Source: Xanthobacter flavus
GTDB lineage: Bacteria; Pseudomonadota; Alphaproteobacteria; Rhizobiales; Xanthobacteraceae
Length of the DNA: 64,000 nucleotides
Assembly: GCF_017875275.1 (NCBI RefSeq)
Contig: NZ_JAGGML010000001.1
Span: 5,167,001 to 5,231,000 of the forward strand
Direction: 5' to 3'
The notes below the pieces were generated by a model. The model saw only the letters and a list, made by a program, of their open reading frames with translations. It was not told where the DNA came from and searched no databases. A program made the position numbers and the translations under genes. Positions 1 through 64,000 of the stretch are shown piece after piece (within the stretch, counting starts at the first letter, position 1; every line of letters begins with the position of its first letter).

Positions 1-1606
1 TGTAGTCCGGAAACACCGAGCCCTTGAGGAAGGCGAACATCGCGCCCGCAAGCCCCGCGAAGGTGCCGGCGACGATGAAGGCCGCCCATTGCATCCGTTG
101 CCGGTTCAGGCCGATGGCCTCGGAGCGCAGCACGCTGTCGCGCACTGCCCGGAGCCCGTAGCCGAACGGCGAGAACACCAGCATCCTGAGCAGGCCGACG
201 CCCACCACCGCGATGCCCAGCGCCAGCCAGAAGAAGCCGGCCGGGCGCGAGGCCCAGGTCGCCGGCCAGATGCCGAGCAGGCCGTTGTCGCCGCCCGTCA
301 CGTCCACCCACTGGAAGGCGATGGACCAGGCGATCTGCGCGAAGGCCAGCGTCAGCATGGCGAAATAGACGCCTGAGAGCCGCACGCAGAACCAGCCGAA
401 CACCACCGCTCCGGCGAGGCCCAGCAGCGGGCCGACGATGAGCGCCGCCTCCATGGGCGCGCCCATGTATTTGACGAGGAAGGCCGCGCCATAGGCGCCG
501 AGGCCGAAATAGGCGGCGTGGCCGAAGGAGGCGAGGCCGCCCACCGTCATCATGAAATGCAGGCTGGCGGCGAACAGCACGTAGATGAGGATTTCCGCGC
601 CCACCGTCAGCGCATAATTGCCGAGGAGGAACGGCAGCGTCGCCGCGGCCAGCACCGCCACCGTCACCGCGACGCGCTCGACCTGCGTGAACGGCCGCCA
701 GGGCCGGATGGTGAGGCCGGCGGCGGCGCGGGGCGCGCTCTCCGGCTTGCCGAACAGTCCCCAGGGCCGCACCACCAGCACCACCGCCATCACCAGGAAC
801 ACGGTGATGAGCGAGATCTGCGGCAGGATGAGAATGCCGAAGGCGTTCAGCTCCGCGACGATGATGGCCGCCACGAAGGCGCCGAACACCGAGCCGAGCC
901 CGCCGATCACCACCACCACGAACACTTCCACGATGATGGAGAGGTCCATCGCATGGGTGACGGTGGTGCGCGGGATCTGCAGCGCGCCGCCGAACGCGGC
1001 GAGGAAGACGCCCAGCGCGAACACGCCGGTGAACAGCCATTTCTGGTTCACGCCCAGCGCCGCGACCATCTCGCGGTCCTGCGTCGCCGCACGCACCAGC
1101 ACGCCCCAGCGGGTCTTGTGGAACAGGAGCCAGAGAATGCCGAGCACCACCGGGCCGAGGGTCATCATGAACAGGTCATAGGTCGGCACCATGCGGCCGA
1201 ACAGGCTGATGGCGCCGGTGAAGCCGGGGGCGCGCGGGCCAAGGAGATCTTCCGGCCCCCAGATCACCACCACGAGGTCCTGCACCATCAGCGTCACGCC
1301 GAAGGTGGCGAGCAGCTGGAAGAGTTCGGGCGCCTGATAGATGCGCCGCAGCAGCACCATCTCCATCAGCGCGCCAAGGATCGCGACGATGATCGCCGCC
1401 GCGACGATGGCGCCCCAGAAGCCGAGGGGGCCGGCGAAGCGCGTCGTCAGCGTGTAGGCCACATAGGCGCCCAGCATGTAGAAGGCGCCATGGGCGAAGT
1501 TCACGATGCGCGTGACGCCGAAGATGATCGACAGCCCCGACGCCACCAGAAACAGCGACGCGGCGCTGGCGAGCCCGCTCAGGGCCTGGACCAGAAGAAA
1601 TTCCAC
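1..1606 (-). CDS. Fused branched-chain-type ABC transporter permease LivH-LivM (partial, runs off left edge)
   Basis: The frame starts at GTG 1606 (MEFLLVQALSG) and stays open, with no stop, to position 1, giving at least 535 codons. Residues 1 to about 287 are a complete LivH-type permease, with the early motif VNFAHGAFYMLGAY and the late motif IGGLGSVFGAFVAA. After a short linker (about 288-305) a LivM-type permease begins, with LASFGHAAYFGLGAYGAA and later AVRDSVLRSEAIGLNRQ. LivH and LivM are usually two proteins, so this is a real fusion of the two inner-membrane subunits. It lies downstream of the binding protein and the 6-hydroxynicotinate reductase operon, and presumably imports a small organic acid such as nicotinate or a ring-cleavage product. 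The substrate is inferred only from context. The ATPase genes livG and livF are not in the window. Confidence 0.9.
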   Translation of the reverse strand, partial: MEFLLVQALSGLASAASLFLVASGLSIIFGVTRIVNFAHGAFYMLGAYVAYTLTTRFAGPLGFWGAIVAAAIIVAILGALMEMVLLRRIYQAPELFQLLATFGVTLMVQDLVVVIWGPEDLLGPRAPGFTGAISLFGRMVPTYDLFMMTLGPVVLGILWLLFHKTRWGVLVRAATQDREMVAALGVNQKWLFTGVFALGVFLAAFGGALQIPRTTVTHAMDLSIIVEVFVVVVIGGLGSVFGAFVAAIIVAELNAFGILILPQISLITVFLVMAVVLVVRPWGLFGKPESAPRAAAGLTIRPWRPFTQVERVAVTVAVLAAATLPFLLGNYALTVGAEILIYVLFAASLHFMMTVGGLASFGHAAYFGLGAYGAAFLVKYMGAPMEAALIVGPLLGLAGAVVFGWFCVRLSGVYFAMLTLAFAQIAWSIAFQWVDVTGGDNGLLGIWPATWASRPAGFFWLALGIAVVGVGLLRMLVFSPFGYGLRAVRDSVLRSEAIGLNRQRMQWAAFIVAGTFAGLAGAMFAFLKGSVFPDY

Positions 1607-1721
1607 GGCTTCAGCCTCTCGTTCACCTGCTGGAAGTTTTGGTCTTTTTGGGCCACCTGCCGTCTAGGACCGGGGCCGGATGCGGGGGCGGCCGACTGGA
1701 ACCGCCTGCACTTCATCGCCT

Positions 1722-1841
1722 CCCCTCTCCCCTCGCGGGAGAGGGGTAGAGGGTGAGGGGGCTGGTGCCGGACGGAAGAACGGCGCCGGAAATCCGAGAC
1801 CCATCCCCCCTCACCCTGCCCTCTCCCGCAAGGGGAGAGGG
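1722..1841. repeat. Inverted pair of short C/T-G/A palindromes between livJ-like and livHM genes
   Basis: Two near-identical palindromes lie in the 265-bp gap. The first is at 1722-1746 (arms CCCCTCTCCC and GGGAGAGGGG) and the second at 1819-1841 (arms CCCTCTCCC and GGGAGAGGG). Their flanks, AGAGGGTGAGGGGG after the first and CCCCCTCACCCT before the second, are reverse complements, so the two copies face each other. Another copy lies at 36350-36372. The position in a transcribed gap suggests an mRNA hairpin that may affect stability or partial termination. That effect is inferred. Confidence 0.8.
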
Positions 1842-1871
1842 TTCGCACCGTGACAAGCGGAAAAGTCCGCC

Positions 1872-3068
1872 TCAGTTCGCCGGGCGCAGCTTCGCGGCTT
1901 CGGCTTCCGGCGGCAGGTAGTCGGCGCCGGGGCGGAACTGGAAGTTCACCATGATGCCCTGCCCGTCCTTCTGCGAGGTCGTGCCGATATAGGCGCCCAT
2001 GGTCGACTGGTGGTCGGCCGCCCGGTAGACGACATCGCCGAACGGCGTGGAGACCTTGAGGTTCTTCATCGCCTTGAGGAGGCCGGCGGTGGAGTGGTCG
2101 TCGGTCGCCTTCAGCACCGCCGCGATGGACTTCACGGTCGAGTAGCCGACGATGGAGCCGAGGCGCGGATAGTCCTTGTGGAGCTGCTGGTAGGCGTCGA
2201 GGAACGCCTGGTGCTCGGCGGTCTTGATGCCGTACCAGGGATAGCCGGTGACGATCCAGCCCTCGGGGGTCTCGGTCTTCAGCGGGTCGAGATATTCCGG
2301 CTCGCCGGTGAGATAGCTCACCACCGCGCGGTTCTTGAAGATGCCGCGGGTGTTGCCCTCGCGGACCAGCTTCACGAGGTCGCCGGCGAAGGTGGCGTTG
2401 AGGATGGCGTCGGGATTGGCGGCGTCGATGGCCTGGAGCACCGGGCCGGCGTCGATCTTGCCCAGCGGCGGCCACTGCTCGGCCACGAACTCCACGTCCG
2501 GCTTGCGCTTCTTCAGAAGCTCCTTGAACACCGCGACGAAGGACTGGCCGAACTCATAGTTCGGCGCAATCGTCGCCCAGCGCTTGGCCGGAAGTTTCGC
2601 CGCCTCCTCCGCCAGCATGGCGGCCTGCATGTAGTTGGAGGTGCGCAGGCGGAAGGTGTAGTCGTTGCCCTTCGACCAGACGAGCGCATCGGTGAGCGGC
2701 TCGGCGGCGAGGTACATCACCTGCTTCTGCTTGGCGAAGTCGGCGAGCGCGAGGCCGACGTTGGAGAGGAAGCCGCCCGCGATCATCACCACGCCGTCGC
2801 GCGAGACCAGCTCGTTTGCGGCGGTGAGCGCGTCGGCCGGCTTGCCGCCGTCATCCTTGGTGATGATGACGAGCTTCTTGCCCTTGATGCCGCCGGCGTC
2901 GTTCACTTCCTTCAGCGCCAGATCCATCCCCTTGCGATAGGGATCGAGGAAGGCGGGCAGCGCCGAATAGGAATTGACCTCGCCCACCTTGATCTCGCCC
3001 TGCTGCGCCCGCGCCCCGCCTGCGGCGAGGAGGAGAGCGGCGAGGGATGCCGCGACCAGCTTCTTCAT
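1872..3068 (-). CDS. Periplasmic substrate-binding protein of a Liv-type ABC transporter
   Basis: A 398-residue type-I periplasmic binding protein (LivJ/amide-binding family). It has a clear Sec signal peptide (MKKLVAASLAALLLAAGGARA) and the family pattern: IKVGEVNSYSALPAFLDPYRKGMDLALKEVNDAGGIKGKKL near the N-terminus, then ANELVSRDGVVMIAGG. I chose ATG 3068 rather than the in-frame ATG at 3074 because the AAAAGGGG ribosome binding site is well spaced only for 3068. It lies 53 bp after the second DUF1185 gene and before livHM, so it probably belongs to the leftward nicotinate operon. Ligand specificity cannot be read from the sequence; nicotinate or a pathway acid is a guess from context. Confidence 0.9.
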   Translation of the reverse strand: MKKLVAASLAALLLAAGGARAQQGEIKVGEVNSYSALPAFLDPYRKGMDLALKEVNDAGGIKGKKLVIITKDDGGKPADALTAANELVSRDGVVMIAGGFLSNVGLALADFAKQKQVMYLAAEPLTDALVWSKGNDYTFRLRTSNYMQAAMLAEEAAKLPAKRWATIAPNYEFGQSFVAVFKELLKKRKPDVEFVAEQWPPLGKIDAGPVLQAIDAANPDAILNATFAGDLVKLVREGNTRGIFKNRAVVSYLTGEPEYLDPLKTETPEGWIVTGYPWYGIKTAEHQAFLDAYQQLHKDYPRLGSIVGYSTVKSIAAVLKATDDHSTAGLLKAMKNLKVSTPFGDVVYRAADHQSTMGAYIGTTSQKDGQGIMVNFQFRPGADYLPPEAEAAKLRPAN

Positions 3069-3121
3069 GTCCATTCCCCTTTTATGATCTCACATGAACG
3101 GTTTACGCGCGAGGGCGTGGC

Positions 3122-3706
3122 CTATCTCAGCCCGTCCTCGCCCTTGATCTCACTTGCCTTCAGCCCGCCGACGCGCGGCAGCGGACGGCCGGAATCGGTG
3201 ACCGCGACGGCGACCACGATCTCGTTGGCGCGCGGGGCATCCGACACGCTGACGATCATGCCGTCGAAATGACTGCGCACGAAGGCCGCATCCTTGTGGC
3301 CGAGCGGGATGTCCAGCTCCGCCCCGAGCGAGCCGCGCCGCTTGGACGAGGGGATCAGCGCCGCGCCCTTGCCGAGCACGGCGCGCACCGGCGCGCCCAT
3401 CTTGGGGTGCAGGAGGGCAGCGGCGTGCTCCAGCTCGCCATTCTCGCCCACCAGCGCCGCCTTGCCGTAGCTCTCGGCGGAAGGCCCCTCGATGCCGAGG
3501 GCCTCCACCGCCTTCTGCGCGAGAAGCCCGCCCAGTTCGTCGCCCATGGCGATGAGGTCGGCGAGGTCTTCCACATAGCGGCCGGCGAACGGGTTCTCGA
3601 TCACCGCGATGGCCGCCGCGCGCCGGGTGGGCGGGGAGACGGGGCGGCCCATCTCGGTCCGCGTCTCCTCGACGATGGTGACGATCTTGCGGATGTTCGC
3701 GCTCAT
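3122..3706 (-). CDS. Amino acid synthesis family protein (DUF1185), second tandem copy
   Basis: A 194-residue protein of the DUF1185/AA_synth family, whose biochemical role is not established. It begins MSANIRKIVTIVEETRTE at ATG 3706, whose ATGA overlaps the stop of the upstream paralogue by 4 bp. A longer frame open to 3994 is a shadow of that paralogue. Shared blocks with the sister gene are AVIENPFAGRYVEDLADLI, SYGKAALVGENGELEHAAA, VRSHFDGMIVSVSDAPRANEI and KGEDGLR at the very C-terminus. The tight coupling after hnr, UPF0280 and its paralogue suggests a role in turning over a ring-derived acid or amide. No catalytic residue can be assigned. Confidence 0.88.
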   Translation of the reverse strand: MSANIRKIVTIVEETRTEMGRPVSPPTRRAAAIAVIENPFAGRYVEDLADLIAMGDELGGLLAQKAVEALGIEGPSAESYGKAALVGENGELEHAAALLHPKMGAPVRAVLGKGAALIPSSKRRGSLGAELDIPLGHKDAAFVRSHFDGMIVSVSDAPRANEIVVAVAVTDSGRPLPRVGGLKASEIKGEDGLR

Positions 3707-4287
3707 CGCAGGCCGTCCTCGCCCTTGATGGCCTCCGCCGCGAGGCCGCCGACGCGGGCATGGACGCGGGGGCCGCAGCTCATCACCAGGATGAGGGCGA
3801 TCTCGTCGGCCTTGGGCGCGTCGCTCACCCCAATCTCCATGGCATCGAAATGGGAGCGCACGTAGGAGGCGTTCACATGGGTCACCGGCACGTCGAGCCG
3901 GGTGCCCGGCCCGCCGACCTTCTTGGTGGAGGGCACGATGGCCTTGGCGTCGCCCAGCGCCTCGCGCATGGCGTAGCCGCCCGGCACGTGCCAAAGCGCG
4001 CCGTGCTCGATCTCGCCGGCGGCGCCGACGATGGCGCCCTTGCCGTAGCCGTCGATGGCCTTGGCGTCACCGCCCAGCGCGGCAAGGAGTTCCTTGGCCA
4101 TGGCGGCGCCCAGCGGCTTCAGGTCCTCCATGAAGCCGGCGATGTCTTCCACATAGCGGCCGGCGAACGGGTTCTCGATCACCGCCACGATGGCGCCGCG
4201 CTTGCGCGGGGTGGCGACGGCGGGGCCGCCCTCGTGGAAGATCTCCTCCAGGATGCGGACCTGCTTGCGGATCTTGACCTCAGGCAT
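3703..4287 (-). CDS. Amino acid synthesis family protein (DUF1185), first tandem copy
   Basis: A 194-residue DUF1185/AA_synth protein (MPEVKIRKQVRILEEIFHEG) and tandem paralogue of the gene at 3122-3706. The two have the same length, conserve AVIENPFAGRYVEDI, DGYGKGAIVGAAGEIEHGA and VRSHFDAMEIGVSDAPKADEI, and both end in IKGEDGLR. The start overlaps the UPF0280 stop by 8 bp and the end overlaps its sister by 4 bp, so the three are almost certainly translated from one message. Two diverged copies of equal length side by side suggest either a hetero-oligomer or two successive related substrates. This is inference, since the family is uncharacterised. Confidence 0.88.
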   Translation of the reverse strand: MPEVKIRKQVRILEEIFHEGGPAVATPRKRGAIVAVIENPFAGRYVEDIAGFMEDLKPLGAAMAKELLAALGGDAKAIDGYGKGAIVGAAGEIEHGALWHVPGGYAMREALGDAKAIVPSTKKVGGPGTRLDVPVTHVNASYVRSHFDAMEIGVSDAPKADEIALILVMSCGPRVHARVGGLAAEAIKGEDGLR

Positions 4288-5269
4288 GGGCGGCGCCTCT
4301 TTCTTGTTCTGCGGCGAGGGTTATCGGAGCAAGGGTAATCGGAGGGGATGACAGGCCGACATCCCCCAGAGGACAGGTTGAGACGCTGGCGCCCTGCAGA
4401 TGCAGCGCGGCGGCGGTGATGAGGCCGCGCGCCACCAGCGCGCCGGCCACCGCGAGCCCTTCGGCCAGCGCCTCGTCCCGCTCGGCGGGGGTCAGATCCG
4501 GAACGTGGCGCGTCACCTTCAGCAGGCCGAGATCGCTGTCGGGGAGCACCTCGCGCGCCGGCACCCGGACGATGCCGGGATGGGCGGGCAGGTTCACCGC
4601 ATTGGCGATGACGCTCGCCGCCGCATCAGCCGCCGCGGCAGTCGGCGCGAGCACGGTCACGGCATCGGCGATGCCGAGCGAGAAACTGCGTCCGCGCCAG
4701 CCGGAGGTGGCGATGCCGCGCACCGGGCCATTGGCCGTGATGCGGGCGGAGCCCACCACGCGGGGGCGGTCCGGCCTGTCCACGATGCCCGCCACCAATT
4801 CGGCGCCGGGGGCGAGATAGAGCGCGATATCCCCGCCATTGTTGACGAAGGCGCGGGTGAGGCCCGGCCGCACCATGGCGGAGAGCACCTCTTCCGCCAC
4901 GGCGCCGGCAACCGCCGCCATGGGGGTGATGAAACCGGCGCGCGCATGGGGCGACACCGCCGCCCACATGCGCCGCGCCACCGGACCCTGAAGGGGGCAA
5001 GGCCCGGGATGGGCGGGGCGGCGGAGCAGGGACAGCTCGCCGCACAGGATATCCAGAAGGCCGGCGAGGCGATGCGTCGCCGCGCCATAGGCGCAGGCCA
5101 CCACATCCGCCGGGCCATCGGCCTCGATCACGAGATCGATGGGACCGTCATTGAGATGCAGCCGGCGCCCGTCCGCCAGCAGCCCCGCCTGCGGCAGGCG
5201 CCGCTGCACCGGCATGGCGGGAACCGCTGCCCGGGGTGCTAGAGGGGGGATGTCGGCCGGGCGCAGCAT
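4280..5269 (-). CDS. UPF0280 family protein (ApbE-like fold)
   Basis: A 329-residue UPF0280 protein, a family related in fold to the FMN transferase ApbE but of unknown function. Typical blocks are FITPMAAVAGAVAEEVL, RAFVNNGGDIALYL and GPVRGIATSGWRGRSFSLGIADAVTVLA, followed by an Ala-rich stretch [16 protein letters not shown]. It starts 4 bp after the hnr stop and overlaps the next gene by 8 bp, so it is in the hnr operon. One speculative idea is a cofactor or flavin-related service to the neighbouring reductase. I did not find a clear ApbE target motif (D-x-x-S-G-A-T) in Hnr, so this stays open. Membership of the family is confident; function is not. Confidence 0.88.
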   Translation of the reverse strand: MLRPADIPPLAPRAAVPAMPVQRRLPQAGLLADGRRLHLNDGPIDLVIEADGPADVVACAYGAATHRLAGLLDILCGELSLLRRPAHPGPCPLQGPVARRMWAAVSPHARAGFITPMAAVAGAVAEEVLSAMVRPGLTRAFVNNGGDIALYLAPGAELVAGIVDRPDRPRVVGSARITANGPVRGIATSGWRGRSFSLGIADAVTVLAPTAAAADAAASVIANAVNLPAHPGIVRVPAREVLPDSDLGLLKVTRHVPDLTPAERDEALAEGLAVAGALVARGLITAAALHLQGASVSTCPLGDVGLSSPPITLAPITLAAEQERGAAHA

Positions 5270-5273
5270 GGTC

Positions 5274-6755
5274 TCAGCCCTGCGACCGGGTGGAAAGCGG
5301 CCACGGAATATCGGAGAAGGGCGCCATCTCGCGCACCGCCTCGCGCTCGATCACCGAGGCGGCGGGGCGCACATGGTCCATGTGGCCACCGAGCGCCTCA
5401 TAGGCGGCGAGCGGCAGCGTGAATTCGATGGGGGCCACCAGCGCGGGGGTGGGCACATAGCCGAAGCCGTGCTCCGGCACGCGCGTCACGTCCACCATGA
5501 AGGTGATGCCGCCGCCCGGCCAGACATAGACCGGCGCGCCGCCGCAGGTGACGCGAGTGATGGAATCCTTCACCGAGCGGGTCAGCCGCACGGGATTTTC
5601 CGTCACCCCCGCCCGCAGCGAACCGCCCGCCCCGGCCATGAACAGCACGGAGGAGAGGGCCGGCTCGCAATTCTCGCGGATGCGCTCGACGGAGGGATAG
5701 AGATCAGCGGGGACTTCGGTTTCCACCGGCACCAGGTTCTCGTCGAGAACGTAATAGCCGTAATGCTCGCCGGTGGTGGAGACGAGCAGCAGGCGCAGGC
5801 CCGGCCACGCCAGCTTCGCGTCGAACGCGCCGAGAATGGAGAGCGGATCGGAAATGTTGGTGCCGCCCCAGCCGAGGCCGGGCTCGGCCACCTGGAAATA
5901 GCGGCCGGGCGTGGAGCGGCGGCCCTTCATGCGGATGCCGGTGTCGCGGATGCCGAGGAGCTTGCCGGCCTGATGCTCGGAGAGGACGCCGGTGATGTGG
6001 TCGTCCACGACCACCACTTCGTCCACCTTGCCATGCCACTGCTTGGCGAACATGCCGATGGTGGCGGAGCCGCAGCCCACCCGCATGCGCGCCTCTTCCG
6101 CGCCGTTCACGATGGGCGGCTTGCCGGCCTGCACGACAAGCTTCGCGCCACCATCGATGGCTAATTCCACGGCCTTGCCGTTGCACAGCTCCAGCAGGGC
6201 ATCGCAGGTGACGCGGCCTTCCTTCTTGGAGCCGCCGGTAAGGTGATGCACGCCGCCGAGCGAGAGCATCTGCGAGCCGTATTCGGAGGTGGTGACATGG
6301 CCCACCGCCTCGCCATCCACCCGCACCGCAGCCTGTTCGGGGCCGATGAAGCGGTCGGTGTCGATCTTCACCTTCGCGCCGGCATAGCTGAAGATGCCCT
6401 CGGTGACGACGGTCACCATGTCCACGCCGTTCACCTCGGCGGAGACGATGAAGGGCGCGGGCTTGTAGTCCGGATAGGTGGTGCCGGAACCCACGGCGGT
6501 GACGAAGGATTCGCCGCCCGCCACGAGGCGCCCGTCCCAGTCGCCGCCCCGGTCGAAGGGCACCACCTTGCCGCCCTGCGCCAGCGTGCGGTCGAGCACG
6601 ATGTGGGGATCGACGCGGATCAGCTCGCCGTCGCGGTTGGCGTAGCGGTCGCAGGCGCCGGTGAGGCCGGGCCGGATGTAGCACATGACCGGGCACGCAT
6701 CGCAGCGGATCTTGTCATCCTCGGCGCGGGCAGTGATGGTGGGCTCTTGGGCCAT
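5274..6755 (-). CDS. hnr: 6-hydroxynicotinate reductase
   Basis: A 493-residue homologue of the 6-hydroxynicotinate reductase first described in Eubacterium barkeri. That enzyme reduces the 6-hydroxynicotinate ring to 1,4,5,6-tetrahydro-6-oxonicotinate with low-potential electrons. The N-terminus carries C18-x2-C21-x3-C25-x9-C35 (CDACPVMCYIRPGLTGAC), a likely iron-sulfur ligand set. The rest of the chain has many Gly-rich blocks such as SEYGSQMLSLGGVHHLTGGS and RMRVGCGSATIGMFAKQ. It is the first gene of a leftward operon followed by UPF0280, two DUF1185 genes and a Liv-type transporter. It diverges from the nicotinate dehydrogenase genes across a 330-bp promoter gap. The family call is from recognition of the protein and from context (enamidase and nicotinate dehydrogenase nearby). 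Confidence 0.85.
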   Translation of the reverse strand: MAQEPTITARAEDDKIRCDACPVMCYIRPGLTGACDRYANRDGELIRVDPHIVLDRTLAQGGKVVPFDRGGDWDGRLVAGGESFVTAVGSGTTYPDYKPAPFIVSAEVNGVDMVTVVTEGIFSYAGAKVKIDTDRFIGPEQAAVRVDGEAVGHVTTSEYGSQMLSLGGVHHLTGGSKKEGRVTCDALLELCNGKAVELAIDGGAKLVVQAGKPPIVNGAEEARMRVGCGSATIGMFAKQWHGKVDEVVVVDDHITGVLSEHQAGKLLGIRDTGIRMKGRRSTPGRYFQVAEPGLGWGGTNISDPLSILGAFDAKLAWPGLRLLLVSTTGEHYGYYVLDENLVPVETEVPADLYPSVERIRENCEPALSSVLFMAGAGGSLRAGVTENPVRLTRSVKDSITRVTCGGAPVYVWPGGGITFMVDVTRVPEHGFGYVPTPALVAPIEFTLPLAAYEALGGHMDHVRPAASVIEREAVREMAPFSDIPWPLSTRSQG

Positions 6756-6793
6756 GGAACCTTTAGCTCCGGCCCCGCGACGGGGCCAACCGA

Positions 6794-6838
6794 TTTCATA
6801 TGTACACTAATGAAAATCGGGACGGACCAAAGTGTCAA
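6794..6838 (-). promoter_or_regulatory. Putative hnr promoter with operator A
   Basis: Read leftward, TTGACA (6838-6833) is followed after 17 bp by TTTCAT (6815-6810), a 4-of-6 match to a -10 box. The element TTTCATATGTACACTAA (6794-6810, plus strand) sits directly on and after the -10. It forms a dyad CATATGTACACTAATG (6797-6812), within a wider repeat of CCGAT and ATCGG arms. Its position over the start region suggests repressor binding. The same element recurs upstream of the ferredoxin reductase gene (one mismatch in 17), with looser relatives before the other two units. Confidence 0.65.
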
Positions 6839-6967
6839 GCACAAGGAACGGGCAGGCCGCACCAATAGGCAGCATTGCTGACACATCCTTCGCAAAGCAG
6901 CATTTTTGGTGCACCGCATCGCCCGTCGGTACCGGTCGGCAGCCTCTGTTTTAGGCGGGCCTCGCGC

Positions 6968-6998
6968 TTGACGATGATTTATTAGTGTAGAAACAATC
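6968..6998 (+). promoter_or_regulatory. Putative nicotinate dehydrogenase promoter with operator B
   Basis: TTGACG (6968-6973) and AACAAT (6992-6997) are separated by 18 bp, about 90 bp before the small-subunit gene. The interval holds the core TTAGTGTA (6982-6989), the reverse complement of TACACTAA in sites A and C. It sits within a loose palindrome with ends GATT (6976-6979) and AATC (6995-6998). The element overlaps the promoter spacer, as a repressor site would. The -10 assignment is weak. Confidence 0.55.
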
Positions 6999-7085
6999 TA
7001 GCCCGTTGCGCGTCGGCGCCGGTCCCGGTGTCGTTCCCGTTCTTGTTTCCGTTCTCTTGCGGCAAAGGCTGAGCGGCCCCCGAAG

Positions 7086-7571
7086 ATGTCCGCCTCCATC
7101 CTACTCCAGGTCAACGGCGAAACCCACGCCTTCGCGCTGCCCCGCGAGACGCCGCTGATCTACGTGCTGCGCAACGATCTCGGGCTGAACGGTCCCAAGT
7201 TCGGCTGCGGTCTCGGGGAGTGCGGGGCCTGCACGGTGCTGATGGACGGCCGCGCCACGCGCTCCTGCGTCACCACCCTCGGCACGGCCGAGGGTCGCGC
7301 GGTGACGACGCTCGAGGGGCTCGCGACGCAGGGCACGCTGCACCCGGTGCAGGCCGCCTTCATCGCCGAGCAGGCGGCCCAGTGCGGCTATTGTCTCAAC
7401 GGCATGATCATGACCACCGTCGCCTTCCTCGCCCGCAACCCCGCCCCCACCGAGGCCGAAGCCCGCGCCGCGCTGCGCTACAATTTGTGCCGCTGCGGGA
7501 CGCATGTGGAGATCCTGCGCGCGGTGCTGCGCGCGGCGGCCGGCTCAGGTGAAGCGGAGGCCCAGCCGTGA
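7086..7571 (+). CDS. Nicotinate dehydrogenase small subunit, (2Fe-2S) protein
   Basis: A 161-residue xanthine-dehydrogenase-family iron-sulfur subunit. The plant-type [2Fe-2S] cluster is ligated by C41, C46, C49 and C61 (GCGLGECGACTVLMDG). The second cluster is in the helical domain, C100-x2-C103 with C135-x-C137 (CGYCLNGM and LCRCGTH). It passes electrons from the molybdenum site of the partner to cytochrome c. The stop overlaps the GTG of the large-subunit gene by 3 bp, so the two are translationally coupled. The two-subunit layout (small FeS plus Mo-cytochrome c fusion) is that of NicA/NicB of Pseudomonas putida, which hydroxylates nicotinate at C6. Substrate is inferred from the adjacent hnr and enamidase. 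Confidence 0.88.
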   Translation: MSASILLQVNGETHAFALPRETPLIYVLRNDLGLNGPKFGCGLGECGACTVLMDGRATRSCVTTLGTAEGRAVTTLEGLATQGTLHPVQAAFIAEQAAQCGYCLNGMIMTTVAFLARNPAPTEAEARAALRYNLCRCGTHVEILRAVLRAAAGSGEAEAQP

Positions 7572-10500
7572 GCGAGCCGCGGCCCGATCCCGCGGCGCTC
7601 CTCGCCGCCAGTGGCAATCTCGCCATCCTGCGGCCGGCGCAGGTGGTGCACGGCCTCGTGCCGAGCGCAGCGCCGAAGGAGGGCGCCCTCGACCTTTTCC
7701 TGCTGGTGGACGACACCGGCACCGTCACCGCCTTCAACGGCCATGTGGACCTCGGTACCGGCATCCGCACGGCGCTGGCCCAGATCGTCGCCGAGGAGCT
7801 GGATGTGACGCTCGATCGCGTCACCATGGTGCTCGGGCATACGGGAGTCGCGCCCAACCAGGGCGGCACCATCGCCTCCGATTCCATCCAGGTCTCCGCC
7901 CGCCCGCTGCGCCATGCGGCGGCGCAGGCCCGCGCCCATCTGGTCGGGCTCGCGGCCGAGGTGCTCGCTATTCCCGCAGACGAGCTTGAGGTGGAGGAAG
8001 GCATCGTCCGTCCGAAGGATGGCCGCAACACCGGCCTCTCCTACGCCGATCTGCTCAAGGGCCGCGCCGACCGGCTGATGCTCCATCAGGAAACGGCGGT
8101 GAAGCCGGCGCGCGAGCACCGCATCGTCGGCCGCCGCGTGCCGCGCGTGGATATTCCGGCCAAGGCGACGGGCACCTTCACCTATGTCCACGACGTGCGC
8201 GTGCCGGGCATGCTGCACGGTCGCGTGGTGCGCCCACCCTATGCCGGCATCGATGCCGGCCCGTTCGTCGGCAAGAGCCTGATCCGGGTGGACGAGCACT
8301 CCGTCGCGCATATTCCCGGCGTGGTGGCGGTGGTCACCATGGGCGACTTCATCGGCATCGTCGCCGAGCGCGAGGAGCAGGCCGCCGAGGCCGCCCGCGT
8401 GCTGAAGACCGAGTGGCGCGACACCCCTGCCCTCCCCGACCTCTCCAACACCGAGCAGGCCCTGCGCGGGGCGGAGAAGGCCAAGACGCGGCTCCTCCAC
8501 GAGCAGGGCAATCTGGACGCCGCCCGCGCCGACGCCGCGCAGGTGCTTGAGGCGACCTATGTCTGGCCCTACCAGATGCACGCCTCCATCGGCCCCTCCT
8601 GCGCCGTCGCCGACGTGCGCGAGGACAGCGCCACCATCTGGGCGGGCACGCAGAACCCCTATTGGCTACGCACCGACATCTCCGTCCTGCTCGGGCTGCC
8701 CGAGGAGGACATCGAGGTCATCCGCTTCGAGGCGGCGGGCTGCTACGGCCGCAACTGCGCCGACGACGTGGCGGCCGACGCCGCGCTCCTCTCCCGTGCC
8801 GTCGGCCGGCCGGTGCGCGTGCAGCTCACCCGCGAGCAGGAGCATGCCTGGGAGCCCAAGGGCGCCGGCCAGCTCATGGAGGTGAAGGGCGGCATCAACG
8901 CGGACGGCACGCCGGCCTTCTACGATTTCCTCACCCGCTACCCCTCCAACGCCGCCGTCACCCTCGCGCTGCTGCTCACCGGCCGCGTGCCGGCGGACAA
9001 TCCCATCTATGAGATGGGCGACCGCACGGCCATCCCGCCCTATGCCTATGACGTGATGCGCGTGGCGGTGGACGATGTGGCCCCCATCGTGCGCGCCTCC
9101 TGGCTGCGCGGCGTCTCGGCCTTGCCCAACAGCTTCGCCCACGAGAGCTATGTGGACGAACTGGCCGCCGCGGCCGGCGTCGATCCGGTGGATTATCGCC
9201 TGCGCCACCTGCACGACGCGCGCGCGGTGGACCTCGTGAAGGCCACCGCCGAGCGCGCCGGCTGGGTCAAGCGCACCGGGCCACGGCAGGAGGTGGTGGA
9301 GGGCGACATCGTGCGCGGGCAGGGCTTCGCCTATGCCCTTTATGTCCACTCCAAATTCCCCGGCTACGGCGCCGCCTGGTCCGCCTGGGTGGCGGATGTG
9401 GAGGTGAACAGAGCGACCGGCGACGTGGCGGTGAAGCGCGTCACTGTCGGCCAGGATTCCGGGCTGATGATCAACCCGGCCGGCATCGAGCACCAGATCC
9501 ACGGCAACGTCATCCAGTCCACCTCCCGCGCGCTGAAGGAGCAGGTGACGTTCGACGAAAAGGCCGTCACCAGCCGGGAATGGGGCGCCTACCCCATCCT
9601 CACCTTCCCGGAAGTGCCGGTCATCAACGTGGTGCTGATGCCCCGGCCGGATGACCCGCCCCTGGGCTCGGGCGAATCCGCCTCGGTGCCCAGCGCGGCG
9701 GCCATCGCCAATGCCATCTTCGACGCCACCGGCGTGCGCCTGCGCGAACCGCCCTTCACGCCGGACCGCGTGCGCGCGGCGCTGGCCGGCGAGGCCCCGC
9801 CCCGGCCGGTGAAGGAGAAGACCCGCAGACCGTGGCTCGCGATGGCGGGTGCGGCGCTTGCAGGTGCCTTGGGCATGGCGACGCTGGCGCTGCCCATCCG
9901 TGGCGCCATCGCGCCCATCGCCCCGCCCGATCCCGCAACCTTCTCCGCGGACATGATCGCACGCGGCAAGGTGCTGGCGGCGCTGGGGGATTGCGCGGTC
10001 TGCCACACGGCCGACGGCGGCATCGCCAATGCCGGCGGGCGGCCGCTGCACACGCCCTTCGGCACGGTCTATTCCACCAATCTCACGCCGGACGTGGCGA
10101 CGGGCATCGGCGGCTGGTCCTATGCCGCCTTCGAGCGCGCCATGCGCGAGGGCATCGGACGCGACGGGCGGCACCTCTACCCGGCCTTCCCCTACACCGC
10201 CTTCAGCCGCATCAGCGATGCCGACATGCAGGCGCTCTATGCCTTCCTCATGTCGCAGCCGGCGGTGACGGCGGCGGCGCCCGACAACCGGATGACCTTC
10301 CCCTTCAATATCCGCCCGCTGATGGCCGGCTGGAACCTGCTGTTCCATCGTCCCGGCCAGCTTCAGGCGGAGCCTGTACAGTCCCCCCAGTGGAACCGGG
10401 GGCGCTACCTCGTGGAGGGCCTCGGCCATTGCGGCGCCTGCCACACACCGCGCAATGCGCTGGGCGCGGAGAAGACAGGCGCGGCCTACCTTGCCGGCGG

Positions 10501-11116
10501 CTTTGCCGATGGCTGGGAGGCGCCGGCCCTCACGGAGCTGTCGAAGGCGCCCATTCCCTGGACGGAGGACGAACTTTTCACCTATCTGCGCACCGGATTC
10601 TCCCGCTTCCACGGCACCGCCGCCGGCCCCATGGCGCCGGTGGTGCATGCGCTGAAGGAGGTGCCCGACGCGGATGTCCGGGCCATGGCGGTCTATCTCG
10701 CCTCGCTCTCGGGGCCGGCCGTGGCCGATGCGGCGGCCACCGCCGCGACGCTGGAGGCCAGGGCCGAGGCCTCGCTCCGCCCCATGGACAGTGTGGGCGG
10801 GCGCCTGTTCGCCGGCGCCTGCGCCGCGTGCCATGCGCCGGAAGGACCGACGCTGTTCGGCGCGCGGCCGGCGCTGGCGCTGAACACCAATGTCCATGCC
10901 GTGCGGCCGGACAATCTCATTCGCGTCATACTCGAAGGCATCCCCAAGCCCGCCGCCCCGGAGTTGGGCGACATGCCCGCCTTCCGCGACAGCCTCGATA
11001 ACGCGCAGGTGGCCGACCTCGTGCGCTACATGCGCGCCAAGTTCGCGCCCGATGCCCCGGTGTGGGAGGGGCTGGAGGGCACGGTGGCGAGATTGCGGGC
11101 GGCACCGACGCACTGA
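7568..11116 (+). CDS. Nicotinate dehydrogenase large subunit: molybdopterin domain fused to triheme cytochrome c
   Basis: An 1182-residue protein. Residues 1 to about 740 are a xanthine-oxidase-type molybdopterin-binding region, ending in GSGES (catalytic-type Glu703) and AAAIANAIFDATGVRLREPPF. A hydrophobic stretch at about 756-778 (LAMAGAALAGALGMATLALPI) can anchor or export the tail. The C-terminal third carries three heme-c motifs: CAVCH at 809, CGACH at 955 and CAACH at 1085. This matches NicB of Pseudomonas putida, so electrons from nicotinate hydroxylation should enter the respiratory chain through cytochrome c rather than NAD. GTG start at 7568 overlaps the upstream stop. Other aldehyde or isoquinoline dehydrogenases share this architecture, so the nicotinate assignment depends on the cluster. 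Confidence 0.87.
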   Translation: MSEPRPDPAALLAASGNLAILRPAQVVHGLVPSAAPKEGALDLFLLVDDTGTVTAFNGHVDLGTGIRTALAQIVAEELDVTLDRVTMVLGHTGVAPNQGGTIASDSIQVSARPLRHAAAQARAHLVGLAAEVLAIPADELEVEEGIVRPKDGRNTGLSYADLLKGRADRLMLHQETAVKPAREHRIVGRRVPRVDIPAKATGTFTYVHDVRVPGMLHGRVVRPPYAGIDAGPFVGKSLIRVDEHSVAHIPGVVAVVTMGDFIGIVAEREEQAAEAARVLKTEWRDTPALPDLSNTEQALRGAEKAKTRLLHEQGNLDAARADAAQVLEATYVWPYQMHASIGPSCAVADVREDSATIWAGTQNPYWLRTDISVLLGLPEEDIEVIRFEAAGCYGRNCADDVAADAALLSRAVGRPVRVQLTREQEHAWEPKGAGQLMEVKGGINADGTPAFYDFLTRYPSNAAVTLALLLTGRVPADNPIYEMGDRTAIPPYAYDVMRVAVDDVAPIVRASWLRGVSALPNSFAHESYVDELAAAAGVDPVDYRLRHLHDARAVDLVKATAERAGWVKRTGPRQEVVEGDIVRGQGFAYALYVHSKFPGYGAAWSAWVADVEVNRATGDVAVKRVTVGQDSGLMINPAGIEHQIHGNVIQSTSRALKEQVTFDEKAVTSREWGAYPILTFPEVPVINVVLMPRPDDPPLGSGESASVPSAAAIANAIFDATGVRLREPPFTPDRVRAALAGEAPPRPVKEKTRRPWLAMAGAALAGALGMATLALPIRGAIAPIAPPDPATFSADMIARGKVLAALGDCAVCHTADGGIANAGGRPLHTPFGTVYSTNLTPDVATGIGGWSYAAFERAMREGIGRDGRHLYPAFPYTAFSRISDADMQALYAFLMSQPAVTAAAPDNRMTFPFNIRPLMAGWNLLFHRPGQLQAEPVQSPQWNRGRYLVEGLGHCGACHTPRNALGAEKTGAAYLAGGFADGWEAPALTELSKAPIPWTEDELFTYLRTGFSRFHGTAAGPMAPVVHALKEVPDADVRAMAVYLASLSGPAVADAAATAATLEARAEASLRPMDSVGGRLFAGACAACHAPEGPTLFGARPALALNTNVHAVRPDNLIRVILEGIPKPAAPELGDMPAFRDSLDNAQVADLVRYMRAKFAPDAPVWEGLEGTVARLRAAPTH

Positions 11117-11147
11117 GGTTGAGCGCGGGCCAATCTTCTTGCGTACC

Positions 11148-11258
11148 GTCATGCCCCGGCTTGTCCGGGGCATCCACTCGGCCATTCGCCGGCCGCATGA
11201 TGCCCGGCAGCCAGCCCCGCCACACCGTGGATCCCCCGGACAAGCCGGGGGATGACGG
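11148..11258. repeat. Dispersed paired-hairpin repeat, copy 1
   Basis: Two hairpins face each other across about 49 bp: GTCATGCCCCGGCTTGTCC with its pairing arm (11148-11177) and GTGGATCCCCCGGACAAGCC with its arm (11227-11256). The outer ends are mutual reverse complements. Copies 2 (26068-26153) and 3 (53663-53771) share the plan while stem bases vary in a compensated way. Confidence 0.85.
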
Positions 11259-11343
11259 GAGTTGAATGAATGGGCGGCCCTCACCTGCCCAAAATATCCC
11301 GCTCCGCTGCCCAAAAGAGCCGCATCCATTCCCCGCCAAGCCG

Positions 11344-11387
11344 TTGACAGTCTTCGCGGGCCGACTCTATTTTCATTTGTACACTAA
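11344..11387 (+). promoter_or_regulatory. Putative ferredoxin reductase promoter with operator C
   Basis: TTGACA (11344-11349) and TATTTT (11368-11373) are spaced by 18 bp. TTTCATTTGTACACTAA (11371-11387) follows immediately, a 16-of-17 match to operator A. The geometry (-35, -10, then operator near the start site) is the same as at hnr. It lies about 60 bp before the chosen ATG, so the ferredoxin reductase has its own promoter under the shared control. Confidence 0.65.
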
Positions 11388-11445
11388 CAATCTCCTGCGG
11401 CCGCGACGGTGGCCTCGCAGCCGCCCGAACCTTCCGAGCCTGAAG

Positions 11446-12219
11446 ATGAGCAATTTCTTCGAGGAGCAGGTGCTCAGCGTCCATCACTGGACCGACCGCC
11501 TGTTCAGCTTCACCACCACCCGCGACCCCGGCTTCCGCTTCCGGACCGGCGAATTCACCATGATCGGCCTGAAGGTGGATGGCCGGCCGCTGCTGCGCGC
11601 CTATTCGGTGGTGAGCCCGGCCTGGGCGGAGACGCTGGAATTCTTCTCCATCAAGGTGCCCAACGGCCCCCTCACCTCGCGCCTCCAGCACATCAAGGTG
11701 GGCGATGCGATCACGGTGGGCCGCAAGGCGACCGGCACGCTGGTGATGGACAATCTCCTGCCCGGCAAGACCCTCTACCTTCTCGGCACGGGCACGGGCC
11801 TCGCGCCCTTCCTCTCGGTGATCCGCGATCCGGAGACCTACGAGCGGTTCGAGAAGGTGGTGCTCGTCCACGGCTGCCGGCACGTGGCGGACCTCGCCTA
11901 TGAGGATCTCATCACCAACGAGTTGCCCGCCCACGAATTCCTCGGCGAGGAGATCGCGGCCAAGCTGCTCTATTACCCGACCGTGACGCGCGAGCCCTTC
12001 CGCAACACGGGCCGCATCTCCACCCTGCTGGACAGCGGCAAGCTCTGCGCGGACGTGGGCCTGCCGCCGCTGGATGCCGCCACCGACCGCGTGATGATCT
12101 GCGGCTCGCCGGCCATGATGGTGGATTTGAAGACCCTTCTGGAATCGCGCGGCTTCGCCGAGGGCTCGGGCAGCGAGCCGGGCCATTTCGTCATTGAAAA
12201 GGCATTCGCCGAGCGCTGA
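11446..12219 (+). CDS. fpr: Ferredoxin--NADP reductase
   Basis: A 257-residue FAD-containing ferredoxin/flavodoxin-NADP reductase of the bacterial Fpr type. ATG 11446 (MSNFFEEQVLSVHHWTDRLFSF) gives the usual family length; upstream in-frame codons run through promoter and repeat DNA and are rejected. The FAD motif is RAYSVVSPAW. The NADP region includes LLGTGTGLAPFLSVIRDP and VHGCRH, then MICGSPAM, and the C-terminus is FVIEKAFAER. It has its own putative promoter with operator C and lies between nicotinate dehydrogenase and enamidase. The likely task is to make reduced ferredoxin from NADPH for 6-hydroxynicotinate reductase. The family is clear; the pathway role is inferred from location and the shared operator. 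Confidence 0.88.
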   Translation: MSNFFEEQVLSVHHWTDRLFSFTTTRDPGFRFRTGEFTMIGLKVDGRPLLRAYSVVSPAWAETLEFFSIKVPNGPLTSRLQHIKVGDAITVGRKATGTLVMDNLLPGKTLYLLGTGTGLAPFLSVIRDPETYERFEKVVLVHGCRHVADLAYEDLITNELPAHEFLGEEIAAKLLYYPTVTREPFRNTGRISTLLDSGKLCADVGLPPLDAATDRVMICGSPAMMVDLKTLLESRGFAEGSGSEPGHFVIEKAFAER

Positions 12220-12237
12220 AATCCGCCCCGCGCCCGG

Positions 12238-12280
12238 TTTTCAGCAGCCCGGCGCGGGCGTAAACTTCATATGCCTACAA
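12238..12280 (+). promoter_or_regulatory. Putative enamidase promoter with weaker operator D
   Basis: TTTTCA (12238-12243) and TAAACT (12261-12266) are 17 bp apart, each a 4-of-6 match to consensus. TTCATATGCCTACAA (12266-12280) follows and resembles operator A with two extra bases before TACA. The position after the -10 box fits sites A and C. It is the least conserved of the four. Confidence 0.4.
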
Positions 12281-12323
12281 ACAGAAAGGCGCGCGTCGCC
12301 GCGCCCCCTCCGGAGACGAGAGC

Positions 12324-13523
12324 ATGGCCCACGACGCGCCAACCGGTCCCGCCGGCCCCACCAAGCTGGTGATCCGCAACATCGGCCTTCTCCTCAGCGG
12401 CGACCTCACAAAGCCCATTCTGGACGCCGACACGGTGGTGGCGCTGGACGGGCGCATCACCGCCATCGGCCGCGAGAAGGACGTGGACACCGAAGGCGCG
12501 ACCACGCTTATCGACGCCAACGGCACCACGCTGACCCCCGGCCTCATCGACAGCCACGTCCACCCCGTGGCGGGCGACTGGACGCCGCGCCAGAGCCAGA
12601 TCAACTGGATCGATTCCTCCCTCCACGGCGGCGTCACCACCATGATCTCGGCCGGCGAGGTGCATTATCCCGGCCGCGCCCGGGACGTGGTGGGCGTGAA
12701 GGCCCTCGCCATCACCGCCCAGCGCGCCTTCTCGGCCTTCCGCCCTTCCGGCGTGAAGGTCCATGCAGGTGCCCCCGTCATCGAGAACGAGATGGTGGAG
12801 GATGATTTCAAGGAACTGGCCGCCGCCGGCGTGAAGCTGCTCGGCGAGGTCGGCCTCGGCGGCGTGAAGGACGGCCCCACCGCCCGCAAGATGGTGGGAT
12901 GGGCGCGCAAGTACGGCATCCAGTCCACGATCCACACGGGAGGCCCCTCCATCCCCGGCTCCGGCCTCATCGACAAGGACGTGGTGCTGGAGGCGGACAC
13001 GGACGTGGTCGGCCATATCAATGGCGGCCACACCGCGCTGCCGGACAACCAGATCCGCTGCATCTGCGAGGGCTGCAAGCGCGGCCTCGAGATCGTCCAT
13101 AACGGCAACGAGCGCTCTGCCCTCTACACGCTGCGCCTCGCCCGTGAACTGGGCGAACTCCAGCGCGTCATCCTCGGCACGGACGGGCCGGCCGGCTCGG
13201 GCGTCCAGCCGCTGGGCATCCTGCGCATGGTCTCCATGCTCTCCTCCCTCGGCGAGTTGCCGGCGGAGGAGGCCTTCTGCCTTGCCACCGGCAACACGGC
13301 GCGCATGCGGGCGCTCGATTCCGGCCTGATCGAGGTGGGGCGCGCGGCGGACTTCGTGCTGATGGACAAGGCCCAGCATTCGCCCGCCACCACGCTGCTG
13401 GACAGCGTGCGCCTCGGCGACCTGCCGGGCGTGTGCATGACCATCATCGACGGCATCGTGCGCACCCAGCGCTCGCGCAATACGCCGCCCGCCACGCGCA
13501 TGCCGATTGTCGTGAAGGGCTGA
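12324..13523 (+). CDS. ena: Enamidase (amidohydrolase superfamily), opens the tetrahydro-oxonicotinate ring
   Basis: A 399-residue metal-dependent amidohydrolase resembling enamidase of Eubacterium barkeri, which hydrolyses 1,4,5,6-tetrahydro-6-oxonicotinate to 2-formylglutarate and ammonia. Visible features are the metal motif H78-V-H80 (PGLIDSHVHP), Glu175 in GEVGLGG as a candidate bridging carboxylate, IHTGGPSIPG, VGHINGGHTAL, and GTDGPAG near the end. It has its own RBS (GGAGACGAG) and a putative promoter with a weak operator. With nicotinate dehydrogenase and hnr it completes the steps from nicotinate to the open-chain product. Genes for further steps are not recognised here. The C-terminus faces the EamA gene with only 5 bp between. 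Confidence 0.85.
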   Translation: MAHDAPTGPAGPTKLVIRNIGLLLSGDLTKPILDADTVVALDGRITAIGREKDVDTEGATTLIDANGTTLTPGLIDSHVHPVAGDWTPRQSQINWIDSSLHGGVTTMISAGEVHYPGRARDVVGVKALAITAQRAFSAFRPSGVKVHAGAPVIENEMVEDDFKELAAAGVKLLGEVGLGGVKDGPTARKMVGWARKYGIQSTIHTGGPSIPGSGLIDKDVVLEADTDVVGHINGGHTALPDNQIRCICEGCKRGLEIVHNGNERSALYTLRLARELGELQRVILGTDGPAGSGVQPLGILRMVSMLSSLGELPAEEAFCLATGNTARMRALDSGLIEVGRAADFVLMDKAQHSPATTLLDSVRLGDLPGVCMTIIDGIVRTQRSRNTPPATRMPIVVKG

Positions 13524-13528
13524 GGCCC

Positions 13529-14455
13529 TCACACCACGGGCGGCACCGGGTTCGGCCGCAGCACCAGAAGCACGCCGGCGAGCACGAGCGCGATGCCGCC
13601 GGCGGAGACCAGCGTCCAGTGGTAGCCCTCAAACACGGTTGAGATGGCCAGCGCCACCAGCGGGAACACCACCGTGCCGTAGCCGGCCCGGTTGGCGCCG
13701 ATGCGCCGGACAAGCATGTTGTAGGCGGCAAAACCCGCCAGCGTCTGGACGATGATGAGGCAGGCGAGGGAGCCCACATAGACGGGGCTCCAATCGAACC
13801 TGAACGGCACGCCGTGCACGAGGGCGATCACCAGCAGGATGATCATCCCGTAAAAGAAGCCCCAGGTGGTCAGCGAGGCGATGGGATATTGCCGCCGCCC
13901 GGCGATGCCGGTGAGCAGGCTGCCGACCGAGAAGGACAGGGTGCCGGCCAGCCCCAGCGCCAGCCCCTCCCCGGCCCCGTCGATGCCCTTGCCTTCCGAA
14001 AGGCTCGGGCCGAACACCAGCGCCAACCCCACCACGCCAGCGAGCGCACCGCCGATGATCTGGCGGCGCAACGGCACGCGCAGGAACAGCGCGGAGAGCA
14101 CGGGGATGATGATGGCCGACAGCGCGAAGATGACGGACATCAGCCCCGACGGCAGGTGATAGCCGGCATAGTAGAAGCTGACGAAATTGAGCGAGAACAG
14201 CGTCGCGCCGAGCCCGGCGAACAGCACATGGTCGCGCCAGCCGAAGGCAAGCCGCCCGCCCGTGACGAGAACGAAGCCCAGCATCACCGAGCCGGCGACG
14301 GCGAAGCGCCAGACGCCCGAGACCTCCGGCGCGACCACGCCGAGTTGCAGCTTCAGCGGCAGCCAGCCCGTGCCGAAGATGAGCACGCAGACCGCGTAAA
14401 GCAGAAGCTCGCGCGGGCCGAGCGGTCCGTCGGTGCGGGGCGGAGGGGCATGCAT
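13529..14455 (-). CDS. DMT-superfamily (EamA) transporter
   Basis: A 308-residue inner-membrane protein with about ten hydrophobic helices and the two-repeat EamA pattern. The first repeat starts LLLYAVCVLIFGTGWLPLKLQLG and the second GLALGLAGTLSFSVGSLLTG. It ends in the typical long last helix (GIALVLAGVLLVLRPNP). It is probably a metabolite exporter; substrate unknown. It converges with the enamidase gene 5 bp away and has no visible link to the nicotinate operators. The 210 bp upstream (14456-14665), before gshA, hold nothing I can identify. Confidence 0.85.
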   Translation of the reverse strand: MHAPPPRTDGPLGPRELLLYAVCVLIFGTGWLPLKLQLGVVAPEVSGVWRFAVAGSVMLGFVLVTGGRLAFGWRDHVLFAGLGATLFSLNFVSFYYAGYHLPSGLMSVIFALSAIIIPVLSALFLRVPLRRQIIGGALAGVVGLALVFGPSLSEGKGIDGAGEGLALGLAGTLSFSVGSLLTGIAGRRQYPIASLTTWGFFYGMIILLVIALVHGVPFRFDWSPVYVGSLACLIIVQTLAGFAAYNMLVRRIGANRAGYGTVVFPLVALAISTVFEGYHWTLVSAGGIALVLAGVLLVLRPNPVPPVV

Positions 14456-14665
14456 GGAGTGGAATCCGGAGGGTGCTGCACCCTATGCGGTCACCCTGTT
14501 TCCGGCAACGCGCGGCGGAAGCGGGCACAGCCTGAGCGGAGCCGCAGCAAGGGCGGGAAGATCAGCGTCCGGGCCGCCCGGCGTGGCACGAAGGCAAGCC
14601 ATGATGTCAGTGCATGGCAGCCCCGCGTCCCCTAGCCGGCGTGTTTGAGAGGCCCCGATCCCGGA

Positions 14666-16036
14666 TCAGTAGGCGAGCGCGTCGAAAGCCGGCTCGACTG
14701 AGCCGTTCCACGGTCCGTTGTACAGCTCCAGCAGCTCTTCGGCCGGTACGCGGCCGGAGAACAGCGTCTGCTCCAGCGGCTCCAGGAATCGCGTCTCGTC
14801 GCGCCCCACCCGGTCGTGGAAGCCGCGCCGCTTGAGGCCGGCCTGCGAGAGCTTGAGCACGTCCTTCGCCACATCGCGGAGCGCGCGGCCGCGAATTTCG
14901 GCCTTGAGGGCAAGGCGGGGCACGTCGTCCCGCAGCGTCTGGCGCTCCTCGGCGGTCCAGTGCTTCACCAGATCCCAGGCGGCGTCGAGACTCTGCTGGT
15001 CATAGAGCAGGCCTACCCAGAAGGCCGGCAGCGCGCAGAGATTGATCGACGGGCCTGCATCGGCTCCGCGCATCTCCAGGAAGCGCTTCAGCCGCACCTC
15101 GGGGAAGATGGTGGAGAGGTGGTTGATCCAGTCGGAGAGCGTCGCCGTCTCGCCGGGCAGCAGCGGATGGCGGCCGGCGAGGAGATCGCGGAACGACGTG
15201 CCGGCCACATCCACGTAATGGTCACCGCGCTTCACAAAATACATGGGCACGTCGAGGGCGTAGTCCACATAGCGCTCGAAGCCGAACCCCTCCTCGAAGG
15301 CGAAGGGCAGCATGCCGGAGCGGGCATTGTCCGTGTCGCGCCAGATCTCGGAGCGGAAGGAGAGGAAGCCGTTGGGCTTGCCCTCGGTGAAGGGCGAGTT
15401 GGCGAAGAGGGCGGTGGCCACCGGCTGCAGCGCCAGGCCGACGCGCATCTTCTTCACCATGTCGGCTTCGGAGGAGAAGTCGAGGTTCACCTGCACGGTG
15501 CAGGTGCGGAACATCATGTCGAGGCCGAGCGTGCCCACCTTCGGCATGTAGTTGGACATGATCTTGTAGCGGCCCTTCGGCATCACCGGCGTCTCGGAGC
15601 GCGACCATTTGGGGCTCATGCCGATGGCGAGGAAGCCGATGCCGAGCGGCGTCGCCACTTCCCGCACCTGGGCGAGGTGAGCGTTCAGTTCCGAGCAGGT
15701 CTCGTGGATGGTCCGCAGCGGAGCGCCGGAGAGCTCGAACTGCCCGCCCGGCTCCAGCGAGATGGCCCCGCCGCCGGTCACGTCCGCGAGGCCGATGATG
15801 GTCTCGCCCTCCATGATCGGCTCCCAGCCGAGCAGGGAGCGCATGCCCTCCAGCAGCTTGCGGATGCCCTTCGGCCCCTCGTAGGGCACCGGCTCGTGGC
15901 GGCCCATGGTGAAGGGGATCTTCTCGTGCTCGGTGCCGATACGGAAGGCCCGCTCCGGCTTCGATCCCCCTTCCATCCAGGCGACGAGTTCGCCGCGGTC
16001 GGAAATCGGGGTCGCGTCGAGCGTGTCGCGGGCCAT
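14666..16036 (-). CDS. gshA: Glutamate--cysteine ligase
   Basis: A 456-residue plant/alphaproteobacterial-type glutamate-cysteine ligase, the first step of glutathione synthesis. Recognisable blocks are FRIGTEHEKIPF, GGAISLEPGGQFELSGAP, MPKGRYKIMSNYMPKVG and MFRTCTVQVNLDF, with EMRGADAGPSINLCALPAFWVGLLYD further on. ATG 16036 (MARDTLDATPISDRGEL) matches the usual family length. An in-frame start at 16174 would add a low-quality Arg-rich extension and is rejected. The gap 16037-16201 before kdsA shows no gene. The operon structure is unclear. Confidence 0.93.
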   Translation of the reverse strand: MARDTLDATPISDRGELVAWMEGGSKPERAFRIGTEHEKIPFTMGRHEPVPYEGPKGIRKLLEGMRSLLGWEPIMEGETIIGLADVTGGGAISLEPGGQFELSGAPLRTIHETCSELNAHLAQVREVATPLGIGFLAIGMSPKWSRSETPVMPKGRYKIMSNYMPKVGTLGLDMMFRTCTVQVNLDFSSEADMVKKMRVGLALQPVATALFANSPFTEGKPNGFLSFRSEIWRDTDNARSGMLPFAFEEGFGFERYVDYALDVPMYFVKRGDHYVDVAGTSFRDLLAGRHPLLPGETATLSDWINHLSTIFPEVRLKRFLEMRGADAGPSINLCALPAFWVGLLYDQQSLDAAWDLVKHWTAEERQTLRDDVPRLALKAEIRGRALRDVAKDVLKLSQAGLKRRGFHDRVGRDETRFLEPLEQTLFSGRVPAEELLELYNGPWNGSVEPAFDALAY

Positions 16037-16201
16037 CAGGAAGCTCTTCAAGCGGAGGGGCGCGCGACCATACACGGCACCTCGGTCAAGGCAAGCGCGT
16101 GGGGGTCGGCCCCGACAGGGGCGGGAAAGGCGGGACTTCAGGTGGTGGGGCCGGCCACCTCCCGCGCGCCGCATCGCACGGAAGGAAGGCCAAGGTTCGG
16201 C

Positions 16202-17068
16202 TCAGATGGTGACGGGATTGGCTTTCGCAACCGCGTCGAACGCCTGGAGCAGGGTAATAAGCTCCTCCAGCTTGGCCAGAGGCACCATGTTCGGGCCGTC
16301 GGAGGGGGCCTTGTCCGGGTCGGGATGGGTCTCGATGAACACGGCGGCGACGCCCACGGCCACGGCGGCGCGGGCCAGCACCGGCACGAACTCACGCTGC
16401 CCGCCGGAGGAGGTCCCCTGCCCGCCCGGCTGCTGCACCGAATGGGTGGCGTCGAACACCACCGGCGCACCCGTGGTCTTGGCGAGGATCGGCAGGCCGC
16501 GCATGTCGGAGACGAGCGTGTTGTAGCCGAAGGAGACGCCCCGCTCCGTCACCAGCACGCGGCCGTTGCCGGCACCGGTGAGCTTGTTGACCACGTTCGC
16601 CATGTCCCACGGCGCGAGGAACTGGCCCTTCTTCACGTTCACCACCCGGCCGGTGCGGGCGGCGGCAATGAGGAGGTCGGTCTGGCGGCAGAGGAAGGCG
16701 GGAATCTGCAGCACGTCGACCACCTCGGCGGCGGCGGCGCACTGGTCGATCTCGTGCACGTCGGTGAGCACCGGCAGGCCGAGGCTCTCCCTGATTTCGC
16801 CGAACACCGGCAGGGCGGCCTGAAGGCCAAGGCCGCGGGCGGCGGAGAGGGAGGTGCGGTTCGCCTTGTCGAAGGAGGTCTTGAAGACCAGGCCGATGTT
16901 GCGGCGGGTCGCGATCTCCTTCAGCGCGGTGGCCACCTCCAGCGCGTGGGCGCGGCTTTCCATCTGGCAGGGGCCGGCGATCAGCGTCAGCGGCAGGCTA
17001 TTGCCGAAGCGCACGGGTCCTGCCTCGACGATGCTCTGCGGGGCGACGGGCGGAGGTGCGGCGGTCAT
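16202..17068 (-). CDS. kdsA: 2-dehydro-3-deoxyphosphooctonate aldolase (KDO-8-phosphate synthase)
   Basis: A 288-residue KdsA that condenses arabinose-5-phosphate with PEP to make KDO-8-phosphate for lipopolysaccharide. Motifs are [72 protein letters not shown] and [18 protein letters not shown]. Start ATG 17068 is preferred over 17095 because GAGGGA lies 5 bp upstream of it. It is a cytosolic housekeeping enzyme. The 202-bp gap to the sugE stop (17069-17270) shows no gene. Confidence 0.95.
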
Positions 17069-17270
17069 GGGCAGTCCCTCGACGGCTCGGGACACCGCGA
17101 CCGCGTGGCCGGCAGCGCCCTAAGCCCTAGAATAAATGCGACTTTCCGACTTCCGCGCGGAGCGATGCAGCCGGAGCGCGCCCTTGATAGAGCATTTTCG
17201 CCGTTTCGCTAAATCGCGAATGCGCGCGGCCGGGCGCCGGTGGACGGGCCGGGCCACGCGCGAGGACGGG

Positions 17271-17588
17271 TCAGTGCGTGACGAGCTTGAGCCCGACGAT
17301 ACCCACCGCGATCAGGCCGATGGATGCGAGCCGCAGAAGGTCGGTCGATTCGGAGAAGAATAAGATACCGGCGACCGCTGTCCCGACCGTCCCGATTCCC
17401 GCCCACACCGCATAAGCGGTGCCGATGGGTATGCCGCGCAGGGCGAGCGACAGCAAAAGCAGGCTCACCCCGATCGTGCCGAGCGTGAAGAGGCTCGGCC
17501 AGAGCCGCGTGAACCCCTCCGATTGCTTCATTCCGATGGCCCACGCGATTTCGGTGAGGCCGGCGATGAACAGATAGACCCAAGCCAT
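17271..17588 (-). CDS. sugE: Guanidinium exporter of the SMR family (Gdx/SugE)
   Basis: A 105-residue four-helix small multidrug resistance protein. It matches the SugE/Gdx subtype rather than EmrE: it starts MAWVYLFIAGLTEIAWAIGMKQSEGF, has the RGIPIGTAYAVWAGIGTVG block, and ends in GLIAVGIVGLKLVTH. Gdx proteins export guanidinium in exchange for protons as antiparallel homodimers. ATG 17588 gives the family length; longer frames read through the riboswitch. The leader carries two ACGA-loop hairpins typical of a guanidine-II riboswitch, which supports both substrate and regulation. It is a single-gene unit. Confidence 0.93.
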   Translation of the reverse strand: MAWVYLFIAGLTEIAWAIGMKQSEGFTRLWPSLFTLGTIGVSLLLLSLALRGIPIGTAYAVWAGIGTVGTAVAGILFFSESTDLLRLASIGLIAVGIVGLKLVTH

Positions 17589-17605
17589 GGGCAGACACCA
17601 CGAGA

Positions 17606-17655
17606 GGCGGGGTCGTCCCCGCCGCGCGTTAAGGAAGGAGCGCGGTCGTCCGCGC
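17606..17655 (-). promoter_or_regulatory. Guanidine-II (mini-ykkC) riboswitch
   Basis: In transcript orientation two GC-rich hairpins carry the same ACGA tetraloop: GCGCGG-ACGA-CCGCGC (17655-17640) and GCGGGG-ACGA-CCCCGC (17622-17607). They are joined by a 16-17 nt linker. This pair of identical stem-loops with ACGR loops is the defining feature of the guanidine-II class. The second hairpin ends about 18 nt before the sugE ATG, so control is probably translational. A third hairpin without an ACGR loop (17659-17676) lies upstream. Confidence 0.92.
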
Positions 17656-17719
17656 CCGGGGCGGAATGCTCCGCCCAATCCGATGTAATGCGATTTTCCT
17701 GAGAGTGAAACCACCAGAC

Positions 17720-18592
17720 TCAGCCGGGCGTCACCTCGAACACCAGCGTCGCCCCCAGCGCCGCGCGGGGCGGCACGACGACGATGCCCTCGATGGCCTC
17801 TTCCACCATGCGGCGGGCGGCGAGCGAGCGGCGCAGCTCCGGCGCGCCCGGGGTGGCGAAGCGGATGGCGGCGAGGCGCAGGCCCGGCCCGGCCGGCGCC
17901 GGGACGCCATAGCGGTCGGTGAACAGATTGCGCGACATCACGTCGATGGAGCCACGCGGCGTCTGCGCCACGTACCAGGCGTCGAGCGCGCGCTGGACCT
18001 GGCAGCCGGAGAAGGTTTCCAGAAACTTCTGGTGCTCCGCCGGCGCGTCCGCCACCAGCACCACGCCGGCGACGCCCGTCACCTGATTGGAATGGCGCTG
18101 GAGGTCGCTGGACCAGAAATTCTCAGGGTTAAGCTGGGTGCAGGTGAACGCGCCGAAATCCGGGCTCGCCGGATCGCGGGCGAAGGCGAGGCGGAAGCCG
18201 ACATCCACCTCCTGCCCGTCCGGCCGGCGCGCCTTGCGTGCGAAATCGAAGATGTCGAAGCCGCCGAAGCCGTCGGCATCGAAGGCGGCCTTCTCGTGGC
18301 CCGCGTCCGAGCCCTCCAGCACCAGCATGGAGAGGCCTTCGCCGATGCGGGCGAGGTAATCCTTGTTGAAAGCGCCGAAGGAGAAGGTCTCCCCCTGCGC
18401 GGGAACGATCTTCTCCGGCTCGACGACCTGGAGCAGCTCGATGAAGAAACCGGGCGTCTGGATGATGCGGTTTTCGGTGCCCCACGGGTGGCGGTTGCGG
18501 GCACCCACGGTGAAGCCCAGGAGGTCGTAGATTTCGCCAGCTGCGTCGAGGTCGCGGACGAGGTGCACAACGTGGTCGAGGCCGCGTCGCAT
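17720..18592 (-). CDS. Glyoxalase-like (VOC family) protein
   Basis: A 290-residue protein with an N-terminal vicinal-oxygen-chelate/glyoxalase-like domain (MRRGLDHVVHLVRDLDAAGEIYDLLGF, then NRHPWGTENRIIQ) and a second related half beginning near TGVAGVVLVADAPAEHQKFLETF. His7 and Glu52 of the first half are possible metal ligands; substrate unknown. ATG 18592 has a good AGGAGA ribosome binding site 5 bp upstream. It stands alone between the sugE leader and pyrG. The 223-bp gap upstream (18593-18815) contains no gene that I can see. Confidence 0.82.
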   Translation of the reverse strand: MRRGLDHVVHLVRDLDAAGEIYDLLGFTVGARNRHPWGTENRIIQTPGFFIELLQVVEPEKIVPAQGETFSFGAFNKDYLARIGEGLSMLVLEGSDAGHEKAAFDADGFGGFDIFDFARKARRPDGQEVDVGFRLAFARDPASPDFGAFTCTQLNPENFWSSDLQRHSNQVTGVAGVVLVADAPAEHQKFLETFSGCQVQRALDAWYVAQTPRGSIDVMSRNLFTDRYGVPAPAGPGLRLAAIRFATPGAPELRRSLAARRMVEEAIEGIVVVPPRAALGATLVFEVTPG

Positions 18593-18815
18593 GGCTTCTC
18601 CTCTTATCGGGCCGATGCTGCGACCCATCGGGCGCGCATTCCGCAACGGCAGAAGCATGGGAAGGAACGCTACGGCAAGGGTCCGCGCGTCGCCTGAATG
18701 GCGGGCGCATCCCCCCGGCGGCCCGGCTGGAGCTTAGTGCGTTTTGCCGCGACGTGGCTACCGCCCGGAGGAAGAAATCCCGGGACGGCACCCTAAGCCA
18801 TTGCAAAGAAACGGC

Positions 18816-20555
<1,740 letters not shown>

Positions 20556-21008
20556 TCACTTGGACTGCGGAACCTGGGGACCAGACGGCGCGGCCGGGGC
20601 GGCGGGCGCCGCCGGAGCCGCTGCCCCATCCTGCGGGGCACCTGCGCCCTGCGGGGCGCCTGAGCCCTGCGGGGCCTGCTGGCGCAGCTGGTCGAGAATG
20701 GAACCCCCGCTCTGCGGCACCTGCGGCCCGCCCTGATTCTGCTGCGCCGGCGGCAGGATGGAGCGCGGGGCACGGCCCAGGCCAGCGACGATGGTCAGCG
20801 ACAGCGAGGTGATGAAGAAGATCAGCGCGAGAATCGCGGTGGCGCGGGTGAGCACGTTGGCCGTGCCGCGCGCGGAGAAGAAGCCGCCGCCAGAACCGCC
20901 GCCGCCCCCGCCGATGCCAAGGCCGCCGCCTTCAGAGCGCTGGATGAGCACCACGCCGATCAGCGCGAGCACCACCATCAGGTGAATTACGATGAGAACC
21001 GTCTGCAT
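20556..21008 (-). CDS. secG: Preprotein translocase subunit SecG with a Pro/Ala/Gln-rich C-terminal tail
   Basis: A 150-residue SecG, an accessory subunit of the SecYEG channel. It has two transmembrane helices (QTVLIVIHLMVVLALIGVVL and ATAILALIFFITSLSLTIVA) separated by the conserved QRSEGGGLGIGGG and GGFFSARGTANVLTRAT. After the second helix a tail of about 65 residues is rich in Pro, Ala, Gly and Gln (PQGSGAPQGAGAPQDG repeats). ATG 21008 gives the standard MQTVL start; an in-frame ATG at 21020 is possible. Tails of this kind occur in other alphaproteobacterial SecG proteins. Confidence 0.93.
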   Translation of the reverse strand: MQTVLIVIHLMVVLALIGVVLIQRSEGGGLGIGGGGGGSGGGFFSARGTANVLTRATAILALIFFITSLSLTIVAGLGRAPRSILPPAQQNQGGPQVPQSGGSILDQLRQQAPQGSGAPQGAGAPQDGAAAPAAPAAPAAPSGPQVPQSK

Positions 21009-21162
21009 GGAATCCATCACGTTCGCGCCAGGACGGTGCCCCGGCGCGCAGGTCGCGGGTTCCCTACACGATCGGGCGGCGGGAGGGAAGAGCGGGAGCG
21101 GCAGCGACCCTGCACCCCTCCCCTGCGCGACGCGCGGGACCGGCGGTTGGCATTGAAGAGTC

Positions 21163-22461
21163 TCACTCGATCGCCAGCAGCACAGCCGAGGCCGCCGCGA
21201 TCACCCACACCGCGCCGCTGATGCGCCGCCAGCGGCCGGCGATGAGGTTCACGGCCACATAGGTGATGAAGCCGAGGCCGATGCCGGTGGCGATGGAGAA
21301 GGTGAACACCACCGCCAGCGCGGTCGCGGCGGCGGGGAAGGCTTCGGCGGCGTCATCCCACGGTAGGTCGCCCATGGCGCCGATCATGGCGAGGGCCACC
21401 ACCAGCAGCGCCGGGGCGGTGGCGTATCCCGGCACCGCCAGCGCCAGGGGCGCGAACAGCAGGCAGGCGAGGAACATCACGGCCACCACCACGGCGGTAA
21501 GGCCGGTGCGGCCGCCCGCCTCGATGCCGGCGGCGCTCTCGATATAGGAGGTGAGCGTGGAGGTGCCGAGCGCCGAGCCGACGATGGCGCCGCCCGAATC
21601 GGCGATCAGTACCCGGCCGAGGCGCGGCACGGAGCCGTCCTCCCGCATCAGGCCGCCCTTGTAGAGGGTGGCGATCAGCGTGCCCATATTGTCGAGCAGC
21701 ACGAGCAGGAAGAGCGCCGCGATCACCCCGGTCATGGACAGGCGCAGCACGCCGGCGATGTCCAGCTGGAGCAGCGTCGGCGCCAGCGAGGGCGGGGCCG
21801 AGACGATGCCGGAAAAGGAGACGAGGCCGAACGGCACGCCGGCCAGCGTCGCCGCCGCGATGCCGATGAGGATCGCCCCCGGCACGCCCCGCGCCGCGAG
21901 GCCGCTCATGAGCAGGAAACCGCCGCAGGCGATGAGGGTGGACGGCGCCGCGAGGTTGCCCAGCGCCACCAGCGTCACCGGGCTCGCCACCACCAGCCCC
22001 ATGCCCTTCAAGCCGAGCAGCGCGAGGAACAGGCCGATGCCCGTGCCCATGCCGAGCTTGAGCGACATGGGAATGGAATTCAGCAGCCATTCCCGCACCC
22101 TGAACAGGCTGAGGGCGAGGAAGAGGATGCCGGAGACGAACACCGCTCCCAGCGCCTGCTGCCACGGCACGCCCATGCCCAGCACCACGGTGAAGGTGAA
22201 ATAGGCGTTGATGCCCATGGCGGGGGCGACGGCGATGGGATAGTTCGCGATGATCCCCATCATCGCGGAGCCGAACGCCGCCGAAAGGCAGGTGGCGGTA
22301 AAGGCCGCCCCGGCATCGATGCCCGCCTGCGCCATGATCTGCGGGTTCACCACGACGATATAGGCCATGGTGAGGAAGGTGGTGATGCCCGCCACCACCT
22401 CGGTCGGGATGGTGGTGCCGTGCGCCTCCAATTGGAAGACGCGCTCGATCAGTCCGCGCAT
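21163..22461 (-). CDS. NCS2-family purine permease (AzgA type)
   Basis: A 432-residue multi-helix permease of the NCS2/AzgA branch, probably a guanine/hypoxanthine/adenine:proton symporter. Recognisable blocks are EVVAGITTFLTMAYIVVVNPQIM, YPIAVAPAMGINAYFTF, SGGAIVGSALGTSTLTSYIESAAGIEAGGRTGLTAVV and TGIGLGFITYVAVNLIAGR. ATG 22461 is chosen over 22479 because an AGAGGG ribosome binding site lies about 6 bp upstream of it. It is divergent from the small secreted protein at 22550. The exact purine is unknown. Confidence 0.9.
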   Translation of the reverse strand: MRGLIERVFQLEAHGTTIPTEVVAGITTFLTMAYIVVVNPQIMAQAGIDAGAAFTATCLSAAFGSAMMGIIANYPIAVAPAMGINAYFTFTVVLGMGVPWQQALGAVFVSGILFLALSLFRVREWLLNSIPMSLKLGMGTGIGLFLALLGLKGMGLVVASPVTLVALGNLAAPSTLIACGGFLLMSGLAARGVPGAILIGIAAATLAGVPFGLVSFSGIVSAPPSLAPTLLQLDIAGVLRLSMTGVIAALFLLVLLDNMGTLIATLYKGGLMREDGSVPRLGRVLIADSGGAIVGSALGTSTLTSYIESAAGIEAGGRTGLTAVVVAVMFLACLLFAPLALAVPGYATAPALLVVALAMIGAMGDLPWDDAAEAFPAAATALAVVFTFSIATGIGLGFITYVAVNLIAGRWRRISGAVWVIAAASAVLLAIE

Positions 22462-22549
22462 GCCGCACCCTCTTGCCATGCCGACGCCATTAAGCCCCTA
22501 CTTTTTGCGGCTGCGCCAGCCGCGGCTGAAGGGCAAAAGCGAGGACAAG

Positions 22550-23011
22550 ATGCACAGACTTGCAATCGCGGCGGCGGTCACCAGCTTGGTCCTTCTGCCC
22601 TCGGTTGCTGCGGCATGCCAGTGCATCCTGCCGAAGGACGCGGATGCAAGGCGCGACGTCATCTTCGCGCGAAACGCCTACGTCTTTTCAGGTCGGGTCA
22701 TTTCGGTCCGGAAGCTGCCGCCCAGATCACCCGACTTGCCAGAGCCAACGATCGAAGCACGGGTCAAGGTCATCCGGCAGGTCAAGGGGGCGCTGCCGGA
22801 CGAGGTTGTGGTGATGTCCTACGGCGGCGACAACGGCGAGAATTGCGGAGCTGGTGTTGGACTCGCTGCGGCCTGGGCCAACGAACGCCCCTACAACTTT
22901 GCCATAAGCCGGAGCGTGCCTCAGAGTGACCCACCAAAGTTATGGACCGATGGCTGCAACTCGAATCGCTTTCTTCTTCCCCCAGAGCCGGGGCAACCTG
23001 CCAACGAATAG
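22550..23011 (+). CDS. Small secreted protein with a TIMP/NTR-like N-terminus
   Basis: A 153-residue protein with a clear signal peptide (MHRLAIAAAVTSLVLLPSVAAA) whose cleavage would leave C23-Q-C25 at the mature N-terminus. This C-x-C start, followed by FSGRVISVRKLP and ARVKVIRQVKGALPDEVVVMSYGGDNGENCG and then a late Cys, resembles netrin-like (NTR) domains. Those domains occur in tissue inhibitors of metalloproteases and in uncharacterised bacterial exported proteins. The start follows GAGGACAAG. Codon usage looks less GC-rich than its neighbours, hinting at transfer or relaxed selection. It is not a classical lipoprotein, because position -3 of the box is Ala. Function unknown. Confidence 0.7.
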   Translation: MHRLAIAAAVTSLVLLPSVAAACQCILPKDADARRDVIFARNAYVFSGRVISVRKLPPRSPDLPEPTIEARVKVIRQVKGALPDEVVVMSYGGDNGENCGAGVGLAAAWANERPYNFAISRSVPQSDPPKLWTDGCNSNRFLLPPEPGQPANE

Positions 23012-23041
23012 AGCCGGCGTAGGTCCTGCCCCGCGCAGGCG

Positions 23042-23671
23042 CTAATGCAAATCCTTCGTGTAAACGAATTTCGGCATGCTCCAGCTGAAGCGCAGCGCCA
23101 GCAGGCGCAGGGTGAGGCCGGCGGCCATGGCGATGGCCATGGTGAGCGGCTGCGGCAGTCCGGCCAGCGGCCCGGCCACGTAGAGCAGCCCCGTGAGGAT
23201 CGACACCGTCGCGTAAAGCTCGGCGCGGAACAGCAGCGGCACCTCGTTGCACAGCACGTCCCGCAGCACGCCGCCGACGCAGCCGGTGATCATGCCCGCC
23301 GCGATCACCACGATGACCGGCAGGCCGAGGCCGATGGCCACGTTGCAGCCGATGACGGTGAACACCACGAGGCCCACGGCGTCGAGGAAGAGGAACACCT
23401 GCCGCAGGTGGTCCATGACGCGGGCGAGGAAGACGGTGCCCAGCGCCGCGCCGCCGGTGACGATGAGGTAGGAGGGGTGCGCCACCCATGAGAGCGGATA
23501 ATTGCCGAGCAGCACGTCCCGCACGGACCCGCCGCCCAGCGCGGTGACGCAGCCGAGCAGGAACACGCCCACCCAGTCCATCTCCCGCCGTCCGGCGGCG
23601 AGCGCGGCCGTCATGGCCTCGGCCACGATGGCGACCAGATAGAGGATGTGGAGCAGGGTCTGCGGCGTCAT
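23042..23671 (-). CDS. Trimeric intracellular cation channel (TRIC/UPF0126) family membrane protein
   Basis: A 209-residue membrane protein with two UPF0126/TRIC repeats of three helices each. The paired conserved motifs are GGGSVRDVLLGNYPLSWVAHPSYL in repeat 1 and GCVGGVLRDVLCNEVPLLFRAELYA in repeat 2. Bacterial members form trimeric cation channels; physiological role uncertain. ATG 23671 (MTPQTLLHILYLVAIVAEAM) fits the family. The frame open to 23740 runs through the hppA terminator and is rejected. It lies downstream of hppA but is separated from it by that terminator. Confidence 0.88.
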   Translation of the reverse strand: MTPQTLLHILYLVAIVAEAMTAALAAGRREMDWVGVFLLGCVTALGGGSVRDVLLGNYPLSWVAHPSYLIVTGGAALGTVFLARVMDHLRQVFLFLDAVGLVVFTVIGCNVAIGLGLPVIVVIAAGMITGCVGGVLRDVLCNEVPLLFRAELYATVSILTGLLYVAGPLAGLPQPLTMAIAMAAGLTLRLLALRFSWSMPKFVYTKDLH

Positions 23672-23696
23672 GTCGAAAGTCAGGATAGGCCCCCGC

Positions 23697-23733
23697 GCAA
23701 AAATGCCGCCTGCCCCTTGGGGACAGGCGGCCT
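23697..23733 (-). terminator. Intrinsic terminator after hppA
   Basis: In the leftward transcript the stem GCCGCCTGTCCCC pairs with GGGGCAGGCGGC (one bulge) and is followed by ATTTTTGC. It lies 30 bp after the hppA stop and before the TRIC gene, so the two genes are probably transcribed separately. Confidence 0.88.
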
Positions 23734-23762
23734 TTGTCATATCCCTTGCGAAGCGGGGCGGT

Positions 23763-25904
23763 TCAGTGCCCCAGCACCGCCAGCAGCAGCAGCGCGACGA
23801 TGTTGGTGATCTTGATCATCGGGTTCACGGCGGGGCCGGCCGTGTCCTTGTAGGGATCGCCCACGGTGTCGCCGGTGACGGAGGCCTTGTGGGCTTCCGA
23901 GCCCTTCATGTGGCGGACGCCATCCTTGTCCACGAAGCCGTCCTCGAACGACTTCTTGGCATTGTCCCAGGCGCCGCCGCCCGAGGTCATGGAGATGGCG
24001 ACGAACAGGCCGGTGACGATGACGCCGAGCAGCATCGCGCCCACCGCCGAGAAGGCCGCCGACTTGCCCGCCACGCCGCCGCCCGCCACGAAGTAGATGA
24101 CGAAATAGACGACGATGGGCGAGAGCACCGGCAGCAGCGAGGGGATGATCATCTCCTTGATGGCCGCCTTGGTCAGCATGTCCACGGCGCGGGAATAGTC
24201 CGGCTTCTCGGTGCCGGCCATGATGCCCGGCTTCTCCCGGAACTGCCGGCGCACCTCCTCCACGATGGCGCCGGCCGCGCGGCCCACGGCGGTCATGCCC
24301 ATGGCGCCGAAGAGATAGGGCAGCAGGCCGCCGAACAGCAGGCCGACCACCACATAGGGGTTCTCCAGCGAGAAGTTGGGCGCAACCCCTGCGAAGTAGG
24401 AGCCCGGCGCCGCCTGCGAGATGAAGAACTTGAGGTCCTGATTGTAGGCGGCGAACAGCACCAGCGCGCCGAGGCCGGCGGAGCCGATGGCGTAGCCCTT
24501 CGTCACCGCCTTGGTGGTGTTGCCCACCGCGTCGAGCGCGTCGGTGGACTGGCGCACCTCCTTGGGCAGGCCCGCCATCTCGGCGATGCCGCCGGCATTG
24601 TCCGTCACCGGGCCGAAGGCATCGAGGGCCACGATCATGCCGGCGACGCCGAGCATGGTGGTGGCGGCGATGGCGATGCCGAACAGGCCGGCAAGGCCGT
24701 AGGCGCACAGGATGCCGGCGATGATGACGAGGGTCGGCAGCGCCGTCGATTCCAGCGAGACGGCGAGGCCCTGGATGATGTTCGTGCCATGCCCCGTCAC
24801 CGAGGCCTGGGCGATGGACACGACCGGGCGATAGCCGGTGCCGGTGTAGTATTCGGTGATGACGACGATGGCGCCGGTCACCGCGAGGCCGACGAGGCCG
24901 CTGAGGAACAGTGCCGTGCCCGTATAGTCGGCGCCCTGGATCGGCCCGAACCCGGGCAGCAGCCACGTCACCACCGCCAGCGCGATAACGGAGAAGCCCG
25001 CCGTCGCCATGAGGCCCTTGTAGAGGGCGCCCATGATGGAGGAGTTCGCCCCCAGCCGCACGAAATAGGTGCCGGCGATGGAGGTGAGGATGCACGCCCC
25101 GCCGATGGCGAGCGGATAGACGATCATGGTGGCGAGCGTCGCCGGGTTCGCGGCGAAGAAGATGGCCGCGAGCACCATGGTGGCGACCACGGTCACCGCA
25201 TAGGTCTCGAACAGATCGGCCGCCATGCCGGCGCAGTCGCCGACATTGTCGCCCACGTTGTCGGCGATGGTGGCCGGGTTGCGCGGGTCGTCCTCGGGAA
25301 TGCCGGCTTCCACCTTGCCGACGAGGTCGCCGCCCACGTCCGCGCCCTTTGTGAAGATGCCGCCGCCGAGACGGGCGAAGATGGAGATGAGCGAGGCGCC
25401 GAAGCCCAGCGCCACCAGCGCGTCCACCACCGTGCGGCTGTTCGGCGCGAAGCCGAGGAAGCCGGTGAGGACGAGGAAGTAGACGCTGACGCCGAGCAGC
25501 GCGAGGCCGGCCACCAGAAGCCCGGTGACGGCGCCCGCCTTGAAGGCGAGGTCGAGGCCGCCGGCGAGCGAGAGCGTCGCCGCTTGCGCGGTGCGCACGT
25601 TCGCCCGCACCGACACGTTCATGCCGATGAAGCCGGCGAGGCCGGAGAGGATGGCGCCCAGCGCGAAGCCGATGGCCACCAGCCAGCCGAGGAAAAGTCC
25701 CACGAGGATGAAGATGACGGCACCCACGATGCCGATGGTGGCGTACTGCCGACGCAGATAGGCCTGCGCGCCTTCAGCGATGGCGGATGCGATCTCCTGC
25801 ATCCTGGCGGTTCCCGGGTCCGCCTCCATCAACCCCTTGATCGTCCATACGCCGTACGCCACGGCCAAGAGGCCGCAGACGATGATGAGCACCAGAGCCA
25901 GCAT
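23763..25904 (-). CDS. hppA: K+-independent membrane H+-translocating pyrophosphatase
   Basis: A 713-residue, roughly 16-helix proton pump driven by pyrophosphate hydrolysis. The catalytic loops contain [42 protein letters not shown], then [13 protein letters not shown], and [12 protein letters not shown] near the end. The segment [18 protein letters not shown] has Lys where K+-dependent enzymes have Ala, marking the K+-independent class as in Rhodospirillum. It is a single gene with a strong terminator downstream. The 257-bp gap upstream (25905-26161) contains only dispersed repeat copy 2. Confidence 0.97.
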
Positions 25905-26067
25905 CTATCCCACCCTCACTCGTTTCCTGCCAATTATGTTTATGGGGCGAGTGTGAGGGGTGCCGTGTGGCATCGCAAGGGGCGTTTGGGCAAACGGTCG
26001 CACCTTTGGACGGTTTCATGGGACCGTCGGCGGCTCGCGCACGGGCGATGCCGCAAAGCCAACATCC

Positions 26068-26153
26068 GTCGTGCTCCGGCTTGACCGGAGCACCCATTCC
26101 CCCGTTCGTGGCTGAGGCACGATGGATCCTTCGGTCGAGCCGAAGGATGACGG
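26068..26153. repeat. Dispersed paired-hairpin repeat, copy 2
   Basis: Hairpin 1 is GTGCTCCGG-CTTGA-CCGGAGCAC (26071-26093). Hairpin 2 is ATCCTTCGG-TCGAG-CCGAAGGAT (26126-26148). Spacing is shorter than in copies 1 and 3 (about 32 bp). The stems differ in sequence from the other copies but still pair fully. Confidence 0.8.
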
Positions 26154-26161
26154 CGGGAACA

Positions 26162-29100
26162 TCAGCGCGTCGGCGGCGTGCCGGTCGAATCGCGGAATTC
26201 GAAGATCTTGCGCAGGAAGCCCGGCGCCACGGCCGAGATGGGGTTGATGCGCAAGGTGGGGCCGGTGGAGAGCGGGCCGACGACCTCGAAGGTCACGCCC
26301 ACCAGTCCCTCGTTGGGTCCGCCGCCGAGAAAGAGGCCGATGACCGGCAGCTTGGAGAAGATGTTGTTGAGCGCGTAGGCCGGCACGAAAGTGCCACGCA
26401 TGTTGATGCGGTCGGCGGCGAAATCCAGCGAGCCGTCGAAGGTCGCGCCGACGGACGGCCCCCAGATGGCACCCTCCTTGAACACGATCTTGCCGGTGGA
26501 GCGGGAGAATTGCGCCTGTGCCTTCTCGAAGGCGGCGGTTCCGTTCTCGATGCGGCCCGAACTGTCGCGCGCGGCGCTGGACAGGCGCTCGAGGCCGGGC
26601 TCGCCCCTGATCGAGAAGTCGCTGAGGTGCAGCACGCCTTCCTGCGGGGTGTTGTCGCTGCGCGGCGGGTCCACCACGAGCCACGCATCGCCGCCCTGCA
26701 TCTTGGCGTAGATGTCGAGGAAGCGGAACAGCGCGCCGGCGTCCGAGGTGGTGATCTGCAGCGCCCGCTCGCGCCCCTGCCAGGTGCGCATCTCGCCGGC
26801 CACCGTGCCGTCCCGGCCGGTCTTGGCGGTGAGGGTGAAGTCCCGCATCTCGACGCCGCGCCGCGTGGTGGAGAGATCGAACTGGCGCAGCACCTCGCCA
26901 TTGTTTCCCGTGAGCGCGCCGACGCGCGCCTCCACGTCCACGTCCTGCGACTTGCGCTTGTCCGTGGGGGGACCGCTGACGAGGCTCTTCATGATGCCGC
27001 GGGCGTCCATCACCTCGCCGGTGATGCGGATCTTCAGCACCGACCCGACGCGCTCCGCCTTGGCCGAGGCCTTGTCGCCGTCGGAGAGCTGGAAGGTCGG
27101 GAAGTTCGCGCCCAGAAGATCGCCGCTGTCGGCAAGCTCGATATTGCCCTTCAGCAATGTGCCCGATCCGTCGATCACCATGTCGTCGAGGCGGATCGAG
27201 TTGCCCTTGTCGTTCACGATGAAGCGCGCCTTGAGCGGCTTTCCGGCGGGCTTGCTGAGGCCGGGGATGAGATCGGCGATGCGCGCCTGCGTCAGGTCCG
27301 TCTCGATGCTGGCGCGCGTGTCCTTGTTGTTGGTGGTGCCCACGAGGCGCACGCCCACCGGGCCGCTCACGCCGGGGATGTCCACGCCGAGCTTGGTGCG
27401 CGCGGCGTCGTCGAGGGTGGCGGAGACGCGGATGTCGGAATCCGCCGCGTCCTTTTTCTTCTCGTACTCGAAGGCGAGCGGCGCGCCGGCGAGCTTGCCC
27501 TCCCCGCGCAGCACGATGCCGGCCGGCGAGGCGAAGGCCTTCACCGTCGCGCCCTCCAGCCTCTGGCCCTTGAACACCTTGTCCACGCCAAAGTCGGTGA
27601 GGTTGGCCTCCAGCGAATAGTCGAGGTCCTCCGGCAGCGGCACTTTGCGGAAGATCATGTTGACCTGCAGCAGCGCCGAGAGCCGGCCGCGCGTGGTGGA
27701 GGGATCGAAGGCCGTGCCCTGCGGTCCCTTCAAGGGCTCCATGCCCAGCACCTCGATGCCGGCGTCGGCGGGGCCGTTGAAGTTCACCCGGATCTGCGCG
27801 GAGGGCTCGCGCGGGAAATAGTCGGGGATCAGCATCACCCCTTCGCTCACCGCGATCTTGCGGTTCTGCGGCGTCACCGCCGTGCCGTCGGGCATGGTGA
27901 TGCGCACCGAGCGGCCGGTGACGAGGATGGCGAGGCTGGAATTGGTGATGGGCGGCAGCCCCTTCACGGGGCGAATGGTGACGCCCTTGCCGGTGATGGT
28001 GAAACGCACGCCATCCTCGGGCAGCGGCACCTGCTTCTGCCCGATGAGGTCGAGCGGCAGCTTCACCGCGACCGTGAGGCCCTCCGCCGTGCCGCCGGAG
28101 ACGTTCTCGACGGCAAACTGTCGCGCGGGCGGCGCGATGTTCACCGGCCAGAAGCGCTTCACCGTCGCCACCGGCATGGGCGAGGCGACACCGTCGAACT
28201 TGAGATAGGGGACCGGGACGCCGAAATCGAACAAGGCCGTGAAGCTGAAGCTGGCCGTGGAGGCGCTGAGCAGCCCCTGGTCCACCACGATCTGCCGGCT
28301 CGGCGGATCGAAGCGGCCGGACACGTCCACCTTGGAGATGACGAGGGGCGGCTCGGGCATTTCCGGCCCTTGCAGCACCACCTGCTTGGGCCCGGCCTGG
28401 AACGGCCACGGCTCGATCGCCTTGGCCGGAACCTTGATCTCGCCCGCGAGCGAAATGACGTTCTGGCTCTTCACCGCCTCAATGGGCGCGACCACGATGA
28501 CGCGGCGCGCCACGTCCAGCGTGGCGGCGATGCGGGCGCGGTCGATGACGAAGCGCTCTTCCGGGTCCTCGCCGTTGCCGAGCGCGCCGGCGCCGAAATC
28601 GAGGCTCGCCTCGGCAGCGGTCAGCGCGCCGTCGAGGGCGACGCGGGCGGAGAAGGAGGCGTTGAGCGGGGTGTCGATATAGAACCGCCGCTGGTCCTGC
28701 ACGAAGGCGTAGAGCAGGTCGCGGGTCGAGACGTTGCGGATGGAGACATCGATGCTGCGCTCGCCGTTATTGGCGGCGCTGATGCGGGCGACGGCCGTGG
28801 AGACGCCCTGTGGCGATTGGGTGGTGAAGGTCAGCTCCGCCCCGCCCCCGGCCGGACGGGCAAGCCGCACGCTCATGTGCTGGAAGACGATGCGGTGCCC
28901 GGCTCCCTCGTTCTCGACGATGACCGTGCCGTCCTTGAGGCCCACATCCGCCAGCGCGCCCCCATCGAAACCGGCAGTCTCAAGGTCCGACATCCAGCGG
29001 GCCAGCGCGACCGGCTTGAGCGGATCGAAATCGCCGACGGCGGCCGTGTTGGGCGCGGCCTGTTGGTCCTGGCCGGGGACGGCCGCCGAAGACTGCGGTG

Positions 29101-29656
29101 ACGCGCCGGAATTCGCGTCGGCGCGGTGGGAGGGGCTCGCCGGGATCGCCTTGGCGCCGCGGCCGGTGGCCACCGCGACCTGACCCGAGGGCGCGATCCG
29201 CACGGTCATCTCGGCGCCGATGAGGTCGATGCGCCGCGCCTTGGGCATGAGCGACAGGAGGGAGCCTTCCAGCTCCACCTCGGCGCTCGGCGCGCTGGCG
29301 ACCAGCTGGCCGTCGGGGCCGATGACCTTGATGTCGTGAACCACCACGGCCGTTGCGCCGTGGCCCACCGTCTTCATGGTGGTCGCGCCGATGCTCACCT
29401 GATGGCCGCCACCGATGCGCTCCTCCAGTGCCCGCTCGATATAGGGCGTGGCGAGGTTGGCGGTGACCATCCCGGTGGCGATGAGAACGTACAGGGTGAC
29501 GGCGGCGACGCCACCGAGGGCGATAAGGACAAGGCACAGGCCGGTGAACAGGCGCGCGGCACGGCTGCGCGGGGTGAGCGCGCCGACAATGCCCCGGAAG
29601 CGGGACCGCTTTGGCTCGCGCCGCGCCCCCGCCGGCCTTTCCTGCCGAAACTCCAT
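26162..29656 (-). CDS. Large AsmA-like / DUF3971 envelope protein
   Basis: An 1164-residue protein with one N-terminal transmembrane helix (residues about 39-62, LFTGLCLVLIALGGVAAVTLYVLI) and a very long beta-rich body. The first part shows the AsmA/YhdP-type pattern (YIERALEERIGGGHQVSIGATTM, then VELEGSLLSLMPKARRIDLIGAEM). The C-terminal part (IDFAADRINMRGTFVPAYALNNIFSKLPVIGLFLGGGPNEGLVGVTFEV) matches the conserved end of the YhdP/AsmA-like family. Such proteins are thought to bridge the periplasm and help phospholipid transport to the outer membrane. ATG 29656 (MEFRQERPAG) is chosen; in-frame codons up to 30028 overlap the divergent peroxiredoxin gene. Confidence 0.83.
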   Translation of the reverse strand: MEFRQERPAGARREPKRSRFRGIVGALTPRSRAARLFTGLCLVLIALGGVAAVTLYVLIATGMVTANLATPYIERALEERIGGGHQVSIGATTMKTVGHGATAVVVHDIKVIGPDGQLVASAPSAEVELEGSLLSLMPKARRIDLIGAEMTVRIAPSGQVAVATGRGAKAIPASPSHRADANSGASPQSSAAVPGQDQQAAPNTAAVGDFDPLKPVALARWMSDLETAGFDGGALADVGLKDGTVIVENEGAGHRIVFQHMSVRLARPAGGGAELTFTTQSPQGVSTAVARISAANNGERSIDVSIRNVSTRDLLYAFVQDQRRFYIDTPLNASFSARVALDGALTAAEASLDFGAGALGNGEDPEERFVIDRARIAATLDVARRVIVVAPIEAVKSQNVISLAGEIKVPAKAIEPWPFQAGPKQVVLQGPEMPEPPLVISKVDVSGRFDPPSRQIVVDQGLLSASTASFSFTALFDFGVPVPYLKFDGVASPMPVATVKRFWPVNIAPPARQFAVENVSGGTAEGLTVAVKLPLDLIGQKQVPLPEDGVRFTITGKGVTIRPVKGLPPITNSSLAILVTGRSVRITMPDGTAVTPQNRKIAVSEGVMLIPDYFPREPSAQIRVNFNGPADAGIEVLGMEPLKGPQGTAFDPSTTRGRLSALLQVNMIFRKVPLPEDLDYSLEANLTDFGVDKVFKGQRLEGATVKAFASPAGIVLRGEGKLAGAPLAFEYEKKKDAADSDIRVSATLDDAARTKLGVDIPGVSGPVGVRLVGTTNNKDTRASIETDLTQARIADLIPGLSKPAGKPLKARFIVNDKGNSIRLDDMVIDGSGTLLKGNIELADSGDLLGANFPTFQLSDGDKASAKAERVGSVLKIRITGEVMDARGIMKSLVSGPPTDKRKSQDVDVEARVGALTGNNGEVLRQFDLSTTRRGVEMRDFTLTAKTGRDGTVAGEMRTWQGRERALQITTSDAGALFRFLDIYAKMQGGDAWLVVDPPRSDNTPQEGVLHLSDFSIRGEPGLERLSSAARDSSGRIENGTAAFEKAQAQFSRSTGKIVFKEGAIWGPSVGATFDGSLDFAADRINMRGTFVPAYALNNIFSKLPVIGLFLGGGPNEGLVGVTFEVVGPLSTGPTLRINPISAVAPGFLRKIFEFRDSTGTPPTR

Positions 29657-29930
29657 ACCGTCTGGACCTTCTCTCTCTTTCGCCTCAGCCGTTTCCAGCC
29701 GATCGTCCGCAACCTGGCGACGGTCCCACGGTGCCCTCCGGTCAGCGCGTCGATTCGCCTCCGGCCCGCGAGAAATGACCCTATCCTGCCGTCGCCACGT
29801 AAAGATGAGGTGGATCAACTCCTCGATGATACCATCTGGCCCAGGACTCCAACCCAGGAAGGCGGCCATCTTGTGGGCATCGCATTTGCGCTGCCCCGTA
29901 TGGCGCCGAACACGTCGAAAGGAAGGCGGA

Positions 29931-30404
29931 ATGTCCAGTTTCCCGGAGGTCGGCGCCAAGGCGCCTGCTTTCTCGCTCACCCGTGATGGGGGCGGCACCG
30001 TTTCTTTGAAGGATTTCAAGGGTCGCAAGCTGGTGGTCTATTTCTATCCCAAGGCCGATACCCCCGGCTGCACCAAGGAAGCCATCGCCTTCAACGGGCT
30101 GAAGGCGGAATTCGCCGCCGCCGACACCGACATCCTCGGCGTCTCAGCCGATGAGGTGAAGGCGCAGGACAAGTTCCGCGACAAGTACAGCCTCGGCTTC
30201 GCGCTGGGCTCCGACCCCGACAAGGCCATGCTGGAAGCCTATGGCGTATGGGTCGAGAAGAGCATGTACGGCCGCAAGTACATGGGCGTGGAGCGCGCCA
30301 CCGTCCTCATCGGCCGCGACGGCAAGGTGGCGCAGACCTGGCCCAAGGTGAAGGTGGACGGCCACGCCGCCGACGTGCTGAAGGCGGCGCAAGAGCTGGG
30401 TTAG
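29931..30404 (+). CDS. bcp: Peroxiredoxin of the BCP/PrxQ family lacking the usual resolving cysteine
   Basis: A 157-residue thiol peroxidase. The peroxidatic Cys47 lies in YPKADTPGCTKEAIAF. The residue five positions later, a resolving Cys in E. coli BCP (CxxxxC), is Ile52 here, and the protein contains no other cysteine. It must be recycled by an external thiol, as in other single-cysteine BCPs. ATG 29931 follows a good GGAAGG ribosome binding site. It is divergent from the AsmA-like gene across 274 bp (29657-29930), presumably the promoter region for both; no other feature is seen there. Short tandem hairpin repeats follow the stop codon. Confidence 0.92.
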   Translation: MSSFPEVGAKAPAFSLTRDGGGTVSLKDFKGRKLVVYFYPKADTPGCTKEAIAFNGLKAEFAAADTDILGVSADEVKAQDKFRDKYSLGFALGSDPDKAMLEAYGVWVEKSMYGRKYMGVERATVLIGRDGKVAQTWPKVKVDGHAADVLKAAQELG

Positions 30405-30427
30405 ACCCTGCTCAAGGCAACAAACCC

Positions 30428-30476
30428 GCTGGGCTGAGCCCAGCTCAAGGCAACGAATTCGCTGGGCTGAGCCCAG
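30428..30476. repeat. Tandem hairpin repeat between bcp and hmuV
   Basis: The palindrome GCTGGGCTGAGCCCAG occurs at 30428-30443 and again at 30461-30476. It is part of a 33-bp direct repeat whose linker TCAAGGCAAC also appears once more just before (30412-30421). There is no T-run, so it is not a standard terminator, but it sits in the gap between the convergent bcp and hmuV genes. Confidence 0.75.
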
Positions 30477-30502
30477 ATCAAGGGGGAGCGTTCGCCGCTC
30501 CC

Positions 30503-31285
30503 CTACCCCGCCGCCTGCACGTTCTGCGGCAGGATGAACGGGCCGGGAGGGGCCACGCCGATTCGGACGCGGATGCCGAAGGCTTCCGCCAGCACCTGCT
30601 CGGTCAACACCTCCGCCACCGGCCCGGCCGCGCGCACCTGCCCACCAGCCAGCACCACGATCTCGTCGGCGACCATGGCGGCGAGGTTCAGATCGTGCAG
30701 CACGGCCAGCACGCCGCCGCCCGCATCCGCATGGGCGCGGGCAAGGTTCAGCACGGTGAGCTGGTGGGCAAGGTCGAGGCTGGCGGTGGGCTCGTCGAGG
30801 AAGAGGTAACCCGGAACGTCCGCCCGTCCCGCCTCCAGTTGCGCGAGGATGCGGGCGAGTTGCACCCGCTGCCGCTCGCCGCCCGACAGACTGTCATAGC
30901 GCCGGTCCGCAAAGCCGGGCAGGTCGACCCGCGCGAGCAGGCGCAGGACACGGGCGCGGTCGTGCCCCTCTCCTGTCATCAGGCCGGCGGCGATCACCTC
31001 GGCCGCGGTAAATGGAAAGGCCACCTCCGCCGCCTGCGGCAGTACCGCCCGGCGGCGCGCCAGATCCAGCGGACGCATGGCATGGATGGACACCCCGTCC
31101 AGCGTCACCTGCCCCGTCGCGAGCCGGTGCTCGCCCGACATGGCCTTGAGCAAGGTGGACTTGCCGGCGCCGTTCGGGCCGACAAGCACCGTCACCCGCC
31201 CCGGCCGCACGAAGATGCTTGCCGCATCCACCAGGCGACGGCCGGAGGCGGTGACGGTGACGTTTTCCGCGCGATACATGCTCAC
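30503..31285 (-). CDS. hmuV: Hemin ABC transporter ATP-binding protein
   Basis: A 260-residue ABC ATPase of the iron-chelate/heme type. Walker A is GPNGAGKST (about residues 36-44), the signature is LSGGERQRVQLAR, Walker B is YLFLDEPTASLD, and the H-loop is AVLHDLN. The LFLDEPTASLDLAHQ and FGIRVRIGVAP segments are typical of HmuV. It overlaps hmuU by 4 bp and completes a hmuT-hmuU-hmuV operon. Convergent with bcp. Confidence 0.92.
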   Translation of the reverse strand: MSMYRAENVTVTASGRRLVDAASIFVRPGRVTVLVGPNGAGKSTLLKAMSGEHRLATGQVTLDGVSIHAMRPLDLARRRAVLPQAAEVAFPFTAAEVIAAGLMTGEGHDRARVLRLLARVDLPGFADRRYDSLSGGERQRVQLARILAQLEAGRADVPGYLFLDEPTASLDLAHQLTVLNLARAHADAGGGVLAVLHDLNLAAMVADEIVVLAGGQVRAAGPVAEVLTEQVLAEAFGIRVRIGVAPPGPFILPQNVQAAG

Positions 31286-32367
31286 CCCACGAACGCGCGG
31301 CGCTTCAGCAGCAGCCAGAGGAAGAAGGGCGCGCCCACCAGAGCCGTGACCACGCCCAGCGGCAGCTCGGCTGGCGCCGCGATCATGCGGGCGAGGATGT
31401 CCGCCCCGAGCAGCACCGCCACGCCGAGCAGCGCCGAGGCCGGCACCAGCGCGCGATGGGACGGCCCGATGACCAGTCGCGCCAGATGCGGCACCACCAG
31501 GCCGACGAAGCCGACCACGCCGGTCGCCGCCACCGCCGCCCCCACCCCCGCCGCGACGGCGACGACGGCGGTGCGCTTCAGCCGTTCCACCGACACCCCG
31601 GCGTGAAACGCCTCCGCCTCGCCCAGCGCCAGCGCATCGAGCCCGCGCGAAAGGCCGATGGCGATGGCCAGCAGCCCCAGCACGAAGGGCGCGGCCAGCG
31701 CCGCCTTCATCCAGGTGGCGCCGCCGAGGCTGCCGAGGGTCCAGAACAGGAAGTCCCGCGTCTGCTGCTCGGAGGCGAGGAACACCATCACCCCCGTGCC
31801 TGCGCTCGCCAGCGCGCCCAGCGCGAGACCGGCAAACAGGAGCGTCGCCACCGAGGTGCGCCCGTCATGCTCGGCGAGGCGCGCGATGAGGAGGGTGGTG
31901 AGGAGCCCGCCCGCGAACGCTGCGAGCGGCAGTCCCACCACCTGCAGCGGCTGCGGCAGAAGCGCGAGGAGCGGCGCGCCGAACACGACGAACGCCACCG
32001 CCGCCAGCGCCGCGCCCGGCGCCACGCCGACGAGGCTCGGATCGGCGAGCGGGTTGCGGAACACCCCCTGCATCAGCGCCCCCGCCACCGCCATGCCTGC
32101 GCCGGCGAGCGCGCCGACGATGGCGCGGGGCAGCCGCACGTCCAGCACCACTATTCGCTCGCGCAAGGCACCGGCCGGCGCGGCCCCGCTGATCCATTCC
32201 CACAGCACGGCGAACACCCGTCCCGGCGCGATGGTGAAGGGACCGATGGCGAGCGCGCCAACGACGGCCGCGACCGCCAGCACCGCGAACAGCGTCAGCC
32301 CGGCCGCGACCGGGCGCCCCCGCGTCCCCTCGCCCGACGCGGCCATGGCAACGCCTTCCAAGCTCAT
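31282..32367 (-). CDS. hmuU: Hemin ABC transporter permease (FecCD family)
   Basis: A 361-residue permease of the BtuC/FecCD family with about ten helices. Conserved blocks are RLPRAIVGALAGAGMAVAGALMQGVFRNPLADPSLVGVAPGAALAAV, GFVGLVVPHLARLVIGPSHR and LPLGVVTALVGAPFFLWLL. It has 4-bp overlaps with hmuT and hmuV, so it is co-translated. It moves heme from the periplasmic binding protein into the cytoplasm. The first ~15 residues before the first helix are poorly conserved, so the start may be a few codons later. Confidence 0.92.
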   Translation of the reverse strand: MSLEGVAMAASGEGTRGRPVAAGLTLFAVLAVAAVVGALAIGPFTIAPGRVFAVLWEWISGAAPAGALRERIVVLDVRLPRAIVGALAGAGMAVAGALMQGVFRNPLADPSLVGVAPGAALAAVAFVVFGAPLLALLPQPLQVVGLPLAAFAGGLLTTLLIARLAEHDGRTSVATLLFAGLALGALASAGTGVMVFLASEQQTRDFLFWTLGSLGGATWMKAALAAPFVLGLLAIAIGLSRGLDALALGEAEAFHAGVSVERLKRTAVVAVAAGVGAAVAATGVVGFVGLVVPHLARLVIGPSHRALVPASALLGVAVLLGADILARMIAAPAELPLGVVTALVGAPFFLWLLLKRRAFVG

Positions 32368-33278
32368 TGGTCCGGCTCCGCGCTCCAGGGCCGGGATGGC
32401 AGCTCCGGCAGCTTCGCGCCCGGATGCAGCGCGGCCGCGAGATCGCGCGCCGCGCGCGGGGTGCGGGGACCGAAGCCGAGCAGATAGGAGCCGGGCAGCG
32501 ACACGAGGCGTTTATCCCGCGCGGCGGGCGTTCCGGCGAAGGCGGGCAGTGCGAAGACGGTGGCGGCATCGAGCACCTGCCCGCCGCCGCGCATCACCAC
32601 CACCGCCTCGGGCTCGGCCGACATGGCGGCCTCGTCCAGCGCCGGCTTGAAGCCCTTGATCCGGGCCATGGCATTGGTGAGGCCGGCGAGCTTCAGGATG
32701 GCGTCCGCGCTGGTGTCGGAGCCACCCACGACCGCCGCGCCGCCCGAGGCGGAGAGCACGAAGACGGCCCGCGGGCGCTCCGGCAGCGCCTTCACCATGG
32801 CGTCGAGGGCGGCGAAATCCTCGGACACCTCGGCGGCGAGCGCCCGCCCCTTCTCCTGCGCGCCCACCGCGTTCGCCACCGCAGCAATCTTGCGCAGCAC
32901 GGCCTCCTGGTCATGTCCATCCGGAATGATGACGACGGGCACCGATGCCTGCTTCAGCACCTCCATCGTGGAGGGCGGCCCGGCGCCTTCCATGGCCAGG
33001 ATCAGCGTCGGTGCCACCGAGAGCACGCCTTCCGGCGACAGCGCGCGGGCATAGCCCACGTCCGGCAAGGCGCGGGCGGCGGCGGGGTAGCGGCTGGTCT
33101 GGTCCACCGCCACCACGCGCTCTCCCATGCCCAGGGCGAACAGGATCTCGGTCACCGCGCCGCCGATGGAGACGATGCGCGGCTCCACCGGCTGCGGCTG
33201 AGCCGCCGCCGCCCGCAGCGCGAGGCCGGTCAGCACCGCGATCAGAGTTGCCAGCAGCAGGCGCCGGGCGACGTTCAT
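32364..33278 (-). CDS. hmuT: Periplasmic hemin-binding protein
   Basis: A 304-residue cluster-III binding protein with a signal peptide (MNVARRLLLATLIAVLTGLALRAAAA). The conserved start of the mature domain is RIVSIGGAVTEILFALGMGERVVAVDQTSRYP. GYARALSPEGVLSVAPTLIL follows, with SLPGSYLLGFGPRTPRAARDLA at the end. Tyr in GYARALS and Tyr in DQTSRYP are candidates for heme contact. ATG 33278 puts the signal peptide first; a frame open to 33440 reads into the AT-rich promoter gap and is rejected. It is the first gene of hmuTUV. Confidence 0.92.
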   Translation of the reverse strand: MNVARRLLLATLIAVLTGLALRAAAAQPQPVEPRIVSIGGAVTEILFALGMGERVVAVDQTSRYPAAARALPDVGYARALSPEGVLSVAPTLILAMEGAGPPSTMEVLKQASVPVVIIPDGHDQEAVLRKIAAVANAVGAQEKGRALAAEVSEDFAALDAMVKALPERPRAVFVLSASGGAAVVGGSDTSADAILKLAGLTNAMARIKGFKPALDEAAMSAEPEAVVVMRGGGQVLDAATVFALPAFAGTPAARDKRLVSLPGSYLLGFGPRTPRAARDLAAALHPGAKLPELPSRPWSAEPDQ

Positions 33279-33665
33279 CGCGGAGGGCCCCGCCGCAGCG
33301 CAGCATGAGCGGACAGATATTTGATGCCAAACCACCATGGAATTAGAGCAACTCCATTTTCGTACTACGAGTCTTCGCAAACGATGATTCTCTTTTCTTT
33401 TATTTATTCCAATGTCGATACAGCATGTTTTACGTGCCAATCACGCAACAGTCTCTGACGTTATTTCATGGCTTTGGCAAGTTGGATGTATTCTTCTTGA
33501 CGCTTCTGTGGCGCGACGGTAGCCAAATCGGGACAGGCGAGACGACTGGGCGGGAAACGACTGCCCAGCCGGATGCCTGCTCAGGCAAAGCGCCTGCGGC
33601 CCGCCACGTCCCCGGTTTTCCGGCCGACGCCAGCCAGCCTCCGAACATCAGCCGGGAGAAGGATC
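33279..33665. other. Relatively AT-rich divergent promoter gap between hmuT and the heme receptor gene
   Basis: This 387-bp stretch between divergent heme genes is clearly less GC-rich than the rest of the window, especially 33338-33500. It should hold both promoters and an iron-responsive operator. A small inverted repeat ATGGA (33337-33341) / TCCAT (33353-33357) lies nearest hmuT. I found no convincing match to an Irr box or to a Fur box, so the regulator is open. No gene is seen. Confidence 0.6.
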
Positions 33666-35873
33666 ATGGCGGGACAACCGCAGCGCATGGGCGTGTTCAA
33701 GGGCGAAAGGCATCGGCGCGGGAAAGAGGCGCTGCTCGCGGGCGTCGCGCTCTGCGCGGTGCTGATGGCCACGCCGGTCAACGCCCAGAGCGCCCCCGAG
33801 GCCGGGCCCACCGACGACACGACGGCCATTTCGCTCGACACCATCACGGTCGCCGCCAGCCTGACCGAGGAGCGCGCGATCGATGCGCTTGCCGCCATCA
33901 GCGTGGTGCGGGCCGACGATCTTGAACAGCTCATGCCGTCGCGGACGCAGGACGTGTTCTTCGGCATGCCGGGCACCTCCGTCATCCAGAACGGCAATTC
34001 CCCCCAGGCCTCCATCAACATCCGCGGCATGGAGGACTACGGCCGCGTCGCGGTGTTCGTCGACGGCGCGCGGCAGAACTTCACCCAGCTCGGCCACGGC
34101 TCCGGCGCCGGCTCCTTCTTCCTGGAGCCCGGCCTGCTGGCGGAGGTGGACGTGGTGCGCGGGCCGGTGGCCAACATCTACGGCTCGGGCGCCATCGGCG
34201 GCGTGGTGACCTTCCGCACCAAGGACGCCAACGACATCATCAAGCCCGGCCAGACGTGGGGCGTGGAATCCGCCGGCGAATTCGGCTCCAACGGGCCGAT
34301 GGGCTACGGCGCCCTGTTCGCGGCGGCGAAGGTGAATCCGAACATCGACCTGTTCCTCGGCGGTACCTACCGCTCGCAGAGCGACTATACGGACGGCGAC
34401 GGAAATGTGGTGCCGGGCACCGGCTCGGACATCTGGACCGGCATCGCCAAGGTCACCTTCCGGCCGGTGGAGCACCACGAGGTGAAGATCACCGGCATCA
34501 ACTACAATGCCGATTACACCACCTACAACGCCGCGCTGGTGAACAACGAAGTGCCCGCCGGCTCGACACAGTACGGCACCACCGTCCTCAACCAGACGCT
34601 GACCGCGAGCTGGAACTACACCAACCCGGACGACAACATCTTCGACTGGCGCAGCCAGATCTACTGGAACCGGGTAAAGCAGAGCCAGCTGAAGGTGGCG
34701 GGCACCCCCAGCTCCATCACCGGCTCCATCGGCGATCCGCGCTATTTCACCATCGACACGCTGGGCTTTGATCTCAACAACACGTCGCGCTTCACCTTCG
34801 CCGATATCCGCAACGCCATCACCATCGGCGGTGACTATTTCCACGATGACGTGGACAATGTGGACAATTATGGCTTCGGCGACGGCTACAACCCGTCCGG
34901 CGAGCGCGGCGTGGGCGGCGCCTTCATCCAGTGGAAGGCCAATTATTCCACCTGGTTCGAGGCCATCGGCGCGCTGCGCTACGACACTTACAACTTGAGC
35001 GGAGACGGCGTTTCCACCAGCGGCGACCACCTCTCGCCCAAGATCACGGTGGGCCTCACGCCGTGGCAGTGGGTGACGCTCTACGGCACCTTCGCGGAAG
35101 GCTATCGCGCGCCGGCCGTGACCGAGACGCTGGTGAACGGCGCGCACCCGCCGAACATCCCCCTCGTCTTCTGTCCGGATGGCAGCTTCGGCGTGTTCTG
35201 CTTCGTGCCGAATCCGTATCTCAAGCCGGAAATCGGCAAGAACAAGGAAATCGGCCTGAACTTGCGGTTCGACGACATCTTCACCAAGGGCGACAAATTC
35301 CGCGCCAAGGCCAACGTCTACCAGAACGATGTGGAGGACTACATCGAGCTGGTGGGCTACGACATGACGCCCTTCGGCACATACGCGAACTATCAATACC
35401 AGAACATCGCCAACGCCCGCCTGCGCGGCTTCGAGTTCGAGAGCAATTACGACGCCGGCGTCTGGTTCGCGGGCTTCAACGCCACCGTGTCCGATGGCGA
35501 GAACACCAACAACGGCCAGCCCCTCGCCAACGTGATGCCGAACAACATCGCGACCACGCTTGGCGCGCGCTTCCTGGACAACAAGCTCTCCGTCTCGGTG
35601 CGCTGGCAGTGGGTGGCGGCCAAGACCGCCGCCGACCTGCCGGCCGACTCGCCCTACGAGCCGACGCCGAGCTTCAATCTCGTGAACCTCTATCTCGGCT
35701 ACCAGCCCGATCCGAACGTGCTGGCCCAGCTCTCCGTTGAGAACATCTTCAACGAGCAGTACGTTCAGTATCAGCAGTTCCTGCCGAGCGCCGGCATCAC
35801 GGCGAAGGCCGGCCTCAAGTTCAAGATCGGCGCCGACACCATCGCGGCGGCGACGCCCTATCCGGTGAAATAG
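33666..35873 (+). CDS. hmuR: TonB-dependent heme/hemoglobin receptor
   Basis: A 735-residue outer-membrane receptor. After a short Arg/Lys-rich N-terminus the signal region is EALLAGVALCAVLMATPVNAQ. The TonB box region is ISLDTITVAASLTEE. The plug carries QDVFFGMPGTSVIQNGNSPQASINIRGMEDYGRVAVFVDG and EVDVVRGPVANIYGSGAIGGVV. Heme-receptor boxes are present in variant form: YRAP (for FRAP) in FAEGYRAPAVTETL, and NPYL (for NPNL) in VPNPYLKPEIGK, with a His between them in NGAHPPNIP. The last residues (PYPVK) do not show the classical terminal Phe. Divergent from hmuTUV and followed by the heme monooxygenase, so a heme ligand is likely. Confidence 0.88.
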   Translation: MAGQPQRMGVFKGERHRRGKEALLAGVALCAVLMATPVNAQSAPEAGPTDDTTAISLDTITVAASLTEERAIDALAAISVVRADDLEQLMPSRTQDVFFGMPGTSVIQNGNSPQASINIRGMEDYGRVAVFVDGARQNFTQLGHGSGAGSFFLEPGLLAEVDVVRGPVANIYGSGAIGGVVTFRTKDANDIIKPGQTWGVESAGEFGSNGPMGYGALFAAAKVNPNIDLFLGGTYRSQSDYTDGDGNVVPGTGSDIWTGIAKVTFRPVEHHEVKITGINYNADYTTYNAALVNNEVPAGSTQYGTTVLNQTLTASWNYTNPDDNIFDWRSQIYWNRVKQSQLKVAGTPSSITGSIGDPRYFTIDTLGFDLNNTSRFTFADIRNAITIGGDYFHDDVDNVDNYGFGDGYNPSGERGVGGAFIQWKANYSTWFEAIGALRYDTYNLSGDGVSTSGDHLSPKITVGLTPWQWVTLYGTFAEGYRAPAVTETLVNGAHPPNIPLVFCPDGSFGVFCFVPNPYLKPEIGKNKEIGLNLRFDDIFTKGDKFRAKANVYQNDVEDYIELVGYDMTPFGTYANYQYQNIANARLRGFEFESNYDAGVWFAGFNATVSDGENTNNGQPLANVMPNNIATTLGARFLDNKLSVSVRWQWVAAKTAADLPADSPYEPTPSFNLVNLYLGYQPDPNVLAQLSVENIFNEQYVQYQQFLPSAGITAKAGLKFKIGADTIAAATPYPVK

Positions 35874-35914
35874 GCGGCCACCGACCCACCCCATTGCCAA
35901 GACGGAGTGACGAA

Positions 35915-36250
35915 ATGTTCATTGCCACCAACAGGTTCAAGGTGAAGCACGGGTCCGAGGCCGAGTTCGAGCGGGTCTGGCGCGAGCGCGACACCTACAT
36001 CGCCGCCGTGCCCGGATTCGTCGCCTTCGACCTGTGCCGCGGGCCGGAGAAGGAGGACTACACCCTCTACATCTCCCACACCGTGTGGGGCTCGAAGGCC
36101 GATTTCGAGGCCTGGACCAAGTCCGAGGCCTTCCGCCTCGCCCACCGCGACGCGGGTGCGTCATCCAACCGCGTGAACTATATCGGCGGTCCGGAGTTTG
36201 AAGGATTTGAGTCGGTGCTCTCGCTTACCCCCGGCGAGAAGGCGGCCTGA
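35915..36250 (+). CDS. IsdG/HmuQ-type heme-degrading monooxygenase
   Basis: A 111-residue ABM-fold protein. The three residues needed for heme degradation in IsdG-family enzymes are all present at matching places: Asn6 (MFIATNRFKV), Trp67 and His77 (FEAWTKSEAFRLAHRDAG). It should open imported heme and release iron in the cytosol. It lies 41 bp after the receptor gene with RBS GGAG, so it is probably in one operon with it. Rhizobial HmuQ/HmuD proteins are the nearest functional analogues. A general quinol monooxygenase is the alternative but is less likely with this triad and location. Confidence 0.85.
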   Translation: MFIATNRFKVKHGSEAEFERVWRERDTYIAAVPGFVAFDLCRGPEKEDYTLYISHTVWGSKADFEAWTKSEAFRLAHRDAGASSNRVNYIGGPEFEGFESVLSLTPGEKAA

Positions 36251-36349
36251 GGCCCCACCCGACCCGAACCACGGTGTACCTCCAACCCGGCCGGGCGAAT
36301 GTCCGCGCCGGGTTTTCTTTTGCTGGTTTCGCGGCAGAAGGAGAGCGCC

Positions 36350-36372
36350 CCCTCTCCCCTTGCGGGAGAGGG
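36350..36372. repeat. C/T-G/A palindrome, third copy
   Basis: CCCTCTCCCC-TTG-CGGGAGAGGG between the heme monooxygenase and the M32 peptidase genes. It is the same palindrome as at 1722-1746 and 1819-1841. The rest of the gap 36251-36488 shows no gene. Confidence 0.75.
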
Positions 36373-36488
36373 GAGACGTGAGTCCCGCCCTTTCCTTGCC
36401 GGCTCCGCTTGGCTACCGTCGTGGCCCTTTTCCCGGCCCCATTTCCGGCCCCTGGAATTCCCAGGCCCCGAGCCAACAGGATCGCGCC

Positions 36489-37997
36489 ATGACGGCCTAT
36501 TCCGACCTCGCCGCCCACTTTGACCGGACCGCGGCGCTCGCCAACGGCATCGGCATTCTCCAGTGGGACAGCGACACCATGATGCCCAAGGGGGCCGCTT
36601 CTACGCGCGCGGAGAGCCTCGCTTTGCTGCGCGTGCTCCACCACAACATGGCGACCGACCCGCGCATCGGCGACTGGATCGCAGCCTCCGAGGGGGAAGA
36701 CCTCGGCCCGTGGGAGCGCGCCAATGTGCGCGAGATCACGCGCGGTTTCACGGTGGATACCGCCGTGCCCGCCGATCTCGTGGAAGCCTCCAGCCGCGCC
36801 GCCTCCCGCTGCGAGATGGCCTGGCGCAGGGCGCGTGCGGACGCCGACTTCCCGGCCCTCCTGCCCTATCTGGAGGAGGTGCTGCGGCTGCAGCGGGAGA
36901 TCGGACGGGTGAAGGGCGAGAAGCTCGGCCTCTCCCCCTACGATGCCCTGCTCAACGGCTATGAGCCCGGCGGACGCTCGGCCCGCATCGACGCGCTGTT
37001 CGACGACCTCGCCCAGTTCCTGCCCAGCTTCACCGAGGAAGTGCTGGAGATCCAGGCCCGCCGTCCGGCGACGCCCGCGCTGGAAGGCCCCTTCGCCGTG
37101 GAGGCGCAGCGCCAGCTTGGGCTGGAGCTGATGAAGACGGTGGGCTTCGACTTCGAGCGCGGCCGGCTCGACGTCTCCGCCCATCCCTTCTGCGGCGGCG
37201 CCGACAACGACGTGCGCATCACCACCCGATACGATGAGAGCGACTTCTCCCGCGCGCTCATGGGCGTGCTGCACGAAACCGGCCATGCGCTCTATGAGCA
37301 GGGCCGCCCGCAGGACTATATCCACCAGCCGGTGGGGCAGGCGCGCTCCATGAGCATCCACGAGAGCCAGTCTCTGCTCATGGAGATGCAGGCCTGCCGC
37401 AGCCGGGAATTCCTCACCTTCGCCGCGCCCCGCATGCGCGCCGCCTTCAACGGCTCCGGCCCCGCCTGGGAGGCGGACGCCTTGTGGCGGCTCTACACCA
37501 AGGTGGAACGCGGCTTCATCCGGGTGGATGCGGACGAGGTGACCTATCCCGCCCACGTCATCCTGCGCTACCGGCTGGAGAAGGCGCTGATCGGCGACGA
37601 GATGAAGCTTTCGGACCTGCCCGGCGCCTGGGCCGAGGGCATGCAGTCGCTGCTCGGCGTCACCCCGCCGAACGACCAGCTGGGCTGCCTCCAGGACATC
37701 CACTGGCCGGGTGGCGGCTGGGGCTATTTCCCCACCTACACACTGGGCGCCATGACAGCCGCACAGCTCTTCGACGCTGCCTGTCGCGCCGATCCCGGCA
37801 TCCTGCCCGGCATCGCCACGGGGGATTTCGCGCCGCTCCTGTCATGGCTGCGCGTGAACGTGCACGGCCAGGCCTCGCTGCTGGAGACGGACGAACTCCT
37901 CACCCGCGCCACCGGCCGCCCCCTCGACGCCTCGGTGTTCAAGGCCCACCTGCGCCGGCGCTACGGCGGCGAGATGGAGCATTCGGTGGCCGCCTGA
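36489..37997 (+). CDS. M32 family metallocarboxypeptidase (thermostable carboxypeptidase 1 type)
   Basis: A 502-residue cytosolic zinc carboxypeptidase of family M32. The active-site motif is H262-E-T-G-H266 in LMGVLHETGHALYEQG. Other family blocks are ILQWDSDTMMPKGAASTRAE, PFCGGADNDVRITTRYDE, SMSIHESQSLLMEMQ, RVDADEVTYPAHVILRYRLE and CLQDIHWPGGGWGYFPTYTLGAM. ATG 36489 matches the family length; codons upstream to 36198 overlap the monooxygenase gene and are rejected. It removes C-terminal residues with broad specificity, probably in peptide turnover. It ends at a strong bidirectional terminator. Confidence 0.95.
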   Translation: MTAYSDLAAHFDRTAALANGIGILQWDSDTMMPKGAASTRAESLALLRVLHHNMATDPRIGDWIAASEGEDLGPWERANVREITRGFTVDTAVPADLVEASSRAASRCEMAWRRARADADFPALLPYLEEVLRLQREIGRVKGEKLGLSPYDALLNGYEPGGRSARIDALFDDLAQFLPSFTEEVLEIQARRPATPALEGPFAVEAQRQLGLELMKTVGFDFERGRLDVSAHPFCGGADNDVRITTRYDESDFSRALMGVLHETGHALYEQGRPQDYIHQPVGQARSMSIHESQSLLMEMQACRSREFLTFAAPRMRAAFNGSGPAWEADALWRLYTKVERGFIRVDADEVTYPAHVILRYRLEKALIGDEMKLSDLPGAWAEGMQSLLGVTPPNDQLGCLQDIHWPGGGWGYFPTYTLGAMTAAQLFDAACRADPGILPGIATGDFAPLLSWLRVNVHGQASLLETDELLTRATGRPLDASVFKAHLRRRYGGEMEHSVAA

Positions 37998-38014
37998 TCG
38001 GCACCCTGAGACGC

Positions 38015-38044
38015 AAAACGGCCGGGCAGATGCCCGGCCGTTTT
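38015..38044. terminator. Bidirectional intrinsic terminator between convergent genes
   Basis: A perfect 14-bp stem AAAACGGCCGGGCA / TGCCCGGCCGTTTT with a 2-nt centre, which gives U-tracts on both strands. It lies between the M32 peptidase stop and the convergent LytM lipoprotein stop, and can serve both. Confidence 0.93.
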
Positions 38045-38063
38045 CGTTTGGAAAAGATTGTTC

Positions 38064-39272
38064 TTAGAGGCCCGCGACGTAGCGGCTCGGGTCGACCGGG
38101 GTCGAGCCCTTGCGGATCTCGAAGTGCAGCTGGGGCGAGTTGACGTTGCCGCTCTGGCCCGCCTTGGCGACAATCTGGCCGCGCCGGACGGTGTCGCCGC
38201 GCTTCACGTTCAGCTCGCTGTTGTTGGCATAGGCCGTGACGTAGCCGTCGGCGTGCTTGATGAGCACGAGGTTGCCGTAGCCCTTCAGCTCGTTGCCGGC
38301 ATAGGCCACGGTGCCGTCCTCGGCGGCGCGCACGGCGGTGCCTTCCGGCACGGCGAAGTTGACGCCGTCATTGTGGGCGCCGCCCGGCTTGGGACCGAAC
38401 GAGGCGATGACGCGGCCACGGACCGGGGCGCGGAACTGGGGACCGGAGCCGCTGGCGCGCGGCGCGTCGTCCGCGTCGTCCACCGGCGTCACCTTGGCGG
38501 CGGTCTCGACCTTGGGCTCGGGTGCGGCCGACTTCGACACCGCCGGAGTGGGCGCGGCGGCGGTCTGGGTGGGCTTGGCGGCGGGGGCAGCAGCCGGCGC
38601 CGGAGCGGCCGCGACCGTCGCGGGCTTCGCCGAGCCGGGAACCTGCAGCGTGCTGGGAACCGGCGCAGTCGCGGCGAGCTGCGGGGGCTTCGCCACAGCG
38701 GTGGTCTGGGCAGCGGCCTGCGTGGCTTTCGCCTGCGAGGCGCCGTTGCCGCCGGGCGGGATGATGAGCGTCTGGCCGGTGCGCACCGTGCCGCCGGCAG
38801 GGATGTTGTTGGCGATGGTCAGCGCGGCCACCGAGACGTTGTACATGCGCGCGACGGAACCGAGCGTCTCGCCCGCCACCACCACATGGGTGCCGGCCGC
38901 AGGGCCGCGCGCGGGTGCCGCTGCCGGTGCCGCCGCGTAGCCCGGCGCGCCGTAGAGCGGCTGGCCGCCGCCCGTGGAGGCGTAGGACGAAGGCTGATAG
39001 CCGGGCGCGGCCGCCTGCCCGGGCGGCGGAGCGGGCATCGCCTCGACACGACCGGACCCAAGAGAGCCGGTGACATCGCCGCTGCCGGCGGGGGGATATC
39101 CGCCCGGCTGGCCCTGGTAGCCCGCCATGGGCGCCCCGGCCGAAGGCTGGGGCGAGTCGGCGGCGAAGCGGGCCGTATCCGAACTGCAGCCTGCCACCGT
39201 TCCGGACACGAGCCCGATCAGTGCCAGCCGCGCGACGACGTTACGTCCGTGTGTCCCGGAGGAATTACGCAT
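38064..39272 (-). CDS. LysM plus degenerate LytM (M23) domain lipoprotein, NlpD-like
   Basis: A 402-residue lipoprotein with lipobox VAGC near residue 29 (GLVSGTVAGCSSD). Then follow a long Pro/Gly/Ala-rich linker, a LysM domain (HVVVAGETLGSVARMYNVSVAALTIANNI), a second Ala/Pro linker, and a C-terminal M23/LytM domain (GVNFAVPEGTAVRAAEDGTVAYAGNEL). The zinc site is broken: HxxxD is HNDGVN, the usual His of YAH is YAN, and the first His of HxH is Gln (PQLHFEIR). It is thus probably an amidase activator or scaffold, like NlpD/EnvC, rather than a peptidase. ATG 39272 is preferred because it gives a compact lipoprotein signal. Confidence 0.88.
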   Translation of the reverse strand: MRNSSGTHGRNVVARLALIGLVSGTVAGCSSDTARFAADSPQPSAGAPMAGYQGQPGGYPPAGSGDVTGSLGSGRVEAMPAPPPGQAAAPGYQPSSYASTGGGQPLYGAPGYAAAPAAAPARGPAAGTHVVVAGETLGSVARMYNVSVAALTIANNIPAGGTVRTGQTLIIPPGGNGASQAKATQAAAQTTAVAKPPQLAATAPVPSTLQVPGSAKPATVAAAPAPAAAPAAKPTQTAAAPTPAVSKSAAPEPKVETAAKVTPVDDADDAPRASGSGPQFRAPVRGRVIASFGPKPGGAHNDGVNFAVPEGTAVRAAEDGTVAYAGNELKGYGNLVLIKHADGYVTAYANNSELNVKRGDTVRRGQIVAKAGQSGNVNSPQLHFEIRKGSTPVDPSRYVAGL

Positions 39273-39451
39273 GTGGCCGAACTCGCACGCAAACATTACG
39301 GCCCGCAGTTAAGAGGCCCATGCGTAAACGGCGGCTTAAATGACGTATCTTCGGCGTGGTCCTGCCGAACTTTGGACTCCCCCGTGGCAGAACTGCAACA
39401 GGTCTGGAACGCGGATGCCGCGCCCCGCCTGTACCGGGCGATGCCGTTCCG

Positions 39452-40816
39452 TCAGTTGCCCTTGGGGACCGTGACCACGCTGGCGCCGCTCTCGGCGGTG
39501 TCCGACACGGAGCGGCCCAGCTGATTCACATGCTGGTTGTAGTGGGCGCGGGTGTTCTCATCGACCACGGCGACCGGCGCGGCGATGACGAGGCCGGCGG
39601 CCGTGCCGACGGTGGCGGCGGCATCCGATGTCGCCTTGATGATGTGCTCGCCGACGCCCACGCGGGAGTCCGTCATGGTCTGCCCCTCGGCGAGGCGGGC
39701 GCCGATGGCCTGCACCACCTGCGGGCTGGCGGCAAACTTGCCGTGGGCAAGGGGATCGTTGGTCCTGAGCTTGGTCAGGTCGATGACGTTGATATTGTTC
39801 TTCTCGAACTCGGTGCGGAACGGCTCCTGCTCCGGATTGACCGCACCCACCCGCGGGACATCGCCCCACACCCGCTTAGAAACCGCCAGCGCCCTGTCGT
39901 CCTGCGAGACGAACAGGGTGAAGGCCGGCCGCTCATGCTGCTTACCGATCTCGTGGAAGAAGGTGTAGAACACGTCCACGTCCACGTCCGGCGCGGCCAG
40001 CATCACATATTTGATCTTGGGCAGGATGCGGCCGTTGCGGATCGCCATCTGCCGCAGCGCCTCCAGCGTCACGACGTTGCCCATGGAATGCGCGAGGATG
40101 GAAATCTCGCCGACGCTCGGGTCCTTCGCCATGAAGGTCAGCAGCCGCTCCAGCGAGTCGCGGGAGAAGGACGTGCTCTCGCGGTCATAGCCGTAGGCGA
40201 GCAGGCTGCCGCGCGAGGGCCACGTGAACAGCACCGGCGTCACCGGCGCCCCGGAATCGTGGATGATCTGCGCGAAGCGGAAGACCGCGTCGTCGAAGCG
40301 CTGATTGTAGCCGTGGACGAACACCAGAGCCTGCCGGCCCGGCGTGCGGCTGATGCGGTTGTGGAACCACGCGGTCGCCTGATCCTGCGTCAGGTCGACG
40401 AGCTTGGTGGTGACGAAATCCGTCGCCGGGTTGCCCGGAATACTGCGCGGCCACTGCACGTCACCGATCTTGCGGGCGCCATCGGGCGGGATGGAGACCT
40501 CGATCTCGGCATAGCTCGGGGTGCGGGCGCGCTCGCCGTTGAAGATGTCGGGGCCGTCGCTGCGCTCACGGACGGTGGCGACCACCATGTCCACGCGGGA
40601 GGTTCCGGGCACCGTATCGGGCACCGGAATGAGCACGCCATCGGGTCGGCCGGAGCAGCCGGACAGAAGGCCGACCAGCAGCGCACACGCCAGAACCCGC
40701 CGCCCACGACCGGACACGACCTTCAATTCTCGATCCCCCGAACGCAACAGCTGAACCCGATAGCCGACGCTCCCCGCCCCCGCAACGGGCATAAGCACCA
40801 TGTTACCGGGAAGCAC
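39452..40816 (-). CDS. DUF900 alpha/beta-hydrolase lipoprotein
   Basis: A 454-residue protein. A lipobox (VLACALLVGLLSGCSG) near residue 54 suggests that the true start is later than 40816, possibly at a GTG close to VVSGRGRR (about 40716). The body is a DUF900 alpha/beta hydrolase: oxyanion-hole motif LVFVHGYNQRFDDAVFRFAQI, PVLFTWPSRGSLLAYGYDRES, and the nucleophile elbow LAHSMGNVV with Ser. LAAPDVDVDVFYTF follows. The C-terminal about 90 residues are a distinct Ala/Val-rich region. Substrate unknown; an esterase or lipase at the cell envelope is likely. The gap 39273-39451 before the LytM gene holds nothing recognisable. Confidence 0.82.
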   Translation of the reverse strand: MLPGNMVLMPVAGAGSVGYRVQLLRSGDRELKVVSGRGRRVLACALLVGLLSGCSGRPDGVLIPVPDTVPGTSRVDMVVATVRERSDGPDIFNGERARTPSYAEIEVSIPPDGARKIGDVQWPRSIPGNPATDFVTTKLVDLTQDQATAWFHNRISRTPGRQALVFVHGYNQRFDDAVFRFAQIIHDSGAPVTPVLFTWPSRGSLLAYGYDRESTSFSRDSLERLLTFMAKDPSVGEISILAHSMGNVVTLEALRQMAIRNGRILPKIKYVMLAAPDVDVDVFYTFFHEIGKQHERPAFTLFVSQDDRALAVSKRVWGDVPRVGAVNPEQEPFRTEFEKNNINVIDLTKLRTNDPLAHGKFAASPQVVQAIGARLAEGQTMTDSRVGVGEHIIKATSDAAATVGTAAGLVIAAPVAVVDENTRAHYNQHVNQLGRSVSDTAESGASVVTVPKGN

Positions 40817-40825
40817 TGCTTTCGC

Positions 40826-41497
40826 TCAGAGTGTGGCTGCCGCGCCCGGTACGAGCGGTACAAACCGCACCTTCATCAGGTCCGTCCGGCTCCGGCCGGA
40901 CTGCTCCTTGACGATGCGGACCAGCGTCTGCACCTCCTCCGGCGCGCCGAGGGGCGCGACGATGACGCCGCCGAGCTTGAGCTGGTCCATCAGCGCCGCC
41001 GGGATGTCTTCAGCGGCGGCGGTGACGAGGATGCGGTCGAACGGCGCGCGGGCGGGCATGCCGTTCGTGCCGTCGCCCACATAGGCGGTGACGTTCCGAA
41101 GGCCCAGCACCTCGAACCGCGTCTGCGCCTCGCTGACGAGGGAGCGATAGCGGTCCACCGTCACCACGCGCGCGGCGAGATGGGAGAGCACGGCCGCCTG
41201 ATAGCCGGAGCCGGTGCCCACCTCCAGAACGGTCTGGTCGGCGGTGACGCCGAGGGCCTCCGTCATGGATGCGACCAGGCTCGGCTGCGACATGGTCTGG
41301 CCGCAGGCGATGGGCAGCGCCACGTCGTCATAGGCGTGGCGGCGCATCATGGGGTCCACGAACAGGGGGCGCGGCACCAGCTCGATGGCGCGCAGCACGG
41401 CCAGATCCCGGATTCCGCGCTGGCGCAGCCGGAGGATGAAGGCCGCGCGTTCCGCCTGCTCGCCGTCGCCCTCGCCGGTGGTCATCCCGGTATCCAT
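40826..41497 (-). CDS. pcm: Protein-L-isoaspartate O-methyltransferase
   Basis: A 223-residue SAM-dependent methyltransferase that repairs isoaspartyl residues. Motifs are DVALPIACGQTMSQPSLVASMTEAL (substrate loop), VLEVGTGSGYQAAVLSHLA (SAM motif I), VVTVDRYRSL and GDGTNGMPARAPFDRILVTAAAEDIPAAL. ATG 41497 (MDTGMTTGEG) has GGCGGAG directly before it; ATG 41485 is an alternative. The frame open to 41893 runs into recG, which is divergent. The DUF900 gene follows 9 bp after the stop, so the two may be co-transcribed. Confidence 0.93.
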   Translation of the reverse strand: MDTGMTTGEGDGEQAERAAFILRLRQRGIRDLAVLRAIELVPRPLFVDPMMRRHAYDDVALPIACGQTMSQPSLVASMTEALGVTADQTVLEVGTGSGYQAAVLSHLAARVVTVDRYRSLVSEAQTRFEVLGLRNVTAYVGDGTNGMPARAPFDRILVTAAAEDIPAALMDQLKLGGVIVAPLGAPEEVQTLVRIVKEQSGRSRTDLMKVRFVPLVPGAAATL

Positions 41498-41627
41498 CTC
41501 CGCCTGATCGTTGAAACCTATGGCAGATTGCCGCCGATATCCAGCCGGCGCCTGTCCACCGTCTTCGCCATGACGCGCCCCGGCGCGGCTTGCGCCGCAA
41601 CGGCCGATCAGACACCCTCGCGCCGCC

Positions 41628-43721
41628 ATGCGCCCCGACGCCCTGTCCCCCCTCTTCGCAACCCTCGACAGCCTCTCCGGCATCGGCCCCAAGCTGATGA
41701 AGCCGTATGCGCGCCTGCTGGGCCGGGAGATGCCCCGGGTCATCGACCTCCTGTTCCACATGCCGTCCGGCTTCGTGGACCGCCGGACCCGCCCCCTGCT
41801 CGCGGAAGCCGTGCCCGAGACCGACGTGACGGTGGAAGTGACGGTGGAGGCCCACCAGCCGCCCCCACCCGGCAGCCGGGCGCCGCACCGCACCTATGTG
41901 TCCGATGCCAGCGGCGACATGGTGGTGGTGCATTTCAAGATCGAGCCCGCGCGCATCGAGCGGATGCTGCCGGTGGGGGCCAAGCGCTGGCTGTGCGGCC
42001 GCATCTCGATCTATGACGGGATGCGGCAGATGACGCACCCGGACCGCATCCTCGACGCCGCCGGGGTCGAGCGGCTCCCAGCGGTGGAGCAGGTCTATCC
42101 GCTGGTGGAAGGTCTCGCCTCCGGCCACCTGCGGCGAGCCATCGAGGCCGCGCTCCAGCGCATGCCCGACCTGCCTGAGTGGATACCGGACGATGTGCGC
42201 GCCGCGCGCGGCTGGCCCTCCTTCCGCGAGGCGCTGATGCGGCTGCACAAGCCGGCTTCGCCCCATGAGGCGACGCCCGCCGGCGGGCCGTGGCGGCGGC
42301 TCGCCTTTGATGAATTGCTGGCCCACCAGCTCACGCTTGCGATGGTTCGGGCGCAGGAGGAGAAGGCCGGCGGCCGCTCCACAACGGGCGACGGACACAT
42401 CGCCGCCCGGCTCGCGAGAGCCCTCCCCTTCACGCTCACCGGCGCGCAGGAGCAGGCCATTGCCGCCATCCGGGCGGACCTCGCGGCCGACACGCGCATG
42501 CTGCGGCTGCTTCAGGGCGATGTGGGCTCGGGCAAGACCGTCGTCGCCCTGATGGCCGCCGCCACGGTGGCCGAGGCCGGCCGGCAGACGGCACTGATGG
42601 CGCCCACCGAGATTCTGGCCCGCCAGCATCACGAGACCATAGCCCCCCTCGCCGCCGCAGCCGGCCTCTCCACCGCCATCCTCACCGGCCGAGAGAAGGG
42701 CCGCGCCCGCGAGGCCGTCCTCACGGAACTCGCCTTCGGCCGCACCGATCTGGTGGTGGGCACCCATGCGCTCATCCAGGACGACGTGATCTTCCGCGAC
42801 CTCGCCCTCGCCGTGGTGGACGAGCAGCACCGCTTCGGCGTCGAGCAGCGGCTGACGCTGGCGCGCAAGGGCGAGGCGGTGGACATGCTGGTGATGACCG
42901 CGACGCCCATCCCCCGCACCCTGGTCCTCACCTTGTTCGGCGACATGGACTCCAGCGAGCTGCGCGAGAAGCCGCCGGGCCGGCAGGCCATCGACACCCG
43001 CGCCTTGCCCCTCGACCGGCTCGACGAGGTGGTGGCCGGCGTCGGCCGCGCGCTGGCCTCTGGCGCGCGCGCCTACTGGATCTGCCCGCTGGTCGAGGAG
43101 ACCGACACCTCGGACCTCGCCGCCGCGACCGAGCGCTTCGAGACGCTGCAATCCATCTTCGGCGCATCCGTCGGGCTGGTGCACGGACGGATGTCCGGCG
43201 CCGCCAAGGACGAGGCGATGGGCCGCTTCGCCCGGGGCGAGACGCGGCTGCTTGTCGCCACCACGGTCATCGAGGTGGGGGTGAACGTGCCGGAGGCGAC
43301 CGTGATGGTCATCGAGCACGCCGAACGCTTCGGCCTCGCCCAGCTGCACCAGTTGCGTGGCCGCGTGGGGCGCGGCGACAAGCCGTCCGTCTGCCTGCTG
43401 CTCTATCGCCATCCGCTGGGCGAGACGGCGAAGTCCCGCCTCGCCATCCTGCGCGAAAGCCAGGACGGGTTCCGCCTCGCCGAGGAGGATCTGCGCCTGC
43501 GCGGCGAGGGCGACGTGCTCGGCACGCGGCAGAGCGGACTGCCCGGGTTCCGCCTTGCCCGCATGGAATGGCACGGCGGCGAGGTCGAGGCCGCCCGCAA
43601 CGCGGCGGCGGCACAGGTGCGGGCCGATCCCGATCTCGCCGCACCGGGCGCGCGGACGCTCCACACGCTGCTGCACCTGCAGGAGCGAGATGCTGCGGTG
43701 CGCTTGCTCTCCGCCGGATGA
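41628..43721 (+). CDS. recG: ATP-dependent DNA helicase RecG
   Basis: A 697-residue branch-migration helicase. It has the N-terminal wedge region (TLDSLSGIGPKLMKPYARLL), Walker A in LLQGDVGSGKTVVALMAAA, DEQH box in VVDEQHRFGVEQRL, MTATPIPRTL, and the C-terminal helicase motifs GRMSGAAKDEAM, LVATTVIEVGVNVPEATVMVIEHAERFGLAQLHQLRGRVGRG. It restarts stalled forks and resolves recombination intermediates. The stop overlaps the next gene (ATGA). The 130-bp gap to the divergent pcm holds the promoters. Confidence 0.97.
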   Translation: MRPDALSPLFATLDSLSGIGPKLMKPYARLLGREMPRVIDLLFHMPSGFVDRRTRPLLAEAVPETDVTVEVTVEAHQPPPPGSRAPHRTYVSDASGDMVVVHFKIEPARIERMLPVGAKRWLCGRISIYDGMRQMTHPDRILDAAGVERLPAVEQVYPLVEGLASGHLRRAIEAALQRMPDLPEWIPDDVRAARGWPSFREALMRLHKPASPHEATPAGGPWRRLAFDELLAHQLTLAMVRAQEEKAGGRSTTGDGHIAARLARALPFTLTGAQEQAIAAIRADLAADTRMLRLLQGDVGSGKTVVALMAAATVAEAGRQTALMAPTEILARQHHETIAPLAAAAGLSTAILTGREKGRAREAVLTELAFGRTDLVVGTHALIQDDVIFRDLALAVVDEQHRFGVEQRLTLARKGEAVDMLVMTATPIPRTLVLTLFGDMDSSELREKPPGRQAIDTRALPLDRLDEVVAGVGRALASGARAYWICPLVEETDTSDLAAATERFETLQSIFGASVGLVHGRMSGAAKDEAMGRFARGETRLLVATTVIEVGVNVPEATVMVIEHAERFGLAQLHQLRGRVGRGDKPSVCLLLYRHPLGETAKSRLAILRESQDGFRLAEEDLRLRGEGDVLGTRQSGLPGFRLARMEWHGGEVEAARNAAAAQVRADPDLAAPGARTLHTLLHLQERDAAVRLLSAG

Positions 43722-44191
43722 GGCGCCATGGTCCGGCGATGGCCGCCGACGACGATGCCCCTCCCCCGCCCCCGCAGGGCACCCGGCTGACGCAGAGCGA
43801 AACACTGGCAGCAGGGCGCTGGAGCCGCGCCGCGATCTACCGCAAGCTCTTGTTCGCGGCAGGCTTCGGCTTCCTGGTCATCGGCGTCATCGGCATGGTG
43901 GTGCCCATGCTGCCGGGCACGGTGTTCCTGATCCTCGCCGCATGGTGCTTCACCCGCTCGTCGCCGAAGTTCGAGGCTTGGCTTCTCACCCACCGCTGGC
44001 TCGGGCCCGGCGTGGTGCGCTGGCGCGAGACCGGGGCCATCCCGCCCATGGTCAAGCTGTTCGCGCTGGCGAGCTTCGTCGGCACCTTCACCGGCAGCTG
44101 GTATCTTGGCGCGCCGACCTTCGTCCTTGCGTTTCTCGGCGTGCTGTTCATCGCGCTCGCGGTGTTCATCGCGACCCGGCCGAACCGGTAG
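43718..44191 (+). CDS. DUF454 (YbaN-type) inner-membrane protein
   Basis: A 157-residue small membrane protein. After a Pro-rich N-terminus come three hydrophobic helices with the DUF454 signature: FAAGFGFLVIGVIGMVVPMLPGTVFLILAAWCFTRSSPKFEAWLLTHRWLGPGVVRW. ATG 43718 overlaps the recG stop in an ATGA, suggesting coupling; ATG 43739 is an alternative. Function unknown; the gene is often next to unrelated housekeeping genes. Its stop lies 11 bp from the convergent GGDEF gene. Confidence 0.83.
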   Translation: MRRHGPAMAADDDAPPPPPQGTRLTQSETLAAGRWSRAAIYRKLLFAAGFGFLVIGVIGMVVPMLPGTVFLILAAWCFTRSSPKFEAWLLTHRWLGPGVVRWRETGAIPPMVKLFALASFVGTFTGSWYLGAPTFVLAFLGVLFIALAVFIATRPNR

Positions 44192-44202
44192 GCGGCGTCC
44201 GC

Positions 44203-45381
44203 TCAGCGGCGCAGCGGCACCACGTTCCCGGCGAGAACCTCCTCCTCCGCGCTGCAGACCCGGTTGCGGCCGGACCGCTTCGCCTCGTAGAGCGCCACAT
44301 CCGCCCGCGCGAACGTGGCCTGAAGCGGCTCGGCCCGTGACGCCATGGCGACGCCGATGCTGACGGTGAAGGGCGGCACGTCCGGCGCGTCGTGGCCGAT
44401 GATGGCGAGGCGCACCGATTCCGCCTGCAGCCGCGCCATCTCCGGCGAGGCGCGCTCCAGCAGGATGGCGAATTCCTCGCCGCCCACCCGTCCGATGAGG
44501 GCCGATTGCGGCAGCGAGTGCTGCAGCATGCCGCCAAACCCGCGGATGGTGAGGTCGCCCACCCCGTGGCCGAACGTGTCGTTGATGGCCTTGAAGTGAT
44601 CGATGTCGATGAGCATCAGGGCGAACGGCGCCGCACCCGCCTGCCCGTGCACGAGGTCCGAGGCGCGCTGCTCGAACCCGCGACGGTTGAGGAGGCCGGA
44701 CAGGGCGTCCGTATCCGCCACCTCCTGCGTCTCCCGGACGAGTTCAATGACCGAGATCACCAGCATCAGGAAGCCGGTCGCGATCATGAGGATTCCGGTG
44801 CTGATCTGGGCCACCACCGCGAAGGGCGTGTCCATGTAATTGGTCTGGTGCGGACCCGTGCGCAGGCTGATCGCCAGCGCCGCCTTGAGCGGCACATGGA
44901 GGCACAACAGCGCGAACAGGCCGGCGAGCAGCAGGTCCCGCATCCGGCGCGGGCTGTCGCGCAGCACCACCCAGCAACTCGCCGCCGTGGCGAGCACGAA
45001 CGGCAGCTGGTAACTGACGACCCGCACCGTCATGTTGACCGTCACTTGCAGAGCCAGCGCCGCGCAGGCGATCATCAGGATGCCGAGGCCGCTCACCAGC
45101 CGCCACGGGATGGGCTTGCGATAGAGCACCGCGAGGCCCGGTACCATCAGGATCAGGCAGGCGCCGAAAGACAGGTAGATCACCGGCGCGAACAGCATCA
45201 CCCAGCCGGTGTAGGACTGAGCGAGCATCGCCAGCGGCGCCAGCACGATGGCACCGAAGCTGGCCGCGAACCACAGGGGTGCGGTGGAGCCACGGTGAAG
45301 CAGCGCCAGCGCGAGATAGCTCGCGGCGAACAGGGCCGCCACCACGGCATTCATGACGAGAGGGAACGTCGCAGCAGGCAT
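44203..45381 (-). CDS. Membrane GGDEF-domain diguanylate cyclase
   Basis: A 392-residue protein. An N-terminal region (residues 1 to about 220) has six or seven transmembrane helices without a recognised sensor motif. The C-terminal GGDEF domain has DTDALSGLLNRRGF, LIDIDHFKAINDTFGHGVGD, the catalytic RVGGEEFAILL, and FTVSIGVAM. GGEEF is an active variant. The RxxD inhibitory site five residues upstream is absent (SALIG), so product feedback is not expected. It probably makes cyclic di-GMP in response to a membrane signal. ATG 45381 is chosen because upstream residues lack a helix pattern. Confidence 0.87.
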   Translation of the reverse strand: MPAATFPLVMNAVVAALFAASYLALALLHRGSTAPLWFAASFGAIVLAPLAMLAQSYTGWVMLFAPVIYLSFGACLILMVPGLAVLYRKPIPWRLVSGLGILMIACAALALQVTVNMTVRVVSYQLPFVLATAASCWVVLRDSPRRMRDLLLAGLFALLCLHVPLKAALAISLRTGPHQTNYMDTPFAVVAQISTGILMIATGFLMLVISVIELVRETQEVADTDALSGLLNRRGFEQRASDLVHGQAGAAPFALMLIDIDHFKAINDTFGHGVGDLTIRGFGGMLQHSLPQSALIGRVGGEEFAILLERASPEMARLQAESVRLAIIGHDAPDVPPFTVSIGVAMASRAEPLQATFARADVALYEAKRSGRNRVCSAEEEVLAGNVVPLRR

Positions 45382-45513
45382 CGACCGAGGTCCGAACCCC
45401 CACTCAAGCGTCGGCTTGTCCAAGCGGATCAAGGCGCCGAATCGCGTACAGACGCAACATATTTTCCCATCGCCGCGCGTGGATTTCGCCACCCGCGGCG
45501 GGAGAAGCCGCCG

Positions 45514-47337
45514 TCACTCGACGGTGACGGATTTAGCCAGGTTGCGCGGCTGGTCCACGTCCGTGCCCATGATGACCGCCGTGTGGTAGGCGATGAGCTG
45601 CACCGGGATGGAATAGACCATGGGGCACACGGTCGCCGGCATCTCGGGCAGAATCAGCTTCTGCACCGCATTGATGGGCGCGGCCTCGGCGCCCTTGGGA
45701 TCGGTGACGAGGATGATCTTGCCGCCGCGCGCCGCCACCTCCTCCATGTTGGAGACGGTCTTGTCGAAGATGCGGTCGTGGGGGGCGATGACCACCACCG
45801 GCATCTTCTCGTCGATGAGCGCGATGGGGCCGTGCTTCAGCTCGCCGCCGGCATAGCCCTCGGCGTGGATATAGGAGATTTCCTTCAGCTTCAGCGCGCC
45901 TTCGAGCGACAGCGGATAGTTGGTTCCACGGCCGAGATAGAGCACGTCCCGGGCCTTCGCGAGGGTGCGGGCGAGCACCTCGATTTCCGGGGAGAGCTTC
46001 AGCGCCTCCGTCATCAGCCGCGGCACCTCCATGAAGGCGCGCACCAGCTTGTGCTCGTCCTCCGCCGACAGCACGCCCTTGGCGCGGCCGAAGGCGACGG
46101 ACAGGCAGGCGAGGGTCGCCAGCTGGCAGGTGAAGGCCTTGGTGGAGGCGACGCCGATTTCCGGGCCGGCCAGAATGGGCAGCACCACGTCCGCCTCGCG
46201 GGCGATGGTGGAGGTGGGCACGTTCACCACGGCCACCACCTTCTGCCCGCATTCCTTGGCGTAGCGCAGGGATGCGAGCGTGTCCGCCGTCTCGCCCGAC
46301 TGGGAGATGACGATGGTGACGCCACCCGGCGCCAGCGGCGTCTCGCGATAGCGAAACTCGGAGGCGATGTCGGTGGAAACCGGCACGCGGCCGAACCGCT
46401 CCAGCCAGTATTCAGCCACCGCGCCGGCATAGAGCGCCGTGCCGCACGCCGTAATGGAGATGTGCTGCACCTCCTTGGCGTCGAACGGCAGCTCGGGCAG
46501 CGAGACGGTCTCGCTGTCGAGGTCGAGATAATGGCCGAAGGTGTGGGAGATGACCTCAGGCTGCTCGTAGATCTCCTTCGCCATGAAGTGGCGGTGGTTG
46601 CCCTTGTCCACGAGCAGGGCGCCGGCCGGCACCTTCTGCACCGTGCGCTCCACGATGCGGCCCGTCTCGTCGCGGATTTCCGCGCCCTCGCGCGTCAGCA
46701 CCGCCCAGTCGCCCTCTTCCAGATAGGCAATGCGGTCGGTGAACGGGCCGAGGGCGATGGCGTCCGAGCCGAGGAACATCTCGCCATTGCCGTAGCCGAT
46801 GGCGAGGGGAGAGCCGCGGCGGGCGGCGATCAGAAGGTCGGTCTTGCCGTCGAACAGGAAGCCGAGGGCGAAGGCGCCCTTGAGGCGCGGGAGCACGGCC
46901 GCCACTGCCGCCACCGGGTCCTTGCCGGCGAGCAGTTCGCGATCCACCAGCTGGGCGACGACCTCGGTGTCGGTGTCGCTCCGGAAGGAGACGCCAGCGG
47001 CCTTCAGCTCTTCCTTCAGCTCGCGGAAATTCTCGATGATGCCATTGTGAACCACCGCCACGCGCTTGGTGCCGTGGGGATGGGCGTTGCGCTCGGAGGG
47101 CTTGCCGTGGGTCGCCCAGCGGGTATGCCCGATGCCGGCGTGGCCCTTGGGCGGGTGCTTGTCGAGCTTGGTCTCGAGATTGCGCAGCTTGCCTTCGGCG
47201 CGGCAGATTTCGAGGTGACCATTCTCCAGGGTCGCGATGCCGGCGGAATCATAGCCGCGGTATTCCAGGCGCCGGAGCGATTCGACCACCTTGTCCGCGA
47301 CGGCGCTCTTCCCCAGAATGCCGACGATTCCGCACAT
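45514..47337 (-). CDS. glmS: Glutamine--fructose-6-phosphate aminotransferase (isomerizing)
   Basis: A 607-residue GlmS. The N-terminal glutaminase starts MCGIVGILG with Cys2 (Cys1 after Met removal) as nucleophile, followed by RGYDSAGIA and GHTRWATHGKPSERNAHPH. Two SIS domains follow (ITACGTALYAGAVAEYWLE, VVISQSGETADTLASLRYAKE, GRGTNYPLSLEGALKLKEISYIHAEGYAGGELKHGPIALID), ending DQPRNLAKSVTVE. It makes glucosamine-6-phosphate for peptidoglycan and LPS. It lies 167 bp downstream of glmU in the same direction. No glmS ribozyme or other leader structure was recognised in 47338-47504. Confidence 0.97.
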   Translation of the reverse strand: MCGIVGILGKSAVADKVVESLRRLEYRGYDSAGIATLENGHLEICRAEGKLRNLETKLDKHPPKGHAGIGHTRWATHGKPSERNAHPHGTKRVAVVHNGIIENFRELKEELKAAGVSFRSDTDTEVVAQLVDRELLAGKDPVAAVAAVLPRLKGAFALGFLFDGKTDLLIAARRGSPLAIGYGNGEMFLGSDAIALGPFTDRIAYLEEGDWAVLTREGAEIRDETGRIVERTVQKVPAGALLVDKGNHRHFMAKEIYEQPEVISHTFGHYLDLDSETVSLPELPFDAKEVQHISITACGTALYAGAVAEYWLERFGRVPVSTDIASEFRYRETPLAPGGVTIVISQSGETADTLASLRYAKECGQKVVAVVNVPTSTIAREADVVLPILAGPEIGVASTKAFTCQLATLACLSVAFGRAKGVLSAEDEHKLVRAFMEVPRLMTEALKLSPEIEVLARTLAKARDVLYLGRGTNYPLSLEGALKLKEISYIHAEGYAGGELKHGPIALIDEKMPVVVIAPHDRIFDKTVSNMEEVAARGGKIILVTDPKGAEAAPINAVQKLILPEMPATVCPMVYSIPVQLIAYHTAVIMGTDVDQPRNLAKSVTVE

Positions 47338-47504
47338 GCGATCTAACTCCGATGTTGGCGGCGCCCCAGATGAGCCCGGGTGACGGTCGCGCCCAAGGTG
47401 CACTGCAAAAACTGAATGGACCGTTCCTAACCCGCAACTCCTAACCGTCACGGGGCTGGAGCCGGAATCACATCGCCTTTCCGTTGGTGACAGGCGGGCC
47501 GACC

Positions 47505-48857
47505 TCAGGCCTTCTTCTTGGCCTCGGCCCGTGCGGCGCGGAACTCGCGCGCCCACCCCTCCTTCACCACCTGCCGGCTGCGGGCGATGGCAAGCGCATC
47601 CTCCGGCACATCCGAGGTGATGACGGCGCCGGTGCCCACATAGGCCCCCGCCCCGATCGTGACCGGCGCAACGAGGGCCGAATTCACCCCGATGAAGGCG
47701 CCCGCGCCGATCTCGGTGCGGTACTTGGAGAAGCCGTCGTAATTGCAGGTGATGGTGCCGGCGCCCAGATTGGCCCCCGCGCCCACATGGGCGTCGCCCA
47801 CGTAGGAGAGGTGGTTCACCTTGGCGCCGCTCTCGATATGGGCGGCCTTGGTCTCCACGAAATTGCCGATGCGCACGCCTGCCTCCAGCCGCGTGCCGGG
47901 CCGCAGCCGCGCATAGGGGCCGATGGAGACGCCGGGCTCCAGATGCGCGCCTTCCAGATGGCAGAAGGCGTGGATCACCACATCGTCGCCCACGGTCACG
48001 CCCGGCCCGAACACGACGTTGGGCTCCACGATCACGTCGCGGCCGAGCACGGTATCGGCGGAGAAGAACACCGTCTCCGGGGCAATGAGCGTAACACCCT
48101 CGGCCATGGCGGCGCGGCGCAGGCGCTGCTGCAGGATGGCTTCCGCCTCGGCGAGCTGGATGCGGCTGTTGACACCGGCCACCTCGTCCGCGTCCGCCTT
48201 CGCCGCGACGGCCGGGCGGCCATCGGCGCGGGCAATCTCCACGGCGTCGGTGAGATAATATTCGCCCTTGGAATTGGCGTTGCCGATGCGGTCGAGGATG
48301 GAAAGCGCATCCTTGCCGGCGAGCGCCATCAGCCCGGCATTGCAGAAGCGGATCGCCTTCTCGGCCGTCGTCGCGTCCTTCTCCTCGCGGATGGCGACGA
48401 GTTCGTTGCCGGAGGTGACGAGGCGGCCATAGCCGGTGGGATCTTCCGGCTCGAAACCGAGCGCGGCAACAGCGGCGCCTTCGGCCAGCGGGGCGCGCAG
48501 GCGGGCGAGGGTCTCGGCGCGCACCAGCGGGGTATCGGCATAGAGGACGAGCACGTCGTCGGCGCCCTGTTCCAGCGCGGCACGAGCGGCGAGCACGGCA
48601 TGGGCGGTGCCGAGCCGCTCGGTCTGCACGAACACCTGCGCATCCGGAACGATGCGGCTCGCCTCGGCGGCGACATCTTCGCGGCCGGGGCCAACCACGA
48701 CGGCGGTGCGGGTGGCGCCGGCGGCACGGGTCGCCGCCAGCACGTGATGGAGCATGGAGCGCCCGGCGACCTTGTGGAGCACCTTGGGGAGGCGCGACTT
48801 CATGCGCGTCCCTTCCCCGGCGGCGAGCACCACCACGAGCAGGCTCCGGTCACTCAT
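47505..48857 (-). CDS. glmU: Bifunctional UDP-GlcNAc pyrophosphorylase / glucosamine-1-phosphate acetyltransferase
   Basis: A 450-residue GlmU. The N-terminal uridyltransferase has [26 protein letters not shown] and [12 protein letters not shown]. The C-terminal left-handed beta helix has many hexapeptide turns ([39 protein letters not shown]) and the acetyltransferase segment [30 protein letters not shown]. It makes UDP-GlcNAc from the GlmS-derived precursor, so the glmU-glmS pair covers the pathway ends. The C-terminus is rich in Ala, Arg and Lys. Confidence 0.97.
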
Positions 48858-48962
48858 CGCGATTCCTCCGCGGCGCTAGCGTTCTGCCCCCCATTACCCC
48901 GCCGCCGCAGCAAGCGGAAGCGGGGAGGAGGCGAGACGCAAGCGCGCCGCAGATGGCGATTT

Positions 48963-49541
48963 TCAGGCGCCGCGGGTCCAGCGCACGGTCGCCTCGGCGA
49001 CGCGGCGGCCGAGATGGGCGGCGGTGCGGCGGTCGGTGGCAGGGGGCACCATGTCCGGACCTTCATCGATGTTGGACTGGGCATAGGCGCCGGCGAAGCC
49101 GCCGAGGCGGTTCAGGTCTTCCGGCGAGCCCTTGGAATTGTTGTTGCCGGGATGCAGGCCAAGGCCCACCCACACCATGCCGTGCTGCTGCGACAGACCG
49201 AACATCGCATGGATGCCCTGATGCTTGTCACCGTTCTGGGCTCCGGAATTGACGAAGCCGGCGGCCAGCTTGTCCTTCCACTTCATCTCGAACCAGCGCT
49301 TGGAGGACTTCTCGGCGAAGGTCTGGAAGGCGGCCGAGACGTTGCCCATGTAGATCGGCGCGCCGAAGATGATGGCGGCGGCGCCGTCCAGCACGTCCCA
49401 TTTGTCGTCCACCTCGTCCACGGAGACGAGGACGCCTTCCACGGCATCGACTTCCTTGATGCCGGCAAGCACGGATTCAGCCACGACCTTCGTGTGGCCA
49501 TAGCCCGAGTGATACACGATCGCGACGACTGGCTTCGACAT
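48963..49541 (-). CDS. Flavodoxin-family NAD(P)H-dependent oxidoreductase (WrbA-like)
   Basis: A 192-residue flavodoxin-fold protein. The FMN phosphate loop is in VAIVYHSGYGHTKVVAESV. The second FMN loop is near AAIIFGAPIYMGNVSAAFQTFAEKS, and the third around GLGLHPGNNNSKGSPEDLNRLGGFAGAYAQS. It resembles WrbA but diverges in sequence. It is probably a quinone or nitro-reductase with NAD(P)H. ATG 49541 has GGGAGA 6-7 bp upstream. No operon link is evident: 105 bp from glmU downstream and 110 bp from era upstream. Confidence 0.87.
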   Translation of the reverse strand: MSKPVVAIVYHSGYGHTKVVAESVLAGIKEVDAVEGVLVSVDEVDDKWDVLDGAAAIIFGAPIYMGNVSAAFQTFAEKSSKRWFEMKWKDKLAAGFVNSGAQNGDKHQGIHAMFGLSQQHGMVWVGLGLHPGNNNSKGSPEDLNRLGGFAGAYAQSNIDEGPDMVPPATDRRTAAHLGRRVAEATVRWTRGA

Positions 49542-49651
49542 GACACATCTCCCGGTTGGGTTCGCCACCGGTTATGTCGTGCATGGATGCCCGCATCCAG
49601 CCTTAAGATCGCAATCCAGCCTTGCGCTTTCGCAAACGCACGGCGACCTGC

Positions 49652-50809
49652 TCAGCCGCCCTTGGGGAATTCCAGCCCCATCTCGCGATAGCGCTCGGGA
49701 TCATCCGCCCAGCTTTCGCGCACCTTCACGAACAGGAAGAGATGCACGGGCTGTTCGATGATCTCGGATATCTCCTTCCGGGATTCGGTCGAGATGGTCT
49801 TGATGGTGTTTCCACCCTTGCCGAGCACGATCTTGCGCTGGCTTTCGCGCTCCACGAAGATCGTCTGCTCGATGCGCACGGATCCGTTGCGCAATTCCTT
49901 CCAGCTCTCGGTTTCCACCGTCGAGCGGTAGGGCAGTTCGTCGTGCAGGCGCAGGAACATCTTCTCGCGGGTGATCTCGGCCGCGAGCATGCGCATGGGC
50001 GCATCCGAAACCTGGTCCTCCGGATAGAGCCAGGGGCCGGGCGGCACCGTCTCGGCGAACCAGCGGCGCACATCTTCCACGCCGTCGCCGGTCAGCGCGG
50101 AGACCATGAACACCCGGTCGAACGGGACCTGCTCGGTGATCGCGGCGGCCAACGCCAGCAGGCTGTCGCGGCGGATCAGGTCGATCTTGTTGAGGATCAG
50201 CGCGCGCGGCTTGCGGATGTCCTTCAGCTGGCCGAGCAGCGCCTCGATATCCTCGTCGAGGCCGCGGTTGGCATCCACCAGCAGCGCAATCACGTCGGCG
50301 TCGGCGGCATGGGTCCAGGCGCTCGAAACCATGGCCCGCTCCAGCCGGCGCTTGGGCGCGAAGATGCCGGGGGTGTCCACCAGCACCACCTGAGCGGCGC
50401 CGTCCAGCGCGATACCGCGCACGATGGAGCGCGTCGTCTGCACCTTATGCGAGACGATGGAGACCTTGGTCCCAACCAGTTGATTGGTGAGCGTGGACTT
50501 GCCGGCATTGGGCGCGCCAAGCAAGGCGACGAAGCCGCAGCGGGTCGGTCCTTCGAGCGGCGTCAGGGGGGCGCGCGCGACGCGGTCCAGCTCGTCGTCG
50601 AAATCGTCCTCGTCGTCCTCATCTTCCGGGAGATCGTCCTCGGCGAGATCGTCTTCGGTAAGATCATCGTCGGACAGATCGTCTTCCGCGATCTCCGCAT
50701 AGGCGACGTTTTCCGCAGCACCAGCGTCAACGAGGGTTTGCTCTTCCGGAGCGGCAGGCTTTTGATCCGGGGCGGCCGTGTCGGCGCCCGCCTTCTTCCT
50801 CGGTGCCAT
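49652..50809 (-). CDS. era: GTPase Era with an acidic N-terminal extension
   Basis: A 385-residue Era, about 85 residues longer than E. coli Era. G1 is GAPNAGKST (residues 98-106), G3 is DTPGIFAP, and G4 is NKID. The C-terminal KH domain has RKIVLGKGGNTIKTIS. Residues 41-75 are a strongly acidic run of five-residue repeats (AEDDL, SDDDL, TEDDL, AEDDL), preceded by a Lys/Ala/Pro-rich segment. Era binds 16S rRNA and matures the 30S subunit. ATG 50809 overlaps the rnc stop (TGATG), a coupling usual for rnc-era. The N-terminal extension is unusual; its function is unknown. Confidence 0.96.
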   Translation of the reverse strand: MAPRKKAGADTAAPDQKPAAPEEQTLVDAGAAENVAYAEIAEDDLSDDDLTEDDLAEDDLPEDEDDEDDFDDELDRVARAPLTPLEGPTRCGFVALLGAPNAGKSTLTNQLVGTKVSIVSHKVQTTRSIVRGIALDGAAQVVLVDTPGIFAPKRRLERAMVSSAWTHAADADVIALLVDANRGLDEDIEALLGQLKDIRKPRALILNKIDLIRRDSLLALAAAITEQVPFDRVFMVSALTGDGVEDVRRWFAETVPPGPWLYPEDQVSDAPMRMLAAEITREKMFLRLHDELPYRSTVETESWKELRNGSVRIEQTIFVERESQRKIVLGKGGNTIKTISTESRKEISEIIEQPVHLFLFVKVRESWADDPERYREMGLEFPKGG

Positions 50810-51579
50810 CAGGCCTCGTCCTTCTTCCAAACGCCCTCACGGACGAGGAAGGCGGCAGCGGCCGCCTTCTGTGCATTCTGCTTGGAGGCGCCATCCGCCT
50901 GCGCCGAGGCGAGGCCCGGCAGGTCCACCGCAACGGTGAAGCGGGGGGCGTGGTCCGGGCCGGAGCGCATCACCTCGCGATAGGCGGGCGGCGGCAGGCC
51001 CCGGGCCTGCGCCCATTCCTGCAGCACGGTCTTGGCATCGCGCAGCGGTCGGCGCGGGGCCTCCAGCCGGGGGCGCCAGAATCGCTCCACCAGCGCGTGA
51101 GCAGCCTCATACCCGCCATCGAGGAACACTGCCGCCACGACGCCCTCGGCCACGTCGGCGAGGATGGCGCGGCGCTTGTGCGCACCGGACTGGCTTTCGC
51201 CGGGGCCGAGGCGGATGAACGGGCCGAGGTCCATGTCCTCGGCGACTTCGGCGCAAGCTTCCTCGCGCACCAGCTCGGCGAGCCGGCGGGACAATTCTCC
51301 CTCCTCCCCTTCCGGGAAGGCGAGATAGAGCATGTGCGACACCACCGAGCCGAGCACGTGGTCGCCCAGGAATTCCACCCGCTGGTAGGAGCGCAGGCGC
51401 GGCGCCTCGCCCTTCACGGCGCTGATGTGGGACAGGGCCAGCTCAAGGATGGAGCGATCGCGGAAGCGGTAGCCGATCCGCTCCTCGAGATGGGCGAGAT
51501 CCCGCCCCGCGCCGTTCAATGCACCCGCGTGAACAGCCGATCCCATCGCACCGTCCAAGGCCATGTCCAAACCTGCCAC
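50809..51579 (-). CDS. rnc: Ribonuclease III
   Basis: Up to 256 residues. The catalytic signature is RVEFLGDHVLGSVVSHML (His in place of the common Arg), and the second acidic pair is in ILADVAEGVVAAVFLDGGY. The C-terminal double-stranded-RNA-binding domain runs DAKTVLQEWAQARGLPPPAYREV to SKQNAQKAAAAAFL. It processes rRNA and mRNA. The longest frame overlaps lepB by 64 bp, which is unlikely. A TTG at 51519, overlapping the lepB stop as TTGA, would start just before the conserved region (LNGAGRDLAHLEERIGYRF) and may be the real start. Followed by era with a 1-bp overlap. Confidence 0.94.
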   Translation of the reverse strand: MAGLDMALDGAMGSAVHAGALNGAGRDLAHLEERIGYRFRDRSILELALSHISAVKGEAPRLRSYQRVEFLGDHVLGSVVSHMLYLAFPEGEEGELSRRLAELVREEACAEVAEDMDLGPFIRLGPGESQSGAHKRRAILADVAEGVVAAVFLDGGYEAAHALVERFWRPRLEAPRRPLRDAKTVLQEWAQARGLPPPAYREVMRSGPDHAPRFTVAVDLPGLASAQADGASKQNAQKAAAAAFLVREGVWKKDEA

Positions 51580-52268
51580 GCGGAAGCGCCCTCGTCGATG
51601 GAGAAGAAGATCAGTTGCGCCTTGCCGATGAGATTCTCGAACGGAACATAGCCCACCTGGCTCAGCACGCGGCTGTCGGCGGAATTGTCCCGGTTGTCGC
51701 CCATCATGAAGAAGTGGCCGAGCGGAACCTCATAGACCGGGGTGTTGTCGTAGAAGCCGTTGTCCACGAGATCGAGGGTCTCATAGGAGACGCCGTTCGG
51801 CAGCGTCTCGCGCCAGCGCTTCACCGGCACCCTGCGGCCCGAGCCGTCGTCCTCGCTCACGTCGGACAGGCGCTCGCGCTTTACCGGCACACCGTTGATG
51901 TGGAGGAGGCCGCCGATCATCTGGATCTTGTCGCCGGGCATGCCGACGACGCGCTTTATGTAGTCGGTCTCATTGTCCTTGGGCAGCTTGAACACCACCA
52001 CGTCGCCCCGCGTCGGCTCCGAGCCGAGGATGCGGCCGGAGAAAAGGTTGGGCGAGAACGGAATCGAGAAGTGGGAATAGCCGTAGCTGTACTTGGACAC
52101 GAACAGGTAGTCGCCGATCAGGAGCGTGTCCTTCATCGACCCCGAGGGGATGTTGAACGGCTGGAACAGGAAGGTACGGATCACCAGCGCGATCAGCAGC
52201 GCATGGACGATCACCCGGACGGTTTCGAGGGTGCCGCCGTCCTTCTTGGAATCGCTGTTCGCGGTCAT
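51516..52268 (-). CDS. lepB: Signal peptidase I
   Basis: A 250-residue membrane peptidase that removes signal peptides. It has a single N-terminal transmembrane helix (TVRVIVHALLIALVIRTFLF). The catalytic Ser is in PSGSMKDTLLIGDYLFVSKYSYGYS, the catalytic Lys in RGDVVVFKLPKDNETDYIKRVVGMPGDKI, and box E is MMGDNRDNSADSRV. It is the first gene of lepB-rnc-era. The start follows no strong ribosome site. The gap 52269-52424 to acpS contains a hairpin (52350-52381). Confidence 0.96.
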   Translation of the reverse strand: MTANSDSKKDGGTLETVRVIVHALLIALVIRTFLFQPFNIPSGSMKDTLLIGDYLFVSKYSYGYSHFSIPFSPNLFSGRILGSEPTRGDVVVFKLPKDNETDYIKRVVGMPGDKIQMIGGLLHINGVPVKRERLSDVSEDDGSGRRVPVKRWRETLPNGVSYETLDLVDNGFYDNTPVYEVPLGHFFMMGDNRDNSADSRVLSQVGYVPFENLIGKAQLIFFSIDEGASAWQVWTWPWTVRWDRLFTRVH

Positions 52269-52349
52269 TGGTATCCAAGGTTTCCCAAATGAGGCGCAGG
52301 GTAAGACAAACTGCGCCGAAACTGAGGAGATACCGGCAGATGCGCGCCG

Positions 52350-52381
52350 GCCTCTACAGGCGAGACCGCCCCTATAGAGGC
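52350..52381. other. Hairpin between acpS and lepB
   Basis: GCCTCTA (52350-52356) pairs with TAGAGGC (52375-52381), and the inner CAGG can partly pair with CCCT. No T-run follows on either strand, so it may be an attenuator or a weak terminator between acpS and lepB. Confidence 0.4.
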
Positions 52382-52424
52382 TTCCCGGCCTCCCGGCAAC
52401 GCGCCCGCCCCACCTGCTCCAGCG

Positions 52425-52832
52425 TCAGGCGCCGGAGCGCGGCACCGCCGAGATGATGACATGGGCGGCCGTCAGCGGCCCTTCGTCCGTGAGGGACAGA
52501 TGGATGCGGGGCTCATATCCCTCCGGCACCATCTCCGCCAGCCGTCGCGCCGCGCCGCCCGTGAGCACCAGCGTCGGCTGGCCGGACGGCAGGTTCACGA
52601 CGCCCATGTCGCGCCAGAACACGCCCCGGCTCAGCCCGGTGCCGAGCGCCTTGGCGCAGGCCTCCTTGGCCGCGAAGCGCTTGGCGTAGGTCTCCGCCCT
52701 GAGCTTGCGCCGATCCGCCTTTGCCCGCTCCAGCGGCGTGAAGACGCGGTTGAGGAACCGGTCGCCGAACCGCTCGATGGATTTGGCGATGCGGCGCGCA
52801 TCCGAGAAGTCGGAGCCGATGCCGAGGATCAT
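52425..52832 (-). CDS. acpS: Holo-[acyl-carrier-protein] synthase
   Basis: A 135-residue phosphopantetheinyl transferase that activates acyl carrier protein. The magnesium motif is [35 protein letters not shown] and the catalytic [16 protein letters not shown] follows at about residue 55. ATG 52832 overlaps the pdxJ stop by 4 bp (ATGA), so the pair is co-translated. A longer frame to 53114 is a shadow of pdxJ. Confidence 0.95.
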
Positions 52833-53599
52833 GCCGCCGCGTCCGCTGCTGCCGCGCGCCCGGCGGCGATGGCCGCCCGCATGGTGACGATGGCCGCCTC
52901 CAGCCCGACGAAGATGGCTTCGCCGATGAGGAAATGGCCGATGTTCAGCTCCACGATCTCGGGAAACGCCGCGATGCGCTCCGCCGTCGCATAGTCGAGC
53001 CCATGGCCGGCATGAACTTCCAGACCGAGCCCGTGGGCCTGCCGCGCGCCGGCCTTCAGCCGCGCGAACTCGGTCTCGGCCTCCGCCGTGCGACCTTCCG
53101 CCACCGCGTCGCACCAGCCGCCGGTGTGCAGTTCCACGATGTCGGCGCCGAGCGCGGCGGCGGCGGCGATCTGCCGGTCCTCGGCCGCGATGAAGAGCGA
53201 GACGCGGATGCCGGCCGCCTTCAGCCGGGCGATGCGCGGGCCGAGTTCGGCGGCGAGACCCGCCGCATCGAGGCCGCCCTCGGTGGTGCGCTCCTCCCGT
53301 CGCTCGGGCACGAGGCAGCAGGCGTTGGGCCGGATGGAGAGTGCGATGCCCACCATCTCCTCGGTGGCGGCCATCTCGAAATTGAGCGGCAGGTCTATGT
53401 CCGCCTTCAGGCGCGCCATGTCCGCGTCGCGGATATGGCGGCGATCCTCCCGCAGATGGGCGGTGATTCCATCCGCGCCCGCCGCGGCGGCGAGGAGAGC
53501 GGCGCGCACCGGGTCGGGCAGGAGGCCGCCCCGCGCGTTGCGCACGGTCGCCACGTGGTCGACGTTCACCCCCAGCCGCACCGGCTCCAGCACCGCCAT
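52829..53599 (-). CDS. pdxJ: Pyridoxine 5'-phosphate synthase
   Basis: A 256-residue TIM barrel that makes pyridoxine-5'-phosphate from 1-deoxyxylulose-5-phosphate and 3-amino-2-oxopropyl phosphate. Motifs are [77 protein letters not shown] and [18 protein letters not shown] 53599 has AGGAG 8 bp upstream. The frame open to 53692 enters repeat copy 3 and is rejected. It is upstream of acpS, a usual alphaproteobacterial pair. Confidence 0.96.
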
Positions 53600-53662
53600 C
53601 GTTTCCGCTCCTGCCGTCGTCACGCGCGTTCCTGCATGGTCCAGAACACCGTTACCCGCTTT

Positions 53663-53771
53663 GTCATCCCCCGGCTCGTCCGGGGGATCCACCTAGCCGA
53701 CAGGCCGGTGCCCCGTCATCGATCACGCGGCAAACGGGACAGTGGATGCCCCGGACAAGCCGGGGCATGAC
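53663..53771. repeat. Dispersed paired-hairpin repeat, copy 3
   Basis: GTCATCCCCCGGCTCGTCC with its arm (53663-53692) and GTGGATGCCCCGGACAAGCC with its arm (53742-53771) face each other across 49 bp, the same plan and spacing as copy 1 at 11148-11258. It fills most of the gap between pdxJ and rsh. Confidence 0.85.
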
Positions 53772-53820
53772 AACTCAAGGACCTGCCTCGACCGGTGAGA
53801 CACGCCTAATCATAACAACT

Positions 53821-56028
53821 TCAGCCGTTCACGCGCTCCACCTGCGAGACCACGTCGCGGGCCTTGAGATCGGCGATGATGGCGTTGAGGTGCCTCAGGT
53901 CGAACACCTCCACGTCGATCACCATCTCGTGGAAATCGGCCGAGCGGGCATGCATCTGCAGCCCGTCGATATTGCCGCCCCGGTCGCCGATGGCGCCCGC
54001 GATCTGCGCCAGCGAGCCGGGCGCGTTGCGGGCGGTGACAACGATGCGGGCGGGGAACCGCCCCTCGGACAGTTCGTCCACGTCCCAGCGCACGTCGAGC
54101 CAGCGCTCGGGCGCATCCTCGAAGCCCTGCAGCGACGCCGACTGGATGGGATAGATGGTGATGCCCTCGCCCGGCGTGAGGATGCCGACGATACGGTCCC
54201 CTGGCACGGCCCCGCCATCGGGCGCGAAGCGCACCGGCAGGTCGCCGTTGATGCCGCGGATGGGGATGGCATCGAGCCGCTCGGCCTTGGCGCCCTCGGG
54301 AATCTTGAACTTCAGGTTGTGCCCGCGCTTCAGCTCGAACCAGCCCTCGCCGCTGGCGCGCTCGGACCGCTCCTCGGGGCGGGGCGGCACCCAGTCGGGA
54401 TAGACGGCGCGGATCACGTCATCGGTCTTGATCTCGCCCCGGCCGATGGCGGCGAACACATCCTCCGCCGAAGCGCGTGCGAGGCGCGGCGTGGCCTTCG
54501 CCACCGCGTCCTCGGTGAAGGGCTTGCCGACGCGGGTGAAGGCCCGCTCGGTGATCTTGCGGCCGAGGCCGGCATATTGGGCGCGCACGGCGGCGCGGGT
54601 GGCCCGGCGCACGGCGGCGCGCGCCTTGCCGGTGACGGCGATGGTTTCCCACGCGCCCGGCGGCGTCTGCGCCTTGGAGGTGATGATCTCCACCTCGTCG
54701 CCGTTCTTCAGCTCAGACACCAGCGGCGCGATGGAGCCGTTGATCTTGCAGCCCACGGCGGTGTTGCCCACGTCGGTATGCACGGCATAGGCGAAATCGA
54801 TGGGCGTCGCCTTGCGCGGCAAGGCGATGAGCCGGCCCTTGGGGGTGAAGCAGAACACCTGATCGTGGAACAGCTCGAGCTTGGTGTGCTCGAGGAATTC
54901 CTCGGGCGAGAGCCCCTGCGAGAGATTCTCGATGGTCTTGCGCAGCCAGGCGTAGGCGCGGCTCTCGTGGGAGAGCATCTCCCCCGGCGCGCCCGACGCA
55001 TCCTTGTAGAGGGCATGGGCGGCGATGCCGTATTCGGCGATCTCCTCCATGTCCTTGGTGCGGATCTGCATCTCGACGCGCTGGCGGCGCGGGCCGACCA
55101 CCGTCGTGTGCAGCGAACGGTAGTCGTTGGGCTTGGGGGTGGAGATGTAATCCTTGAAGCGGCCGGGCACGATGGCCCACTTGGTGTGGACCACGCCCAA
55201 AGCCCGGTAGCAGTCCTCCACCGAGGAGACGAGCACGCGGAAGCCGTAGAGGTCCGACAATTGCTCGAAGCCGATGGCCTTGCGCTCCATCTTGCCCCAG
55301 ATGGAAAACGGCCGCTTCTCCCGCCCCTTGACCTCGGCGACGATGCCGCGCCGGGCGAGTTCGTCCTTCAGCTCCCGCTCGATCTCCTGCACCACCGGCC
55401 CGTTGACCTGCCGAAGCTCGGACACGCGCGTGGTGATGCTCTCATAGGCCTCCGGGGACAGTTGGCGGAAGGCGAGATCCTCCAGCTCCTCGCGCATGTC
55501 CTGCATGCCCATGCGGGCGGCCAGCGGCGCGTAGATGTCCAGCGTCTCCTGCGCCACCCGGTCCCGCTTCTCCGGCGGCACCCATTTCAGCGTGCGCATG
55601 TTGTGGAGGCGGTCGGCGAGCTTGACGAGGAGCACCCGCACGTCGTCGGCGATGGCGAGCAGGAGCTTGCGGAGATTCTCGGCCTGCTTCGCCTGCTTGG
55701 AGACGAGGTCGAGCTTCTTGATCTTGGTGAGCCCCTCCACCAGCGTCGCGATCTGCTGGCCGAACAGGCGCTCGATCTCCGCCTTGGTGGCGCTGGTGTC
55801 CTCGATGGTGTCGTGCAGCAGGGCCGAGACGATGGTGGCATCGTCCAGCTTGAGATCGGTGAGGATCGCGGCGACTTCGAGCGGATGGGAGAAATAGGGA
55901 TCGCCGGACGCACGCAGCTGACTGCCGTGCGCCCTCATGGCGTAGACATAGGCGCGGTCGAGCAGCGCCTCGTCGGTGTTGGGATTATACCGTCGAACGC
56001 GCTCGACGAGTTCGTATTGGCGCATCAT
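53821..56028 (-). CDS. rsh: Bifunctional (p)ppGpp synthetase/hydrolase (RelA/SpoT homologue)
   Basis: A 735-residue long Rsh. The N-terminal HD hydrolase domain has YFSHPLEVAAIL, VSALLHDTIEDT and KLADRLHNMRTL, which indicate an intact hydrolase. The synthetase domain has GFRVLVSSVEDCYRALGVVHTKW and DYISTPKPNDYRSLHTTVVGP. Then come the TGS domain (FCFTPKGRLIALPRKATPIDFAYAVHTDVG) and a C-terminal ACT domain. It makes and degrades the stringent-response alarmone. ATG 56028 (MMRQYELVERV) or 56025 is the likely start. It is the single Rsh typical of alphaproteobacteria. Confidence 0.96.
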   Translation of the reverse strand: MMRQYELVERVRRYNPNTDEALLDRAYVYAMRAHGSQLRASGDPYFSHPLEVAAILTDLKLDDATIVSALLHDTIEDTSATKAEIERLFGQQIATLVEGLTKIKKLDLVSKQAKQAENLRKLLLAIADDVRVLLVKLADRLHNMRTLKWVPPEKRDRVAQETLDIYAPLAARMGMQDMREELEDLAFRQLSPEAYESITTRVSELRQVNGPVVQEIERELKDELARRGIVAEVKGREKRPFSIWGKMERKAIGFEQLSDLYGFRVLVSSVEDCYRALGVVHTKWAIVPGRFKDYISTPKPNDYRSLHTTVVGPRRQRVEMQIRTKDMEEIAEYGIAAHALYKDASGAPGEMLSHESRAYAWLRKTIENLSQGLSPEEFLEHTKLELFHDQVFCFTPKGRLIALPRKATPIDFAYAVHTDVGNTAVGCKINGSIAPLVSELKNGDEVEIITSKAQTPPGAWETIAVTGKARAAVRRATRAAVRAQYAGLGRKITERAFTRVGKPFTEDAVAKATPRLARASAEDVFAAIGRGEIKTDDVIRAVYPDWVPPRPEERSERASGEGWFELKRGHNLKFKIPEGAKAERLDAIPIRGINGDLPVRFAPDGGAVPGDRIVGILTPGEGITIYPIQSASLQGFEDAPERWLDVRWDVDELSEGRFPARIVVTARNAPGSLAQIAGAIGDRGGNIDGLQMHARSADFHEMVIDVEVFDLRHLNAIIADLKARDVVSQVERVNG

Positions 56029-56212
56029 GGCCGGAACGATCCGTCGCAGCACGGCGGAGCGGGTTGAGCACCCGCCCCATCCTGTTGGACCGTAGATATC
56101 ATGCGGGGGGGCGGGATGCGCAAGCCATTGTCACTGCATGGGTGTGGGAATGTCGCGCATGCCTTGGCCCGCCTCCCTCCCCCTCCCCATGAGGAAGAGG
56201 GAGGCGCGAGTA

Positions 56213-57187
56213 TCACGGCAGAAGCAGCGTCGCCCCGGTGGTGTTGCGGCCTTCGAGGTCGCGGTGTGCCTTCTGCACGTCCTTCAGCGCATAGGTCTGG
56301 TGGATCGGGATCTTCACCGCGCCGGTCAGCACCGCCTCGAACAGATCGTTGGCGGTGGCGATGAGGTCGGCCCGCTTGGCGACGAAGGTGCCGAGCGTGG
56401 GGCGGGTCGCGAACAGCGAGCCCTTGGCGGAGAGGTGCAGCAGGTCGAAATTCTTGATGGCGCCGGAGGCGTTGCCGAAGCTCACGAACAGGCCGAGGGG
56501 CTTCAGGCAGTCGAGGGAGGCGGGATAGGTGGCCTGTCCCACGCCGTCATAGACCACGTCGCACAGCTTGCCGGAGGTGATCTCCTTTACCCGGTGCACG
56601 AAGTCCTCGTCGCGGTAGAGAATCACCTCGTCGCAGCCGTTGGCGAGGGCCAGCTCGGCCTTGTCCTTGGAGCCCACGGTGCCGATGACGGTGGCGCCGA
56701 GGTGCTTCGCCCACTGGCACAGGATGAGGCCGACGCCGCCGGCGGCGGCCTGCACCAGAATCACGTCGCCCGGCTTGATGTGGTGGGTGCGGCGCACGAG
56801 ATACTGCGCCGTCATGCCCTTCAGCATCATGGCCGCGGCGGTGCGGTCGTCGATGGCGGCGGGCAGATGCACCAGCGCCGCGGCTGGCACGTTCCGCAGC
56901 TCCGCATAGGCGCCGATGGTCATGGCATAGGCCACGCGGTCACCGGGGTGGAAATCGGTCACGTCGGGGCCGACCGCCTCGACCACGCCGGCGCCCTCAT
57001 TGCCGGGAATGAAGGGCATGCTGGCGGCCTTGTAGAGGCCGGTGCGGAAATAGACGTCGATGAAGTTGAGGCCGATGGCGGTGTGGCGCACCTGCACCTG
57101 TCCGGGCCCCGGCGGCGCAACCACCACCTCCTCGAAGGTGAGCACCTCGGGTCCGCCCGTCTGATGCACCTGAACCGCATGAACCAT
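56213..57187 (-). CDS. NADPH:quinone oxidoreductase (zinc-free MDR family)
   Basis: A 324-residue quinone oxidoreductase of the QOR type. Typical blocks are MVHAVQVHQTGGPEVLTFEEV, TAIGLNFIDVYFRTGLYK, FIPGNEGAGVVEAVGPDVTDFHPGDRVAYA, MLKGMTAQYLVRRTHHIKPGDVILVQAAAGGVGLILCQWAKHLGATVIGT and VYDGVGQATY. The zinc ligands of alcohol dehydrogenases are missing. ATG 57187 is chosen; an in-frame TTG at 57196 is possible. Good RBS GGAGGATAGG further upstream. The gap 56029-56212 to rsh contains a G-rich/C-rich segment (about 56168-56200) loosely like the C/T palindrome. Confidence 0.92.
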   Translation of the reverse strand: MVHAVQVHQTGGPEVLTFEEVVVAPPGPGQVQVRHTAIGLNFIDVYFRTGLYKAASMPFIPGNEGAGVVEAVGPDVTDFHPGDRVAYAMTIGAYAELRNVPAAALVHLPAAIDDRTAAAMMLKGMTAQYLVRRTHHIKPGDVILVQAAAGGVGLILCQWAKHLGATVIGTVGSKDKAELALANGCDEVILYRDEDFVHRVKEITSGKLCDVVYDGVGQATYPASLDCLKPLGLFVSFGNASGAIKNFDLLHLSAKGSLFATRPTLGTFVAKRADLIATANDLFEAVLTGAVKIPIHQTYALKDVQKAHRDLEGRNTTGATLLLP

Positions 57188-57255
57188 GGCAACCAACCCC
57201 TATCCTCCCGAAGTTGGAGGGATCATAGGGCGGGCGGGGTCGGCCGCAAGCGCAG

Positions 57256-58011
57256 TCAGCGCCCTCCCGAAATCTTGAGCACCGCGCCTGTCGTGTAGCT
57301 CGCGGCTTCGGACAGCAGGAACAGCACCGCCTCCGCCACCTCCTCCGCCGTGCCGGGCCGGCCGATGGGGATGGACGGCGTCAGGCGCTCCAGCCGCCCG
57401 ACCACGCCGCTCGCATCGTGAATGTCGGTGGCGATGAGGCCCGGCGCGACTGCATTCACGCGGATTCCCTCGCGCGCCACCTCGCGCCCGAGGCCCAGCG
57501 TGAAGCTGTCGATGGCGCCCTTGCTGGCGGCGTACCAGACATATTCCCCCGCCGAGCCCAAGGTCGCCGCCATGGAGGAGATGTTGACGATGGCGCCGCC
57601 CTTGCCGCCCCGCGCGGTGGACATGCGCCGCACCGCCTGCTGCGCCACAAGGATCGCCCCCGTGACGTTGAGATCGATGACATGGGCCATCTCGGCGGGG
57701 TCGGCATCGGCGAAGGGACCGGCGCGGCCGGTGATGCCGGCGTTGTTCACGAGGTCGGTGACGGTGCCGAGATTGGCGTCCACCTCCTCATAGAGACGGG
57801 CGATGTCCTCCGGCCGCGCCATGTCGCCCTTGACCACCAGAACCTCCGCCCCCAGCGCCCGCGCCTCGGCGGCCACATCGTCCGCAGAGGCGGCGTCGCG
57901 CGTGTAGTTGATGGCGATGCGTCCGTAGCCGGCCTCCGCCGCCTGCCGCACGCAGGCCGCGCCGATGCCCCGGCTGCCGCCGGTGACGAGCAGAACCTTG
58001 TCCGCGTTCAT
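57256..58011 (-). CDS. Short-chain dehydrogenase/reductase
   Basis: A 251-residue classical SDR. The cofactor motif TGGSRGIG is at residues 10-17, NNAG at about 90, catalytic Ser in VNISSMAATLG, and YAASK as the YxxxK pair. The second-strand residues NYTRD (no Asp at its end) suggest NADP(H). The substrate is unknown; sugar or hydroxy-acid SDRs have this form. The start overlaps the TerC stop by 4 bp, so it is co-transcribed with it. Confidence 0.9.
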   Translation of the reverse strand: MNADKVLLVTGGSRGIGAACVRQAAEAGYGRIAINYTRDAASADDVAAEARALGAEVLVVKGDMARPEDIARLYEEVDANLGTVTDLVNNAGITGRAGPFADADPAEMAHVIDLNVTGAILVAQQAVRRMSTARGGKGGAIVNISSMAATLGSAGEYVWYAASKGAIDSFTLGLGREVAREGIRVNAVAPGLIATDIHDASGVVGRLERLTPSIPIGRPGTAEEVAEAVLFLLSEAASYTTGAVLKISGGR

Positions 58012-58763
58012 TCCTCGCCTCCCCTGTTGAGCGCGATCCGCCGCCGGCGACGGCCGGCGGCGGCGACGTTGAGCGCCTCGACCATCACCGAGAAGGCCAT
58101 GGCCGCATAGATGTAGCCCTTGGAAACATGGGCGCCGAAGCCGTCGGCCACCAGCGTCACGCCGATCAGCACCAGGAAGGCGAGCGCCAGCATCTTGGTG
58201 GTGGGATGCGAGGCGATGAAGGCGGAGAGCGGCCCGGAGGCCACGAACATGATGCCCACCGCGATGATCACCGCCATCACCATGATGGCCAGATGCTCGG
58301 CCATGCCGATGGCGGTGAGGATGGAATCCACCGAGAAGACCAGATCGAGCAGGATCACCTGCACGACAATGGAGGCGAAGGCGCGTTTGGCCGCTCCGGC
58401 CCCATCCGCCGCGCCCGGCTCGTCCTCGCCTTCCAGGGCGCCGTGCATCTCCAAAGTCGCTTTGGCGATCAGGAAGGCGCCGCCGCCGATGAGGATGATA
58501 TCGCGCCAGGAGAAGTCATGGCCGAACGCCGAGAACAGCGACTCTCTGAGGCCGATCAGCCAGGAGAGCGCGAACAGCAGCCCGATGCGCAGCAGAAGCG
58601 CTGCTGAAAGGCCGATCTGCCGGGCCCGCAGCGCCTGCGCGGGCGGCAGGCGCTGCACCACCAGCGAGATGAACACGACATTGTCGATGCCGAGCACGAT
58701 CTCCATGGCCGTCAGCGTTACCAGCGCCGCCCAGGCTTCCGGCGACGTGATCCAATCCAGCAT
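58008..58763 (-). CDS. TerC family integral membrane protein
   Basis: A 251-residue TerC/YkoY-type membrane protein with seven to eight helices. The metal-binding-type motif is in LTAMEIVLGIDNVVFISLVVQRLPPAQ, and the repeat has VILLDLVFSVDSILTAIGMAEHLAIMVMAVI. Acidic residues within these helices are typical; manganese or tellurite-related export is reported for relatives. An acidic loop (EGEDEPGAADGAG) separates the halves. ATG 58763 is preferred over the longer frame to 58832. Overlaps the SDR gene by 4 bp. Confidence 0.9.
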   Translation of the reverse strand: MLDWITSPEAWAALVTLTAMEIVLGIDNVVFISLVVQRLPPAQALRARQIGLSAALLLRIGLLFALSWLIGLRESLFSAFGHDFSWRDIILIGGGAFLIAKATLEMHGALEGEDEPGAADGAGAAKRAFASIVVQVILLDLVFSVDSILTAIGMAEHLAIMVMAVIIAVGIMFVASGPLSAFIASHPTTKMLALAFLVLIGVTLVADGFGAHVSKGYIYAAMAFSVMVEALNVAAAGRRRRRIALNRGGEE

Positions 58764-58957
58764 CGGCGCGCTCCCCTGCCCCAGATTCGCGAAGGCTGAT
58801 CGGATCGCGGCGCGACTGCAAGTGCGAAGCACAGCAACACCAGGCGCGCACGCGCTGGTCCGCGGCCTCGTCCTGCACGTATCCGCGGCATCTCCGCAGC
58901 TTTCGCCGGAGTAGAGTCGGCTCTAGTGTCCCGTGATCCGACCATGAGGAGGCAGCG

Positions 58958-60136
58958 ATGGAACACGACGTGATGCACGAGGTGGTCGTCGTCGGCGCGG
59001 GTCCCGCCGGACTTGCCACCGCCATCGGCCTCGCCGCGCGGGGCGTGTCGACCGCGCTCGTCACCGGCCCCGATCGCGGCGCGGACCACCGCACCACGGC
59101 TCTGCTGGAAGGCTCGGTGCGCATCCTCGACTCGTTCGGCGTCTGGGCGAGTATCGCGCCCCGCGCGGCGCCGCTGCGCGACATGCGCATCGCCGACGCC
59201 ACCCGCCGGCTTGTGCGCGCGCCGGAGGTGACCTTCCGCTCCGCCGAGATCGGCCTCGACGCCTTCGGCTACAACATCGAGAACGACGCCCTGCGCAACA
59301 GCCTCCTCGCCGCCGCGATGGAGATGCCGGACCTCCACATCGCGCGCACCTCCGTGGAGCGTATCGATTTCGCGCCGGATGCAGTGACGCTCGCCCTCGC
59401 CGACGGCGCGCGCCTTTCCGCCCGCCTCGTCGCGGGGGCGGACGGACGGCAGTCCACGGTGCGCGCCGCCGCCGGCATCAAGATGCGCAACCGCGCCTAT
59501 CCACAGGTGGCCTTCACCGCCACCGTGCGACACACGCGGCCCCACGAGGACACCTCCACCGAATTCCACACCGAGAGCGGCCCCTTCACGCTGGTGCCGC
59601 TCGCGGGCGAGCGCTCCTCCATCGTCTGTGTGGTCACCGAGCGCGAAGCCATCCGCCTGCTCGGCCTTGGCGACGAGGCACTGGCGCGGGAGCTGGAGGC
59701 GCGCGCCTCCTCCGTGCTCGGCCGGTTCGAGATGGAGGGTGGCCGCGGCGCCTTCCCGCTGGCGGCGGAGACTGCGGAAAGCCTCGTCGGCGACCGCGTG
59801 GCGCTGCTGAGCGAAGCCGCCCACATCATGCCGCCCATCGGGGCTCAGGGACTCAATCTCGGCCTGCGGGATGCGGCGGCTTTGGTCGCGCTCGTGGCCG
59901 ATGCGTTGGCGTCCGGGCGCGATCCCGGCAGCCGCGAGGTGCTCGCGCGCTATGCGGACAAGCGCCAGCGCGACATTTCGAACCGCATGTCCGCCGTGGA
60001 CCTGCTCAACCGCTCGCTCCTGTCCGATCTGGTGCCGGTGCAGAGCGTGCGCGGCTTCGGCCTCTATCTGCTCGACCGCGTCGGCCCGCTGCGGCGGACG
60101 CTCATGCGCCTCGGCGTCGGCGACAAGGCGGCGTGA
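58958..60136 (+). CDS. FAD-dependent UbiH/UbiF-type monooxygenase
   Basis: A 392-residue class A flavin monooxygenase. The FAD motif GAGPAG is at residues 13-18 (VVVVGAGPAGLATAIGLA). The DG motif is in VAGADGRQSTVR, and the FAD phosphate motif in VALLSEAAHIMPPIGAQGLNLGLRDAAALV. It resembles ring hydroxylases of ubiquinone synthesis (UbiH/UbiF/UbiL type). Which ring position it acts on cannot be decided. A strong AGGAGG ribosome site precedes ATG 58958. It is divergent from TerC across 194 bp. Its stop codon lies at the start of a 14-bp tandem repeat. Confidence 0.9.
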   Translation: MEHDVMHEVVVVGAGPAGLATAIGLAARGVSTALVTGPDRGADHRTTALLEGSVRILDSFGVWASIAPRAAPLRDMRIADATRRLVRAPEVTFRSAEIGLDAFGYNIENDALRNSLLAAAMEMPDLHIARTSVERIDFAPDAVTLALADGARLSARLVAGADGRQSTVRAAAGIKMRNRAYPQVAFTATVRHTRPHEDTSTEFHTESGPFTLVPLAGERSSIVCVVTEREAIRLLGLGDEALARELEARASSVLGRFEMEGGRGAFPLAAETAESLVGDRVALLSEAAHIMPPIGAQGLNLGLRDAAALVALVADALASGRDPGSREVLARYADKRQRDISNRMSAVDLLNRSLLSDLVPVQSVRGFGLYLLDRVGPLRRTLMRLGVGDKAA

Positions 60137-60176
60137 AGCCGGCCGCATGAAGCTGGCAGCGTGAAGCTGGTGGCGT
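60135..60176. repeat. Three 14-bp tandem repeats at the end of the UbiH-like gene
   Basis: GAAGCCGGCCGCAT, GAAGCTGGCAGCGT and GAAGCTGGTGGCGT follow one another, with a TGA across each junction. The first unit overlaps the stop codon of the monooxygenase gene, and the array ends 5 bp before the convergent transporter stop. Confidence 0.8.
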
Positions 60177-60181
60177 GACGA

Positions 60182-61138
60182 TCAGAACAGGCTGAGCGGG
60201 ATGAGGTGCTCGCGCAGCAGGTAGAGCATCAGCGTGACCGTCACGACTGACGACAGCGTGCCGAGGAGGACGGCGGTGGACGCCTCCTCCACGAACACAT
60301 GGTATTGCCGCGCCAGCACGAACACGTTGAGCGCCGGCGGCAGCGCGGCCATCAGCAGCAGCGTTTCCTCCCACACCGGCAGGAACGGCCCGAACAGCGA
60401 GAGCGAGACCAGCGCCACGAACGGGTGGACGAGGAGCTTCAGCACCAGAAGCGGGGCAAGCTCCACCGGCACGCGCTTCAGCGGCCGCAGCGCCACGGTG
60501 ACGCCGAGGGTGAACAGCGCGCAGGGCGCCGCAGCGTTCTTCAGATAATCCAGCATCCGCGAGAGGGCGTCCGGCTCCTTGAACTCGAACGCCGCCGCCA
60601 GCACGCCCAGCAGCGTCGCGATGTTGAAGGGGTGGGTCAGCACCCTTTTGGCGATGAGCACAAGGGTGTGGACGATGCTCTCGCCCCGCCCGCGCGTCGC
60701 CATCAACAGCGGCACGACGGTGAAGAAGAACATGCTGTCGGTGGCGAAGATGAGCGCCGCCGGGCTCGCGGCGGCCTGCCCGAAGGCGGCGAGCGTCAGG
60801 CCCGGCCCCATGTAGCCCACATTGGCATAGGCCCCGGCGGTAAGCGCGATGGCCGCCTCGCCGATATTCCCCTTCCTGAACCACAGGCCGACGCCCAGCG
60901 CCAGCAGCGACATGGTGGCGGTGGAGGCCAGCACGGCGAGGATGAAGGCGGGATTTGCCAGCTCGTGGAACGGCGTCTGCGCCACGATGCGGTAGAACAG
61001 CGCCGGCAGCGCCACATAAATGATGAAGAAGGAGAGCCAGGCGAGCCCCGCCTCCGGCAGCTTCACCCTGCGGCCGCAGAAATAGCCGAGGAAGATGAGG
61101 CCGAAGAACGGAAAGGCGAGGCCGAAGAGGTCGCTCAT
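60182..61138 (-). CDS. AEC family transporter (auxin efflux carrier-like)
   Basis: A 318-residue membrane protein with about ten helices in two repeats. Typical segments are FPFFGLIFLGYFCGRRVKLPEAGLAWLSFFIIYVALPALFYRIVAQTPF, AYANVGYMGPGLTLAAFG and LAPLLVLKLLVHPFVALVSL. Bacterial AEC proteins transport dicarboxylates or export organic compounds; substrate unknown. It converges with the UbiH-like gene. The short gap upstream (61139-61237) to the next gene shows nothing. Confidence 0.88.
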   Translation of the reverse strand: MSDLFGLAFPFFGLIFLGYFCGRRVKLPEAGLAWLSFFIIYVALPALFYRIVAQTPFHELANPAFILAVLASTATMSLLALGVGLWFRKGNIGEAAIALTAGAYANVGYMGPGLTLAAFGQAAASPAALIFATDSMFFFTVVPLLMATRGRGESIVHTLVLIAKRVLTHPFNIATLLGVLAAAFEFKEPDALSRMLDYLKNAAAPCALFTLGVTVALRPLKRVPVELAPLLVLKLLVHPFVALVSLSLFGPFLPVWEETLLLMAALPPALNVFVLARQYHVFVEEASTAVLLGTLSSVVTVTLMLYLLREHLIPLSLF

Positions 61139-61237
61139 GATCGCCGGAGGCTGGCCGGAAGGCGGCGGGATGGAGGCAGCATTGGTGCCCCCTTCCTACA
61201 AAGCCCCGCGATGGATGGAAAGCGCAGGCGCCCCCGA

Positions 61238-62044
61238 TCAGCGCGCCCCCGCCTTTCCCATCAGATGCCGAGCGGCATAAAGCTCGGGATAGAGCCGGTT
61301 GCGGAACTGGCTCGCGGCCGGCTCCACCGTCGCCAGCAGCCGGTCGATGGCGCCGGAGTTCGGCGTATCGGCCCAGGCGCGGCGCGCGATGGGACGGTCG
61401 TCGAGCCAGAAGGGGCTCCAGTCCAGCGTGGTCTCGATGAGTTCGCGGGCGAAGTCCGGCCCCTCCTCTAGCGAGCCCTGCAGCACCACGTCGATGTAGG
61501 ACTGCACCAGCGGGAAGTTCACGTCAGGGTACTGGAGATCGGCTGGGCCTTTGCCGTCGGAATTCTTCGGCACGTAGATCCAGATCTTGCCGACGCGGGG
61601 CAGGCCTTCCCAGTCGACGGCTTCCACATGGGCCTGATCCAGCTCCACCCGGTTGTATCCGCCCTCCCTTGTATCGAACGCGGCGAGCTCGGCCTCGTCC
61701 TTCACCGGGAAGATGACGCCGTTGATGCTGTAGGCCTCTTCGCCCGGCATGCGCGGGCGGATGCCGAGGGCGGTGAAGCCAGCCGCGCCCTCGCGCGGGG
61801 TGAAGCGCGACGCCCATGACCGGACATAGCCGAAGCTCCCCGAGATTCGCGCCGCGATGGCGGGCACGGGGCGCCCGGAGGTGGAGGTCCGCGACGGCCC
61901 GTTGATCAGGGAGCCGTAGCCGAACAGGAAGTCCCGCGGCGCATTGGCGAGACGCTGGCCCCAGAAGTCCTTCCCCATCACCGGCAGGGTGGAAGCAGCC
62001 AGCCCGGCGACACCGCCGAGCATTCCGCGCCGCGAGATCATCAT
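61238..62044 (-). CDS. Exported gamma-glutamylcyclotransferase-like protein
   Basis: A 268-residue protein with a GGCT-like (AIG2/ChaC-type) fold. The motif FLFGYGSLINGPSR near residue 40 is the conserved Y-G-S-L loop, followed by GYVRSWASRF and a gate segment SINGVIFPVKDEAELAAFDTREGGYNRVEL. The N-terminus MMISRRGMLGGVAGLAASTLP resembles a twin-arginine signal, so it may be exported. ATG 62044 or 62041 is the likely start. A frame open to 62221 overlaps the divergent CoA-lyase gene and is rejected. The substrate is uncertain. Confidence 0.8.
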   Translation of the reverse strand: MMISRRGMLGGVAGLAASTLPVMGKDFWGQRLANAPRDFLFGYGSLINGPSRTSTSGRPVPAIAARISGSFGYVRSWASRFTPREGAAGFTALGIRPRMPGEEAYSINGVIFPVKDEAELAAFDTREGGYNRVELDQAHVEAVDWEGLPRVGKIWIYVPKNSDGKGPADLQYPDVNFPLVQSYIDVVLQGSLEEGPDFARELIETTLDWSPFWLDDRPIARRAWADTPNSGAIDRLLATVEPAASQFRNRLYPELYAARHLMGKAGAR

Positions 62045-62183
62045 GCCCAAGGTCCCCCTGCCCGATGCGCCTTCGCCTTCGCCCTGAAGTCGTGTTGCGC
62101 GGGCGGGCGAGCTATGCTGCATTGCAATCAACAGGTTCTGCGGGGGGTTGTACACCCCTCGCCCGATCCATACGGGGGGACTC

Positions 62184-63224
62184 ATGAAGCTGCCGCGCCA
62201 ATTCTTCAAGCCGCTCGCCATCGGCGCGCCCGCACCTTATCGCGAACTGCCGGTGCGGCTGGAGCGCATGATCCATTTCGTGCCGCCGCACCTGGAGAAG
62301 ATGCGCGCCAAGGTGCCGGACATCGCCAGGCAGGTGGACGTCGTGCTCGGCAATCTGGAGGACGCGATTCCCTCCGACGCCAAGGAGGCCGCGCGCAGGG
62401 GCTTCATCGAGATGGCGAAGGCCACCGATTTCGGCTCCACCGGCCTGTGGACCCGCATCAACTGCCTCAACAGCCCGTGGGTGCTGGACGACATCGTCGA
62501 GATCGTCAGCGAGATCGGCAACAAGCTGGACGTCATCATGCTGCCCAAGGTCGAGGGCGCCTGGGACATCCACTATCTCGATCAGCTTCTCGCCCAGCTC
62601 GAGGCGCGCCATTCCATCGAAAAGCCCATCCTCATCCACGCCATTCTGGAGACCGCCGAGGGCGTGAAGAATGTGGAGGAGATCGCGGCCGCCTCCCCGC
62701 GCATGCACGGCATGAGCCTCGGCCCGGCCGATCTTGCCGCCTCCCGCGCCATGAAGACCACCCGCGTCGGCGGCGGCCATCCGGACTACAAGGTGCTGGC
62801 CGATCCGGACGGTGACAAGCCGCGCGCCGGCTATCAGCAGGACCTGTGGCATTATACCGTCGGCAAGATGGTGGATGCCTGCGCCGCCAACGGCATCAAG
62901 CCGTTTTACGGCCCGTTCGGCGACTTCGCCGACCTCGCCGCGTGCGAGAGCCAGTTCCGAAATGCCTTCCTGCAGGGCTGCGTCGGCGCCTGGTCGCTGC
63001 ACCCCACGCAGATCGAGATCGCCAAGCGCGTGTTCTCGCCCGATCCGGGCGAGGTGGCGTTCGCGCTCAAGATTCTCGAAGCCATGCCGGACGGCGCGGG
63101 CGCGGTGATGATCGACGGCAAGATGCAGGACGATGCCACCTGGAAGCAGGCCAAGGTGATCGTCGACCTTGCCCGCATTGTCGCAGCCAAGGACCCGGAA
63201 ATGGGCAAAGCCTACGGATTGTGA
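62184..63224 (+). CDS. HpcH/HpaI aldolase/citrate lyase family protein, malyl-CoA lyase-like
   Basis: A 346-residue CoA-ester lyase-like protein. The metal site appears in [21 protein letters not shown] (Mcl proteins have LDLEDAVAPDDK), [54 protein letters not shown], and [29 protein letters not shown] near the end. This is the layout of L-malyl-CoA / beta-methylmalyl-CoA lyases. It diverges in the N-terminal part, so the exact CoA substrate is open. RBS GGGGGGA before ATG 62184. Divergent from the GGCT-like gene. Confidence 0.85.
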
Positions 63225-63315
63225 GAGAATTAGTTAACCAGCGGCCGCGGCGAAGGTCGCCGCGGCACTCGCGCCCGGTTTCGGGCGCAGTGGAATAGTC
63301 AGGAAGAGGCGGGAC

Positions 63316-63747
63316 ATGGCCAGCCAGGACAAAGCGCGCGCAAAGCCCGCAATCGTTGCTCCCATTGGCGACGGCATCCCCGAAGACCCCACGCATTACG
63401 CTGCGTCAGAACTCGGTGCGGGCATGCGTCAGGCGAGGTTCCGCATCGGCGAGGTGGTGCGCCACAAGCACTTCCCCTTCCGGGGCGTGGTGTTCGACGT
63501 GGACCCCGTGTTCGACAACACCGAGGAGTGGTGGCTCTCGATTCCCGAGGACATCCGCCCCCACAAGGACCAGCCGTTCTACCACCTGCTCGCCGAGAAC
63601 GCGGACAGCGAATACGTCGCCTACGTCTCCGAGCAGAATCTGGAGCGCGACACATCCGAGGAGCCGGTGCGCCACCCCAAGGTCACCGAGGCTCTCTCCG
63701 AGGATGGCGCCGGCGGCTGGCGGGTGCGGCCCGATCTGGTGAACTGA
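63316..63747 (+). CDS. hspQ: Heat shock protein HspQ (hemimethylated-DNA-binding/YccV family)
   Basis: A 143-residue protein with the HspQ/YccV domain: ARFRIGEVVRHKHFPFRGVVFDVDPVFDNTEEWWLSIPEDIRPHKDQPFYHLLAENADSEYVAYVSEQNL. In E. coli HspQ is an adaptor for Lon protease and was first reported to bind hemimethylated DNA. An N-terminal extension of about 40 residues precedes the domain. It is followed by a strong bidirectional terminator. The gap 63225-63315 to the lyase gene holds a short GC-rich hairpin-like segment but no gene. Confidence 0.93.
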   Translation: MASQDKARAKPAIVAPIGDGIPEDPTHYAASELGAGMRQARFRIGEVVRHKHFPFRGVVFDVDPVFDNTEEWWLSIPEDIRPHKDQPFYHLLAENADSEYVAYVSEQNLERDTSEEPVRHPKVTEALSEDGAGGWRVRPDLVN

Positions 63748-63773
63748 CGAGCCGTTCACTGATCGTTGGACTC

Positions 63774-63806
63774 GAAAAAACCCCCGGCCACAAGCCGGGG
63801 GTTTTT
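63774..63806. terminator. Bidirectional intrinsic terminator after hspQ
   Basis: CCCCCGGC (63781-63788) pairs with GCCGGGGG (63794-63801) around a 5-nt loop, with AAAAAA before it and TTTTT after. It can end hspQ rightward and the PPIase gene leftward. Confidence 0.93.
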
Positions 63807-63841
63807 CTTTTAGAGAGAAGGCGACGGCAGGTGCCGCCGGC

Positions 63842-64000
63842 TCACTTCTTCGCCGGATCAGCCGCAGGCGCAGCCGGAGCGGGAGCGGGAGCGGCAGGCT
63901 TGGCGGGGGCGGCGGTCTTCTCAATCTTCGCGTCGGCGCGCAGCTTCGTCACCATGTCGGCCTGCGCCTTGCGGACGAGGTACTGTTCCACCTGGTCCTC
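63842..64000 (-). CDS. Parvulin-type peptidylprolyl isomerase, C-terminal end (partial)
   Basis: Only the last 52 codons lie in the window. The stop is TGA at 63844-63842. The read is EDQVEQYLVRKAQADMVTKLRADAKIEKT and then a Pro/Ala-rich tail ending ADPAKK. The helical segment (LVRKAQADMVTKLRADAKIE) is the usual C-terminus of exported SurA/PrsA-like parvulin isomerases in alphaproteobacteria, where it follows the PpiC domain. The catalytic domain lies outside the window, so the call rests on the end motif only. Confidence 0.65.
   Translation of the reverse strand, partial: EDQVEQYLVRKAQADMVTKLRADAKIEKTAAPAKPAAPAPAPAAPAADPAKK

Follow-up and report, generated by a model that had tools for sequence, protein, structure and literature searches.

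A predicted nicotinate uptake and catabolism locus of Xanthobacter flavus, with a UPF0280 gene constantly paired with the 6-hydroxynicotinate reductase homologue

Gene content, homology, layout and synteny make it very probable that a locus of the aerobic soil bacterium Xanthobacter flavus encodes a system that imports nicotinate (vitamin B3) and takes it through three initial catabolic steps, following the route of Azorhizobium caulinodans, whose nicotinate chemistry is reportedly described in Kitts 1989 and 1992, as cited in PMC3511419. The locus was found in a stretch of 64,000 nucleotides (the window). Substrates and electron flow of the enzymes were inferred as follows. NicAB would convert nicotinate to 6-hydroxynicotinate, its c-type haems handing the electrons on to the respiratory chain. 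Hnr would reduce 6-hydroxynicotinate to 1,4,5,6-tetrahydro-6-oxonicotinate, with NADPH as the probable electron source and a ferredoxin-NADP-reductase-like (FNR-like) flavoprotein as the candidate carrier, and the enamidase would open the tetrahydro-oxonicotinate ring with water, yielding ammonia and 2-formylglutarate. The DUF1185 proteins may act on the ring-opened aldehyde intermediates, and the UPF0280 protein may serve the maturation of Hnr.

Organisation of the locus

Genes and their assignments are listed in Table 1. The interval 3122-13523 had been delimited correctly in a preliminary description of this DNA: its limits coincide with the ends of the final DUF1185 gene (3122) and of the enamidase gene (13523). 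Beyond the genes listed there, it contained two DUF1185/AA_synth genes, the UPF0280 gene and the FNR-like gene. The ABC substrate-binding gene lies outside the interval, as do an upstream permease gene and a MarR-like gene, both recognised from their translations. With tblastn, 62 of 80 related loci gave a match to the substrate-binding protein, weak in part of the cases. The ATG of DUF1185 protein 2 at 3706, placed from the translation, overlaps the stop of the preceding gene.

Table 1. Features of the predicted nicotinate locus (window position equals position in L145 minus 12000)
Feature	Position	Strand	Basis of assignment
ABC transporter permease, branched-chain amino acid type	1..1606, gene runs on upstream of window start	-	ORF L145 11723-13606, named from translation
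Periplasmic substrate-binding protein of ABC transporter, candidate nicotinate importer	1872..3074	-	PF13458 4.9e-67
AA_synth/DUF1185 protein 2	3122..3706	-	PF06684 1.6e-72; 2QTP, E 1.1e-83
AA_synth/DUF1185 protein 1	3703..4287	-	PF06684 8.2e-73
UPF0280 (COG2122) protein, predicted ApbE fold	4280..5269	-	NF003322 397.9 bits, cut-off 290
6-Hydroxynicotinate reductase homologue (Hnr)	5274..6755	-	annotation of plasmid homologues
NicA-type 2x[2Fe-2S] subunit	7086..7571	+	PF01799 (Fer2_2) 9.8e-28, PF00111 (Fer2) 3.4e-6
NicB-type molybdopterin subunit, hydrophobic stretch and three c-type haem motifs	7568..11116	+	PF20256, PF02738, PF00034, PF13442
Ferredoxin-NADP-reductase-like flavoprotein	11446..12219, start chosen from translation	+	NF008178 173.9 bits, below cut-off 390
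Enamidase (amidohydrolase)	12324..13523	+	2VUN, E 2.3e-110

Sixteen further long ORFs of the window were searched against Pfam (E <= 1e-10), and none matched a pathway-linked family. Matches were obtained for 8 of the 16 (permease, TonB receptor, M23 peptidase, DUF900, helicase, GGDEF, SIS/GATase and hexapeptide/NTP transferase). The remaining 8 had no Pfam match at this threshold and may be non-coding.

Hydroxylase, reductase and enamidase

The nicAB genes are flanked by hnr and the FNR-like gene. The NicA-type small subunit has Fer2 and Fer2_2 domains with eight cysteines and thus two [2Fe-2S] domains. The NicB-type subunit combines MoCoBD_1, MoCoBD_2 and cytochrome c domains; it carries a single GxGE at 700 and CXXCH motifs at 809, 955 and 1085. 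The Mo/FeS subunits with a triheme tail noted in the preliminary description were therefore recovered at domain level, as a GxGE-containing Mo subunit with a C-terminal triheme cytochrome and without an FAD subunit gene alongside. A hydrophobic stretch at 757-775 (mean hydropathy 1.86) separates the Mo part from the haem part. This stretch is likely a membrane anchor, and is graded as only likely because a stretch inside the Mo part also reaches a hydropathy of 1.72.

The assignment of Hnr, likewise anticipated, was based on annotated homologues. A protein of 62-73% identity is present in 26 plasmid records; it is called 6-hydroxynicotinate reductase in 17 and hypothetical in 3, while 4 records lack a feature at the matched position and 2 carry no annotation. 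The Hnr homologue of strain SG-6C shares 42% with the Eubacterium barkeri enzyme, according to PMC3511419. For the window Hnr, no Pfam family was found at E <= 0.001. The structure model was poor (mean pLDDT 62.9), and with it neither Foldseek (E <= 0.001) nor VIA (Z above 3.0) retrieved a match. Two alignments were used, A1 (the window and 17 of the 19 loci L010-L028, without L014 and L016) and A2 (the window and 33 loci chosen from 80). GCV_T_C of Pfam was weakly matched in 33 of 34 members, with a best E of 0.0013 that rests on related rows. Cysteines 18, 21, 25, 35, 184, 228 and 363 were invariant in 34/34, with four grouped in a single motif near the N-terminus, and three further cysteines (125, 191, 404) were common. 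The E. barkeri enzyme is said to contain a covalent flavin, one [2Fe-2S] and two [4Fe-4S] clusters; for such a set the cysteine count of the aligned Hnr sequences looks short.

The comparison with E. barkeri proteins suggested earlier was carried out for the enamidase, which matched the solved E. barkeri structure 2VUN with 372.6 bits over query residues 13-393, in agreement with its initial naming. Both sequences show HVH, GEVGLG, HTGG, HINGG and the D of G.D.P.G, that is, the amidohydrolase set HxH, E, H, H, D; these positions presumably hold the metals. The FNR-like gene was located at most 1.5 kb from the enamidase gene in 37 of the 50 loci carrying the latter.

Synteny and variation around Hnr

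Ten genes (MarR, substrate-binding protein, both DUF1185, UPF0280, Hnr, NicA, NicB, FNR and Ena) share order and orientation with their counterparts in the relative genome G026, which we take to be probably A. caulinodans ORS571, at 66-88% identity. EamA, the next gene of the window, was not found at the G026 locus. The mixed oxidative and reductive route proposed in the preliminary description is supported because the three enzymes are homologous and the synteny with G026 is gene for gene, but it is already in print (PMC3511419). In that paper, the same cluster is presented for A. caulinodans (AZC_2804 to AZC_2790), Bradyrhizobium, R. palustris and SG-6C (Figure 4); these clusters were found with the E. 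barkeri cluster, and reduction to THON is given as the route. SG-6C is reported there to use nicotinate, with 6-hydroxynicotinate appearing transiently.

The Hnr core also occurred in other lineages, there accompanied by an FAD-type hydroxylase, or by HyuAB where no enamidase was in reach. The fewest hydroxylase changes on the tree were 5, with or without the very long row L141; rows L064 and L092, with one stop each in hnr, were retained in the trees. Because hydroxylase and ring opener vary between lineages, the Hnr core may not be confined to a single pyridine. This exchange of front and back enzymes around a constant core, together with an additional Rieske-type oxygenase gene in three marine plasmid loci, would fit a cluster that degrades another N-heterocycle, such as another pyridine carboxylate, with nicotinate not being the natural substrate. 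The synteny with G026 argues against this, as does the use of nicotinate by SG-6C, which carries the same cluster (PMC3511419). We regard a different substrate as improbable for the X. flavus locus. Still less credible is an opening of 6-hydroxynicotinate by the oxidative P. putida route from elsewhere in the genome, with Hnr and enamidase as accessory enzymes: a NicAB-type first enzyme is reportedly common to that route, but PF02073, a family to which the NicX dioxygenase is related and which may detect it, had no match in the own genome, and 38 of 86 loci combined a NicB-type cytochrome tail with Hnr and Ena, many of the remaining loci being truncated.

Nicotinate catabolism through Hnr and enamidase is the preferred reading. 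The swapping of front-end and ring-opening enzymes around the constant reductive core suggests how a pathway first described in an anaerobe came to work in aerobes.

Pairing of UPF0280 with Hnr

The genomes positive for UPF0280 were also those positive for Hnr, each protein being detected in 22 of 61 relatives and 38 of 397 Pseudomonadota; no Pseudomonadota genome of the two samples had only one of them above cut-off. Of 86 loci, 82 had room to judge the gene order, and in 80 of these the UPF0280 gene follows hnr immediately in the same orientation. This co-occurrence goes beyond the published cluster description found, and the term UPF0280 is absent from the main text of PMC3511419. A canonical ApbE above cut-off was absent from 22 of 59 positive genomes, including that of the window. 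A kinship between Hnr and UPF0280 was looked for and none was found.

The UPF0280 structure model (pLDDT 88.1) has an ApbE fold, with Z 20.0 to 2O34 and Z 15.7 to the ApbE structure 1VRM (rmsd 3.1 over 213 residues); the next family was uricase with Z 7.9. Members were aligned as A3 (the window and 31 frames chosen from 78), and Pfam ApbE was matched in 21 of 32 at E <= 10 (best 1.4e-5). In Vibrio cholerae ApbE, the catalytic set is Asp285, Ser241 and His257, and targets of ApbE carry D-x-x-[S/T]-G-A-[S/T], as stated in PMC12052999. Ser189 and Asp215 of UPF0280 were kept in 32/32 and were taken as counterparts of Ser241 and Asp285. The position aligned with the catalytic His was Leu in 26 of 32 members and never His, in a profile alignment that is weak (probability 12%, E 0.0025). 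The target motif occurred in 0/18 (A1) and 0/34 (A2) Hnr sequences. The nearest stretch, GTTYPDYKPAP, was present in all rows of A1 and A2, those of A2 having been found with patterns derived from it.

The lack of the canonical motif in Hnr counts against a plain ApbE reading. We tentatively propose, as a possibility with the odds rather against it, that UPF0280 is a dedicated Hnr maturation enzyme, which would most likely install or secure the flavin by a variant ApbE chemistry that dispenses with the catalytic His and uses a non-canonical site, with Thr92/Thr93 as the candidate. As UPF0280 is devoid of this His and Hnr of the target motif, flavin attachment is put forward as a hypothesis. 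Since the pairing with Hnr is constant, the function of this orphan ApbE-fold family becomes directly testable.

Comparison with known systems

NicAB of P. putida reportedly consists of two subunits, one with [2Fe-2S] and one Mo-binding with three c haem motifs, and the same was found here; the X. flavus copy, however, is joined to genes for reductive instead of oxidative ring opening. Hnr and enamidase are common to X. flavus and the nicotinate fermentation cluster of E. barkeri, reportedly described in Alhapel 2006, whereas the first enzyme here is of the cytochrome-linked NicAB type, with no adjoining FAD subunit gene.

Compared with the ApbE flavin transferases covered in PMC12052999, UPF0280 has the same predicted fold and the Ser and Asp, but the catalytic His is missing. 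In the DUF39 homocysteine pathway, COG2122 likewise accompanies a ferredoxin-like protein (PMC12052999 and PMC5764234). The companion here is Hnr, for which Pfam matches of 34 members at E <= 10 showed no sign of DUF39 kinship. If UPF0280 does mature Hnr, the same activity would explain the need for COG2122 in the DUF39/ferredoxin pathway and would give the family a single role.

The cluster type itself is already in print: compared with the copies of A. caulinodans, Bradyrhizobium, R. palustris and SG-6C presented in PMC3511419, the copy described here sits in Xanthobacter and adds an example from this genus.

Gene organization of the locus

The source genome consists of a single contig of 5,354,025 bases. 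The gene set, the coordinates and the NicB motifs bore out the preliminary description of a hybrid nicotinate cluster at 3122-13523, and the locus is real and well defined. By their coordinates, the first four minus-strand genes (hnr to the second DUF1185 gene) are tightly packed, with a gap of 4 bases between hnr and the UPF0280 gene and overlaps of 8 bases between the UPF0280 gene and DUF1185 gene 1 and, using the translated start, of 4 bases between the two DUF1185 genes. Three CXXCH motifs and one GxGE motif occur in NicB, whose Mo and haem parts are separated by a hydrophobic stretch. Upstream, beyond the window, come frames resembling transporter ATPases and then a MarR-like regulator (named from translations). 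In L145, the own-genome stretch around the locus, AhpF-like and peroxiredoxin-like frames lie upstream of the MarR-like gene at 6994-9609, adjoined by a LysR-type frame (names likewise from translations).

Genes of the nicotinate locus, in window positions
Gene	Position	Strand	Remark
permease		minus	last minus-strand gene, runs past window start
ABC transporter substrate-binding protein (SBP)	1872-3074	minus	
DUF1185/AA_synth gene 2	3122-3706	minus	start taken from translation
DUF1185/AA_synth gene 1	3703-4287	minus	
UPF0280 gene	4280-5269	minus	
hnr	5274-6755	minus	
nicA	7086-7571	plus	
nicB	7568-11116	plus	
FNR-like gene	11446-12219	plus	
ena	12324-13523	plus	

Co-occurrence of Hnr and UPF0280

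The companion protein UPF0280 is the testable part of the locus. Hnr and UPF0280 (profile NF003322) were each sought in 61 relatives and 397 Pseudomonadota, the searched sets agreeing in size and genome labels. Hnr was present in 22 and 38 genomes, respectively; UPF0280 was above the cut-off in 22 and 38, and the genomes were identical both times. Two further genomes without Hnr (G296, G375) gave sub-cut-off UPF0280 matches (E 8.2e-5 and 3.7e-4). Hnr-positive genera numbered 12 of 48 and 20 of 232; since the positive genomes are related, the co-occurrences are not independent events.

In three cases the two genes were apart and both were kept. In G020, a draft genome 74% complete, the DUF1185 genes directly follow hnr and UPF0280 is on a different contig; at locus L093 UPF0280 lies about 8 kb from hnr; and in the L078 genome the 10 kb around hnr contain no UPF0280 gene, the copy elsewhere having a frame open up to its own stop. 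Six locus genomes were checked for UPF0280: four were above the cut-off, L081 had a fragment and L068 none, and in these last two the contig ends at most 150 bases behind hnr. No statement of the pairing was found in the open-licence literature, judged by title.

Possible function of UPF0280

The predicted UPF0280 model was good (pLDDT 88.1). Its structural matches were DVU1097 (2O34), with Z 20.0 and rmsd 3.4 over 215, and the flavin transferases of the ApbE family (1VRM), with Z 15.7 and rmsd 3.1 over 213; the next family, uricase, scored far lower (Z 7.9). Alhapel reportedly stated in a 2006 abstract that Hnr of E. barkeri has a covalent flavin.

ApbE (PF02424) was above the cut-off in 37 of the 59 genomes with Hnr and UPF0280; the 22 without it include the window's own genome and G026, which we take to be A. 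caulinodans ORS571. Sub-threshold PF02424 matches of G026, G031 and G206 fall within their UPF0280 genes; if G026 is A. caulinodans, UPF0280 would therefore be the only ApbE-like protein detected in that organism. No PF02424 match was obtained in the own genome, and 12 of 13 congeners had at least one.

Two observations count against an ApbE-like flavin role: in a weak profile alignment, the position of the ApbE catalytic His was Leu in 26 of 32 UPF0280 proteins and His in none, and the canonical ApbE target motif was absent from Hnr proteins. Ser189 and Asp215 were kept in 32/32. According to passages of PMC5764234, homocysteine synthesis that involves DUF39 and a NIL/ferredoxin protein also requires COG2122, the homology of COG2122 to ApbE seems not to extend into the flavin-binding region, and a persulfide-modification role was proposed by others. 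A maturation factor for a redox enzyme would fit both the Hnr and the DUF39 settings; flavin attachment may be one form of such a role.

DUF1185 proteins

The solved DUF1185 relatives 2QTP and 3BYQ have a chorismate-mutase-like fold and no assigned function, according to an excerpt of PMC2954203. A passage of PMC7913881, citing a study of trigonelline breakdown, reports that in A. baylyi the oxidation of succinic semialdehyde is stimulated by the homologue TgnF. DUF1185 occurred in 30 of 61 relatives, namely all 22 with Hnr and eight others, and the family thus has further roles as well. DUF1185 genes were retained in loci with HyuAB. As a guess, the proteins might act on ring-opened aldehyde intermediates. 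A third own-genome copy (G000:C1:1008474-1009001) is distant from the locus.

Distribution and module exchange

A contig scan built on Hnr peptide patterns, and thereby biased to close relatives, gave at least 584 stretches with an Hnr relative, of which the best 80 (70-97% identity) were kept. By tblastn, and as lower bounds since many contigs stop early, these contained UPF0280 (77), the Mo subunit (73, counting weak matches to the FAD-type enzyme), DUF1185-2 (72), NicA (71), the cytochrome tail (53), Ena (47) and FNR (38). Among 72,556 plasmid records, 26 had hnr, 12 of them Sulfitobacter.

With six plasmid loci added, the hydroxylase of the 86 loci was of the cytochrome type in 58, FAD/xanthine-dehydrogenase-like in 19 and uncalled in nine; 50 had Ena, seven HyuAB without Ena and 29 neither within reach. 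On a quick Hnr tree, hydroxylase type required at least five changes, two forced by well-supported branches, and ring opener two. FNR was no more than 1.5 kb from Ena in 37 of the 50 Ena loci, and four of the other 13 have less than 1.8 kb of room. Counted within the loci that have full flanks, FNR accompanied 34/44 cytochrome-type, 3/11 FAD-type and 1/6 uncalled hydroxylases.

The loci with HyuA/HyuB (oxoprolinase family) genes and no enamidase gene within reach were L098, L103, L107, L108, L139, L142 and L143; HyuA/HyuB is a possible other ring opener there. L142, on a Pleomorphomonas plasmid, has hnr, UPF0280, one DUF1185, HyuA/HyuB-like and MarR-type genes, and no hydroxylase gene within the 29 kb examined. 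Between the DUF1185 and ABC transporter genes, L139, L140 and L144 (marine plasmids) and L106 have a Rieske-type ring-hydroxylating oxygenase gene, whose product perhaps acts on an upstream compound yielding nicotinate. At L161 (genome G076, about 1023-2458), hnr lies in two reading frames broken near residue 240, owing to a sequencing error or to a change of frame, with UPF0280 and one DUF1185 gene alongside.

Comparison with known nicotinate clusters

The nearest named Hnr locus, among the best 80 of at least 584 matches, was that of Xanthobacter aminoxidans (97% identity), which marks the source organism as related to Xanthobacter and distinct from A. caulinodans. The enamidase aligned with 2VUN, the solved E. 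barkeri enzyme, over query residues 13-393. Ten genes are common to the window and G026 and collinear, with the same orientation and 66-88% identity (MarR, SBP, both DUF1185, UPF0280, Hnr, NicA, NicB, FNR and Ena), whereas no counterpart of EamA, the next window gene, was found at the G026 locus. The nicotinate pathway chemistry of A. caulinodans was reportedly described by Kitts in 1992. Because of the enzyme families and this known pathway, nicotinate would be converted to 6-hydroxynicotinate, tetrahydro-oxonicotinate and 2-formylglutarate in turn.

The Kitts pathway is cited in part of PMC3511419, and the same step order is touched on in a passage of PMC9304392. The relevant part of PMC3511419 also gives 42% identity between the SG-6C Hnr homologue and the E. 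barkeri enzyme, and documents the cluster from four genomes, one of them A. caulinodans (AZC_2804 to AZC_2790). The enamidase match, the synteny and that description therefore support the mixed oxidative and reductive route first proposed for the window. It is most likely the right pathway for this locus, and both the pathway and the cluster type are already known in print.
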